Shown one piece after another: positions 1-31,554 of a stretch of 31,554 bases of DNA. The notes under the pieces were generated by a model. The model was not told the origin of the DNA. It made no database searches and was given only the letters and a program-made list of their open reading frames with translations. The first letter of the stretch is position 1. The number at the start of each line of letters is the position of its first letter. This stretch comes from a virus, in the IMG/VR virus record IMGVR_UViG_3300047157_000054, positions 1-31,554 of that record; one strand, 5' to 3'. Both the position numbers and the translations under genes were made by a program.

Positions 1-792
1 CCAGAGCTTCAAGAGGAGATGGATAAGGTAGTGGGACAAATGTCTCAAGCGTGGTGGCTAACTCCTAATGAAAAAAGAGCTGCTATGAGCTATGGCATGG
101 ATGATGATAACACTAAGTTAAATGATTATTATGTACCTGCGAATTTACTACCAATAGATGGCGAAATTATCCCAGAGATTGAAGATAAAAAAATAGATGT
201 AGATATATCTCAGATGTTTAAATCTCAAGTAATTAATACAGTAGATACATACACTACTATAGCAGAAGCTCAAGCAAGAGCTATAGAAATGGGAGGATCT
301 GGATACCATGAGCATATGTTTAATGGATCTACTGTATATATGCCTTTTGCAACTCATGCAGAATATGAAGCTGCTAAAAACAATCGACTAGAGGAATTTT
401 ATGCAGCTCAAAGACAGGAACAGGGATTTAACGAACAAATAGATTTTAATTCTATAGAAACAAAAGAAGATACTTATAAAGATTATCCGCAAGGTGCTAC
501 TAATAATGCCAGGAGGATGCTAGAATGGAGAGAGAAGTATGGCAGAGATGAGGTAAAAGGTGGGACTGCTGTAGGATGGCAGAGAGCAAACCAGTTAGCT
601 AATAGAGAAACCATTAGTTTATCAACTGTAAAAAGAGTTAATAGCTTTTTAGCACGCCATATAGAAAACGCTAAAATAGCAGATGAATTTAAAGATACGC
701 CTTGGAAGGATAAAGGTTATGTAGCTTATAATCTCTGGGGGGGTGCTGCTATGGTATCCTGGGCAAAAAAAATAGCGGAAAATGAAGGGTAA
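1..792 (+). CDS. Portal protein, C-terminal part (continues from 30394-31554)
   Basis: Position 1 is the first base of a codon that continues the frame open at the end of the window, so this is the 3' part of the portal gene; the joined protein is 650 aa. The first ~50 codons complete the HK97-type portal core. Two further modules follow. Window 235-385 holds a short motif region (AEAQARA, GSGYHEH, VYMPF) and 483-780 holds a conserved-looking segment (YPQGATNNAR, GWQRANQLANRE, WKDKGYVAYNLWGG). I recall both types from structural proteins of other phages, but they have no function I can name. Usual HK97-family portals are near 400-450 aa, so about 200 residues are extra. The portal forms the dodecameric DNA gate of the head. 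The stop overlaps the next ATG (TAATG), suggesting translational coupling. An internal ATG at 19 is not the true start. Confidence 0.88.
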   Translation, partial: PELQEEMDKVVGQMSQAWWLTPNEKRAAMSYGMDDDNTKLNDYYVPANLLPIDGEIIPEIEDKKIDVDISQMFKSQVINTVDTYTTIAEAQARAIEMGGSGYHEHMFNGSTVYMPFATHAEYEAAKNNRLEEFYAAQRQEQGFNEQIDFNSIETKEDTYKDYPQGATNNARRMLEWREKYGRDEVKGGTAVGWQRANQLANRETISLSTVKRVNSFLARHIENAKIADEFKDTPWKDKGYVAYNLWGGAAMVSWAKKIAENEG

Positions 793-2672
793 TGCTAAAA
801 AAAGCAAAACAATCCTGGAAGGATAACTTCGATAAGGTTCTATCTAGTTCAGAATCAAAAGAGTTTGCAAAGGTTCGTAAATATTACGATGACCAATATA
901 GGCAAGCTATTGATGGGTTTTTAAAAATGAATAAAACCACTGGATTCGATAACCTATTTAGAGTGGCGGATATAGCAGATATTTATAGCCAGATATATGT
1001 AAACATTGGAGTCAAGTTTGCAAAATGGTATGCTAAAAACTTTGATAAAGTAGTTTCTAAACAAACAGATGTATCTGGTTATACAGATATATGGGCGGAA
1101 AGATTTAACAATGTAAGTCAACAAATAGCAGCCGAAAGGGTTACACTTGTTTCTGGAACTGCAAAAGCAACTCTTGTAAAAGTATTTAAACGACTTTCAT
1201 CAGATCCAGAGTTTATGGTAATGAATGAGAGAGAAGCCAGTAGGATATTACGCCAGAAGTTCGGACAATATTCTAAGAGCCAGGCAGAGAGATTAGTGAG
1301 AACTGAAGCTACAAACGCTGCAAACTTTGCGACACTTCAAAGCGCTACAGATATGTTTGGTCAAGACAATTTGCAAAAGGAATGGATGACCGCTTTAGAT
1401 GGCAGAGAAAGACCAGCGCATAGAGCTGCTGATGGGCAAATAGTAGATTTTAAAGGAAGATTTAAGGTAGGGGGGGAATTATTATTTAATCCTGGAGATC
1501 CAGCAGGAAGTGCTAAAAATGTAGTTAATTGCAGATGCTCAACTGCGCCATTTCCTAAACCAGATGCTCAAGCTGCAGGAACTATAGAAGGATTTGGAGT
1601 GCCAACTCCAGGAACTCTGCCTGGAACTAAACCTCCAAAGCCGCCAACTGGTAGCTCTCTAAGTATATTAAAGCCAGTAAGAGAAGTGGTCGAGGAGGTA
1701 ACAGAAAAAGCTGATGATATAGCATTTAAAAGTATTAAAGAGGCAGAGGATTACTTTGCAAATAATTTAGGCGGTAAATTTACAGATTTAAAAGGAATGG
1801 ATCAAAGAATAGCTAATGATTTTGTAAATAGCATTCGTAAAATGCAATCTGAGTTCCCAGGATTAAAAGTTGAAACCTTAGCAACTTTACCAAAATACAG
1901 ACAAGCTGTTTTGGATGATGTAATGATCCAGATAAAAAAGTCACGATATTACAAAAAAATGTCAGAATTTTATGGTGTTGATAGATATGATAAATCTCTT
2001 ATAAAGAGATTAAGGAAAATTTTACATATACAGACATCAAATGCTACAGCTGCATTTCATTCTGGGAAAAACTTTAAATGGGGCGCTTATGGTATTGATG
2101 TTAATTTATCAAAGTATAGAGGTATAGTTTCAAAAAATAATTACTCTAAAAGAGGTTTTAACAAAGCAGTAGATGAAGGAAAAAAAATGAGGCAGCTTGA
2201 ATGGTGGTCAAAAGGAAGTGAGACAAATACATTTAAACATACTTCTATACATGAAATTGGACACGCTTTAGATGATCAAATACAGTTTTTTAAAGAGCCA
2301 GAGTTTATAAAATATTATGAAAGGACTAGAGGCAAAGGGGAGGACTATATATCAAATTCGCTTTCTAAACCATTTAAAGCAAATGCATATGTTAAAAACA
2401 ACTTGTCTGAGTATGGCAGCTATAATGAAAAAGAATTTATAGCTGAATCATTAGCTGAATTTTATAACTCAGAAAATCCTAGACAAATATCTAAGGATGT
2501 AGCTGAGATGATGAAAAGGTATTGGAAAAAAAGAAATAATAAATCAATGAATAAAAATCAAAAAATTAACTTAGATAATGAGTTTGATGAGTTTCCAGAA
2601 GGTTTTACTATTATAGTAGAACCATATGGCGGAGGTTTACATAAACCAGGCGATAATTACGATAAATTTTAG
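792..2672 (+). CDS. MuF-like minor head protein fused to a zinc-metallopeptidase-like C-terminal domain
   Basis: 626 aa. Residues ~1-255 look like a SPP1 gp7/Mu F head morphogenesis protein: RLVRTEATNAAN, then EWMTALDGRERPAHR, and the terminal cysteine motif VNCRCS with C247 and C249. A Pro/Gly-rich linker follows (~260-295). The C-terminal half carries HEIGH (H487-E488-x-x-H491) and, about 60 residues on, EFIAESLAEF (E548, E552, E556), the layout of a gluzincin-type zinc peptidase such as the anthrax lethal-factor-like group. MuF proteins sit inside the head near the portal and some carry C-terminal effector or toxin domains; by analogy this domain could be packaged and injected. Zinc binding, peptidase activity and targets are inference. 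Gene order portal-MuF-protease-capsid is classical. Confidence 0.82.
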   Translation: MLKKAKQSWKDNFDKVLSSSESKEFAKVRKYYDDQYRQAIDGFLKMNKTTGFDNLFRVADIADIYSQIYVNIGVKFAKWYAKNFDKVVSKQTDVSGYTDIWAERFNNVSQQIAAERVTLVSGTAKATLVKVFKRLSSDPEFMVMNEREASRILRQKFGQYSKSQAERLVRTEATNAANFATLQSATDMFGQDNLQKEWMTALDGRERPAHRAADGQIVDFKGRFKVGGELLFNPGDPAGSAKNVVNCRCSTAPFPKPDAQAAGTIEGFGVPTPGTLPGTKPPKPPTGSSLSILKPVREVVEEVTEKADDIAFKSIKEAEDYFANNLGGKFTDLKGMDQRIANDFVNSIRKMQSEFPGLKVETLATLPKYRQAVLDDVMIQIKKSRYYKKMSEFYGVDRYDKSLIKRLRKILHIQTSNATAAFHSGKNFKWGAYGIDVNLSKYRGIVSKNNYSKRGFNKAVDEGKKMRQLEWWSKGSETNTFKHTSIHEIGHALDDQIQFFKEPEFIKYYERTRGKGEDYISNSLSKPFKANAYVKNNLSEYGSYNEKEFIAESLAEFYNSENPRQISKDVAEMMKRYWKKRNNKSMNKNQKINLDNEFDEFPEGFTIIVEPYGGGLHKPGDNYDKF

Positions 2673-2678
2673 AATTAA

Positions 2679-2686
2679 TATATTTG
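2679..2686 (+). promoter_or_regulatory. Bacteroidetes -7 promoter box TATATTTG before prohead protease
   Basis: TATATTTG matches the Bacteroidetes TAnnTTTG consensus and ends 4 nt before the ATG at 2691. Initiation normally falls only a few bases downstream of this box, so a transcript from here would be leaderless or nearly so. No TTG at the -33 position is visible. Confidence 0.5.
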
Positions 2687-2690
2687 CAAT

Positions 2691-3383
2691 ATGAATACAA
2701 TCATTTATAAATCAACTCAGATAGGAGAGCTGCTAGATGCAGACACTTCTGCTGGAGTTGTCAAGGGATATGGATCTGTTTTTGGTAATGTCGACAGCGA
2801 TGGAGATGTAATTAATAAGGGAGCATACAAAAAAACAATACAAGAAAACGCCAGAAGGGTTAAATATTTATATCAGCACGATATGGATAAGCCACTGGGG
2901 AAAATGGTAAATCTCGAAGAGGATGACAAAGGTTTAATATTTGAGGCGCATATACCTAAAACACAATTAGGTAAAGATGTAGTCGAATTAATGAAAGCTG
3001 GAGTTATTACTGAAAATTCTGTAGGGATTTTGCCATTACAAAAAGAAATGGGATCTGATGGGTATCGTCACTTAAATGAGGTGAAACTGTTTGAGATCTC
3101 AGCTGTAACACTTGCAGCAAACGACCAGGCAATGATTATGGATGTAAAAGGAAACGTAGATCCAGAAAAAATTGCTAAAAGATTCGATAAACTCGCTCAA
3201 TTAATCAGAAAGGGAGAAATCTCTGATGATCTGGGATACGCCTTAGAGGCGGAAATATTAAAGCTAAAATCTATTTATGTTAATGTCACTCAGCCGACTG
3301 ATATACAAGTCACTGAGCCGATCGAGGTAAAAGCAGACAATAGCGATATTTATAATTATTTGTTTAACACTCTAAAAAAATAA
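2691..3383 (+). CDS. HK97-family prohead protease
   Basis: 230 aa, typical of the U35/S78 prohead protease family that trims capsid delta domains during head maturation. Visible hallmarks are GYGSVFGNVDSDGD near residues 26-39, the catalytic histidine in YQHD (H63) and the nucleophile serine in ENSVGI (S110), followed by LFEISAVTLAAN, the usual motif near the end of the core. The ~75-residue tail (DPEKIAKRFDKL onward) is outside the catalytic fold and may be a scaffolding or propeptide segment. Its ATG sits just behind a TATATTTG promoter box and the capsid gene follows after 2 nt, so both are probably co-transcribed. Family assignment is secure; the tail function is unknown. Confidence 0.93.
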   Translation: MNTIIYKSTQIGELLDADTSAGVVKGYGSVFGNVDSDGDVINKGAYKKTIQENARRVKYLYQHDMDKPLGKMVNLEEDDKGLIFEAHIPKTQLGKDVVELMKAGVITENSVGILPLQKEMGSDGYRHLNEVKLFEISAVTLAANDQAMIMDVKGNVDPEKIAKRFDKLAQLIRKGEISDDLGYALEAEILKLKSIYVNVTQPTDIQVTEPIEVKADNSDIYNYLFNTLKK

Positions 3384-3385
3384 TA

Positions 3386-4600
3386 ATGGAGGATAATGTA
3401 AAAAAAGAACTCGATCAAATTGGCAACATTGTTGACGAAAGAATCGAGAAAGCATTTAACCAGGCAAAAGATAACGCCAAAGGTGAAATGGAATCATCTC
3501 TTAAATCAGAGATTGATAATTTAACTACACAATATGTAGAGAAAAATGATGCTCTTAATAAGAGAATGGATGAAATGGAGCTAGCTGCTAAGAAAACACT
3601 TTCTGGCGCTTCTCAGCAATCATTTAAGTCAGCTATCGAAGGCGCATTAAATGAAGGTGCTATCGAAGCAATGACTAAAGGTAATTCTAACGCTGCTAGA
3701 TTTGAGGTGAAAGCTGATATGTCTATAGGAGCTGATATTACTGGAGTAGTAGCTGGAGAAACTGTAGTAGATGCAATTAAGTTTGATCCTAGTAGATCAA
3801 CTCACATCCGCTCTTTAATTCCTCAAGGTTCTACTGATGCGCAAACTATTAGATTCCCAAAAGAATCTGCTTATAGTGATAACGCTGCTGCAACTGCTGA
3901 AGCTGCTGCATTTGGTCAGTCAGATTTTAATCTAGTTGCAACTTCTGTAAATGTCGAGAAAATCGGTACTTACATGAGAATAACTGGAGAAATGCTTGAT
4001 GATGTAAAACAGCTAACTTCTTATCTATCTGCTAGAGTACCTGAAAAAGTACTTTCTGTAGAGGATACTGAAATCCTTAATGGTGACGGATCATCTCCAA
4101 ATTTAGATGGTTTATTTACTGATGGAACTGCTTTCACTACATCTGCTGGAGGTTTATTTTATCACGCGATAGAATCAGCTAATGAATTTGATGTATTAGT
4201 AGTAGCTCTAAATCAATTAGGTTTATTAAACTATCAAGCTGATAGCATTTTATTAAATCCAACTGATCTTCATAAAATGATTTTACTGAAATCTACTGCA
4301 AATGAATATTTGAGAAATCAGATTTTCAGCGGTATTCAGCCAACAATCAATGGAGTTCCTGTTACAGTAAATACTGCTGTACCTAATGGGAAGTTTTTAG
4401 TAGGTAATTTACGTCAAGCGACTCAGCTTTGGATTCGTGAGAATCTAGCTGTAGAGTTTTCTAGAGAAGATAGCGATAACTTCCAGAAAAACTTTGTGAC
4501 TGTTCGTGCAATGGAAAGAGTAGCTTTGACTAATTATCAGCCAAACGCTATTGTTCAAGGTACGTTTAGCACTGCTAAAACTGCTTTAGAAACTTCATAA
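3386..4600 (+). CDS. Major capsid protein, HK97 fold
   Basis: 404 aa. Residues 1-~75 are charged and heptad-like (KKELDQIGNIVDERIEKAF, YVEKNDALNKRMDEMEL), matching the coiled-coil delta/scaffold domain that the adjacent protease removes. The shell part contains RFPKES, a long beta-rich E-loop-like region, and VEKIGTYMRITGEMLDD, characteristic of the Phage_capsid family; it ends with an A-domain-like strand set (ERVALTNYQPNAIVQGTF). The cleavage point is inferred to lie near residues ~100-115 and cannot be read from sequence alone. It directly follows the protease (2 nt gap). A strong terminator begins 42 nt after the stop, closing the head unit. Confidence 0.92.
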   Translation: MEDNVKKELDQIGNIVDERIEKAFNQAKDNAKGEMESSLKSEIDNLTTQYVEKNDALNKRMDEMELAAKKTLSGASQQSFKSAIEGALNEGAIEAMTKGNSNAARFEVKADMSIGADITGVVAGETVVDAIKFDPSRSTHIRSLIPQGSTDAQTIRFPKESAYSDNAAATAEAAAFGQSDFNLVATSVNVEKIGTYMRITGEMLDDVKQLTSYLSARVPEKVLSVEDTEILNGDGSSPNLDGLFTDGTAFTTSAGGLFYHAIESANEFDVLVVALNQLGLLNYQADSILLNPTDLHKMILLKSTANEYLRNQIFSGIQPTINGVPVTVNTAVPNGKFLVGNLRQATQLWIRENLAVEFSREDSDNFQKNFVTVRAMERVALTNYQPNAIVQGTFSTAKTALETS

Positions 4601-4641
4601 GAAGCTATATAGAGTAGATTAGCATAATGCTAAATTTGATT

Positions 4642-4680
4642 AAAAGGGTGTCTTTTTTTAGGATACCCTTTTTTTATTGT
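4642..4680 (+). terminator. Rho-independent terminator after the capsid gene
   Basis: An 11-bp stem (4642-4652 with 4662-4672, one G-U pair) with a 9-nt loop and a T tract follows the capsid stop. It ends the head operon and forms the left border of the accessory island. Confidence 0.85.
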
Positions 4681-4691
4681 CTAGAAATAAC

Positions 4692-4740
4692 TTTCCTCAT
4701 ATATTTGGAATTTCCAAATTAATTTGTAATTTCGAGGAAA
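4692..4740 (+). promoter_or_regulatory. Promoter with nested inverted repeats (candidate operator)
   Basis: TATATTTG at 4700-4707 fits the TAnnTTTG box. Overlapping it is a near-perfect palindrome, ATTTGGAA-T-TTCCAAAT (4703-4719). An outer inverted repeat, TTTCCTC (4692-4698) with GAGGAAA (4734-4740), encloses both. A dyad covering the box and likely start point is what a repressor operator looks like; a folded 5' leader is the alternative. The next ATG is at 4756. Confidence 0.5.
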
Positions 4741-4755
4741 CAAACATTATTAAAT

Positions 4756-4917
4756 ATGAAAAATAAGATTCAAAAATTCAAAAAATCTGATGAATATATA
4801 GTTTTATCAGAAATGTTTAAACCCAGGATATTATTACAGGGTTTGCTATTAAATTTAATTGCTTTTGCAAGTATGTATGGAGCTTTAGAATTATGGTTAA
4901 TTATTAAATTTAGTTAA
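4756..4917 (+). CDS. Small putative membrane protein (53 aa)
   Basis: Starts at the first ATG behind the palindrome-bearing promoter. Residues 1-~25 are polar and basic, then ILLQGLLLNLIAFASMYGAL and LWLIIKF form a hydrophobic stretch long enough for one membrane helix, possibly a helical hairpin. I do not recognise a family. It opens a chain of four overlapping or abutting tiny genes (4756-5364) bounded by terminators. Placement suggests an accessory role at the host membrane, such as superinfection exclusion, but that is inference from context only. Confidence 0.55.
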   Translation: MKNKIQKFKKSDEYIVLSEMFKPRILLQGLLLNLIAFASMYGALELWLIIKFS

Positions 4918-4918
4918 T

Positions 4919-5065
4919 GTGGATTTGCAGCAAAAGGTTAGATCTGCTTTAATACTGGGATTTTTTGCCTGGGGTACATCCCTGGGCATTAGATACCAGG
5001 CAGCATGGGATGCTTTAGCTATGTATATTTTAGCGTTTATTATGATTAGATATGGCAAAGAATAA
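4919..5065 (+). CDS. Small putative membrane protein (48 aa, GTG start)
   Basis: The only reasonable start is GTG at 4919, one base after the preceding stop, so it depends on an alternative start and translational coupling. The product begins VDLQQKVRSALILGFFAWG and contains two hydrophobic segments (ALILGFFAWGTSLGI and ALAMYILAFIMI) separated by RYQAAWD, the outline of a two-helix membrane mini-protein. Holin-like topology is possible, but a better holin candidate lies beside the endolysin. The reading frame overlaps the next gene by 14 nt. No family recognised. Confidence 0.5.
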   Translation: MDLQQKVRSALILGFFAWGTSLGIRYQAAWDALAMYILAFIMIRYGKE

Positions 5066-5219
5066 ACCTAGTATTCATAATAGAGAAATTGATCCTCAAG
5101 AATTTTATCTTAATAGTATTCAGAATATTACAGGTAAAATGACTCCAGCGGATTATTACTATCTTAGTGATAAGATAATGGACATATCAAACAGATTAGA
5201 AGCGATAAAGAATAGATAA
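5052..5219 (+). CDS. Small protein of unknown function (55 aa)
   Basis: ATG at 5052 lies inside the end of the previous frame. The product is polar, with a helical second half (MTPADYYYLSDKIMDISNRL) that could pair with a partner. No cysteine motif, signal peptide or membrane segment is visible. It is kept as a gene because it fills the space between two overlapping neighbours and its stop sits one base before the next ATG. Function unknown. Confidence 0.5.
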   Translation: MAKNKPSIHNREIDPQEFYLNSIQNITGKMTPADYYYLSDKIMDISNRLEAIKNR

Positions 5220-5220
5220 A

Positions 5221-5364
5221 ATGACTTTTATAAAAAATAATTATATAGCTAGTGGTTACACTCCTCCAGATGATTATGAGGGGGGTTATTGCAGGGTTTG
5301 TGATAAACCTAGCTATGGCGATGATATTTGCAGTTCACAATGCTTTGATGCATTCATGTTGTGA
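5221..5364 (+). CDS. Small zinc-finger-like protein (47 aa)
   Basis: 47 aa with two cysteine pairs: CRVC (C24, C27) and CSSQC (C37, C41), spaced like a compact zinc ribbon or treble-clef knuckle. The rest is Tyr/Asp-rich (YTPPDDYEGG). Metal binding is inferred from the spacing; nucleic-acid or protein binding cannot be decided. Last gene of the four-gene chain; a terminator follows 22 nt after its stop. It starts one base after the preceding stop. Confidence 0.55.
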   Translation: MTFIKNNYIASGYTPPDDYEGGYCRVCDKPSYGDDICSSQCFDAFML

Positions 5365-5386
5365 TTTTTTTCATTTGTTTTTAGTT

Positions 5387-5423
5387 AAAAACCCTGGGCG
5401 AAATACTGTCTAGGGTTTTTTTT
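5387..5423 (+). terminator. Rho-independent terminator closing the four-gene cassette
   Basis: AAAAACCCT (5387-5395) pairs with AGGGTTTTT (5412-5420); the loop can pair further through G-U contacts. The 3' arm runs into a T tract. It separates the small-gene cassette from the nuclease gene, whose promoter box begins only about 2 nt later. Confidence 0.82.
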
Positions 5424-5424
5424 G

Positions 5425-5432
5425 TAGCTTTG
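5425..5432 (+). promoter_or_regulatory. -7 promoter box TAGCTTTG
   Basis: TAGCTTTG fits TAnnTTTG and lies between the preceding terminator and the GTG at 5438, leaving 5 nt to the start codon. This geometry implies a leaderless message. No clear -33 TTG is visible. Confidence 0.5.
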
Positions 5433-5437
5433 ATTTC

Positions 5438-5812
5438 GTGGATAACAATCAGAGAGGATGCTTAGCAGAGTATTTATTTGCTACTGAGTGCATGAAACGA
5501 GGTTACCAGGTTTCTATGCCATTAATGGATTCCTCTCTTTACGACTGTATTGTAGACACTGGGAAAAATCTTTTAAAACTCCAGATAAAATCATCAATTA
5601 AAACGCCAGATAATGATAGACATAATAGTGTACATATTCCATTGCAAAACAATAAGCGCTACTACTCTAAAGAAAAAATTGACTACTTTGCTGTTTGGAG
5701 CGAGTTTTTTAGCGGCTGGTTTGTTTTTAAAAATAATGGAGAAATGCAGTCAATTAGAGTTTCACTAACTGGCAAGAATAAAAAATATTTTAATAACTTT
5801 GCATTTGAATAG
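5438..5812 (+). CDS. PD-(D/E)XK nuclease-like protein, stand-alone accessory gene
   Basis: 124 aa from a GTG start. The N-terminus resembles small PD-(D/E)XK proteins of the PDDEXK_5 or resolvase-like type: RGCLAEYLF with E11, YDCIVD with D36, and LKLQIKSS with Q49-x-K51, followed by KIDYFAVW. The acidic residue of the (D/E)xK pair is Gln here, a variant known in parts of the superfamily, so catalysis is plausible but unproven. It stands alone between two terminators with its own promoter box, the arrangement of a phage moron. Possible roles are DNA processing or attack on competing DNA. GTG was chosen because no in-frame ATG precedes the E11 motif region. Confidence 0.72.
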   Translation: MDNNQRGCLAEYLFATECMKRGYQVSMPLMDSSLYDCIVDTGKNLLKLQIKSSIKTPDNDRHNSVHIPLQNNKRYYSKEKIDYFAVWSEFFSGWFVFKNNGEMQSIRVSLTGKNKKYFNNFAFE

Positions 5813-5842
5813 AATTTTTTCGTTCATAGTTTGTTTGATTTG

Positions 5843-5876
5843 AAAGGCGCTTCCTACTAGGTGGCGCTTTTTTTTT
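5843..5876 (+). terminator. Rho-independent terminator after the nuclease gene
   Basis: AAAGGCGC (5843-5850) pairs with GCGCTTTT (5864-5871, one G-U). An inner CCT/AGG helix caps it and nine T follow (5868-5876). It forms the right border of the accessory island. Confidence 0.85.
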
Positions 5877-5883
5877 ATCTTTG
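5876..5883 (+). promoter_or_regulatory. -7 promoter box TATCTTTG before the connector genes
   Basis: TATCTTTG begins on the last T of the terminator and lies 16 nt before the ATG at 5900. It probably restarts transcription for the head-tail connector group. Confidence 0.55.
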
Positions 5884-5899
5884 CTTTAAATAATAAAAT

Positions 5900-6097
5900 A
5901 TGAAAATCAAAATTATTAAAGATGTCTATTCTAGTACTGGATGGCGCAAAGAAGGAGAAATAATTACACTAGATTCTAAAGTAGCTAGACACTATATCCA
6001 AAAGGGAATAGGTATAGAATATAAAGAAGAGAAGGCAGCTAAAGAAACTAAAGAAGCTAAAACTCCAAAAAAAAGAATCACTAAATCCAAGAAATAA
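5900..6097 (+). CDS. Small basic-tailed protein before the connector (65 aa)
   Basis: The N-terminal ~40 residues (MKIKIIKDVYSSTGWRKEGE, then ARHYIQKGIGIEY) look like a small beta-rich domain of the kind often found just before gp6-like connectors in Bacteroidetes phages. Residues 43-65 are an alternating Lys/Glu/Thr tail ending KKRITKSKK. No function is known to me; a head-joining or head-surface role is suggested by position only. The stop overlaps the next ATG (TAATG). Confidence 0.75.
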   Translation: MKIKIIKDVYSSTGWRKEGEIITLDSKVARHYIQKGIGIEYKEEKAAKETKEAKTPKKRITKSKK

Positions 6098-6615
6098 TGC
6101 CTCAAGCTAAAATAACAGCTACTACTGGATCAGAGATAGTTACAGTATCTGATGCTAAAAACTTTATCAGAATAGATACTAGCGATGATGATGCGCTGCT
6201 AGGTAATATGATAAAGCAAGCACGCATCTGGTGCGAGAATTATATAGGTAAAGACATTGTAGCAAAAACCAGAAAATATTATTTAGAAAAAGCCAGCAGC
6301 AGGTTTGAAATACCATTTTCACCTATCGCCAGCATTGCCTCAGTAACTGTAGAAGGTGTTAGTTCTAGCTATACTACTTATGGAATAAATGAGGATATTA
6401 TTGAGCTTGATAATTTAGGTACAAATAAAGAAATTATAGTAACATATACTACAGCTGGTTTAGATGATGCGCTTTTACAGCAAGCTATTTTGCAGTTTGT
6501 TTCAAGTATATACGATAATAGAGCTGACTTTATAGTAATGCAGGGAGTTTCTTTTGTTGAGATTCCTACTAATGTAGAGCATATTTTAGCTCCTTATAAA
6601 AATGCTTTTATTTAA
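6097..6615 (+). CDS. Head-tail connector protein (gp6-like)
   Basis: 172 aa. VTVSDAKNFIRIDTSDDDALLGNMI followed by ARIWCENYIGKDIV is the signature of the HK97 gp6 / Phage_connect_1 adaptor that forms a ring under the portal. A beta-strand section with ITVTYTTAGL-like character follows, then a helical C-terminus. Order connector-closure-gp10-terminator downstream agrees. Length is slightly above the usual ~100 aa core, with a C-terminal extension common in Bacteroidetes phages. The stop overlaps the next start. Confidence 0.85.
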   Translation: MPQAKITATTGSEIVTVSDAKNFIRIDTSDDDALLGNMIKQARIWCENYIGKDIVAKTRKYYLEKASSRFEIPFSPIASIASVTVEGVSSSYTTYGINEDIIELDNLGTNKEIIVTYTTAGLDDALLQQAILQFVSSIYDNRADFIVMQGVSFVEIPTNVEHILAPYKNAFI

Positions 6616-6947
6616 TGGATGCTGGCAAATTAGACACTAGAGTAGAAATTAAAACTCTAAGCAAAACAGCCGATGGATTTGGTGGCTTTACATCTACAGC
6701 TAGCGTAGCTGCAACAATATGGGCATATGTTAGAGAGGTTAAAGGAGACATACAAACTAATGAATATACCAGAGGTAGATACTTAGATATTGATATTATT
6801 ATAAGAGATAAAACTTTTGATGCTAATAGTATAAATGAATCTACTATTTTAAAAATTCAAAGTAAAGCTGGAGATTATAGAATAACAGGTATTTTTGAAG
6901 GGTTTAAAAATAAATTTGTTAAAATATCAGCAACAAAAAGAGATTAA
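6615..6947 (+). CDS. Head closure / head-tail joining protein
   Basis: 110 aa, matching the SPP1 gp16 / phage head-tail joining family in length and outline: MDAGKLDTRVEIKTLSKTAD at the start, GGF, WAYVREVKGD, and the closing strand motif GDYRITGIFEG. It plugs the connector and provides the tail docking surface. It starts within the stop of the gp6-like gene and abuts the next gene without a gap. Confidence 0.85.
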   Translation: MDAGKLDTRVEIKTLSKTADGFGGFTSTASVAATIWAYVREVKGDIQTNEYTRGRYLDIDIIIRDKTFDANSINESTILKIQSKAGDYRITGIFEGFKNKFVKISATKRD

Positions 6948-7304
6948 ATGCAGCTTAATAAAAAAGATTTAAAAAGGTTACAATTTCGCTTTGAAAAATT
7001 AAGAAGCATAGATAAAAATGTTTTGCATACTGAAATAGGTAAAGGTGCTTTATTTATGGCTAAAGATATAAAAGATGATGCGCCATTTAAAACTGGTAAT
7101 CTAAAACGAAATATAAAAGCAGTAGTAAATAATAAAAAAGCAGAAATCAGATCTGATGCGCCCTATTCTGGATATGTAGAATTTGGCGGAGGTAAACCTA
7201 GAAGGGGAGGAGTTATACCTTTTTTCTATCCTAATGTAAATAAAGGTATTAGGGAAATGATTGACAGTATAGATAAAAGAATAAAAAAATTACTAAATGA
7301 ATGA
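6948..7304 (+). CDS. HK97 gp10-like neck/tail completion protein
   Basis: 118 aa. DDAPFKTGNLKRNI followed by APYSGYVEFGG is the defining core of the HK97-gp10_like family, which acts at the head-tail joint in siphoviruses. A highly basic C-terminal helix ends the protein. It overlaps the following gene by 8 nt. Confidence 0.88.
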   Translation: MQLNKKDLKRLQFRFEKLRSIDKNVLHTEIGKGALFMAKDIKDDAPFKTGNLKRNIKAVVNNKKAEIRSDAPYSGYVEFGGGKPRRGGVIPFFYPNVNKGIREMIDSIDKRIKKLLNE

Positions 7305-7737
7305 AGCTATACATTTTATAAGACAGAAGATTATAACACTTCTAACTGGTGCAATTACAGTAGACAGCAGTCAAGTGCCTGTATACAATAAAGTGCCGCA
7401 AAACGCTTCAGAGCCATTTATAAAGGTATATTCTGTAGATACTGAGGAGATAGATGAAAATCAAACTTCATTTAATGTTATTTGTACTACTAGGATTGAT
7501 GTAGTTACTTCTTTTGTAGGTGATACTGGAGGAGAGCTACAAGCAAATCAAATAGCTTCAAGCATAGTAAATATAATTAGGACTAGATCTAGTGGCTATT
7601 TTGATCTAAGCGCCAATAATTTTAATGTCTATACTAGCACTATAGATAAGATTAGATACTTAGAAGATGTAGACCAGGATAAAACATTTTATAAAGCGAT
7701 AATAACGCTTGAAAATAGGGTACAAAAAACATCATAA
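7297..7737 (+). CDS. Tail terminator (tail completion) protein
   Basis: 146 aa with the layout of DUF3168/lambda gpU-like tail terminators: N-terminal helix (EAIHFIRQKIITLLTG), VPVYNKVPQNASEPFIKVYS, a central strand pair with TTRIDVVTSF, a helix IASSIVNIIRT, and a terminal strand. It caps the tail tube when the ruler length is reached. Call rests on fold outline plus position between gp10-like and lysis genes. Confidence 0.78.
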   Translation: MNEAIHFIRQKIITLLTGAITVDSSQVPVYNKVPQNASEPFIKVYSVDTEEIDENQTSFNVICTTRIDVVTSFVGDTGGELQANQIASSIVNIIRTRSSGYFDLSANNFNVYTSTIDKIRYLEDVDQDKTFYKAIITLENRVQKTS

Positions 7738-7747
7738 ATAAATTAAA

Positions 7748-8212
7748 ATGAGATATATAAGCAAACATATAAGCTGGGGGGAGGCGATAAGGTCAGCGAC
7801 AGCAAAGAAAAAAGAAATAGAAAATATTCCAGATGAATCGGCTATACAAAATATGAAAAAACTAGCAAAAAATGTATTTGAACCGCTTAGAGAATGGGCA
7901 TCAGAGCCAATAAAAGTAAATAGCTTTTATAGATCGCCAGAGCTTTGTGAAGCTATAGGATCAAATGGATCTACAAGTCAACACACTAAAGGTCAAGCTA
8001 TTGACATTGATGCTATGGGTGATAAAACTAATGCAGAGTTATTTCATTATATAAAGGATAATTTAGATTTTGACCAGCTTATCTGGGAACATGGAGATGA
8101 TGATGAGCCAAATTGGATTCATATTTCTTATGTAGGAGTGAATGGTAATAGAAATAGAGTATTAAAAGCTATAAAAAAAGGTAAAAAAACTACATACGAG
8201 TTATATGCTTAA
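7748..8212 (+). CDS. Endolysin, M15-family L,D-/D,D-carboxypeptidase-like
   Basis: 154 aa. SQHTKGQAIDIDAMG supplies H79 and D86, and WIHISY supplies H125, the three zinc ligands of the peptidase M15 family (VanY / phage endopeptidase). The arginine motif SFYRSPELCEAIG precedes them in the expected place. It should cleave peptide cross-links in the host wall. There is no signal peptide, so it needs the holin, whose gene overlaps its last 8 nt. Confidence 0.9.
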   Translation: MRYISKHISWGEAIRSATAKKKEIENIPDESAIQNMKKLAKNVFEPLREWASEPIKVNSFYRSPELCEAIGSNGSTSQHTKGQAIDIDAMGDKTNAELFHYIKDNLDFDQLIWEHGDDDEPNWIHISYVGVNGNRNRVLKAIKKGKKTTYELYA

Positions 8213-8579
8213 AATGTTATTATCACTTTTAGGAAAAAGCGAATCTGGTCGTTCTAATATAGGAGGATTAGCTTTAGATATTAGAGAAGCTATAAAAGGT
8301 AAGGAATTAGATCCGCAGCGTCTTATAGAGCTGCAGGCAGAGATTAATAAAGTTGAGGCGCAGAATCGTAATATATTTGTAAGTGGCTGGAGACCAATGG
8401 TCGGCTGGATTTGCGCAGCTGCTTTTGGTTTTCATTATATAGTAATGCCATTACTTATAGCTTATACCGATATTGAGCCAGTTGAATTTGACACTAATTC
8501 TCTTTTTACTGTTTTAATGGGTATGCTCGGACTTGGAGGTTTAAGAACTTTTGAGAAACTAAAAGACAAAACTAAATAG
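8205..8579 (+). CDS. Holin of the 3TM/GTA type
   Basis: 124 aa. The segment FVSGWRPMVGWICAAAFGF, then MPLLIAY, then VLMGMLGLGGLRTFEK is the recognisable order of the GTA holin 3TM family. Membrane helices are near residues 63-88 and 99-117, with an N-terminal amphipathic region. A charged helix (RLIELQAEINKVEAQNRN) precedes them. Its start lies inside the end of the endolysin gene; a second ATG nine bases on (8214) could give a shorter form. Confidence 0.82.
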   Translation: MLKMLLSLLGKSESGRSNIGGLALDIREAIKGKELDPQRLIELQAEINKVEAQNRNIFVSGWRPMVGWICAAAFGFHYIVMPLLIAYTDIEPVEFDTNSLFTVLMGMLGLGGLRTFEKLKDKTK

Positions 8580-8713
8580 TGGCTAAAAATATTACATATA
8601 ATTATAGAAAAAAATCAAAGAAAAAAAGACCTGGCATACATAGTAAAAATGCTAGTAGGACAAAAGGAAGCAAGGGGTATAAAAAAAAGTATAAAGGACA
8701 AGGTAAAAATTAA
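8579..8713 (+). CDS. Lysine-rich mini-protein (44 aa, GTG start)
   Basis: GTG at 8579 shares its first base with the holin stop (TAGTG). The product contains about 17 Lys/Arg residues, with KKSKKKRPGIHSKN and GYKKKYKGQGKN, a pattern I recall from very short proteins of marine and Bacteroidetes phages that have no assigned function. The charge suggests nucleic-acid binding or a DNA/capsid-associated role. A 69-codon frame at 8649-8858 covers part of the same DNA but is a shadow. The coupling geometry supports the GTG start. Confidence 0.68.
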   Translation: MAKNITYNYRKKSKKKRPGIHSKNASRTKGSKGYKKKYKGQGKN

Positions 8714-8719
8714 AAAAGT

Positions 8720-9007
8720 ATGGCAGGTACTAAACAGCTTTATAGTGCAAATCACTATCATAGATTGTCATTTGGTGATTTCGGTTTTAGATTATTGGAT
8801 GAAGATGCTACTACGTCTACAGCTGCAGGAGAAAATTTTTGTACCATTCACTGTTTAAAGGATTCAGTTTTAACACTGACTTCTAATATAAGCTCTGGAG
8901 ATAGTTCCATAACAAGTTTAGATTTTAAAGAAGGTCATATAATATATGGAGATTTTACCAATGTTTCTATAAGTGGCGGTATTGTTATTTGTTATTTACA
9001 TAGATAA
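8720..9007 (+). CDS. Small beta-rich structural-type protein (95 aa)
   Basis: No family recognised with confidence. It starts MAGTKQLYSANHYHRLSFGD and is rich in Ser/Thr/Gly and alternating hydrophobics (SVLTLTSNISSGDSSITSL; GIVICYLHR), compatible with a small beta-sandwich such as a head or tail decoration protein. Two cysteines near CTIHC could bind metal. It sits between lysis genes and the fibre gene, so a virion-surface role is plausible. Confidence 0.6.
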   Translation: MAGTKQLYSANHYHRLSFGDFGFRLLDEDATTSTAAGENFCTIHCLKDSVLTLTSNISSGDSSITSLDFKEGHIIYGDFTNVSISGGIVICYLHR

Positions 9008-9008
9008 A

Positions 9009-9152
9009 ATGGCTTTAGGAAACTCAAACAACAATGCAAGCAGGTTAAAAAGCGTAACTAAAATAAGGACTATAATTAAAAAATTCACTGATGAGCTTTG
9101 GGATTTTAAAAACATAAATTGGAATATCTTAAACTCAGAATGGGATGAGTAA
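9009..9152 (+). CDS. Small protein of unknown function (47 aa)
   Basis: ATG at 9009 follows the previous stop by one base. The product starts MALGNSNNNASRLKSVTKI, continues with a basic helix (RTIIKKFTDELWDF) and ends acidic (NSEWDE). No known motif. It ends 8 nt before the promoter box of the fibre gene and is probably the last gene of the 5900-9152 unit. Confidence 0.55.
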   Translation: MALGNSNNNASRLKSVTKIRTIIKKFTDELWDFKNINWNILNSEWDE

Positions 9153-9159
9153 AAATTAG

Positions 9160-9167
9160 TAAATTTG
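9160..9167 (+). promoter_or_regulatory. -7 promoter box TAAATTTG before the tail fibre
   Basis: TAAATTTG, then 13 nt to the ATG at 9181. The 21 nt from the box to the ATG are identical at 20 positions to those before 10873, so the leader is duplicated. Confidence 0.55.
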
Positions 9168-9180
9168 TAAAAAATAAAAT

Positions 9181-10854
9181 ATGGGTACAACGCTCACTGG
9201 TAAAAAGATAAAAGATACTTATAAATCTCTAGTAAAAGTTACTGATAATACCGAAGCTGGATCTAGCGCCAAACAGCTATCAGATGGAGATGGGAATGAC
9301 TTTGGGTTATTTATAGATACAGATGGCGTAGTAGGTATTGGAGCTGGAGCTACATACTCTTTAGATGTATCATCTAAAAGTGATGGAATAGCATTACCTA
9401 CAGGAACTAATGCCAATAGACCTACAGGATCAGCTGGTTTAATAAGATATAATAGTACTTTATCTAAATTAGAATATTTTGATACAGGGTTTAAGCAAAT
9501 AGCTTCTGAAACGTATGTAAATACCCAGGTCACAAACCTAATAGATTCAGCTCCTGGTGCTTTAGACACCTTAAACGAAATAGCTGCAGCGTTAAATGAT
9601 GATGCTAATTTTAGCACTACAATAACCAATTTGATAAACGACAAAGAGGATACTATAACAGGCGCAGCCACTACTATAACTGGTGCAAATTTAACAGCTT
9701 CAAAAGCAGTTATTTCCAACTCTTCTGGAAAGGTAGCAGTTAGTACAACTTCTGACACTGAGCTAGGTTATGTTAGTGGAGTCACTTCAGCTATACAAAC
9801 GCAAATAGACGCAAAAGAAAATACTATAACAGGCGCAGCTACTACAATAACTGGCGCTGATCTTACAGCATCAAAGGCGGTTATATCTAATTCATCTGGT
9901 AAAATTGCTGTTTCAGCTACTACATCAACTGAGTTGGGGTATGTTAGTGGTGTTTCATCTGCTATACAAACCCAGATAGACAGTAAACAGGATACTGTAA
10001 GCGCTGGAACTGGAATTAGTATAACAGGCGTAACTATTAGCGCTGATTTATCTAATTTAGTAGATACAGGCGCATTGCAAAGCGATGCAGTTACTGCGCC
10101 AAAAATAGCGCAATTTGATGATAATCTAAATGCTTCAGTGGCTGGCACTGTTTTAATATCAGATGGAACTGATTTTACAGATGTAGCAATGTCTGGAGAT
10201 ATTACTATTAATTCTAGCGGTGTTACAGCTATAGGATCTGATAAAGTAGATGGTAGTAATATTGCTGATGACTCTATAGATTCAGAGCATTATGCTGCTG
10301 GAAGTATAGATGAGGAGCATTTAAACGCTACTAATTCGCCAACTGATAACTATGTTTTAAGTTATGATAGCGCTTCTAGTGGTTTTACCTGGATTGCTTC
10401 TAGTGGTGGCGGAGCTACTACAATAAATGTAGAAACTTTTAATGGTAATAATTCGACAACTGCTTTTACATTATCAAACACTATAGTAAATGAAAACAAT
10501 TTACAAGTATATATAAATGGAGTTTATCAGTCAAAAAGTAATTATTCTACAAGCGGAACGACTTTGACTTTTAGTACAGCTCCAGCAGCTGGAACTGGAA
10601 ATATTGAGGTCACTCATGCAGTAGCTATAGGAGGGACACCTAGTATAGAAGTAGATACATTTAATGGAGATGGATCAGATACAACTTTTACACTAACAAC
10701 TGAACCAGCTAATAAAAATAATCTTCAAATTTATATTGATGGAGTTTATCAAGCAAAAGCAAACTATTCGACAAGTGGAACAACTTTGACATTTACAACT
10801 GCGCCACAAACAGGAACTAATAACATAGAAGTAACTCACATAAAATTATCTTAA
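9181..10854 (+). CDS. Repeat-built tail fibre / tail-tip protein (557 aa)
   Basis: A fibrous virion protein by composition: Thr/Ser/Gly/Ala-rich with no membrane segment. Residues ~158-210 and ~215-267 are a near-duplicate of TITGAATTITG...LTASKAVIS...ELGYVSGV...AIQTQID, typical of trimeric phage fibres. Residues ~417-479 and ~491-553 are a second duplicated unit (TFNG, NNLQ(V/I)YI(N/D)GVYQ, YSTSGTTLTF, NIEVTH). The N-terminus (MGTTLTGKKIKDTYKSLVK) is a common start in Bacteroidetes phage fibres and is probably the tail attachment part. Receptor or surface glycan binding is inferred. Own promoter box lies 13 nt upstream. Confidence 0.8.
   Translation: MGTTLTGKKIKDTYKSLVKVTDNTEAGSSAKQLSDGDGNDFGLFIDTDGVVGIGAGATYSLDVSSKSDGIALPTGTNANRPTGSAGLIRYNSTLSKLEYFDTGFKQIASETYVNTQVTNLIDSAPGALDTLNEIAAALNDDANFSTTITNLINDKEDTITGAATTITGANLTASKAVISNSSGKVAVSTTSDTELGYVSGVTSAIQTQIDAKENTITGAATTITGADLTASKAVISNSSGKIAVSATTSTELGYVSGVSSAIQTQIDSKQDTVSAGTGISITGVTISADLSNLVDTGALQSDAVTAPKIAQFDDNLNASVAGTVLISDGTDFTDVAMSGDITINSSGVTAIGSDKVDGSNIADDSIDSEHYAAGSIDEEHLNATNSPTDNYVLSYDSASSGFTWIASSGGGATTINVETFNGNNSTTAFTLSNTIVNENNLQVYINGVYQSKSNYSTSGTTLTFSTAPAAGTGNIEVTHAVAIGGTPSIEVDTFNGDGSDTTFTLTTEPANKNNLQIYIDGVYQAKANYSTSGTTLTFTTAPQTGTNNIEVTHIKLS
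9652..9981 (+). repeat. Direct repeat, 2 x ~159 bp, 171-bp period
   Basis: Copies at 9652-9810 and 9823-9981 encode almost the same 53 residues inside the fibre. Many third positions differ, so the protein repeat is maintained while the DNA has diverged. Confidence 0.75.
10429..10839 (+). repeat. Direct repeat, 2 x ~189 bp, in the fibre C-terminus
   Basis: Copies at 10429-10617 and 10651-10839 encode paralogous ~63-residue units, each with a YING/YIDG-VYQ core and the ending NIEVTH. They are probably two stacked beta domains at the fibre end. Confidence 0.7.
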
Positions 10855-10859
10855 ATTTG
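10852..10859 (+). promoter_or_regulatory. -7 promoter box TAAATTTG, duplicate of that at 9160
   Basis: It overlaps the stop codon of the fibre gene and is 13 nt before the ATG at 10873, the same spacing and nearly the same leader as at 9160-9180. Confidence 0.5.
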
Positions 10860-10872
10860 TAAAAAATAAAAA

Positions 10873-11235
10873 ATGGCAATAACAAAAGTAACACATGACG
10901 TATTAGAGGACAGATATACAGCGCTATCAGCTTTAGGTAGTGGAACTTCTTTTGCATTAGATTTTAGCACAGCTACAACTTTTACAGCATCAGCAAGTGG
11001 GGCAGCTACATTAACTTTTTCTAATGCAAAACAAGGACAAGTAATAGATTTAATAATTACAGGAAATTTTGCCTTGACTTTTGCAGAGAGCGGATCTACT
11101 TTTAACAAGGTAGGTTCTACAAACTATGACGGAAGTGGTGATAATTTAATTCAAATAGTATGTACGGACGATTCTAGTGGTTCTAAAAAATATCACTATT
11201 CAATAGCAACTTACGCATCTGACACAACTCCATAA
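10873..11235 (+). CDS. Small fibre-associated beta protein (120 aa)
   Basis: Ser/Thr/Gly-rich. Starts MAITKVTHDVLEDRYTALSA, then a beta pattern (FALDFSTATTFTASASGAAT; DLIITGNFALTFAESGST) resembling short jelly-roll-like fibre tips frequent in marine phages. Probably a minor fibre or spike subunit. It is preceded by a duplicated copy of the main fibre leader, which suggests both are expressed the same way. No precise family named. Confidence 0.65.
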   Translation: MAITKVTHDVLEDRYTALSALGSGTSFALDFSTATTFTASASGAATLTFSNAKQGQVIDLIITGNFALTFAESGSTFNKVGSTNYDGSGDNLIQIVCTDDSSGSKKYHYSIATYASDTTP

Positions 11236-11244
11236 AAAAATAAT

Positions 11245-11841
11245 ATGAAAGCAAGAATAAATAAAGATAACGGACAAATAGTAACTTATGGGCGGCTTCC
11301 TTTAGAATGGAAAGATGAAAACGGATTGCACCTAAATTTTAGAAAAACTGAAGATGCAACTGTATTTGGTTTTTATGATGTAGTAATTCCAGAACACGAC
11401 AAAGTAACTGAAGGACTATCAGAAATTAAGTGGAATAGTAAGAAAAAGATTTTCACTTATTCAGTAGTTAAAAAAGATGTAGAAGGTACTTACGAACACA
11501 AAGAGCCAATAGTTGATGAAGATGGCAAAGCAGTTTTAGATGCAGATGGAGAGCCAACTTATAATGTAACTACAAAACCTATCCACGATAAAGACAAGCT
11601 AAAAGCACAATTTATAGAAAGTATAAATGCTGAAGCAGGTAGGTTGTTAAGTCCAACTGACTGGTATGTAATCAGAAAGGCAGAAAGGGACGTAACTATT
11701 CCAAGTGATATAGTAGGTGATAGATTAGAAATATTAAGTAGAGCAGATGAATTAATAGCAGAGGTAAACGCTTTAACAACTGCCGAAGCATTATTAAAAT
11801 ACACATTTAAATTTTTCCCTGTCGTTATAGAAAAAGAATAA
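11245..11841 (+). CDS. Putative tail fibre assembly chaperone
   Basis: 198 aa. The C-terminal segment AEAGRLLSPTDWYVIRKAER followed by IPSDIVGDRLEILSRADELIAEVN matches the helical end of many phage tail-fibre assembly proteins (the DWYVIR...R motif). The N-terminal half is beta-rich and acidic. Such proteins help trimerise fibres and are normally encoded beside them; here it lies between two fibre genes. It begins 9 nt after the preceding stop. Call is good for the C-terminal motif, weaker for exact function. Confidence 0.65.
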   Translation: MKARINKDNGQIVTYGRLPLEWKDENGLHLNFRKTEDATVFGFYDVVIPEHDKVTEGLSEIKWNSKKKIFTYSVVKKDVEGTYEHKEPIVDEDGKAVLDADGEPTYNVTTKPIHDKDKLKAQFIESINAEAGRLLSPTDWYVIRKAERDVTIPSDIVGDRLEILSRADELIAEVNALTTAEALLKYTFKFFPVVIEKE

Positions 11842-11844
11842 ACT

Positions 11845-14556
11845 ATGGCTATAAATAAAAGATTAATAGCAGGTGCGCCAACAGGTGGCGGTGGTGCTTG
11901 TACTACTGACACATTACAAATATTAGGCGATTCATCTTGTATTGCTTATTATAAAATGGCAGATGCTACGGATGAAAGTGGCTCTTATAACGGAACAGCT
12001 ACTTCAGTTGATTTTAATGTAGAAGGTAAGTACGGATTAGCAGGTAGTTTTAATGGAACAAGTAGTGAAATAAATTTAGGTAATTCTCAACCTTTATCTG
12101 TAACTCAAACAGGCGAAATAAGTATTAGTTTGTGGGTAAAAACAACAGATGATACAGCTTACCTTTATGCTAAAGGAGATGATAGTGCAGCTAAATACGA
12201 ACATAATTTAGAATTACTTGCAAACGGTACATTAAAGTCGGCTATTTTAAATAGCGGAGCAGGAGAAGCAGCTTCAGTTACAAGCACAGCAACAGTTGAT
12301 GATGGTAATTTTCATCACGTTGTAGTTACAATAGATAATGGAAGTTCAATGTCTTTATATATTGACAATGGAACACCTGTTACTACAACAAGTTGGTCAG
12401 GGAGTGTAGCATATCAATCTACTGTGCCTTTTATGTTAGGTGCTTTTGAAGGAATACCTGCTGCAAGTTCAAAACTAAATGGCTCACTAGACCAAATAAG
12501 AATATTTAACAAAGCAGTTTCAGCCACAGAAGTAGGCACTTTATATAACGAAGTACAATGTGCAACTGCTATTACTCCAAGTGAGCATTTTAGTACAATT
12601 ACTTATACAGGTACAGGTGGTTCACAAGCTACAGGTTCTTTATCTAATCAAGTGGGTACAGTAAATTTCCAGCCAGATTTTACTTGGATAAAATCAAGAA
12701 GTAATGGAACAAGCCACGAGTTACACGACTCTGTAAGAGGCGAACCAAGTAGAATTTCTTCAGATGCAACGGCAGCTGCAAGTACAAGTTATAATGGTTT
12801 TGTTGCATTAACTTCAAATGGATTTAGTTTAGATGGTGCAGGTAGTGGTGGAGAAGTCAACACTAGTGGAAGAACATACGTTGCTTGGAATTGGTACGCT
12901 CCTACTTCTTTCAGTTATTCAGCAAGTGGAAGTCAATTAGCAACTACAGGTAGATCTAATGCGGATGCAGGGTTTAGTATTATAAAGTATACAGGAGGGG
13001 GTGGTTCTAAAACAATTCGCCATAATTTATCATTACCACCAGAAATTACTATTATTAAAAAAACAAGTGCAACAGAAGATTGGTATTATCAATCCGAAGT
13101 TCAACTTGGTGGATGGAATAAAAATTTAAGATTAAATACAGATGATAGTGAATCAACAAGCACAACTCTTGTTACAGGTGTAGATGCTTCTACAATTAGT
13201 TTAGGCAGTTCTACTGCTGTAAATGGTACAAGTACCGATTATATTGCCTACTGCTTCCACAACGTAGAGGGTTATTCTCGTATCGGCTCTTATGTGGGAA
13301 CAGGAGCAAGTGGTAATTTTGTAGTGACAGGATTTGAACCTGCTTTTGTGCTTTTAAAAAATACAACTACAACAGGTTTAAGTTGGACTATAATTGATAA
13401 TAAAAGGTCTCCTTCAAACCCAAGAAACCTTGCGCTTTTCTCAAACTACAATATAGCAGATTATACTCAAACAGACGGATTAAATTTCCATACTAATGGT
13501 TTTGAGATATTAAATACTACAAATTGGATGAATAAAAGTGGAGATACATTCATCTTTATGGCATTTGCTCAAGACGCAGATACTTCAGCACCTACTAAAG
13601 CGGATAGTTTTGAAGCTAAAACATATACAGGAGATGGCGGTACTCAAAATATAGCAATGTCTAATGGTATGAAACCTGACTTTGTATGGTTAAAGGAACG
13701 TAGCGGTACTCAATGGCATAGTTTGTATGATAGTATAAGAGGTGTTGGAAATAGAATTGTAAGTAATTCTACTAATGCAGAAAATTTTGATGCTAACCGA
13801 CTTACAGGTTTTAATGATGGTAATTTTTCAATAGGTTCAGATGGAGATACTAATACTCTTAATGATACATACATTTCTTGGAATTGGAAAGCAGCAGACC
13901 ACGATAGAAATTTAGCTACTATAAACCAAGATGGAAGCATTACAAGTTTAGTTAGTGCGAATCCTGCTGCAGGGTTTAGTATTGTGAAGTTTACAATTTC
14001 AAATCCTGCATCGTCACAAACAATAGGACACGGACTTGGAGGAGCGCCTGAATTAATTATTTCAAAATCTACTTCCGATAGTGGAGATTGGTACACTTAC
14101 CATAAAGACGTAGGAACAGGTAAATATTTAACTTTAAATAGTACTTCAACAGAAACAAGTTACGCTAATGGATTTAGTACAGTAAATTCTACTGTTTGGC
14201 AACAATATTTTAGGTCAGATGCAGAATCCCACGTAGCTTATCTTTTCCGCTCTATTACAGGTTATCAAAAGATAGGGAGTTATAGTGGAAATCAATCTTT
14301 AAATACAGCAAATCAAATAAATTTTGGCTTTACTCCGCGTTTTGTTTTAATAAAAAATACTACTAATACAAATTCTCAATGGATGTTATTTGATAGTGTT
14401 AGAACAAACGGTATGGCTTTATATGCTAACCAAGTGTCTACTGAATCAGATTACACTACAGATTTATTATTGAGCAGTCAAGGTTTAGAATTTAAAAGCA
14501 CTAATATAAATGTAAATCAAAGTGGAGCAACTTACATCTATTTAGCAATCGCATAA
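11845..14556 (+). CDS. Large lectin-like tail fibre / receptor-binding protein (903 aa)
   Basis: Residues ~20-240 resemble a LamG/concanavalin-like lectin domain (YYKMADATDESGSYNGT, SISLWVKT, HHVVVTIDNGSS, LDQIRIFNKAVSATEV). The remainder is two related modules, starting near residue 277 (PDFTWIKSRS...HELHDSVRG...YVAWNWYA) and near 611 (PDFVWLKERS...SLYDSIRG...YISWNWKA), each followed by a GxSIxK(Y/F)T unit and an RIGSY/KIGSY unit ending FVLxKNTT. This DUF7483-like arrangement is common in marine phage fibres. It likely sets host range by binding surface polysaccharide. The gene has almost no GATC and no CCWGG, unlike the flanks, suggesting exchange by recombination. Confidence 0.8.
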   Translation: MAINKRLIAGAPTGGGGACTTDTLQILGDSSCIAYYKMADATDESGSYNGTATSVDFNVEGKYGLAGSFNGTSSEINLGNSQPLSVTQTGEISISLWVKTTDDTAYLYAKGDDSAAKYEHNLELLANGTLKSAILNSGAGEAASVTSTATVDDGNFHHVVVTIDNGSSMSLYIDNGTPVTTTSWSGSVAYQSTVPFMLGAFEGIPAASSKLNGSLDQIRIFNKAVSATEVGTLYNEVQCATAITPSEHFSTITYTGTGGSQATGSLSNQVGTVNFQPDFTWIKSRSNGTSHELHDSVRGEPSRISSDATAAASTSYNGFVALTSNGFSLDGAGSGGEVNTSGRTYVAWNWYAPTSFSYSASGSQLATTGRSNADAGFSIIKYTGGGGSKTIRHNLSLPPEITIIKKTSATEDWYYQSEVQLGGWNKNLRLNTDDSESTSTTLVTGVDASTISLGSSTAVNGTSTDYIAYCFHNVEGYSRIGSYVGTGASGNFVVTGFEPAFVLLKNTTTTGLSWTIIDNKRSPSNPRNLALFSNYNIADYTQTDGLNFHTNGFEILNTTNWMNKSGDTFIFMAFAQDADTSAPTKADSFEAKTYTGDGGTQNIAMSNGMKPDFVWLKERSGTQWHSLYDSIRGVGNRIVSNSTNAENFDANRLTGFNDGNFSIGSDGDTNTLNDTYISWNWKAADHDRNLATINQDGSITSLVSANPAAGFSIVKFTISNPASSQTIGHGLGGAPELIISKSTSDSGDWYTYHKDVGTGKYLTLNSTSTETSYANGFSTVNSTVWQQYFRSDAESHVAYLFRSITGYQKIGSYSGNQSLNTANQINFGFTPRFVLIKNTTNTNSQWMLFDSVRTNGMALYANQVSTESDYTTDLLLSSQGLEFKSTNINVNQSGATYIYLAIA

Positions 14557-14699
14557 TGGAAGATATAAAGATTTATGGTTTGAATGCAGTTGCTTTAGCT
14601 TTTTCAGTTAGTTCTATAAATCCTATTCTACAAGCTATCTCTCTTTTATTAGCGATAGCATATACGTTATTATCTATAAGTAAAAAAATAAAGAAATGA
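14556..14699 (+). CDS. Small two-helix membrane protein (47 aa)
   Basis: Begins in the stop of the lectin-fibre gene (TAATG) and ends overlapping the next gene (ATGA). Two hydrophobic segments, LNAVALAFSVSS and LQAISLLLAIAYTLLSI, are separated by INPI, and the tail SKKIKK is basic: the outline of a short holin or membrane anchor. No family assigned. With its two neighbours it forms a coupled membrane cassette. Confidence 0.6.
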   Translation: MEDIKIYGLNAVALAFSVSSINPILQAISLLLAIAYTLLSISKKIKK

Positions 14700-15115
14700 A
14701 TATACTAAGCTCAAAATCTAATGGCGTTGCAAAAGAAATAAGAGGATTTCTAGGATCAGTTTTAATTTTTGGGTTTATATGTTCTATTATAGTTTTACTA
14801 ATACAGTTTCCAGTACTAGAGACAAATAAAGAGGTTGTAATGCTACTTTTAGGATCTGTAGGAGCATCTATTCCTTTAATTATATCAAGTATAACAGGGA
14901 CAAAAAAAGATGATTTAGAAGCTCTTAAATTAACTTTAGACAAAAAAGAATTACAAATTGATTTATTAGTAAAAGCTAAAGACAATTTAGAGGAAATGGT
15001 AATAAATTTGCAAAAAGAAATGTTACAAAATCAAGATATGATGCTGGATCGCATTTTATTAAAAAACGCTATTGATTTTGATGATAAAAATAACCCACCA
15101 AAAGGAAAATTATGA
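14696..15115 (+). CDS. Membrane protein with coiled-coil tail (139 aa)
   Basis: Two membrane helices near residues 16-37 (RGFLGSVLIFGFICSIIVLL) and 47-66 (VVMLLLGSVGASIPLIISSI), then a long charged heptad region (LEALKLTLDKKELQIDLLVK; NLEEMVINLQKEMLQNQDM) and a polar end. This shape fits a holin variant, a spanin-like component or an anchor tying a complex to the membrane. No family recognised. Both ends overlap neighbours by 4 nt (ATGA), so the three genes are translationally coupled. Confidence 0.7.
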   Translation: MNILSSKSNGVAKEIRGFLGSVLIFGFICSIIVLLIQFPVLETNKEVVMLLLGSVGASIPLIISSITGTKKDDLEALKLTLDKKELQIDLLVKAKDNLEEMVINLQKEMLQNQDMMLDRILLKNAIDFDDKNNPPKGKL

Positions 15116-15267
15116 AAAAATATTTAAGTTTAATTAAGGAAAAAATAACAAGCTATATAATAACAAATTGGAATAGCGGAAACTATTATGGAAAAGGTAA
15201 AATTATATTTATTGGTATAGTTATCTTCTTTATGATTTGGAAAGCTATATATTCAATATTTAACTAA
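15112..15267 (+). CDS. Small single-helix membrane protein (51 aa)
   Basis: Starts in an ATGA overlap with the preceding gene. The N-terminal ~29 residues are basic and aromatic (KKYLSLIKEKITSYIITNWN), then one strongly hydrophobic helix (IIFIGIVIFFMIWKAI). No SPII lipobox is visible. It ends the membrane cassette; the tail-tube promoter follows. Confidence 0.58.
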   Translation: MKKYLSLIKEKITSYIITNWNSGNYYGKGKIIFIGIVIFFMIWKAIYSIFN

Positions 15268-15289
15268 AAATTAAAAAAATAATAATCAC

Positions 15290-15297
15290 TATATTTG
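15290..15297 (+). promoter_or_regulatory. -7 promoter box TATATTTG before the tail tube gene
   Basis: TATATTTG 17 nt before the ATG at 15315, in a very AT-rich gap. The tail tube is made in high copy, so a dedicated promoter is sensible. Confidence 0.55.
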
Positions 15298-15314
15298 TAT
15301 AAAATTTATAACTA

Positions 15315-15725
15315 ATGGCTACGACAGGCGTATTTAACGGAACTAACTTAATCCTAAAAATTGAGAGCAATACTTTGGGACACACTACATCCTGCTCATT
15401 AACACTTAATGGAGATCTTCCAGAAGCGACTACTAAAGATAGTAGCGGCTTTCAAGAAGTAATCGCTGGAGTTATGAGTGGAGAAATCTCTTTTGATGGA
15501 TTAGTTGCTTATGATGATACTGCAAATGCTATTAATCTTGCTGATTACTTACTAGCTAGAACTCAATTAACTTGTGTATTCGGTACAGCTGTCACTGGCG
15601 ATGCTGTTTATACTGCTGAAGGGTTTTTATCTAGTGTTGAGATGAGTGCTGAGATGGAATCTCCAGTATCTTACAGCGGATCAATAACTTTGACAGGTTC
15701 TATCACTAAGAGCACAAATTCTTAA
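15315..15725 (+). CDS. Major tail (tube) protein
   Basis: 136 aa, the size of TP901-1-type major tail proteins. The sequence is beta-rich with GTNLILKIESNTLGHTTSCS, a loop TTKDSSGFQEVIAG, GEISFDGLVAY, and the closing MESPVSYSGSITLTGSI, the usual series for tube monomers. It assembles the hexameric stack through which DNA passes. It is followed after 16 nt by the tail assembly chaperone, as in other siphoviruses. Confidence 0.85.
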   Translation: MATTGVFNGTNLILKIESNTLGHTTSCSLTLNGDLPEATTKDSSGFQEVIAGVMSGEISFDGLVAYDDTANAINLADYLLARTQLTCVFGTAVTGDAVYTAEGFLSSVEMSAEMESPVSYSGSITLTGSITKSTNS

Positions 15726-15741
15726 TAAAAGATAAAACATA

Positions 15742-16125
15742 ATGGCAAACAAAAGGAGAGGGTATTACACCACTAAGCTAGGTGGGCGTGAAAGGACGCT
15801 ACATTTTAGCATGAATTTTTGGGCAAATTTTACCGAAATTATGAAAGTGCCACTGGATAAAATAGGAGATCTATTTTCTGGTGGCGTTTCTATTTCTGCT
15901 ATAAGAGCTTTAGTTTATTCAGCAATTTTAGCGAATGACCAGGAACAAGGTAATGAGATAGATTATAATCAATTTAAGGTAGGTGACTGGTTAGAGGATA
16001 TAGATCAGAATGAGCTAGAAAAAATGATAGGCGCTATGATGGAATCTCGTATTTTAGGAAATGATCTTAATATGGGAATTGATCGCCAAGAAAAAAAAGT
16101 AGCTAACAGCCAGGGAAAGCAGTAG
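15742..16125 (+). CDS. Tail assembly chaperone, short form (gpG analogue)
   Basis: 127 aa product of the zero frame. RRGYYTTKLGGRERTLHFSM and NFWANFTEIMKVPLDKIGDLF resemble the N-terminal part of siphovirus tail assembly chaperones that sit between tail tube and tape measure. It stops at TAG 16123-16125, immediately after a GGGAAAG slip site. The short form binds the tape measure and recruits tube protein; ratio to the long form is set by frameshift efficiency. Confidence 0.82.
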   Translation: MANKRRGYYTTKLGGRERTLHFSMNFWANFTEIMKVPLDKIGDLFSGGVSISAIRALVYSAILANDQEQGNEIDYNQFKVGDWLEDIDQNELEKMIGAMMESRILGNDLNMGIDRQEKKVANSQGKQ

Positions 16126-16454
16126 CCGATTCTCTAACTTGGGATGATTTACAGGATTATTATATAGGGCAAATCGGCATAGATCCAGATAAGTTTTGGA
16201 TATACACCTGGAAAGAAAATCAGCTTTTAGGAGAGTCGTATATGATAAAACAAAATTTGGAATGGGAAAGGATTCGCTACTTATCTACTATGATTCACAA
16301 TGTCAACTGTCAAAAAAAGCAGCAAATGATCAAACCAGAAAAATTATTTCCATTACCTCAAGATAAATTTAACAAAGCACAAAAACCAAAAGGAACAGAA
16401 AAAGATTATAATAATTTTAAAGATAAAGCTATAGAGCAAGGTGTTAAATTTTAA
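15742..16454 (+). CDS. Tail assembly chaperone, -1 frameshift product (gpGT analogue)
   Basis: A -1 shift at GGGAAAG (16113-16119) joins the first 126 residues to a frame open from 16107 to the stop at 16452-16454. The long form is about 237 aa. The added part starts AVADSLTWDDLQDYYIGQIG, continues DPDKFWIYTWKENQ, and has NLEWERIRYLST, the usual shape of the T domain of phage chaperones (WDD...YYxGxxG...FWxxTWxE). No good start codon lies near 16107; the ATG at 16242 is internal and misses this conserved segment, so frameshifting is the better explanation. The gene ends inside a terminator. Confidence 0.85.
16113..16119 (+). other. Programmed -1 ribosomal frameshift site GGGAAAG
   Basis: Read in the zero frame as G GGA AAG, the X XXY YYZ pattern, and identical to the lambda G-T slippery heptamer. 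The zero-frame stop comes 4 nt later (TAG 16123). Confidence 0.85.
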
Positions 16455-16467
16455 CGCCTTTTTTTTT
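16438..16467 (+). terminator. Rho-independent terminator overlapping the chaperone stop
   Basis: AAGGTGTT (16438-16445) pairs with AACGCCTT (16453-16460, one G-U), inner A/T pairs can extend it, and T16459-16467 follows. The stop codon TAA (16452-16454) lies in the hairpin. It limits read-through into the tape measure, which has its own promoter box. Confidence 0.8.
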
Positions 16468-16469
16468 AG

Positions 16470-16477
16470 TATTTTTG
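16470..16477 (+). promoter_or_regulatory. -7 promoter box TATTTTTG before the tape measure gene
   Basis: TATTTTTG ends 4 nt before the ATG at 16482, the same tight spacing as at 2679. It implies a leaderless tape measure message. No -33 TTG is evident. Confidence 0.48.
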
Positions 16478-16481
16478 TAGT

Positions 16482-18440
16482 ATGGCAGATCAAAAATTAA
16501 GAGTAGACATTATAGGGGATGCTAGTAAGCTAAACAGAGCTTTAAATACTGCATCTGGTAAATTAAAATCATTTGGCACTAGAGTTTCTGGAGTAGGAAA
16601 ACGCTTAGCAGTAGGACTTACTCTTCCTATAGGAATAGCTGGCGCTGCTGCAATTAAAATGGCTTCCGACTTTGAGGAATCTATGAATAAAGTAGATGTA
16701 GCTTTCGGATCTGCTTCAAGTGAGGTCAAGGATTTTGCTAAAACTACATTAGACCAGTTTGGAATAGCGCAAGGAACTGCTTTAGATATGGCTGCTTTAT
16801 TTGGCGATATGTCTACTTCTATGGGATTGTCTGTAGATAGTGCTGCTGATTTATCGACTTCTTTAGTGGGACTAGCTGGTGATTTAGCTTCTTTTAAAAA
16901 CATGAATATTAAAGAGGTTACTACTGCTTTAAATGGCGTTTTTACAGGTGAAACTGAATCTTTAAAGCGTTTAGGTATTGTAATGACTCAAGTGAATTTA
17001 GAGCAATTTGCTATGGAGCAAGGCATTACAAAAACTATAAAACAAATGTCTCAAGCTGAAAAAGTTCAACTCCGCTATAATTTTGTGATGTCAAAAACAG
17101 CAAATGCACAAGGAGATTTTGCTAGGACTTCTGGTGGAGCTGCAAATCAAATGCGAATATTTCAAGAAACAACTAAAGAATTGGGCGCTCTTTTTGGAGC
17201 TGTTATTCTGCCAGCTTTTACAAGTTTAGTTAAAAAAGCAAATGCTGTACTTAAAAAATTTAGAGATTTAGATAATGGTACAAAAAAAACTATAATAATT
17301 ATTGGAGGGATTGCTGCTGCTATAGCGCCAACTCTAATAGTTATAGGTGCAATGTCATCTGGAATAGGCGCATTAGCATCTGGACTAGCTATAGCTACGC
17401 CTATATTAATAAAAGTCGCTAGCGCATTTAAAACGCTTACTGTAGCTATGCTAGCAAATCCAGTGGGCATTATAGCCAGCGCTGTCGCTTTACTTACTGC
17501 AGGCATGATAGAACTTTTACATAGGATAAATCCAGCAGTATCAAGAATCCAAACCTTTTTTAATGTAATAAAATCTCTAGGAGATCCTGTAAAATTTGCA
17601 GCATTACAAGCTGAAAGTTTAGCTATTTCTCTTAAAGAAAAAAGCGATTCTGCAGCTGCTGCATCCAAAGCTCAAGAGGAATTAAAAAAGACACTTGAGA
17701 AAGCTGTAACGCCTACAAAAAAATTAAAAACAGAAACTGACAACTTAGCTAATTCATTAAAAAAAGTAAGATCTATAGCTAGTGGAGGTGATACAGGAGA
17801 AGCTGGCTTAACTAGCGCTGATGGAGTTAAACCCATTACAATAGATTTTGAAATAAATGCACCTAATATTGATGAAATAAATAGCGGCTTAAAAAATACT
17901 TTACAACGCCTACAACAAACTACAAACCAAGTAGCTGAAGAGATTGAGTTTGATTTTGCTAACATGGCTATTGGAATATCTGATGCTTTGGGCAATGCTC
18001 TTGTAACTGGTGAAAATGTATTTGCAGCTATTGGAAGTGTTATTTTAAATACTATTGGAACTTTATTGCAGCAAATGGGTACAGCAGCAGTTTTAGCTTC
18101 TAAATTATCATTAACTTTTGCAGTACCTATAGTCGGTGCGGCTGCTGGTTTAGCTGCTATAGGATTAGGCGCTGCCATGAAAGCATTCGCAGGTCAAATT
18201 CAAAACGTCAAAAAATTCGCTAATGGTGGTATAGTTTCAGCTCCTACTCTTGGACTTATGGGTGAATATACAGGCGCTAGATCTAATCCAGAAGTAATAG
18301 CGCCACTAGATAAGCTAAAGGGAATGCTAGGACAGCAAGGAGGTCAAAACATAAACGTAGGTGGCGAATTTAGAATACAAGGACAGGATTTAGTAGTAGC
18401 TTTACAGCGAGCTGAAAAAAATCGTAGTAGATTGTTATAA
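16482..18440 (+). CDS. Tape measure protein
   Basis: 652 aa. The N-terminal part is the TP901-type tape measure core: GDASKLNRALNTASGKLKSF, then MASDFEESMNKVDVAFG and SLVGLAGDLASFKNM with GVFTGETESLKRLGIVM. Hydrophobic helices lie near 265-350 (TIIIIGGIAAAIAPTLIVIG; NPVGIIASAVALLTAGMI) and 525-575 (SKLSLTFAVPIVGAAAGLAA). The C-terminus has the FANGGIVSAPTLGLMGE motif seen in many tape measures. At about 1.5 angstrom per residue the tail would be near 100 nm. The stop overlaps the next ATG (TAATG). Confidence 0.92.
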   Translation: MADQKLRVDIIGDASKLNRALNTASGKLKSFGTRVSGVGKRLAVGLTLPIGIAGAAAIKMASDFEESMNKVDVAFGSASSEVKDFAKTTLDQFGIAQGTALDMAALFGDMSTSMGLSVDSAADLSTSLVGLAGDLASFKNMNIKEVTTALNGVFTGETESLKRLGIVMTQVNLEQFAMEQGITKTIKQMSQAEKVQLRYNFVMSKTANAQGDFARTSGGAANQMRIFQETTKELGALFGAVILPAFTSLVKKANAVLKKFRDLDNGTKKTIIIIGGIAAAIAPTLIVIGAMSSGIGALASGLAIATPILIKVASAFKTLTVAMLANPVGIIASAVALLTAGMIELLHRINPAVSRIQTFFNVIKSLGDPVKFAALQAESLAISLKEKSDSAAAASKAQEELKKTLEKAVTPTKKLKTETDNLANSLKKVRSIASGGDTGEAGLTSADGVKPITIDFEINAPNIDEINSGLKNTLQRLQQTTNQVAEEIEFDFANMAIGISDALGNALVTGENVFAAIGSVILNTIGTLLQQMGTAAVLASKLSLTFAVPIVGAAAGLAAIGLGAAMKAFAGQIQNVKKFANGGIVSAPTLGLMGEYTGARSNPEVIAPLDKLKGMLGQQGGQNINVGGEFRIQGQDLVVALQRAEKNRSRLL

Positions 18441-20605
18441 TGGCATACAATTTAAAATATGAGCTTTTTTTCTCTGATGTAGAGGAAAATAAATTTAAAA
18501 TAGAAATACTTCAAAAAGATTTTATACTAGATCCTTTTAATACAGGCGTACAGCCAACTCAAATAATTGGTACTGGTAATCCTGTACAAATAAAATGGGA
18601 TGCAGATGATGATATTTATTCTCCTATAATTGGCTCTAGATGTATTTTAAATTTCTTTGTTACAGATACAACAATTTATGATGATTTTTATAAATCTGGA
18701 GAGCGAGAGTACAAAGTAAAAATATTAGAATATACTAGCTTTGGAAGTGACTTAGAAACTGAAGAGTTACCTTATAATTTAATTGATCAGAATTGGGATG
18801 GCAAACTCGGATCAGAGGTATTTTTTAATCCTATATGGGAGGGTTTTATAGTAAATGATGGCTATAAAGAAGCAGTAGTATCTGCGCCTTATGAAATACA
18901 GTTGGAAGCTATAGATGGACTCGGAACTCTTGAATCTTTTGACGTTCCTTTCCCTAGTGATAATGCAAGTGCAAAAGAGAAAATGTTTTTTTATTTAAAA
19001 GAAATTTTAAAACTAACTGGTCACGAATTTCAAATTTATATAGCTAATGATATTAGAAAAAATGGAGCTACTGCAAATGATACTATATTTCACGATATAG
19101 AAGTTGATAGATATATTTTCTCAAATAAGAATTTGATTTTAATGGATGCTAAGCAAGCATTAAAGCATATACTTCTAATGACAAACAGCAGAATATTTCA
19201 ATCATTTGCTAAATGGTATGTAGTGAATAACTCAAGTTTAATAGACAATAGGATTGTCCAGGGAACTGTAGCGCCTAGCGCAGTAGACGTTATTAATGAG
19301 CCAGCAGCGCCAGTAGCTACTCCTGTATATGGATCTCCAGATGTTTCTATTGATGGAGTTGCTCAAATGTATCATAATACAGGGACAAGCTATAGATTAA
19401 TAGCTGTAGAAGATGGAGGTACTGAAGTTATTAAATGGACTTGGAATTTACCTGGTGGCGGTACTGTAGTGCAAAATGATCCTACAAATCAATTTTTTGG
19501 CGAGTACTCTCTAGGTTTAGTCAGCTCAAGTCAAGATGGAGACAGCTATACAGTTACAGGCGAAGATGCTAATGGTCAAACAGATACATCTGCTGCTTTT
19601 GTTTTAAACATAGACACTTATAATTATGTTACAACTCCTCCATCAGTAGTCGACACTGGAGAAAGTAGCTCAGATAGTGATCTGAATGTCCCAAGTGTTT
19701 TGCAGGATGTATCTTATGATTTACGAATTAATGCAGATTCAAACTTTAATGTTACAAACGCTATTGTATCGCCAGCAAATGGGACTCTAGCATATGGAGC
19801 TGGAGAAGTAGGAGATGCTTTTACAATGAATTTTAATGTGTTTTCTAATGTAGGAGAGTTTACATCGGCTAGTCAATTAACAGGAGTATCTGTAACTGGA
19901 GGATTTAGTGTATCTCACGCTTTAAGTGGTGACGTAATAATAGTAACTGTAACTGGATCTAGACCTATAGGATCTACTACAGAGCTTTTAGTTTTAACAG
20001 GAGCTGCAGATGTTCAACAATTTACTCACAGTTTTAGCGTTACTGATAGCGCTACAAATGCAAGCATATCTCCATCTAGTTTTTCAGCCGCTGGAGGCGA
20101 TGGGCAAACATATACTAAAACTTTTGATATTACCGCCAGCTCTGGCTATAAATGGCAAAGCGCTGGTAATGTTACAGTCATTTCTAATAGCGTTATTTAC
20201 GACAGTTTAACAGTTTCTAAAGTTTCAGATTCTGTTTTAAGAGTAACTATAGCAGGTACTATAGGAGTTTCAGATAAGAGCGCTACAATAACAGTTACTG
20301 GACAGCCAGTAGGCGCAGCTCCAGCTACTTCTATTTCATTAAGTCCATCGCCTACATATGAGATTGCTCAAAACTCTGGTTATTTTGACGTTTCAGTTAC
20401 TGCTGATGGAAATTATAGGATAGAGCCAGATAGATCCTGGCTATCATTTAATCCTAGCTCTGGAGTTCCTGGAACTCAAACTGTAAGGGTTAAATTTAAA
20501 GCTAATAACAAAGCTAATACCAGGTCAAATAGTATTAACTTTTTCCCCAGTGGCAGTAATTCGGTATTATTATCAGCTGCGGTACAACAAGACGGAATAG
20601 CATAA
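18440..20605 (+). CDS. Distal tail / baseplate protein with Ig-like and BACON domains (721 aa)
   Basis: Position right after the tape measure and the N-terminal ~275 residues (LKYELFFSDVEENKFKIEIL; PYEIQLEAIDGLGTLESF; FYLKEILKLTGHEFQIYIAN) indicate a distal tail or hub protein of the kind seen in Bacteroidetes siphoviruses. From about residue 285 it becomes a string of Ser/Thr/Gly-rich beta modules (Ig-like). Residues ~629-721 look like a BACON domain: DRSWLSFNPSSGVPGTQTVR with W667, then KANTRSNSINF and a terminal QQDG. BACON domains are proposed to bind glycans or mucin. A role in adhesion at the tail tip is inferred. Confidence 0.78.
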   Translation: MAYNLKYELFFSDVEENKFKIEILQKDFILDPFNTGVQPTQIIGTGNPVQIKWDADDDIYSPIIGSRCILNFFVTDTTIYDDFYKSGEREYKVKILEYTSFGSDLETEELPYNLIDQNWDGKLGSEVFFNPIWEGFIVNDGYKEAVVSAPYEIQLEAIDGLGTLESFDVPFPSDNASAKEKMFFYLKEILKLTGHEFQIYIANDIRKNGATANDTIFHDIEVDRYIFSNKNLILMDAKQALKHILLMTNSRIFQSFAKWYVVNNSSLIDNRIVQGTVAPSAVDVINEPAAPVATPVYGSPDVSIDGVAQMYHNTGTSYRLIAVEDGGTEVIKWTWNLPGGGTVVQNDPTNQFFGEYSLGLVSSSQDGDSYTVTGEDANGQTDTSAAFVLNIDTYNYVTTPPSVVDTGESSSDSDLNVPSVLQDVSYDLRINADSNFNVTNAIVSPANGTLAYGAGEVGDAFTMNFNVFSNVGEFTSASQLTGVSVTGGFSVSHALSGDVIIVTVTGSRPIGSTTELLVLTGAADVQQFTHSFSVTDSATNASISPSSFSAAGGDGQTYTKTFDITASSGYKWQSAGNVTVISNSVIYDSLTVSKVSDSVLRVTIAGTIGVSDKSATITVTGQPVGAAPATSISLSPSPTYEIAQNSGYFDVSVTADGNYRIEPDRSWLSFNPSSGVPGTQTVRVKFKANNKANTRSNSINFFPSGSNSVLLSAAVQQDGIA

Positions 20606-21849
20606 TGGGACAAATTAGAACATATCAGTTAGATTTTTTAAATAAAGGAGAGGAAAAAATTAATTATAAAGTTTTTGATTCTGATGGGACATATGTAGAA
20701 ACAAAAGATGAGAATGTTTTATTTACCTCTCCAGATGATTTAGTGCCATTAAATAGATCACTGACTAAGCTATATGAGAAACCAATGCTTGAAACTAGGT
20801 TTGTTACTGAATTAGCTGAGTTAAATTTTATAAATCAAAATAGTCAGTTTCTTTATGGAACTGATGAGTGGACTATAGGATCTGATGTTACTAATATGGA
20901 TGTTATTGGAGTAGTAGAATCTAATGATTTTACTGTTAAGGCATTGTCTGGTAATAAATATTTTAAAGTACAAGGGGGGATAGTTACTGCGCCATTAATT
21001 AAATCAGACATAACTGCAAATACTGTTAGACAGGGAGTCCCTATAGAAATAGGACTATCATATCATATAGCTCCAGGATCAGCAACTAGCGCCAGTTATA
21101 GATATCCAATATTTGCTATAATAGATACTTCTGGAAACGGATCGCCAGATTATATGTATGATTTTGAGGAAAAAAAATGGATTACTTATGCTAATGACGC
21201 TTCATCAAACCCAGGCAGACAATTTGGTATAAAAAATACAGTTATAAATAAATGGGTGGGTTTCTCTAAAATCATAGAACCTTTTGAATATGATACTAAT
21301 GATAATGACGTTAATATTTCTGTAGGTATTTTAGGCGCATCTGGTTTAGGTTACACTGCTGGAGATATGACTTATTTTGATAATTTCACAATAGCAGAAA
21401 AAATAGAATTAAACTTTAACAAGGTTACAAATGTTAGAAGTAGATTTTCTTATGATGGCGGTTTTACTGGTAAATATGAAACTAAAAATATAATGTCAAA
21501 TGAATTGAAATCAGATGAAAATTTTGTAGGTCAAATACAAGGCGATTATAAAAGACCTAGAGATAGTTCTAATAAAACATTAGAAGCTATTATTACCCAG
21601 GAAATTATTAATGACTCAAGAGATTATTTGACTAAATATGAGGGTACATTTAGAAATATAAATACTAAAAATATTGGTTTACATAATAAAATATGGATTG
21701 ACTTTGGAATAGATACCCTGCAAGAGCCAGTAAGCGCCTACATAGATTCAATGACTTTTAGCGTCAAAGATGCAGAGGTGAGGGTTAATTTACATATACC
21801 GAACCAGGATGATGACGTAGCTAGTACTTATAAATCAATAGCCGAATAG
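20605..21849 (+). CDS. Minor tail protein, second distal tail component (414 aa)
   Basis: No single family motif recognised. The protein starts MGQIRTYQLDFLNKGEEKIN, has beta-rich, carbohydrate-module-like stretches (residues ~85-270, including GLSYHIAPGSATSASYRYPI), and a C-terminal part (SDENFVGQIQGDYKRPRDSS; IWIDFGIDTLQEPVSAYIDS) that looks like a structural tail domain. It is coupled to the preceding gene by TAATG and is the last late tail gene before a terminator. It probably forms part of the tail tip. Confidence 0.68.
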   Translation: MGQIRTYQLDFLNKGEEKINYKVFDSDGTYVETKDENVLFTSPDDLVPLNRSLTKLYEKPMLETRFVTELAELNFINQNSQFLYGTDEWTIGSDVTNMDVIGVVESNDFTVKALSGNKYFKVQGGIVTAPLIKSDITANTVRQGVPIEIGLSYHIAPGSATSASYRYPIFAIIDTSGNGSPDYMYDFEEKKWITYANDASSNPGRQFGIKNTVINKWVGFSKIIEPFEYDTNDNDVNISVGILGASGLGYTAGDMTYFDNFTIAEKIELNFNKVTNVRSRFSYDGGFTGKYETKNIMSNELKSDENFVGQIQGDYKRPRDSSNKTLEAIITQEIINDSRDYLTKYEGTFRNINTKNIGLHNKIWIDFGIDTLQEPVSAYIDSMTFSVKDAEVRVNLHIPNQDDDVASTYKSIAE

Positions 21850-21874
21850 CATAAAGATTCCCTTTTGTTTGCTG

Positions 21875-21914
21875 ATCCCCAGGATGGTTTTTACTTGAAT
21901 GGGGATTTTTTTTT
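21875..21914 (+). terminator. Terminator at the end of the tail operon
   Basis: ATCCCCA (21875-21881) pairs with TGGGGAT (21900-21906), the loop is 18 nt, and a run of T follows to 21914. It separates late tail genes from the early block. Confidence 0.8.
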
Positions 21915-21946
21915 AAAATATTTTAAAGATTTATTAGGAAATTACA

Positions 21947-21954
21947 AATATTTG
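21947..21954 (+). promoter_or_regulatory. Possible early promoter box (AATATTTG)
   Basis: AATATTTG differs from TAnnTTTG in the first two positions but is followed by C and a ~45-nt A-rich leader to the ATG at 21999, typical of Bacteroidetes early leaders. It is the only candidate for the start of the 22.0-28.8 kb block that I can see. Confidence 0.3.
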
Positions 21955-21998
21955 CGTACTTTTACATCAACAAACAACTAAAACAAAACTTAGAAATT

Positions 21999-22286
21999 AT
22001 GACAAATTACGATTTTTTAATACAGCCAGAAACATTAATATTTAAAGCTGAATCAGTAGACAACTGGTTTGCTGTTAGATCTGAAATTAATAATAAAGAT
22101 TTAAACGAAATAGCTACAGAGGTAGCTATGAGCTGGACAGAGGATTACAGAGATTCTGATCAAGGTTTCGGATCATCTGATGGGACTTATATGTTAAAAG
22201 AGTTTTTAGATAATGCCATTTCATTTAGTAAAACAAAATTTAAAACTGATTTTATTAATAACAGATTATCTATAATAAATAAATAA
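21999..22286 (+). CDS. Early protein of unknown function (95 aa)
   Basis: First gene of the early block, with the longest 5' leader in the genome (about 45 nt). Acidic, no membrane segment; motifs of note are ESVDNWFAVRSEINNK and VAMSWTEDYRDSDQGFGSSD. I do not recognise a family. A GNRA-loop hairpin with a T-rich tail follows directly, so the gene may be expressed more strongly than what comes after. Early takeover functions are a guess from position. Confidence 0.65.
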   Translation: MTNYDFLIQPETLIFKAESVDNWFAVRSEINNKDLNEIATEVAMSWTEDYRDSDQGFGSSDGTYMLKEFLDNAISFSKTKFKTDFINNRLSIINK

Positions 22287-22292
22287 TTAACC

Positions 22293-22314
22293 AGGGGAGG
22301 CAACTCCCCTTTTA
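22293..22314 (+). terminator. Hairpin with GCAA tetraloop (terminator or attenuator)
   Basis: AGGGGAG (22293-22299) pairs perfectly with CTCCCCT (22304-22310) around GCAA, followed by TTTTATTTTTAT. It could terminate partially and let some transcription reach the next genes, since no promoter box is visible between it and 22324. Confidence 0.65.
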
Positions 22315-22323
22315 TTTTTATAT

Positions 22324-22515
22324 ATGAATAACTTAGAATTAGAATTTATAAACGAGATAAAACGCCTAGGACTTAGGAGAGTAGATGTAGCTGATCATTT
22401 AGGTATTTCCTATGATACGCTTAAAAGAAAACTTCAAGATCCTGGGCGCTTTACTTATGCAGAGCTTATAAAGCTCAAAGAATTAAAATTAAACTTAAAC
22501 AATCTAGAATTATGA
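22324..22515 (+). CDS. Small HTH protein (63 aa), Cro/XRE-like
   Basis: LRRVDVADHLGISYDTLKRKL (residues ~17-37) has the spacing of a helix-turn-helix (ADHLGIS as the turn). The C-terminus is Leu-rich and may dimerise. It is the only transcription-regulator-like protein in the genome and could act at the palindrome near 4711 or in the early region; that link is speculation. It overlaps the next gene by 4 nt (ATGA). Confidence 0.7.
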   Translation: MNNLELEFINEIKRLGLRRVDVADHLGISYDTLKRKLQDPGRFTYAELIKLKELKLNLNNLEL

Positions 22516-23072
22516 AAAAAGAAAAATCAGTATTTGAGGTTTTATCAGCTGTAAATGTTAGCGATAAAGTCGAGAAAAAAGGTAATCTATCATATCTATC
22601 CTGGGCGTGGGCATGGGGAGAGGTTAAAAAGCGCTATCCTAGTGCTAAATATTGGTATTATAAAGATAAAAAAACAAAATTACCATTAGCTTTTAATAAT
22701 GCTTTTGGAGGTTTTTGCTATACAAGAGTTACCATAGATGGAGATACTTTGCCAATGTGGTTACCTATTTTAGATAACAGAAATCAAACTGTAACAAAAC
22801 CAAACGCTTTCCAGGTTAACTCTACTTTAATGAGATGTTTAACTAAAAATCTGGCTATGCATGGACTTGGACATTATATTTATGCTGGAGAGGATTTACC
22901 AGCTTCAGCTGACATACAAGAGCTATCTAAAACCGATGAAAAACCCTGGCTTAAAAAATCAGAGTTAGAAGCTACTTTAAAAGGTACTAAAAAACAGGCG
23001 GAAACTGTACTCTCTGCCTATAATATGAAAAATGAGTACAAACAACAAATAATAAATAAATTTAAAATCTAA
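22512..23072 (+). CDS. Single-strand annealing protein, DUF1071/Sak3-like
   Basis: 186 aa. NLSYLSWAWAWGEVKKRYP (residues ~25-43) and VNSTLMRCLTKNLAMHGLG with YIYAGEDLP are the hallmark motifs of the DUF1071 family, assigned to phage single-strand annealing proteins (Sak3). It would coat and anneal DNA ends during recombination-dependent replication. The C-terminal ~45 residues are a basic helical tail. Neighbours are an SSB-like protein and an exonuclease, the expected partners. Confidence 0.82.
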   Translation: MKKEKSVFEVLSAVNVSDKVEKKGNLSYLSWAWAWGEVKKRYPSAKYWYYKDKKTKLPLAFNNAFGGFCYTRVTIDGDTLPMWLPILDNRNQTVTKPNAFQVNSTLMRCLTKNLAMHGLGHYIYAGEDLPASADIQELSKTDEKPWLKKSELEATLKGTKKQAETVLSAYNMKNEYKQQIINKFKI

Positions 23073-23076
23073 AATT

Positions 23077-23397
23077 ATGAGTAAAGAAGTAAAAAAAGAA
23101 AATCCAAACAGACCTAGAGGAGTGATAACATTCCCAAAAGGAGATAAATCTCCAGATTTTGTTTTGGGTGATATGTATATAACGCCAAAAGATTTTTTAG
23201 AGTGGTGTAAAGAAAAAAAAGATGATCTAATAGATTATAAGGATAAGGATGGAAAAACCCATAAACAGCTAAAATTTCAGATTAAAAATGGCGATTATGG
23301 AATTTATCTAGAGCTTAATACTTGGAAACCAGATAGTCAAAGAACTATAAAGCAAGTTAATCCTATTGCGCAGGAAGAGGATGATTTGCCATTTTAA
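23077..23397 (+). CDS. Single-stranded DNA-binding protein (short, acidic tail)
   Basis: 106 aa. The protein ends EEDDLPF, the conserved acidic SSB tip that docks partner enzymes. The body (RPRGVITFPKGDKSPDF, KTHKQLKFQIKNGDYGIYLE, NTWKP) is compatible with a small OB fold. Length is below cellular SSBs (~150-180 aa), as in many phages. It probably protects ssDNA for the annealing protein and exonuclease beside it. Identity rests mainly on the tail and the context. Confidence 0.72.
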   Translation: MSKEVKKENPNRPRGVITFPKGDKSPDFVLGDMYITPKDFLEWCKEKKDDLIDYKDKDGKTHKQLKFQIKNGDYGIYLELNTWKPDSQRTIKQVNPIAQEEDDLPF

Positions 23398-23404
23398 TTA
23401 ACCA

Positions 23405-23426
23405 GGGAGGGGGTAAAACTCCTCCC
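23405..23426 (+). other. Intergenic hairpin, relative of that at 22293
   Basis: GGGAGGGG (23405-23412) pairs with CTCCTCCC (23419-23426), one G-U, loop GTAAAA. Like the 22293 hairpin it directly follows a stop codon and the shared sequence AATTAACCAGGG, but only a mixed A/T tail follows. It may be an mRNA stabiliser, processing site or weak terminator. Confidence 0.5.
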
Positions 23427-23441
23427 ATTATTTATATAATT

Positions 23442-23624
23442 ATGGATTTTTTTAATGATGTAGATGTTTACGACAGCACTCCAGAGGATGATAAAAAATT
23501 TATGGAGGAGAGAATTATTGTGTTACTAGAATATTTAGCTAATTCAAGAAATGAAGTGACAATGCTCAAAGGAGAAAATTCATATCTCAAACAAAAACTA
23601 GAACAAAATGATATTAAATACTAA
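23442..23624 (+). CDS. Small coiled-coil protein (60 aa)
   Basis: Acidic N-terminus (DFFNDVDVYDSTPEDDKKF) and a heptad-like second half (IIVLLEYLANSRNEVTMLKG, YLKQKLEQ). No family recognised. It overlaps the exonuclease gene by 17 nt, so it may be made at a fixed ratio with it and could be an accessory subunit; that is inference. Confidence 0.6.
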   Translation: MDFFNDVDVYDSTPEDDKKFMEERIIVLLEYLANSRNEVTMLKGENSYLKQKLEQNDIKY

Positions 23625-24378
23625 ATCAGACACTAATGCTGAATATCACTCAAATAGTGCTATTTCGGCTAGTGGTTTAAAAAAGATATATAAAAAATCT
23701 GTTTATCATTATCTAAATGACAGCTTTACAGAAACTCCAGCAATGGCTTTAGGTACAGCTGTACATACTTTAATGCTAGAAGGTCAAAAACAATTTGACC
23801 AGGATTATTATTTACTGCCTAAATACGATGGGCGCACTAAAGAGGGAAAGCAGATAAAAGCTAAACACGATAAGCTAGCAGGGGATCGCAAATGTTTAAG
23901 GGACGAGGATATGACTATTATATCTGGTATTATGAAAAATTATAAACAGCATGACCTAGCGCAAAAATATTGTAATGGAACTGTAGAGCTTTCTCATTAT
24001 GGTAAAATGGAAGGAGTAGATATAAGGGTGCGCCCAGACGTATTTGACAAAAAACAGAATTGGATAGGGGATGTTAAAACCTGTCAAGATAACTCTCCTA
24101 TAGCTTTTAAAAGGGACTTATATAAATACGCTTATCACTTGCAGGCGTGTTTTTATTCTGATGTATTAGGATTTCCTCCAGAAAATTTTAGGTTTATAAC
24201 AGTAGAAACAAAACATCCATATAGCGTAGAAGTTTATGGATTAGGAGACAAAGACATTGAACTAGGCAGACAAGCATATTTAAGAGCTTTATCTGACTGG
24301 AGATTTTACTTAATAACAGGATCTGCTAAAGGTTATTCGGCTGCTGGATATAATGAAGATGGATCTTTAATACTTTAA
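23608..24378 (+). CDS. Exonuclease, RecE/YqaJ-like PD-(D/E)XK family
   Basis: 256 aa. ISASGLKKIYKKSVYHYL, then AMALGTAVHTLMLE (the early helix with H), and the catalytic block VRPDVFDKK (D144) and IGDVKT (D155-x-K157), followed by YKYAYHLQACFYSDVL, the QxxxY-type helix of RecB-like nucleases. It resembles the PDDEXK/DUF3799 exonucleases paired with phage annealing proteins. It should resect double-strand ends to give 3' tails for the annealing protein at 22512. Confidence 0.85.
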   Translation: MILNTKSDTNAEYHSNSAISASGLKKIYKKSVYHYLNDSFTETPAMALGTAVHTLMLEGQKQFDQDYYLLPKYDGRTKEGKQIKAKHDKLAGDRKCLRDEDMTIISGIMKNYKQHDLAQKYCNGTVELSHYGKMEGVDIRVRPDVFDKKQNWIGDVKTCQDNSPIAFKRDLYKYAYHLQACFYSDVLGFPPENFRFITVETKHPYSVEVYGLGDKDIELGRQAYLRALSDWRFYLITGSAKGYSAAGYNEDGSLIL

Positions 24379-24381
24379 AAA

Positions 24382-24798
24382 ATGGAATTATATAAAATAC
24401 AGTTTATAGTAGAAAATTATTTCGGTTATAAATTAAACGTAAAAAGTAGGCGTAGGCATTTAGTTGATGCTAGAAAAATCTATTTTGGTTTATGTAGAGA
24501 ATTTACTAGATATGGTTTATTTAAAATAGGTAAATCATTAAGTAGAGATCATGCTACAGCTTTGCATAATATTAGAAGCTGTAAGGATTTAAGACAAACA
24601 GATCCAGATTTTAACAGGAAATATTTAGATTTGTATAAACAAGTGAATAGTTTAAAGGCAAATAATTGGATACCTAAAAAAATTATTATACCAAAAGTTA
24701 TTCACCCAGGAATTTTCATGTATGGCACAAAAGAATCCATTCGCAAAATATTTAACAAAAGAAGATCAACTTCAAAACAGCGTGATGTCTTATATTAA
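24382..24798 (+). CDS. Stand-alone DnaA domain IV-like DNA-binding protein (138 aa)
   Basis: RRHLVDARKIYFGLCREFTR followed by FKIGKSLSRDHATALHNI lines up with the DnaA C-terminal domain: basic helix, helix-turn-helix and the signature xRDHxTxLH (S54-R-D-H57-A-T-A-L-H62). No AAA+ ATPase part is present, so it can bind but not remodel DNA alone. It may bind origin sequences, compete with host DnaA, or serve as an initiator accessory. The C-terminal ~50 residues are basic and unlike DnaA. It overlaps the next gene by 77 nt. Confidence 0.75.
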   Translation: MELYKIQFIVENYFGYKLNVKSRRRHLVDARKIYFGLCREFTRYGLFKIGKSLSRDHATALHNIRSCKDLRQTDPDFNRKYLDLYKQVNSLKANNWIPKKIIIPKVIHPGIFMYGTKESIRKIFNKRRSTSKQRDVLY

Positions 24799-25096
24799 AA
24801 TGCAATATCCTGGAGTTTTTGCTATTCATGTACCTAATGAGGGTAAAAGATCTCCATTTGAGCGCTATAAGTTTAAATACTTAGGCGGAACTGCAGGAGT
24901 TCCAGATATTTTAATATTTCAAGCGAAAACGAATTACAGCGGTTTAGCGATAGAATTAAAAGTAGGATATAATAAACCTACAGAAAATCAATTAAACTGC
25001 TTAGAGCGTCTTAAAAACGCCTCCTGGGATGCGCAGTGGTGTAATACATTTGACGCTGCAAAAAATATTATAGACAATTATATGGCTTATGACTGA
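24722..25096 (+). CDS. VRR-NUC family nuclease
   Basis: 124 aa. Core motifs of VRR-NUC: HVPNEGKRS at 36-44, GTAGVPDILIF with D62, and LAIELKVG with E78-x-K80, then PTENQLNCLERL, the closing Q-L helix. The family is a stand-alone PD-(D/E)XK domain found in many phages and related to structure-specific nucleases. It may resolve branched intermediates from recombination-dependent replication. ATG at 24722 lies within the previous gene (77-nt overlap in another frame); the start is supported by motif distance. Confidence 0.85.
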   Translation: MAQKNPFAKYLTKEDQLQNSVMSYIKMQYPGVFAIHVPNEGKRSPFERYKFKYLGGTAGVPDILIFQAKTNYSGLAIELKVGYNKPTENQLNCLERLKNASWDAQWCNTFDAAKNIIDNYMAYD

Positions 25097-25340
25097 TTAT
25101 AAAAATGTTTATTGGAATGAAATAGATCAGAGAATGTGGCGCACAAACACCACGGCTGGAGATATTTCAGTCCGATTTGAATATGTAGGCACTATGACAA
25201 GAGCTGAATATGATTTACTAATTGAAGTTTTATGGGAATTATTTGAAGATGATAAAATAACTTTAGATGAGTTTAATAAAATTTTTGGAGACATTCGATG
25301 TTTTTGCGATAGAATTAAAAAACTAATAGAATCTACATAG
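25089..25340 (+). CDS. Early protein of unknown function (83 aa)
   Basis: Acidic, all-helical appearance: WNEIDQRMWRTNTTAG, MTRAEYDLLIEVLWELFEDD, ITLDEFNKIFGDIRCFCDRI. The section DDKITLDEFNKIF loosely resembles half an EF-hand-like helix-loop-helix, but without the full loop pattern, so I do not call it. It overlaps the nuclease gene by 8 nt and lies just before the replication protein. Confidence 0.6.
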   Translation: MTDYKNVYWNEIDQRMWRTNTTAGDISVRFEYVGTMTRAEYDLLIEVLWELFEDDKITLDEFNKIFGDIRCFCDRIKKLIEST

Positions 25341-25347
25341 TCAAACT

Positions 25348-26076
25348 ATGAAACCAAATTACTATGCTATAATACCAGCCGAGGTTAGGTATGATGACAA
25401 ACTATCCCCAAATGCTAAACTACTTTTTGGCGAGATTACAGCTTTATCAAATAAAAAAGGTTATTCCTGGGCATCGAATAAATATTTTGCAGAGCTGTAT
25501 GATGTAGATAAAAAAACTGTTTCTAGATGGGTTAAGCAGCTAGAGGATTTAAACTATATATCTTCTGTTATGGAATACGATAAAGAAACTAAAAGAGTTG
25601 TAAAAAGAACCATAAAAATAAACAGCTCTTACCCTATGGACAAAAATGTCCAGGGGGGACAAAAAGATCCCCAGGGTGGGGACAAAAATGTCCAGGTTAA
25701 TATATATAGTAATAATAATAAGAATAATATAAAAGATAATACCGCCACTTTTAAAAAAGTGACTGATTTCGATAAAAAGTATATTACTGCTTATGATCAT
25801 ATTAAAATATTATTTGAAAATAGATACCAGCCAAAAACAACTCTGCAGAAAATAAACTGGCTTAATGTTATTAGATTATGCGATACTAAAGATGATGTAA
25901 ATCCCAGGCAGCTTTACTGGATATGTAAAAAGGCAGTGGATGATGACTTCTGGTCAAGTAACTTTTTATCTATAGCAGGCATGAGAGATAAAAAAAAGGG
26001 AGTTTCCAAACTAGATAGATTTATTAAAAAATTTGGAGGTAAAGAATTTGATATACTAGCTGATGATAAAGCGTAG
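25348..26076 (+). CDS. Replication initiator-like protein with N-terminal winged-helix (HTH_36-like)
   Basis: 242 aa. AIIPAEVRYDDKLSPNAKLLFGEI and SNKYFAELYDVDKKTVSRWVKQLEDLNYI are the typical start of phage replication proteins with a MarR/HTH_36-like winged helix. A low-complexity linker (~residues 95-135, DKNVQGGQ, GGDKNVQ, NIYSNNNKNN) is encoded by iteron-like DNA repeats. The C-terminal domain (DHIKILFENRY; FIKKFGG) resembles DnaD/loader-like ends. The arrangement matches lambda O, an initiator whose gene contains its origin. It probably recruits the primase-helicase at 26744. Confidence 0.78.
   Translation: MKPNYYAIIPAEVRYDDKLSPNAKLLFGEITALSNKKGYSWASNKYFAELYDVDKKTVSRWVKQLEDLNYISSVMEYDKETKRVVKRTIKINSSYPMDKNVQGGQKDPQGGDKNVQVNIYSNNNKNNIKDNTATFKKVTDFDKKYITAYDHIKILFENRYQPKTTLQKINWLNVIRLCDTKDDVNPRQLYWICKKAVDDDFWSSNFLSIAGMRDKKKGVSKLDRFIKKFGGKEFDILADDKA
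25637..25740 (+). other. Candidate replication origin: three iteron-like repeats plus AT-rich tract
   Basis: Three repeats with a GGACAAAAA core and an AGG end: 25637-25654, 25655-25675 and 25678-25696. The first is a dyad, TGGACA-AAAA-TGTCCA; the second pairs GGGGA with TCCCC; the third is nearly the first. From 25697 to 25740 follows a ~44-bp tract almost free of G/C. Iterons next to an unwinding element inside an initiator gene are the lambda ori layout. Confidence 0.5.
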
Positions 26077-26230
26077 TATCCAAATTTGCTTATATGATGT
26101 TGACAAAAATGCACAGACATATACGCAAAAACGTCAAGTAGATATTAACAAAAATGCTAGAGATAATAGTTTAATTAATGATATAAAGAATAAGAAAGAA
26201 TCTCTTTTAAAAACGCCATGTTTAAAATAG
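26063..26230 (+). CDS. Small basic protein (55 aa), overlaps both neighbours
   Basis: ATG at 26063 lies in the end of the replication gene and the stop lies in the start of the next (overlaps of 14 and 13 nt). It fills the only gap in the early block exactly. The product is basic and polar (VDKNAQTYTQKRQVDINKNA, NDIKNKKESLLKT), with DKNA and NKNA echoing the linker of the initiator. No family recognised. Filling of the gap with clean overlaps is the main argument that it is real. Confidence 0.55.
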   Translation: MIKRSIQICLYDVDKNAQTYTQKRQVDINKNARDNSLINDIKNKKESLLKTPCLK

Positions 26231-26742
26231 GTAATAAATATATATTAGAACCATTAGAGCAGAAGATAGTAGAGCTAACTGCAGAAGCTAGACAAGAAAA
26301 TAAAGAATTAACAGGAGTAAACGGAAAAGGTACTGCCGCCAATGATGATAAACACCTCTACAGGAACATTATCGGTTTTGGAGCTGAATTTATATTTTGT
26401 AAGCATTATAACATCCATTGTGATTTTTCTATAGGTAATACTTCTAAAGCTAAAGGTACTGATGTTTATGATGCAACCTGGAATGGTATAACCATAGATG
26501 TAAAGGTAACTGAAAAGGATTTACCACTAATGACTCCAGTTTATTCTAAATCAGATGTGGGGGGGTTTGCTTTTTTTCATTGTAAATATCCAGAGTTTAT
26601 ATTTAAAGGATTTGCCACTAATGATCAGTTATTTCAAAAAGAAAATATTAAAAAAGTAAAAGTCGAATCTTATGTTTTAGAACTAAAAAATTTGCTATCA
26701 GAATCAGAATTTATATTTTTAAACAAATTAAACAAACTATAA
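26218..26742 (+). CDS. PD-(D/E)XK-like protein (174 aa)
   Basis: NIIGFGAEFIFCKHYNIHCD (E57), TDVYDATWNGITIDVKVTE with D82 or D85 and D94-x-K96 give the E...D...DxK series of a PD-(D/E)XK nuclease fold. It may be a restriction-like or resolvase-like enzyme; I cannot assign a family. The N-terminal ~45 residues are helical and charged. It lies between the initiator and the primase-helicase, one base before the latter, suggesting a replication or recombination task. Confidence 0.62.
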   Translation: MFKIGNKYILEPLEQKIVELTAEARQENKELTGVNGKGTAANDDKHLYRNIIGFGAEFIFCKHYNIHCDFSIGNTSKAKGTDVYDATWNGITIDVKVTEKDLPLMTPVYSKSDVGGFAFFHCKYPEFIFKGFATNDQLFQKENIKKVKVESYVLELKNLLSESEFIFLNKLNKL

Positions 26743-26743
26743 A

Positions 26744-28426
26744 ATGAATTATAATGAATTTATAAATATCGGTATTACTCCAAAAGGTAATGCTATAGAG
26801 CAAAAGGTAATATGTCCGCAATGCTCACACACTAGAAAAAATAAAAAAGATCCCTGCTTATCTATAAATTTAGATAAAGGCGTTTATAATTGTCATAACT
26901 GCGGATGGAGTGGTAATGTAAATTTTAAACCAAAAAAAGAATTTGTAAAACCTCCAGAGGCAAAAACAAACTTATCAGAAAAAACTATAAAATGGTTTAA
27001 TAAAAGAGGTATTACAGAAGCTACTTTATCGCATTGGAAAATAGGCGAATCTATAGAATACTTTCCTCAAGCTCGTAAAGAGAGAAATGCTATAAACTTT
27101 AATTATTTCAGAGAAGGTGAACTCATAAACTGTAAATTCAGAGATGGACAAAAGAATTTTAAAATGGTTTCTGGAGCTGAGCTTATATTTTATGGTTTAG
27201 ATTCTATTAACGAAATGCCTACTATTTATATTGTAGAAGGAGAAATGGATGCTTTGTCACTGCATGAAGCTGGTATTTATTCTGTATGCTCAGTACCTAA
27301 TGGCGCATCTAAAGGTAATCAGCGCCTAGATTACTTAGATAACTGCTGGGAATATTTTAAAGACAAAAAAGAAATTATCTTATGTACTGATAATGATCAG
27401 CCAGGATTGTCTCTAAGAAATGAACTCGCTAGAAGGTTTGGACAATATCGCTGTAAGTATGTAGAATTTGGCGATTTTAAGGACGCTAATGAGGTTTTAA
27501 TTGAAAAAGGTGCTGAAGTACTAAGAAACATTTTAAAAACCTCAAAACATTTTCCACTGGAAGGCGTAGTAAATGTAAATGATATATGGAAGGATGTATT
27601 AAATTATAATGAAAATGGTATAAAAAACTATTCTGTAGGATTAGGTAATAGCGATGATTATTTTAAAATTGATTTCGAAGGTTCTTGGTCGGTGGTAACT
27701 GGTATTCCAAACTCTGGTAAATCAGACGTAGTAGATCAGATAGCTTGTAATATGGCTGTAAATTATAGACATAGAACAGCTTTTTTTGCTCCAGAATCAT
27801 TTCCATATGAAGGTCATATTAAACGACTAGCAAACAAATTAAATGAACGTATTTGTACTAATGAAGATTTAAATAATACTAAAGATTTTATAGAGGAGCA
27901 TTTTTATTTCGTAAAAATAGATTTAGATAATTTAACTCTTGATGGCATACTAGAGGCGTTTAGAGATTTGGTATTTCAAAAAGGTGTTAATCTTTTAGTA
28001 ATTGATCCCTGGAATATGCTTGACCATTCAGCTCAAAGAGATCACTCATATATAGGTGTTATGCTTTCTAAAATTACTCAGTTTTGCCAGCAGACAAAAA
28101 CTCATCTTTTTCTAGTGGCGCATCCTAGAAAAATGTCTATAAGTGAATCTGGTATTTATCAAGTTCCAACTCCATATGATATTTCTGGATCAAGTGATTT
28201 TTTTAATAAGGCATTTAATTGTGTTACAGTTTACAGATCACTAGGCGAGATTACTAAATACAAATCTGATGCTGTACAGATGCATATACAAAAGGTAAAG
28301 CGCAAAGAAAATGGCAGCCAGGGCATGTTTACTCTTGCTCCAGATTTTAAGGATGGGGGGGTATATAAGTCAATAGATGAGAAAAAACAAAGATTTACAG
28401 TAGTACACGACAAAGTACCTTTTTAA
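26744..28426 (+). CDS. Primase-helicase (T7 gp4/Twinkle-like, DnaB-type helicase)
   Basis: 560 aa with the complete domain order. Zinc finger: C24, C27, C50, C53 (CPQC...CHNC). TOPRIM: YIVEGEMDAL (E165) and CTDNDQPG (D216, D218). RecA-like helicase: Walker A GIPNSGKS (320-327), Walker B LLVIDPWN (D421), and later FLVAHPRK with the SGSSDFFNKAFN sensor region. It unwinds the fork and synthesises primers, probably as a hexameric ring. It directly follows the nuclease-like gene and precedes two small genes and the terminase. Family assignment is firm. Confidence 0.93.
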   Translation: MNYNEFINIGITPKGNAIEQKVICPQCSHTRKNKKDPCLSINLDKGVYNCHNCGWSGNVNFKPKKEFVKPPEAKTNLSEKTIKWFNKRGITEATLSHWKIGESIEYFPQARKERNAINFNYFREGELINCKFRDGQKNFKMVSGAELIFYGLDSINEMPTIYIVEGEMDALSLHEAGIYSVCSVPNGASKGNQRLDYLDNCWEYFKDKKEIILCTDNDQPGLSLRNELARRFGQYRCKYVEFGDFKDANEVLIEKGAEVLRNILKTSKHFPLEGVVNVNDIWKDVLNYNENGIKNYSVGLGNSDDYFKIDFEGSWSVVTGIPNSGKSDVVDQIACNMAVNYRHRTAFFAPESFPYEGHIKRLANKLNERICTNEDLNNTKDFIEEHFYFVKIDLDNLTLDGILEAFRDLVFQKGVNLLVIDPWNMLDHSAQRDHSYIGVMLSKITQFCQQTKTHLFLVAHPRKMSISESGIYQVPTPYDISGSSDFFNKAFNCVTVYRSLGEITKYKSDAVQMHIQKVKRKENGSQGMFTLAPDFKDGGVYKSIDEKKQRFTVVHDKVPF

Positions 28427-28428
28427 TT

Positions 28429-28680
28429 ATGGCAAAAAAACAAAAATATAAACAACCAGTAGTAAATACTGAAGAGCAACACTATAATGCTTTTAAATGG
28501 TGTGATGATAATGATATTCGTATATATCCTAAACCTAGAGACAATAAATTTATATTAGTTTATGTTATCGATGGAGTAGCTCGTACATCTAATAAATTAC
28601 ATGAGAAAAAAAACTACCAGCAAGCTATCTGGGATTTTTACTTATTTTTGTACAATAAATACAAAGATGTTAGAAGTTGA
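28429..28680 (+). CDS. Small early protein of unknown function (83 aa)
   Basis: Begins 2 nt after the primase-helicase stop. Basic N-terminus (AKKQKYKQP) and a compact alpha/beta body (YNAFKWCDDNDIRIYPKPRD; FILVYVIDGVARTSNK; AIWDFYLFLYNKY). No motif recognised. A promoter box (28643) lies inside its 3' end, so the following genes may be transcribed separately. Confidence 0.62.
   Translation: MAKKQKYKQPVVNTEEQHYNAFKWCDDNDIRIYPKPRDNKFILVYVIDGVARTSNKLHEKKNYQQAIWDFYLFLYNKYKDVRS
28643..28650 (+). promoter_or_regulatory. -7 promoter box TATTTTTG inside the 28429 gene
   Basis: TATTTTTG, 16 nt before the ATG at 28667. Coding-region matches occur by chance in AT-rich DNA, but the position ahead of the terminase genes makes a late-promoter role possible. 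Confidence 0.35.
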
Positions 28681-28831
28681 TTTTTTTCCTGTATATGGTT
28701 TGATGTTTGGCATTAACTACTCTAATGAGGATATAGAAATGATAGAGGTTTTAGGAGATGACAAAAGACACACTCTACAGTTTTTCTTATTTATATTTGG
28801 ATTTAATATTCACTGGTTTAAAAAAAATTAA
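28667..28831 (+). CDS. Small hydrophobic-tailed protein (54 aa)
   Basis: An upstream in-frame ATG at 28601 would put 22 extra codons inside the preceding gene; the ATG at 28667, behind a TATTTTTG box, is preferred. The product has an acidic centre (YSNEDIEMIEVLGDDK) and an aromatic, hydrophobic end (TLQFFLFIFGFNIHWFKKN) that could insert in the membrane. It abuts the terminase small subunit gene without a gap. Function unknown. Confidence 0.5.
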   Translation: MLEVDFFPVYGLMFGINYSNEDIEMIEVLGDDKRHTLQFFLFIFGFNIHWFKKN

Positions 28832-29209
28832 ATGGCTTACGATACAAAAGAACTTGAGAAAAAAGCACTGATTGCAATCAATAAGCACAAATTAATGTTT
28901 ATGGAGCATATAATAGCTTTTTTGCCTTGCTCTAAAGAAACTTTTTATAATCATAAATTACATGAATCGGACGCTATAAAAAAGGCAGTCGAGGAAATGA
29001 GAGTTGGAAAAAAAACAAAGATGTTATCTAACTGGATTAATTCAGAAACTCCATCATTACAGATAGCAGCTATGAAGATGATTTCAGAGGAGCATGAAGC
29101 TCATAGATTAAACGGAACTAAGCAGGAAATAAGACAAACAGGGGGATTAAAATCAAGAGTAATAGAATGGATCCCAGCAGACCAGGGAAATGATCCAGAA
29201 GGTAAATAG
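28832..29209 (+). CDS. terS: Terminase small subunit
   Basis: 125 aa, right length and place for TerS, directly before TerL with a 20-nt overlap. The N-terminal part has a helix-turn-helix outline (ALIAINKHKLMFMEHIIAFL, PCSKETFYNHKLHESDAIKK) for binding the packaging site, followed by a helical oligomerisation region (SLQIAAMKMISEEHEAHRLN). The extreme C-terminus is polar and probably contacts TerL. The identity relies on fold outline and context rather than a strict motif. Confidence 0.78.
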   Translation: MAYDTKELEKKALIAINKHKLMFMEHIIAFLPCSKETFYNHKLHESDAIKKAVEEMRVGKKTKMLSNWINSETPSLQIAAMKMISEEHEAHRLNGTKQEIRQTGGLKSRVIEWIPADQGNDPEGK

Positions 29210-30359
29210 ACAGTTTTACGATTTAAAGAGTTCTACAGCACGCCTAAGAGTTCACCAGGGGGGTACTAGATCTGGTAAAACTTATGCTATATGTCAATAC
29301 TTGATCTGGTTAATGACAGAGGTTAAAGAGCCGCTAGTCATTTCAATTATAAGAAAAACACTTCCAGCATTAAAAGGATCTGTACAAAGGGATTTTTTAG
29401 AAATAGCAGAAGCTGTAGGAATGTTTGATAATGGCGCTAATCTAAATAAAGTAGAAGGTCATTTTACTTATTCAAATCATTTAGTAGAGTTCCTATCTGT
29501 CGATGACAGCCAGAAAATCAGAGGGAGAAAGCGCAACATAGGTTTTTTAAACGAGGCGAATGAGTTAAATATGGAGGACTTTCGCCAGATAAATATGCGA
29601 TGTACTGATTTTATGATTTTAGATTTTAATCCATCTGATCCTGTACACTGGATCTATGATGAAATTATACCTAGAGATGATTGTGATACCTGGATAACAA
29701 CCTACAAAGACAATAAATTTCTCCCAGATGACCTGGTTTACGAGATTGAAAGGATGAGAGAGCGTGATCCAGATTACTGGAGAGTATTCGGTGAAGGTCA
29801 AAAGGCGGTTTTTTCAGCTCGACAAATATTTACCAACTGGACATTTATACCTCATGTAGATTTTCCAGAATTTGATAGAGATTCAGAAGGCGTTATAGGA
29901 TTAGATTTTGGATATACTAATGATCCTACTTCAGCAAACTACATAGTTCGTAAAGGAGATAACATATATATCCATGAGCTTATATATAAAACAGGGTTAA
30001 CAAACAGTGACATAGTAGATGAGCTAAAACATTTAGGTTATGATCAAACATTAATTTTCTATGATGCTGCAGAGCCGAAGAGTGGAGAGGAAATGAAACG
30101 TTTAGGAATGTTTGTAAAACCAGCAGTAAAAGGAACTGGATCTATAAACGCTGGTATATCATTACTTAAAGAATTTAATATAATAGTTTCCCAGGAATCT
30201 AAAAACATAATAAAAGAATATAACAACTATTACTGGCAGGAAATAAAGGATGGAACTATCATAAACAAACCAGTGGATCGCTTTAATCACGCTATGGACG
30301 CAATCAGATATGGAGTTTATAGTCAATACGCTAAGCGTGCTGATTTCTTTGTAATTTAA
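29190..30359 (+). CDS. terL: Terminase large subunit (PBSX/Terminase_3-like)
   Basis: 389 aa. ATPase domain: Walker A GGTRSGKT (24-31), Walker B with catalytic glutamate in IGFLNEANEL (E122). RNase H-like nuclease domain: VIGLDFGYTND (D239), LIFYDAAEP (D292) and NHAMDAIRYGVY (D370). All key acidic residues are present, so it should be an active packaging motor and headful or cos nuclease. Length is at the short end of the family. The portal gene follows after 34 nt, behind a promoter box. Confidence 0.94.
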   Translation: MIQKVNRQFYDLKSSTARLRVHQGGTRSGKTYAICQYLIWLMTEVKEPLVISIIRKTLPALKGSVQRDFLEIAEAVGMFDNGANLNKVEGHFTYSNHLVEFLSVDDSQKIRGRKRNIGFLNEANELNMEDFRQINMRCTDFMILDFNPSDPVHWIYDEIIPRDDCDTWITTYKDNKFLPDDLVYEIERMRERDPDYWRVFGEGQKAVFSARQIFTNWTFIPHVDFPEFDRDSEGVIGLDFGYTNDPTSANYIVRKGDNIYIHELIYKTGLTNSDIVDELKHLGYDQTLIFYDAAEPKSGEEMKRLGMFVKPAVKGTGSINAGISLLKEFNIIVSQESKNIIKEYNNYYWQEIKDGTIINKPVDRFNHAMDAIRYGVYSQYAKRADFFVI

Positions 30360-30363
30360 TTAC

Positions 30364-30371
30364 TATTTTTG
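30364..30371 (+). promoter_or_regulatory. -7 promoter box TATTTTTG before the portal gene
   Basis: TATTTTTG in the short terminase-portal gap, 22 nt before the ATG at 30394. It probably drives the head genes. Confidence 0.5.
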
Positions 30372-30393
30372 TATAATAAAATAAATCGACTTA

Positions 30394-31554
30394 ATGGCAT
30401 CTCTACTAGATAGATTCAAAAACATTGTTTCTAAAAGCGCATCTAAAACTCATATAGATTTTAATAAAGCTATTTATAACTACTTAGGCGATTCCTTAGT
30501 TTGGAATCCAGAAAATGATGATACTTATATTGATAAAGGATATAGGTATAACGCTACTATTTACTCAATAGTTAATTTAATAACTAAAGCAGCGACAAAT
30601 ATTCCTTTTCAAGTTTATGAAATACAAAAACAAAACGACTTAAAAAGATATAAAGCTCTAACATCTGGAGAGTTTAACGGAAATACAGTGCTGCAAGCTA
30701 AAATGCTACAAAAAAAAGCATTAGTAGAATTGGAGGGTACTGAGTTACATCAGTTACTAGATAGACCTAATCCAGCTCAAAGCTACTCCAGCTGGATCCA
30801 AGAAATTATAGCTTTTGGAAAACTTACTGGAAATAGATATATCTATGGTATAGCGCCAGAGACAGGTATAGGAGCTGGTAAATATAAGGAGCTTTACATA
30901 TTACCATCTCAAAAAATAGAAATCAACTCTGGAGGTATTATGCAGCCAGTAAAGGAATATACTTTATCTTATAATGGATCATATAAAATAGCAGCTGATG
31001 AAATCTGCCATATAAAGGATAATAACCTCTATTATGATGGAACTGGATCACATCTTTATGGAATGTCTCCACTAAAAGCTGGACTCAGAGTAATGGATGC
31101 TAATAACCAGGCGTTAACTACAGGAGTAAAATATTTACAGAATCAAACAGCTAGGGGGGTGCTTATGTCTGATGAAGGAGATTTAAATGAAACTCAAGCT
31201 AGAGCATTAAAAGAAAAATTCAAGCAGCAATACCAGGGAAGTGAAAATGCTGGAGATGTTATTATAACACCTAAGAAACTCAGCTGGGTAAACTTTGGAC
31301 TTAATGCTTCTGATCTATCTCTTATAGAACAATATAACGCCACTATTAAGGATTTATGTAATATCTATAATGTTCCAGTACAGCTTTTAAATAATACAGA
31401 CAGCACAACTTACAACAATATGAAGGAAGCAAAAAAAGCGCTTTATCAAAATGCTGTAATTCCAGAGCTAAATAAAATCAGAGATGAATTGAATAGATGG
31501 CTCGCTCCTCAGTATGGAGATAAGATCTATATTGACTTTGACTATAGCGCTATT
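30394..31554 (+). CDS. Portal protein, N-terminal 387 codons (continues at position 1)
   Basis: Starts ATG at 30394 and is open to the window end with no stop. Motifs of HK97-family portals: RYNATIYSIVNLITKAATNI (the early clip-forming helix), DRPNPAQSYSSWIQEIIAFG, LTGNRYIYG, LYGMSPLKAGLRVMDANNQA, ARGVLMSDEG, NIYNVPVQLLN and TYNNMKEAKKALYQNAVIPE. The last codons run into CCAGAGCTTCAAGAG at position 1 (PELQE), exactly where the family continues. Length to the true stop is 650 aa. The DNA gate and packaging ring of the head; it interacts with terminase, encoded just upstream. Confidence 0.93.
   Translation, partial: MASLLDRFKNIVSKSASKTHIDFNKAIYNYLGDSLVWNPENDDTYIDKGYRYNATIYSIVNLITKAATNIPFQVYEIQKQNDLKRYKALTSGEFNGNTVLQAKMLQKKALVELEGTELHQLLDRPNPAQSYSSWIQEIIAFGKLTGNRYIYGIAPETGIGAGKYKELYILPSQKIEINSGGIMQPVKEYTLSYNGSYKIAADEICHIKDNNLYYDGTGSHLYGMSPLKAGLRVMDANNQALTTGVKYLQNQTARGVLMSDEGDLNETQARALKEKFKQQYQGSENAGDVIITPKKLSWVNFGLNASDLSLIEQYNATIKDLCNIYNVPVQLLNNTDSTTYNNMKEAKKALYQNAVIPELNKIRDELNRWLAPQYGDKIYIDFDYSAI

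What the first reader, a model, noticed from the sequence alone, without database searches (positions are those of the whole stretch)
792..2672. MuF head protein carries a zinc-metallopeptidase-like domain (possible injected effector)
The protein has a MuF/gp7 core ending in the VNCRCS motif, then a linker and a C-terminal half with HEIGH (H487-H491) and EFIAESLAEF (E548/E552/E556) about 60 residues later. That is a plausible gluzincin active site. MuF fusions with toxin or effector domains are known in other phages and prophages; a HExxH effector in a lytic-looking Bacteroidetes phage, made as a virion component, would be unusual. It could process head proteins or be injected to cut host proteins or act between competing phages.
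Basis: partly seen in the sequence, partly recalled or inferred. Interest (0 to 1): 0.72.

Follow-up and report, generated by a model that had tools for sequence, protein, structure and literature searches.

The report
Swappable peptidase cassette on phage head
A marine bacterial virus carries, on a minor protein of its capsid, a zinc protease resembling the catalytic part of anthrax lethal factor, and close relatives carry different proteases, most with their own small partner gene, or nothing at the same spot, which looks like an exchangeable weapon-and-antidote slot in viruses that kill their hosts.

Summary
Observation confirmed. Window 792-2672 encodes a MuF head protein whose C-terminal half is an ATLF-like zincin (HEIGH 487-491, Y541, E548). 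Pfam ATLF falls just short of its cutoff (26.8 vs 27.4 bits); the predicted fold aligns best to the anthrax lethal factor catalytic domain (Z 9.0; model pLDDT 69). Of 82 related MuF genes, 4 are cut off, 45 have no extension and 33 have one, each with HExxH (three types, 22 distinct sequences). All 29 testable type II/III zincins are followed by a type-matched small gene; the 45 short MuFs are not. The window's type I has no separate small gene but a conserved tail. The cultured Flavobacterium phages lotta8-1 and pippi8-1, near-identical beside the slot and isolated as virulent, carry different HExxH extensions and small genes there. Best reading: virion-borne, injected zinc peptidases with cognate inhibitors, polymorphic-toxin-like, in phages without detected integrase. 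Packaging, injection, catalysis, target and inhibition are untested. MuF-metallopeptidase toxins with downstream small ORFs are known from temperate phages: a new variant of a known kind.

The parts
30394..31554 (+). Portal protein, N-terminal part; the frame runs over the record's end and continues at base 1
   Evidence: Pfam Phage_portal 7.5e-54; window end and start are adjacent in L002
1..792 (+). Portal protein, C-terminal part (not a separate gene); its stop codon overlaps the MuF start
   Evidence: One open frame of 653 codons in L002 and L003
792..1571 (+). MuF/gp7 minor head protein core, residues 1-260
   Evidence: Phage_Mu_F 2.5e-12; 78-97% identical in 11 relatives, several with different C-termini
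1572..1684 (+). Linker; left edge of the exchangeable cassette lies at about 1684 (residue 298)
   Evidence: blastn to L003: 93.5% identity up to 1684, no match from 1685 to 2660
1685..2660 (+). Exchangeable cassette of type I
   Evidence: Replaced in L003/L004/L005 by a type II zincin plus small ORF; homology resumes at 2661
1824..2216 (+). Mosaic part of the zincin module, about residues 345-475, 67-90% identical in DNA to L002 while both sides are 99-100% identical
   Evidence: Sliding nucleotide identity
2217..2525 (+). Catalytic zincin core, residues 476-578, ATLF-like
   Evidence: PF07737 5e-6, 26.8 bits; VIA-align best match lethal factor catalytic domain Z 9.0
2250..2264 (+). HEIGH, H487/E488/H491: predicted zinc ligands and general base
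   Evidence: Position checked; HExxH in 33 of 33 extensions
2412..2435 (+). Y541-x3-N545-x2-E548: predicted transition-state tyrosine and third zinc ligand (roles recalled from lethal factor)
   Evidence: Y541 and E548 invariant in 18 of 18; same Y-x6-E spacing in 74 of 74 HExxH proteins linked to the Cys-type small ORF
2547..2669 (+). C-terminal tail, residues 586-626, at the place where other cassettes have the separate small gene; begins with an in-frame ATG
   Evidence: No separate ORF; conserved in L060, dN/dS 0.09 over 42 codons
2691..3383 (+). S78 prohead protease, right flank of the cassette
   Evidence: Peptidase_S78 4.8e-29
3386..4600 (+). Major capsid protein (HK97 type)
   Evidence: Phage_capsid 6.8e-38

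Best explanation
The C-terminal half is an ATLF/M34-fold zinc peptidase effector carried into the virion by its MuF domain. It belongs to an exchangeable cassette at a fixed site between the MuF core and the S78 protease gene. SHOWN by sequence: MuF fusion; zincin motif; a site that is empty or filled by one of several zincin types in otherwise similar phages; a type-matched small ORF, overlapping or within a few bases of the zincin stop codon, behind every testable type II and III zincin of this lineage; purifying selection on zincins, small ORFs and the window's tail in the pairs tested. INFERRED: the MuF domain puts one or a few copies into the head; the peptidase enters the cell with the DNA and cleaves a host (or rival phage) protein; the small protein is a cognate inhibitor made together with the zincin, which keeps it off in the producing cell during assembly and may protect that cell against an incoming virion of the same type; in the window the conserved tail 586-626 takes this place in cis or is made from its internal ATG.
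For: Zincin: (lethal factor Z 9.0, 166 residues, 3.9 A). Cassette: 82 MuF genes = 4 cut, 45 without extension, 33 with, all 33 HExxH (22 distinct sequences); window/L003 breakpoints at 1684 and 2661 with 93.5% and 97.2% nucleotide identity outside. Partner genes: 19 of 19 type II and 10 of 10 type III zincins with a visible S78 gene have the matching small ORF; 0 of 45 short MuFs have room for one (gaps of 12-36 nt). Searching from the Cys-type small ORF alone, 77 of 79 informative loci have a zincin directly upstream. Zincin and small-ORF similarities correlate (rho 0.56, 0 of 500 permutations as high), MuF and zincin hardly (0.10, 42 of 500) in 51 distinct loci. Extra or orphan small ORFs: L139, L196, L199, L215. 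Isolates: lotta8-1 and pippi8-1, 99.2% and 99.7% identical on the two sides of different MuF extensions plus different small ORFs. Dispensable for assembly: 45 of 78 lack it. Purifying selection. [quoted passage not shown]
Against: No experiment: catalysis, presence in virions, delivery, target, toxicity and inhibition are unproven. Pfam ATLF stays under its cutoff and Foldseek gives no significant PDB match (best E 0.61, a PPEP). The model has mean pLDDT 69. The window's own cassette lacks a separate small ORF, and its tail is only weakly like the small ORFs of other ATLF-like zincins (window tail 14% to the first row, no invariant column). Type matching is not strict outside this lineage: the HEIGH zincin of L063/L163, aligned with the window's type, is followed by a Cys-type small ORF. 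In L141/L145 the small ORF is far more diverged than the zincin (pS 0.33 vs 0.05), so the pair is not strictly inherited together. Two loci have the small ORF without a zincin upstream, also compatible with another function. Why a virulent phage would need an antidote is not obvious. Many contigs are near-duplicates, so counts are not independent events; the small-ORF classes were defined on seven of the same loci.
Confidence: 0.6

Rival explanations
1. The zincin is a head-assembly or self-processing protease: it trims MuF or other head proteins inside the procapsid, and the small ORF is a scaffold or assembly factor.
For: It sits in the head gene cluster next to S78 protease and MCP. Zincin-like peptidases of polyvalent proteins are proposed to process their own polypeptide (passages of PMC5512222).
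Against: 45 of 78 resolvable relatives, each with the S78 gene, have no such domain. Different zincin types replace each other beside near-identical head proteins, which does not fit a fixed substrate in the head. FPSV-S1, whose MuF is related to that of lotta8-1, has a short MuF only.
Confidence: 0.1
2. The zincin is an injected effector, but the small ORF is a chaperone, folding or packaging partner (or activator) rather than an inhibitor; the exchange follows host adaptation, with no competition between phages.
For: Type matching and overlapping genes fit a chaperone as well. A virulent phage kills its cell, so an antidote has no obvious host to protect.
Against: Small ORFs of the Cys type without a zincin upstream in L199 and L215, and extra small ORFs in L139 and L196, recall orphan immunity genes. 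In published MuF toxins the small downstream proteins neutralise the toxin (passages of PMC11699363).
Confidence: 0.22
3. A catalytically inactive zincin fold used as a binding or decoration domain.
For: No activity was measured; the Pfam score is under the cutoff.
Against: HExxH is kept in 33 of 33 lineage extensions; tyrosine and glutamate follow in 74 of 74 HExxH proteins linked to the Cys-type small ORF; dN/dS 0.13 in the catalytic part.
Confidence: 0.06

Closest known systems
MuF polymorphic toxins of temperate phages (Jamet et al. 2017, PMC5576092; passages read)
   Same: MuF N-terminus, variable toxic C-terminus, small ORF directly downstream; 20% of their 191 putative MuF toxins have a metallopeptidase domain.
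   [quoted passage not shown]). Here three recombinase families are absent from 12 records, the cultured carriers lotta8-1 and pippi8-1 come from phages described as virulent, the 33 extensions are all HExxH proteins, and the window's type I lacks a separate small ORF. Which metallopeptidases they list is in supplementary tables that I could not see.
Bxa of Bacteroides stercoris prophage PhiBxa and Apk2 MuF toxins (PMC11699363; passages read)
   Same: MuF fusion in the head region, toxic enzymatic C-terminus, cognate small immunity genes, exchangeable toxin domains in Bacteroidales.
   Different: ADP-ribosyltransferase or alarmone synthetase instead of a peptidase; prophages of gut bacteria.
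ATLF / MEROPS M34: anthrax lethal factor catalytic domain and Pro-Pro endopeptidases
   Same: HExxH, Tyr and Glu spacing, fold by VIA-align (Z 9.0, and about 6-7 for PPEPs).
   Different: 16-20% identity over the aligned part of lethal factor; a phage head domain instead of a toxin-delivery domain of that kind; substrate unknown. The M34 assignment of both groups is recalled. A passage of Zhang et al. 2012 (PMC3482391) lists lethal-factor-type toxin domains with PVC and T2SS delivery and an Imm-SuFu partner, not with MuF.
Zincin-like MPTases of polyvalent phage proteins (Iyer et al. 2017, PMC5512222; passages read)
   Same: Phage-borne zincins linked to the lethal factor fold and proposed to be delivered with the DNA.
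   Different: Those lie in multidomain proteins in 12 clades; here a single zincin on MuF, mostly with a cognate small ORF. Whether any of the types falls in one of the 12 clades was not tested.

Membership tests
ATLF PF07737 / M34 peptidases | HExxH with a Glu third ligand and a Tyr seven residues before it | tested here: met
   H487, H491, Y541, E548 invariant in 18 of 18; the roles of Tyr and Glu are recalled from lethal factor
ATLF PF07737 / M34 peptidases | Pfam gathering score 27.4 bits | tested here: not met
   25.6 bits whole protein, 26.8 bits C-terminal part
ATLF PF07737 / M34 peptidases | Fold of the lethal factor catalytic domain | tested here: met
   VIA-align: lethal factor Z 9.0, 166 aligned, 3.9 A; the 50 entries shown are titled lethal factor or anthrax toxin complexes, PPEP/Zmp1 or Certhrax. 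Caveats: model pLDDT 69, Foldseek alone not significant
ATLF PF07737 / M34 peptidases | Zinc-site geometry and peptidase activity | not testable with these tools
   Coordinates are not provided; no assay
MuF polymorphic toxins | N-terminal MuF domain | tested here: met
   2.5e-12
MuF polymorphic toxins | Variable C-terminal toxin-like domain on a conserved N-terminus | tested here: met
   33 of 78 with one of three zincin types, 45 without
MuF polymorphic toxins | Small ORF directly downstream of the long form | tested here: inconclusive
   Met in relatives: 29 of 29 testable type II/III. Not met in the window, L001 and L060 (gap 18 nt, no ORF)
MuF polymorphic toxins | Association with temperate phages (a reported distribution rather than a definition) | tested here: not met
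   No PF00589, PF07508 or PF00239 match in any of 12 records; no relative of the MuF core confirmed in genome contigs (two short patterns); other lysogeny genes not searched; the 11 related records may be fragments
MuF polymorphic toxins | Toxicity and neutralisation by the small protein | not testable with these tools
   Needs expression
Head maturation proteases | Present in all members with the same head genes | tested here: not met
   Absent from 45 of 78

The most novel reading that the evidence does not exclude
Strictly virulent phages carry a true polymorphic toxin-immunity system on their capsids: virion-borne zinc peptidases that are injected with the DNA, with cognate inhibitors made in infected cells. 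The system then decides contests between co-infecting or superinfecting phages, explaining why the pair is swapped as a unit between sister phages of one host. In the window's type the antidote has become fused to the toxin as a tail with its own internal start.
Probability: 0.22. Interest if true: 0.82.

Novelty: new variant of a known kind. Interest (0 to 1): 0.62.

Why it matters
MuF toxins were described as a trait of temperate phages, where the antidote protects the lysogen. Finding the same architecture in phages without detected integrase, and in cultured phages reported as virulent, puts that logic in question and asks what the partner gene protects. It also offers a natural experiment: lotta8-1 and pippi8-1 infect the same Flavobacterium strain, are 99.2% and 99.7% identical on the two sides of the slot in the stretch compared, and differ there in the MuF extension and small gene. 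The small-protein groups described here have no Pfam match above a cutoff and are proposed as candidate peptidase inhibitors.

Tried and rejected
Head-processing role: weakened by the 45 of 78 relatives without the domain. Tail as a recognisable copy of the small ORFs: the alignment of two tails with five small ORFs that follow ATLF-like zincins shows no invariant column; a scan with the tail found only the contigs of L001 and L060, so the idea stays open. Hidden small ORF near 2300-2720 in another frame: only a 41-codon + strand frame inside the zincin and two short minus-strand frames, not compared with anything. Positive selection in the mosaic stretch 345-475: dN/dS 0.46, no sign of it. 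Prophage relatives of the MuF core: none confirmed in genome contigs with two short patterns. Small ORFs in Pfam and PHROGs: no match above a Pfam cutoff; best PHROG match phrog_33375, unknown function, E 1.7e-4 for L065. Profile comparison of types I/II with type III aligned only the shared linker; their relation rests on fold (lethal factor Z 7.8, inside the range that the tool calls common; Foldseek not significant). Isolated phages with the window's C-terminal half: only weak hits, best E 0.03; with the type III zincin of L049: none. The pippi8-1 extension matches no Pfam peptidase significantly (Peptidase_M78 E 0.044), so it is only presumably a zincin; no fold was predicted. 'Structural protein' in the lotta8-1 record is an annotation by similarity, not proteomics. 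Large multi-HExxH proteins (L158-L161) were seen among ATLF-like hits; the space behind them could not be examined.

Literature: searches and 112 of the open-licence PMC set listed no paper that I recognised as describing MuF zincins in virulent phages or these small-ORF groups; listings were not read through, papers outside that set were not searched, and supplementary tables could not be opened. Searches looked for the lotta8 isolation paper. Papers: PMC5576092, PMC5512222, PMC3482391, PMC11699363 and PMC7077304 were read as found passages only; the rest were seen in search listings.

Limits: the 82 MuF genes are the window, the 80 best of 103 relatives, and L058; the 33 extensions are 22 distinct sequences over 160 residues around HExxH (2 type I, 10 type II, 10 type III). 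The small-ORF classes were defined by seven representatives taken from the same set, so those loci match themselves. One search kept 80 of 111 relatives. In one search, 51 of the 75 loci with an upstream ORF passed the filters (length, HExxH, MuF part, non-identical); MuF parts are so divergent (median 19% identity) that alignment noise may lower their correlation.
Full report
WHAT IS THERE. The ORF 792-2672 encodes 626 residues. Residues 1-260 are a MuF/SPP1-gp7 minor head protein (Phage_Mu_F 2.5e-12; TIGR01641 4.1e-6, below its cutoff). Residues 476-578 match the ATLF family (5e-6, 26.8 bits against a cutoff of 27.4). HEIGH lies at 487-491; Y541 and E548 follow with a Y-x6-E spacing. H487, E488, H491, Y541, E548, A551 and E552 are invariant in 18 of 18 aligned homologues; some of these rows were found with patterns that contain HExxH, which biases that count. 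From recalled knowledge of lethal factor, the two His and E548 would bind zinc, E488 would be the general base and Y541 would stabilise the transition state.

FOLD. A model of residues 286-626 with 18 aligned sequences has mean pLDDT 69; the blocks around the active site (model residues 191-300) have 66 to 94. Foldseek alone gives no significant PDB match; its first rows are Pro-Pro endopeptidases (E 0.61 and up). Realigned with VIA-align, the best rows are the catalytic domain of anthrax lethal factor (Z 9.0, 166 residues, 3.9 A, 17% identity, model 29-301 on chain 562-778), and the 50 rows shown are titled lethal factor or anthrax toxin complexes, PPEP/Zmp1 or Certhrax. In the viral library two of the best four matches are phage proteins named 'Lethal factor' and one a minor capsid protein, none at E <= 0.001.

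GENOME. The last 600 and first 600 bases of the window lie end to end in contig L002 (1238-1837 and 1838-2437, 99.7% and 99.0% identity). The record therefore appears to be a whole, circularly permuted phage genome, and the 'gene' 19-792 is the end of the portal protein. Tyrosine integrase (PF00589), Recombinase (PF07508) and Resolvase (PF00239) were not found in the window or in 11 related records, which may be fragments (0 of 12 each; the control genomes rang in 14, 3 and 10 of 14). No relative of the MuF core was confirmed in genome contigs. These absences fit a virulent life but do not prove it. A viral BACON domain (PF19190) and the cultured relatives of the module suggest a Bacteroidota host.

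THE SLOT. Related MuF cores range from 97% identity down to about 50%, but the proteins differ entirely behind the core. Of 82 genes (window, the 80 best, L058), 4 are cut by a contig end, 45 stop soon after the MuF core, and 33 have an extension. All 33 extensions carry HExxH: 3 of type I (window, L001, L002), 19 of type II (HEFAH/HEFGH) and 11 of type III (HEMGH, HEYGH, HEFGH, HEIGH). They are 2, 10 and 10 distinct sequences over 160 residues around the motif. Window and L003 are 93.5% identical in DNA up to 1684, without match from 1685 to 2660, and 97.2% identical from 2661: a clean cassette exchange. L002 carries a second, smaller exchange inside type I (about residues 345-475). The type III model (pLDDT 85) also aligns best to lethal factor (Z 7.8; rows outside the lethal factor, edema factor, Certhrax and PPEP group reach 5.1 at most).

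THE PARTNER GENES. Between a type II or III zincin and the S78 gene lies a small ORF of 43-63 codons, overlapping the zincin stop (ATGA in type II) or starting within seven bases of it. Type II has a Cys-rich protein (CxxC, a further GC, IP, H, PL and Q.N conserved), 19 of 19. Type III has another, often acidic protein, 10 of 10 with a visible S78 gene. The 45 short MuFs have none; their gap to S78 is 12-36 nt. L139 has a type II zincin with its Cys partner plus an extra type III-like small ORF. Searching from the Cys partner alone gave 80 loci (of 111): one (L178) starts at the contig edge; 77 of the other 79 have a zincin directly upstream (74 with HExxH by script; L213 and L202, cut by the contig edge, and L196, with two partner genes in tandem, by reading); two (L199, L215) have no zincin there, and each carries, by eye, two ORFs of the Cys type. 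All 74 HExxH proteins have Y-x6-E-x2-AE (a stricter motif fits 67). In 51 distinct loci zincin and partner similarity correlate (rho 0.56; 0 of 500 permutations as high), whereas MuF and zincin (0.10; 42 of 500) and MuF and partner (0.05; 111 of 500) barely do. Fourteen of fifteen tested pairs show dN/dS 0.08-0.24; the L141/L145 zincins show 0.51 on few changes. Against a strict pair: in L141/L145 the partner is more diverged than the zincin.

THE WINDOW'S TYPE. Window, L001 and L060 have an 18-nt gap to S78 and no small ORF. ATLF-like zincins elsewhere do have a small ORF directly behind them in the seven distinct cases that could be read: acidic in L061, L078, L079, L080 (L153 holds the same genes) and L154, Cys-type in L163 (same contig as L063) and L164. 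L063/L163 has HEIGH and aligns with the window's type, so type and partner are not matched strictly outside this lineage. In the window and L060 the protein continues instead for about 41 residues (586-626) at the corresponding place, under purifying selection (dN/dS 0.09 over 42 codons with near-saturated synonymous change) and with an in-frame ATG at its start. A fused or internally started partner is a guess; sequence similarity to the small ORFs is too weak to support it.

CULTURED PHAGES. The type II zincin of L045 has its only match among isolate records (E <= 0.1) in the Flavobacterium phages lotta8-1 and lotta8-2 (30% identity over 75%, E 1e-11 to 1e-12). There, gp028 is a MuF protein (6.9e-14) with HEFGH and the Cys partner gp029 behind it, in a phage annotated with other portal, protease and capsid families than the window (window). 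The sister phage pippi8-1 is 99.2% identical on the left and 99.7% on the right in the stretch compared, but from locus position 4842 to 5743 of lotta8-1 it carries another extension with HEIGH and another small acidic ORF. FPSV-S1, a related F. psychrophilum phage, has a short MuF only. The isolation paper calls its 38 phages virulent or lytic, Pippivirus among them, and describes one temperate phage, laban6-1 (passages of PMC7077304).

INTERPRETATION. The pattern (fixed delivery domain, exchangeable toxin-like domain, matched small gene behind it, empty alleles, tandem and orphan partners) is that of polymorphic toxins. Jamet et al. (passages) described MuF toxins, 20% of 191 with metallopeptidase domains and 89.4% followed by a small ORF (25.5% of short MuF genes), but only in temperate phages and prophages, with none of a known toxin domain in virulent phages (association p = 0.055). 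Bxa and Apk2 show that such small genes can encode immunity proteins (passages of PMC11699363). What works like this need not be a member: the window itself misses the separate small ORF and shows no sign of lysogeny in the three families tested. I rate a packaged and injected zinc peptidase effector with a cognate inhibitor at 0.6 and the chaperone version at 0.22, and a role in competition between phages as possible but unproven. Assembly protease (0.1) and inactive domain (0.06) are less likely.

NOVELTY. Fusion of MuF to metallopeptidases is known. I found no description, in six searches of the open PMC set (listings and passages only), of the slot in apparently virulent phages, of a slot whose 33 extensions are all HExxH proteins, of these small-protein groups, or of the sister-phage pair that makes it testable.

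Noticed in passing
window 30394-31554 and 1-792: The record's ends meet inside the portal gene; the genome seems complete at 31,554 bases.
   Followed up: yes
window 2679-2693: TATATTTGCAATATG directly before and at the S78 start, resembling the TAnnTTTG promoter element of Bacteroidota (recalled); the relatives' translations show nearly the same bases there. One match in the window, 0.18 expected, at least one in 15 of 100 shuffles.
   Followed up: partly
window 1824-2216 versus L002: A smaller exchange inside the type I module: about residues 345-475 differ while both sides are 99-100% identical.
   Followed up: partly
L199 1009-1224 and 2393-2707; L215 1021-1236 and 2441-2692: Two Cys-type small ORFs each (by eye), without a zincin directly upstream: orphan partner genes, or another use of the family.
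   Followed up: partly
L196 about 2083-2690: A HEAGH protein followed by two tandem Cys-type small ORFs.
   Followed up: no
L154 1844-2715: A stand-alone ATLF-like zincin (231 aa) with an overlapping small acidic ORF in an Eubacteriales genome contig: the pair also occurs without MuF.
   Followed up: no
L158-L161: Very long ORFs with two or three HEFGH/HEFAH motifs, polyvalent-protein-like.
   Followed up: no
L141 and L145: Zincins almost identical (pS 0.05) but small ORFs more diverged (pS 0.33), so the partner can change alone.
   Followed up: no
window 18440-20605: A large protein with a C-terminal viral BACON domain (PF19190 6.5e-6), which I recall as common in phages of Bacteroidota.
   Followed up: no

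Follow-up and report, generated by a model that had tools for sequence, protein, structure and literature searches.

A candidate replication origin within the initiator gene of a phage and a putative two-residue code for the iterons of HTH_36 initiators

Introduction

Origins of replication that are embedded in the gene of their own initiator are already known, and the examples that follow have experimental support. In lambda an A/T tract adjoins the iterons of the intragenic origin (PMC7466680). SPP1 carries oriL in the gene of its own origin-binding protein gp38, where direct repeats are accompanied by an A/T-rich unwinding element (PMC6316719). In the Staphylococcus phage 80alpha the gp20 gene is essential, supplying it in trans does not complement its loss, and a plasmid is replicated by ORF20-21 (PMC5499656); together these observations place the origin in the gene. 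A similar arrangement is found in the plasmid pSK41, where the winged-helix (wHTH) N-terminal domain of Rep binds Rep boxes in the middle of its own gene and the linker is dispensable as protein. Moreover, the pPR9 hybrid, in which the initiator carries a pfam13730 domain and the origin region has been swapped, is able to replicate and shows compatibility with pSK41 (PMC5703833).

Here we describe a locus of a marine phage, within a virus record of 31,554 bases (the whole of which is referred to as the window), that would add a member to this group. It shares features with each of these systems and differs from each. As in lambda, the putative origin lies inside the initiator gene and is made up of interrupted palindromic iterons with an A-rich centre. 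The annotated iterons of lambda are spaced 20, 24 and 23 bp apart and lie in three reading frames; there are four of them, with arms TCCCTC, whereas the window has three, with arms GGACA. The N-terminal DNA-binding domain of lambda O also appears to differ from the HTH_36 domain of the window protein. The initiator of Staphylococcus phage 77 is related to that of the window and likewise has palindromes in its linker, whereas 80alpha gp20 has a DNA-binding domain and repeats unlike those found here, and the C-terminal domains of both these initiators are unlike that of the window. pSK41 is a plasmid and not a phage; its initiator is of the RepA_N type, and the C-terminal domain of Rep binds DnaG. 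Finally, SPP1 differs in having a second functional origin, oriR, 13 kb from oriL.

Results and Discussion

The main genes of the window share one direction and the gene neighbourhood of the candidate origin is a replication module (Table 1). The portal gene exits the right end (30394-31554) and apparently resumes at the left end (1-792); the record may therefore be a complete, circularly permuted genome of ~31.5 kb.

Table 1. Coordinates of features in and around the candidate origin.
Feature	Position	Strand	Details
Sak annealing protein	22512-23072		Replication module
Exonuclease	23608-24378		Replication module
DnaA domain-IV protein	24382-24798		Replication module; Bac_DnaA_C only, E 1.4e-11
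VRR nuclease	24722-25096		Replication module
Initiator gene, 242 aa	25348-26076	+	HTH_36 winged helix, disordered linker, lambda-O-like C-terminal domain
Recognition helix, residues 55-67	25510-25548	+	AlphaFold model
Putative specificity residue X=K56	25513-25515	+	Strongest helix-column association with site class (with Y)
Putative specificity residue Y=R60	25525-25527	+	Strongest helix-column association with site class (with X)
Iteron 1, GGACAAAAATGTCC	25638-25651	+	Exact copy
Iteron 2, GGACAAAAAGATCC	25657-25670	+	Imperfect; frame differs from iterons 1 and 3
Iteron 3, GGACAAAAATGTCC	25680-25693	+	Exact copy
A/T tract, candidate DNA-unwinding element	25697-25740	+	93% A/T, 44 bp
Lambda O C-terminal-like segment, residues 149-215	25792-25992	+	BLASTP, hhalign
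Strain-specific insert	26077-26217	+	Degenerate iteron-like array (~26100-26157) and A/T-rich stretch; outside main origin
Primase-helicase	26744-28426		Replication module, downstream of initiator

The initiator matches PF13730 (HTH_36) with 54.5 bits (curated cut-off 25, E 1e-14) and the PHROG replication initiation families with a best E of 4.6e-27. In an AlphaFold model a winged helix (residues 5-91) is followed by a disordered stretch (96-133) and a helical domain from residue 143. The disordered stretch is the part encoded by the iterons and A/T tract, which bears out the initial annotation in placing the repeats within the linker of an HTH replication protein. The fold of the N-terminal domain resembles that of pSK41-type Rep (4pql, 4pt7, 5kbj, 4pta) with Z of 8.4-9.6, a value that other winged helices also reach. 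RepA_N is absent among the Pfam matches of the initiator and the similarity is therefore one of fold only. A search of solved structures with the initiator sequence returned nothing relevant. At the other end of the protein, residues 149-215 (67 aa) align to the lambda O C-terminal domain at 34% identity (E 7e-9), and hhalign gives a probability of 93.7% for the same relationship; judged by these alignments, the two C-terminal domains are homologous. For the N-terminal parts, BLASTP and hhalign both returned no alignment. Lambda O had initially been brought in as an analogy, and the likeness now goes beyond that, since the C-terminal domains are homologous and the iterons of lambda share the spacing and also occupy three frames.

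Each of the three repeats is an interrupted palindrome of 14 bp (GGACA-N4-TGTCC), and successive copies start 19 and then 23 bp apart. Two are exact and the middle one is imperfect. The dyad-symmetric repeats first described are all present, as is the A/T tract of about 44 bp said to follow them. The sequence GGACAAAAANNTCC has no further exact match in the window, and 7 matches with up to two mismatches were seen against 2.3 expected. A likelihood score was used to look for tandem interrupted palindromes, since unweighted scoring was dominated by A/T repeats. By this score the array at 25637 tops the 31.5-kb window (27.4; runner-up 19.6). The A/T content of the adjoining tract is equalled at just one other position in the window, and the tract is among the window's three least stable 50-bp stretches. 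It is very likely, judging from these features and from those described below, that 25638-25740 is a replication origin inside its own initiator gene, which the initiator would bind and melt and to which it would recruit the helicase. The original proposal that iterons and A/T tract within the initiator gene form a candidate origin is thus well supported at the level of sequence. A GC-skew signal at about 25.7 kb had been put forward as a check; the skew is positive throughout, with no inflection there, and therefore speaks neither for nor against an origin at this position.

We next consider what the repeats are conserved for. Iterons 1 and 3 encode DKNVQ, as was noted at the outset in suggesting that protein and DNA signals share the same bases. 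However, iteron 2 lies in another frame and encodes GQKDPQ; the peptide repeat is therefore a by-product and the shared protein signal was overstated. Several of the codons within the iterons are seldom used in this genome (GTC is 7% of Val, CCC 3% of Pro and GGG 8% of Gly), and when the sequence was recoded synonymously 100,000 times two palindromes arose just once. Synonymous conservation in relatives, a check proposed in the initial annotation, supports its reading: across 12 relatives the Asp codons within iterons are GAC in 23/23 cases, versus 11% elsewhere, and the Val codons are GTC in 17/23, versus 8% elsewhere. Furthermore, GGACA-N4-TGTCC doublets occur in more than one frame in 48/64 or 50/66 non-redundant initiators (two sets), and between them the loci make use of all three frames. 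These codon and frame patterns indicate that selection acts on the DNA and that the peptide is not its target. The opposite reading, in which DKNVQ units and a flexible linker are what is kept and the DNA repetition follows from them, can point to the peptide common to iterons 1 and 3 and to the orientation of the A-run, which keeps the linker hydrophilic. Yet iteron 2 and most arrays elsewhere fall in other frames (DKNV, GQKCP, TKMS), the rare codons are invariant, the linker is predicted to be disordered and some arrays lie wholly outside the initiator ORF. The frame changes refute the peptide as the sole explanation, and we find this reading scarcely credible.

The palindrome is not confined to this phage. 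Two exact copies no more than 30 bp apart were found in 58 contigs of IMG/VR and in 31 contigs of bacterial genomes, the latter from Paenibacillus, other Bacillota, Treponema, Desulfoluna, Flammeovirgaceae, Armatimonadetes and others, whereas the control doublets gave 1 contig (reversed) and 0 (head-to-head). When the centre was left free, GGACA-N4-TGTCC doublets were present in at least 119 viral contigs. Their spacing, with peaks at 21-24, 31-34 and 42 bp, corresponds to helical turns; A/T-rich genomes have AAAA as the centre, whereas in G/C-rich ones it is often CCCA or CCAG. In 111 of 175 loci the doublet lies inside an ORF matching an HTH_36-like profile; the remainder include non-coding places, truncated contigs and ORFs that lack a profile match. 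Across 66 non-redundant loci with the doublet inside an HTH_36-like ORF, from contigs of 25 to 69% GC, the first site starts a median of 70 nt past the HTH domain.

Some occurrences depart from this layout. One Clostridia assembly has GGACAAAAATGTCC doublets with 33-bp spacing in at least 6 places (L113, L118, L122, L123, L135, L138), which are unlinked to an HTH_36 gene and apparently represent a dispersed repeat; L130 and L132 show a similar pattern with 34-bp spacing. In Treponema (L116:4729-4874 and L127:5535-5647) four or five perfect copies of GGACAAAAATGTCC are found exactly 33 bp apart, in a single frame of an ORF unmatched by the HTH_36-like profile. Lastly, five high-GC isolate contigs (L056, L059, L070, L083, L088) carry a doublet 31 bp apart that lies outside the linker of an HTH-type gene, close to where this gene starts on the other strand, as a possible operator or displaced origin.

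Related initiators carry the same layout with other arms, namely TTAACA-N4-TGTTAA in Lactobacillus phage c5, CGACA-N4-TGTCt in Cellulophaga phage phi39:1, TTGACG-N4-CGTCAA in the linker of Staphylococcus phage 77 and TCACGA-N4-TCGTGA in Fusobacterium phage Funu2. We examined 96 distinct initiators picked by protein similarity, independently of the site. Compared with synonymous shuffles, 36 had arrays at p<=0.017 and 48 at p<=0.05, and strong arrays (score 18 or more) were found in 29/96 linkers versus 9 in 435 kb of surroundings. As about half of the initiators have no array that beats the shuffles, either detection is incomplete or some initiators differ. Between phages 77 and 80alpha (L232 and L380) the initiator C-termini are near-identical while the DNA-binding domains and repeats differ, in what looks from the sequences like another module swap.

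To relate arms to protein, the recognition helix was numbered as x-X-[TS]-[VI]-S-Y-W, so that X is K56 and Y is R60 in the window protein. Among 32 non-redundant arrays of the unselected set, arm base 5 is C in 18/18 cases where Y is R and in 0/14 with any other Y, while base 3 is G in 15/18 cases where X is K or R and in 1/14 with any other X; these and all covariation counts and p-values ignore kinship. In the reciprocal test, loci were chosen from the DNA site alone and the helix residues were then read. GGACA loci have X=K/R in 62/64 and Y=R in 62/64; TTAACA loci have X=V/I in 12/15 and Y=R in 15/15; TTAAAG loci have X=V/I in 16/20 and Y=R in 0/20, all 20 having K, N, T, Q or G instead. 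X and Y are also the helix columns most tied to site class (z 24 and 20 versus shuffles). For a kinship-corrected test a tree was built without the helix columns (59 columns), but it had too few supported branches: just 2 independent pairs per trait had support, and these agreed with expectation in direction. Of the predictions made outside the training sets 4 were right, for L349 (TTAACA), L340 (AAG arm end), L320 (base-5 C) and Polaribacter phage P12002L (TTAAAG); 1 was wrong (L348, TCCACA with Y=T) and 1 had no clear outcome (L350). In an unselected PF13730 sample from three phyla, GGACA arrays were found only at loci of the motif-found genomes, suggesting that K/R together with R is nearly necessary and not sufficient.

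That the arms follow X and Y suggests that the sites are bound by a domain of the initiator itself. Overall we judge it reasonably probable, with considerable room for doubt, that HTH_36 initiators of phages and mobile elements use a modular two-residue code, X56 specifying arm bases 1-3 and Y60 bases 4-6, and that GGACA-N4-TGTCC is a site common to several bacterial phyla and to contigs of 25-69% GC. Neither the cross-phylum palindrome nor the two-residue code was found in the literature searched; the palindrome as an exact string had no match in open-access literature, which is not proof of novelty. In the pairs L029/L031 and L015/L016, moreover, the gene ends are ~90-100% identical whereas the interval from recognition helix to iterons is 38-62% identical. 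With low identity restricted to this interval between near-identical flanks, helix and sites appear to be exchanged as one cassette.

The same data bear on whether the sites act as RNA. The arms could pair as 5-bp stems (GGACA-AAAA-UGUCC) in the initiator mRNA and control its translation, and the exact AAAA-centre doublets found all share one orientation. However, the spacing tracks DNA helical turns, the arms covary with residues of a DNA-recognition helix, and the centre drifts with genome GC, with opposite orientations in existence (AAAT/ATTT, L152, L163). Rfam and tRNA searches of the window gave no match. RNA hairpins are, in our view, an exceedingly improbable explanation.

A DNA site bound by its own gene product could instead be an operator, through which the protein represses its own operon, the sites then governing transcription and not replication. 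wHTH proteins are frequently regulators, the high-GC isolates L059, L070 and L083 carry the doublet upstream of an HTH gene, and L125 has an additional site near the gene start. Against this, the array is mostly found ~300 bp into the gene, where it occupies a fixed part of the linker beside an A/T tract, the C-terminal domain is of the lambda O type, and the equivalent layout is an origin in lambda, SPP1 and 80alpha. Operators in place of an origin are therefore improbable, though the least so of the alternatives considered, and it is possible that self-binding serves both the origin and autoregulation.

Downstream of the initiator, two weaker copies of the repeat core had been annotated at 26102 and 26147. 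These are real, with a third degenerate copy between them, but they belong to a separate insert of ~140 bp, which follows the initiator and precedes the next gene and had been overlooked. The insert is missing from the other relatives examined, except near-identical phages, and is similar to linkers in which other initiators combine iterons with an A/T tract (blastn E 1e-8 to L106). Compared with the near-identical phage L002 it has 16 differences, all within the 83 nt of its iteron half; its A/T half and the next 575 bp are identical. No true case of a second array near other initiators was found in 211 loci. Judging from its sequence, the insert may be what remains of an earlier initiator, or it may be an additional origin that is undergoing change.

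This second degenerate array, 0.4 kb downstream, gives some weight to the idea that the main array is a relic or a recombination hotspot of initiator modules and that replication starts elsewhere, at the second array or through a DnaA-domain protein. Helix-to-iteron cassettes are indeed swapped between relatives, and a DnaA domain-IV protein is encoded at 24382. On the other hand, the main array persists through strong divergence of the initiator protein, whereas the second is variable and absent from relatives, and despite the encoded domain IV there is no DnaA box (TTWTNCACA) in the window. We consider a start elsewhere very improbable.

We thus favour an origin at the main array, and a mechanism can be proposed. 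The winged-helix domain would bind the three GGACA-N4-TGTCC palindromes, probably as dimers, with K56 and R60 of the helix reading the arms. As the sites are about two helical turns apart, the bound proteins would stack on one face of the DNA and could help to melt the adjoining A/T tract. The replicative helicase would then be brought in by the lambda-O-like C-terminal domain, and the primase-helicase that the phage itself encodes is the probable candidate. Each of these steps, from binding and melting to the recruitment of the helicase and initiation itself, is deduced from sequence.

Conclusions

Most metagenomic phages have no known origin. If the code is true, both the origin and its binding specificity could be read from sequence for many uncultured phages, so that origins, initiator specificity and compatibility groups would become predictable from metagenomic data. 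It would also follow that odd linker peptides such as DKNV, GQKCP and TKMS are one DNA site in three frames. Moreover, swaps of helix-plus-iteron cassettes would then be a route by which phages acquire a new replicon identity, and such exchangeable cassettes would let phages and plasmids escape replicon incompatibility simply.
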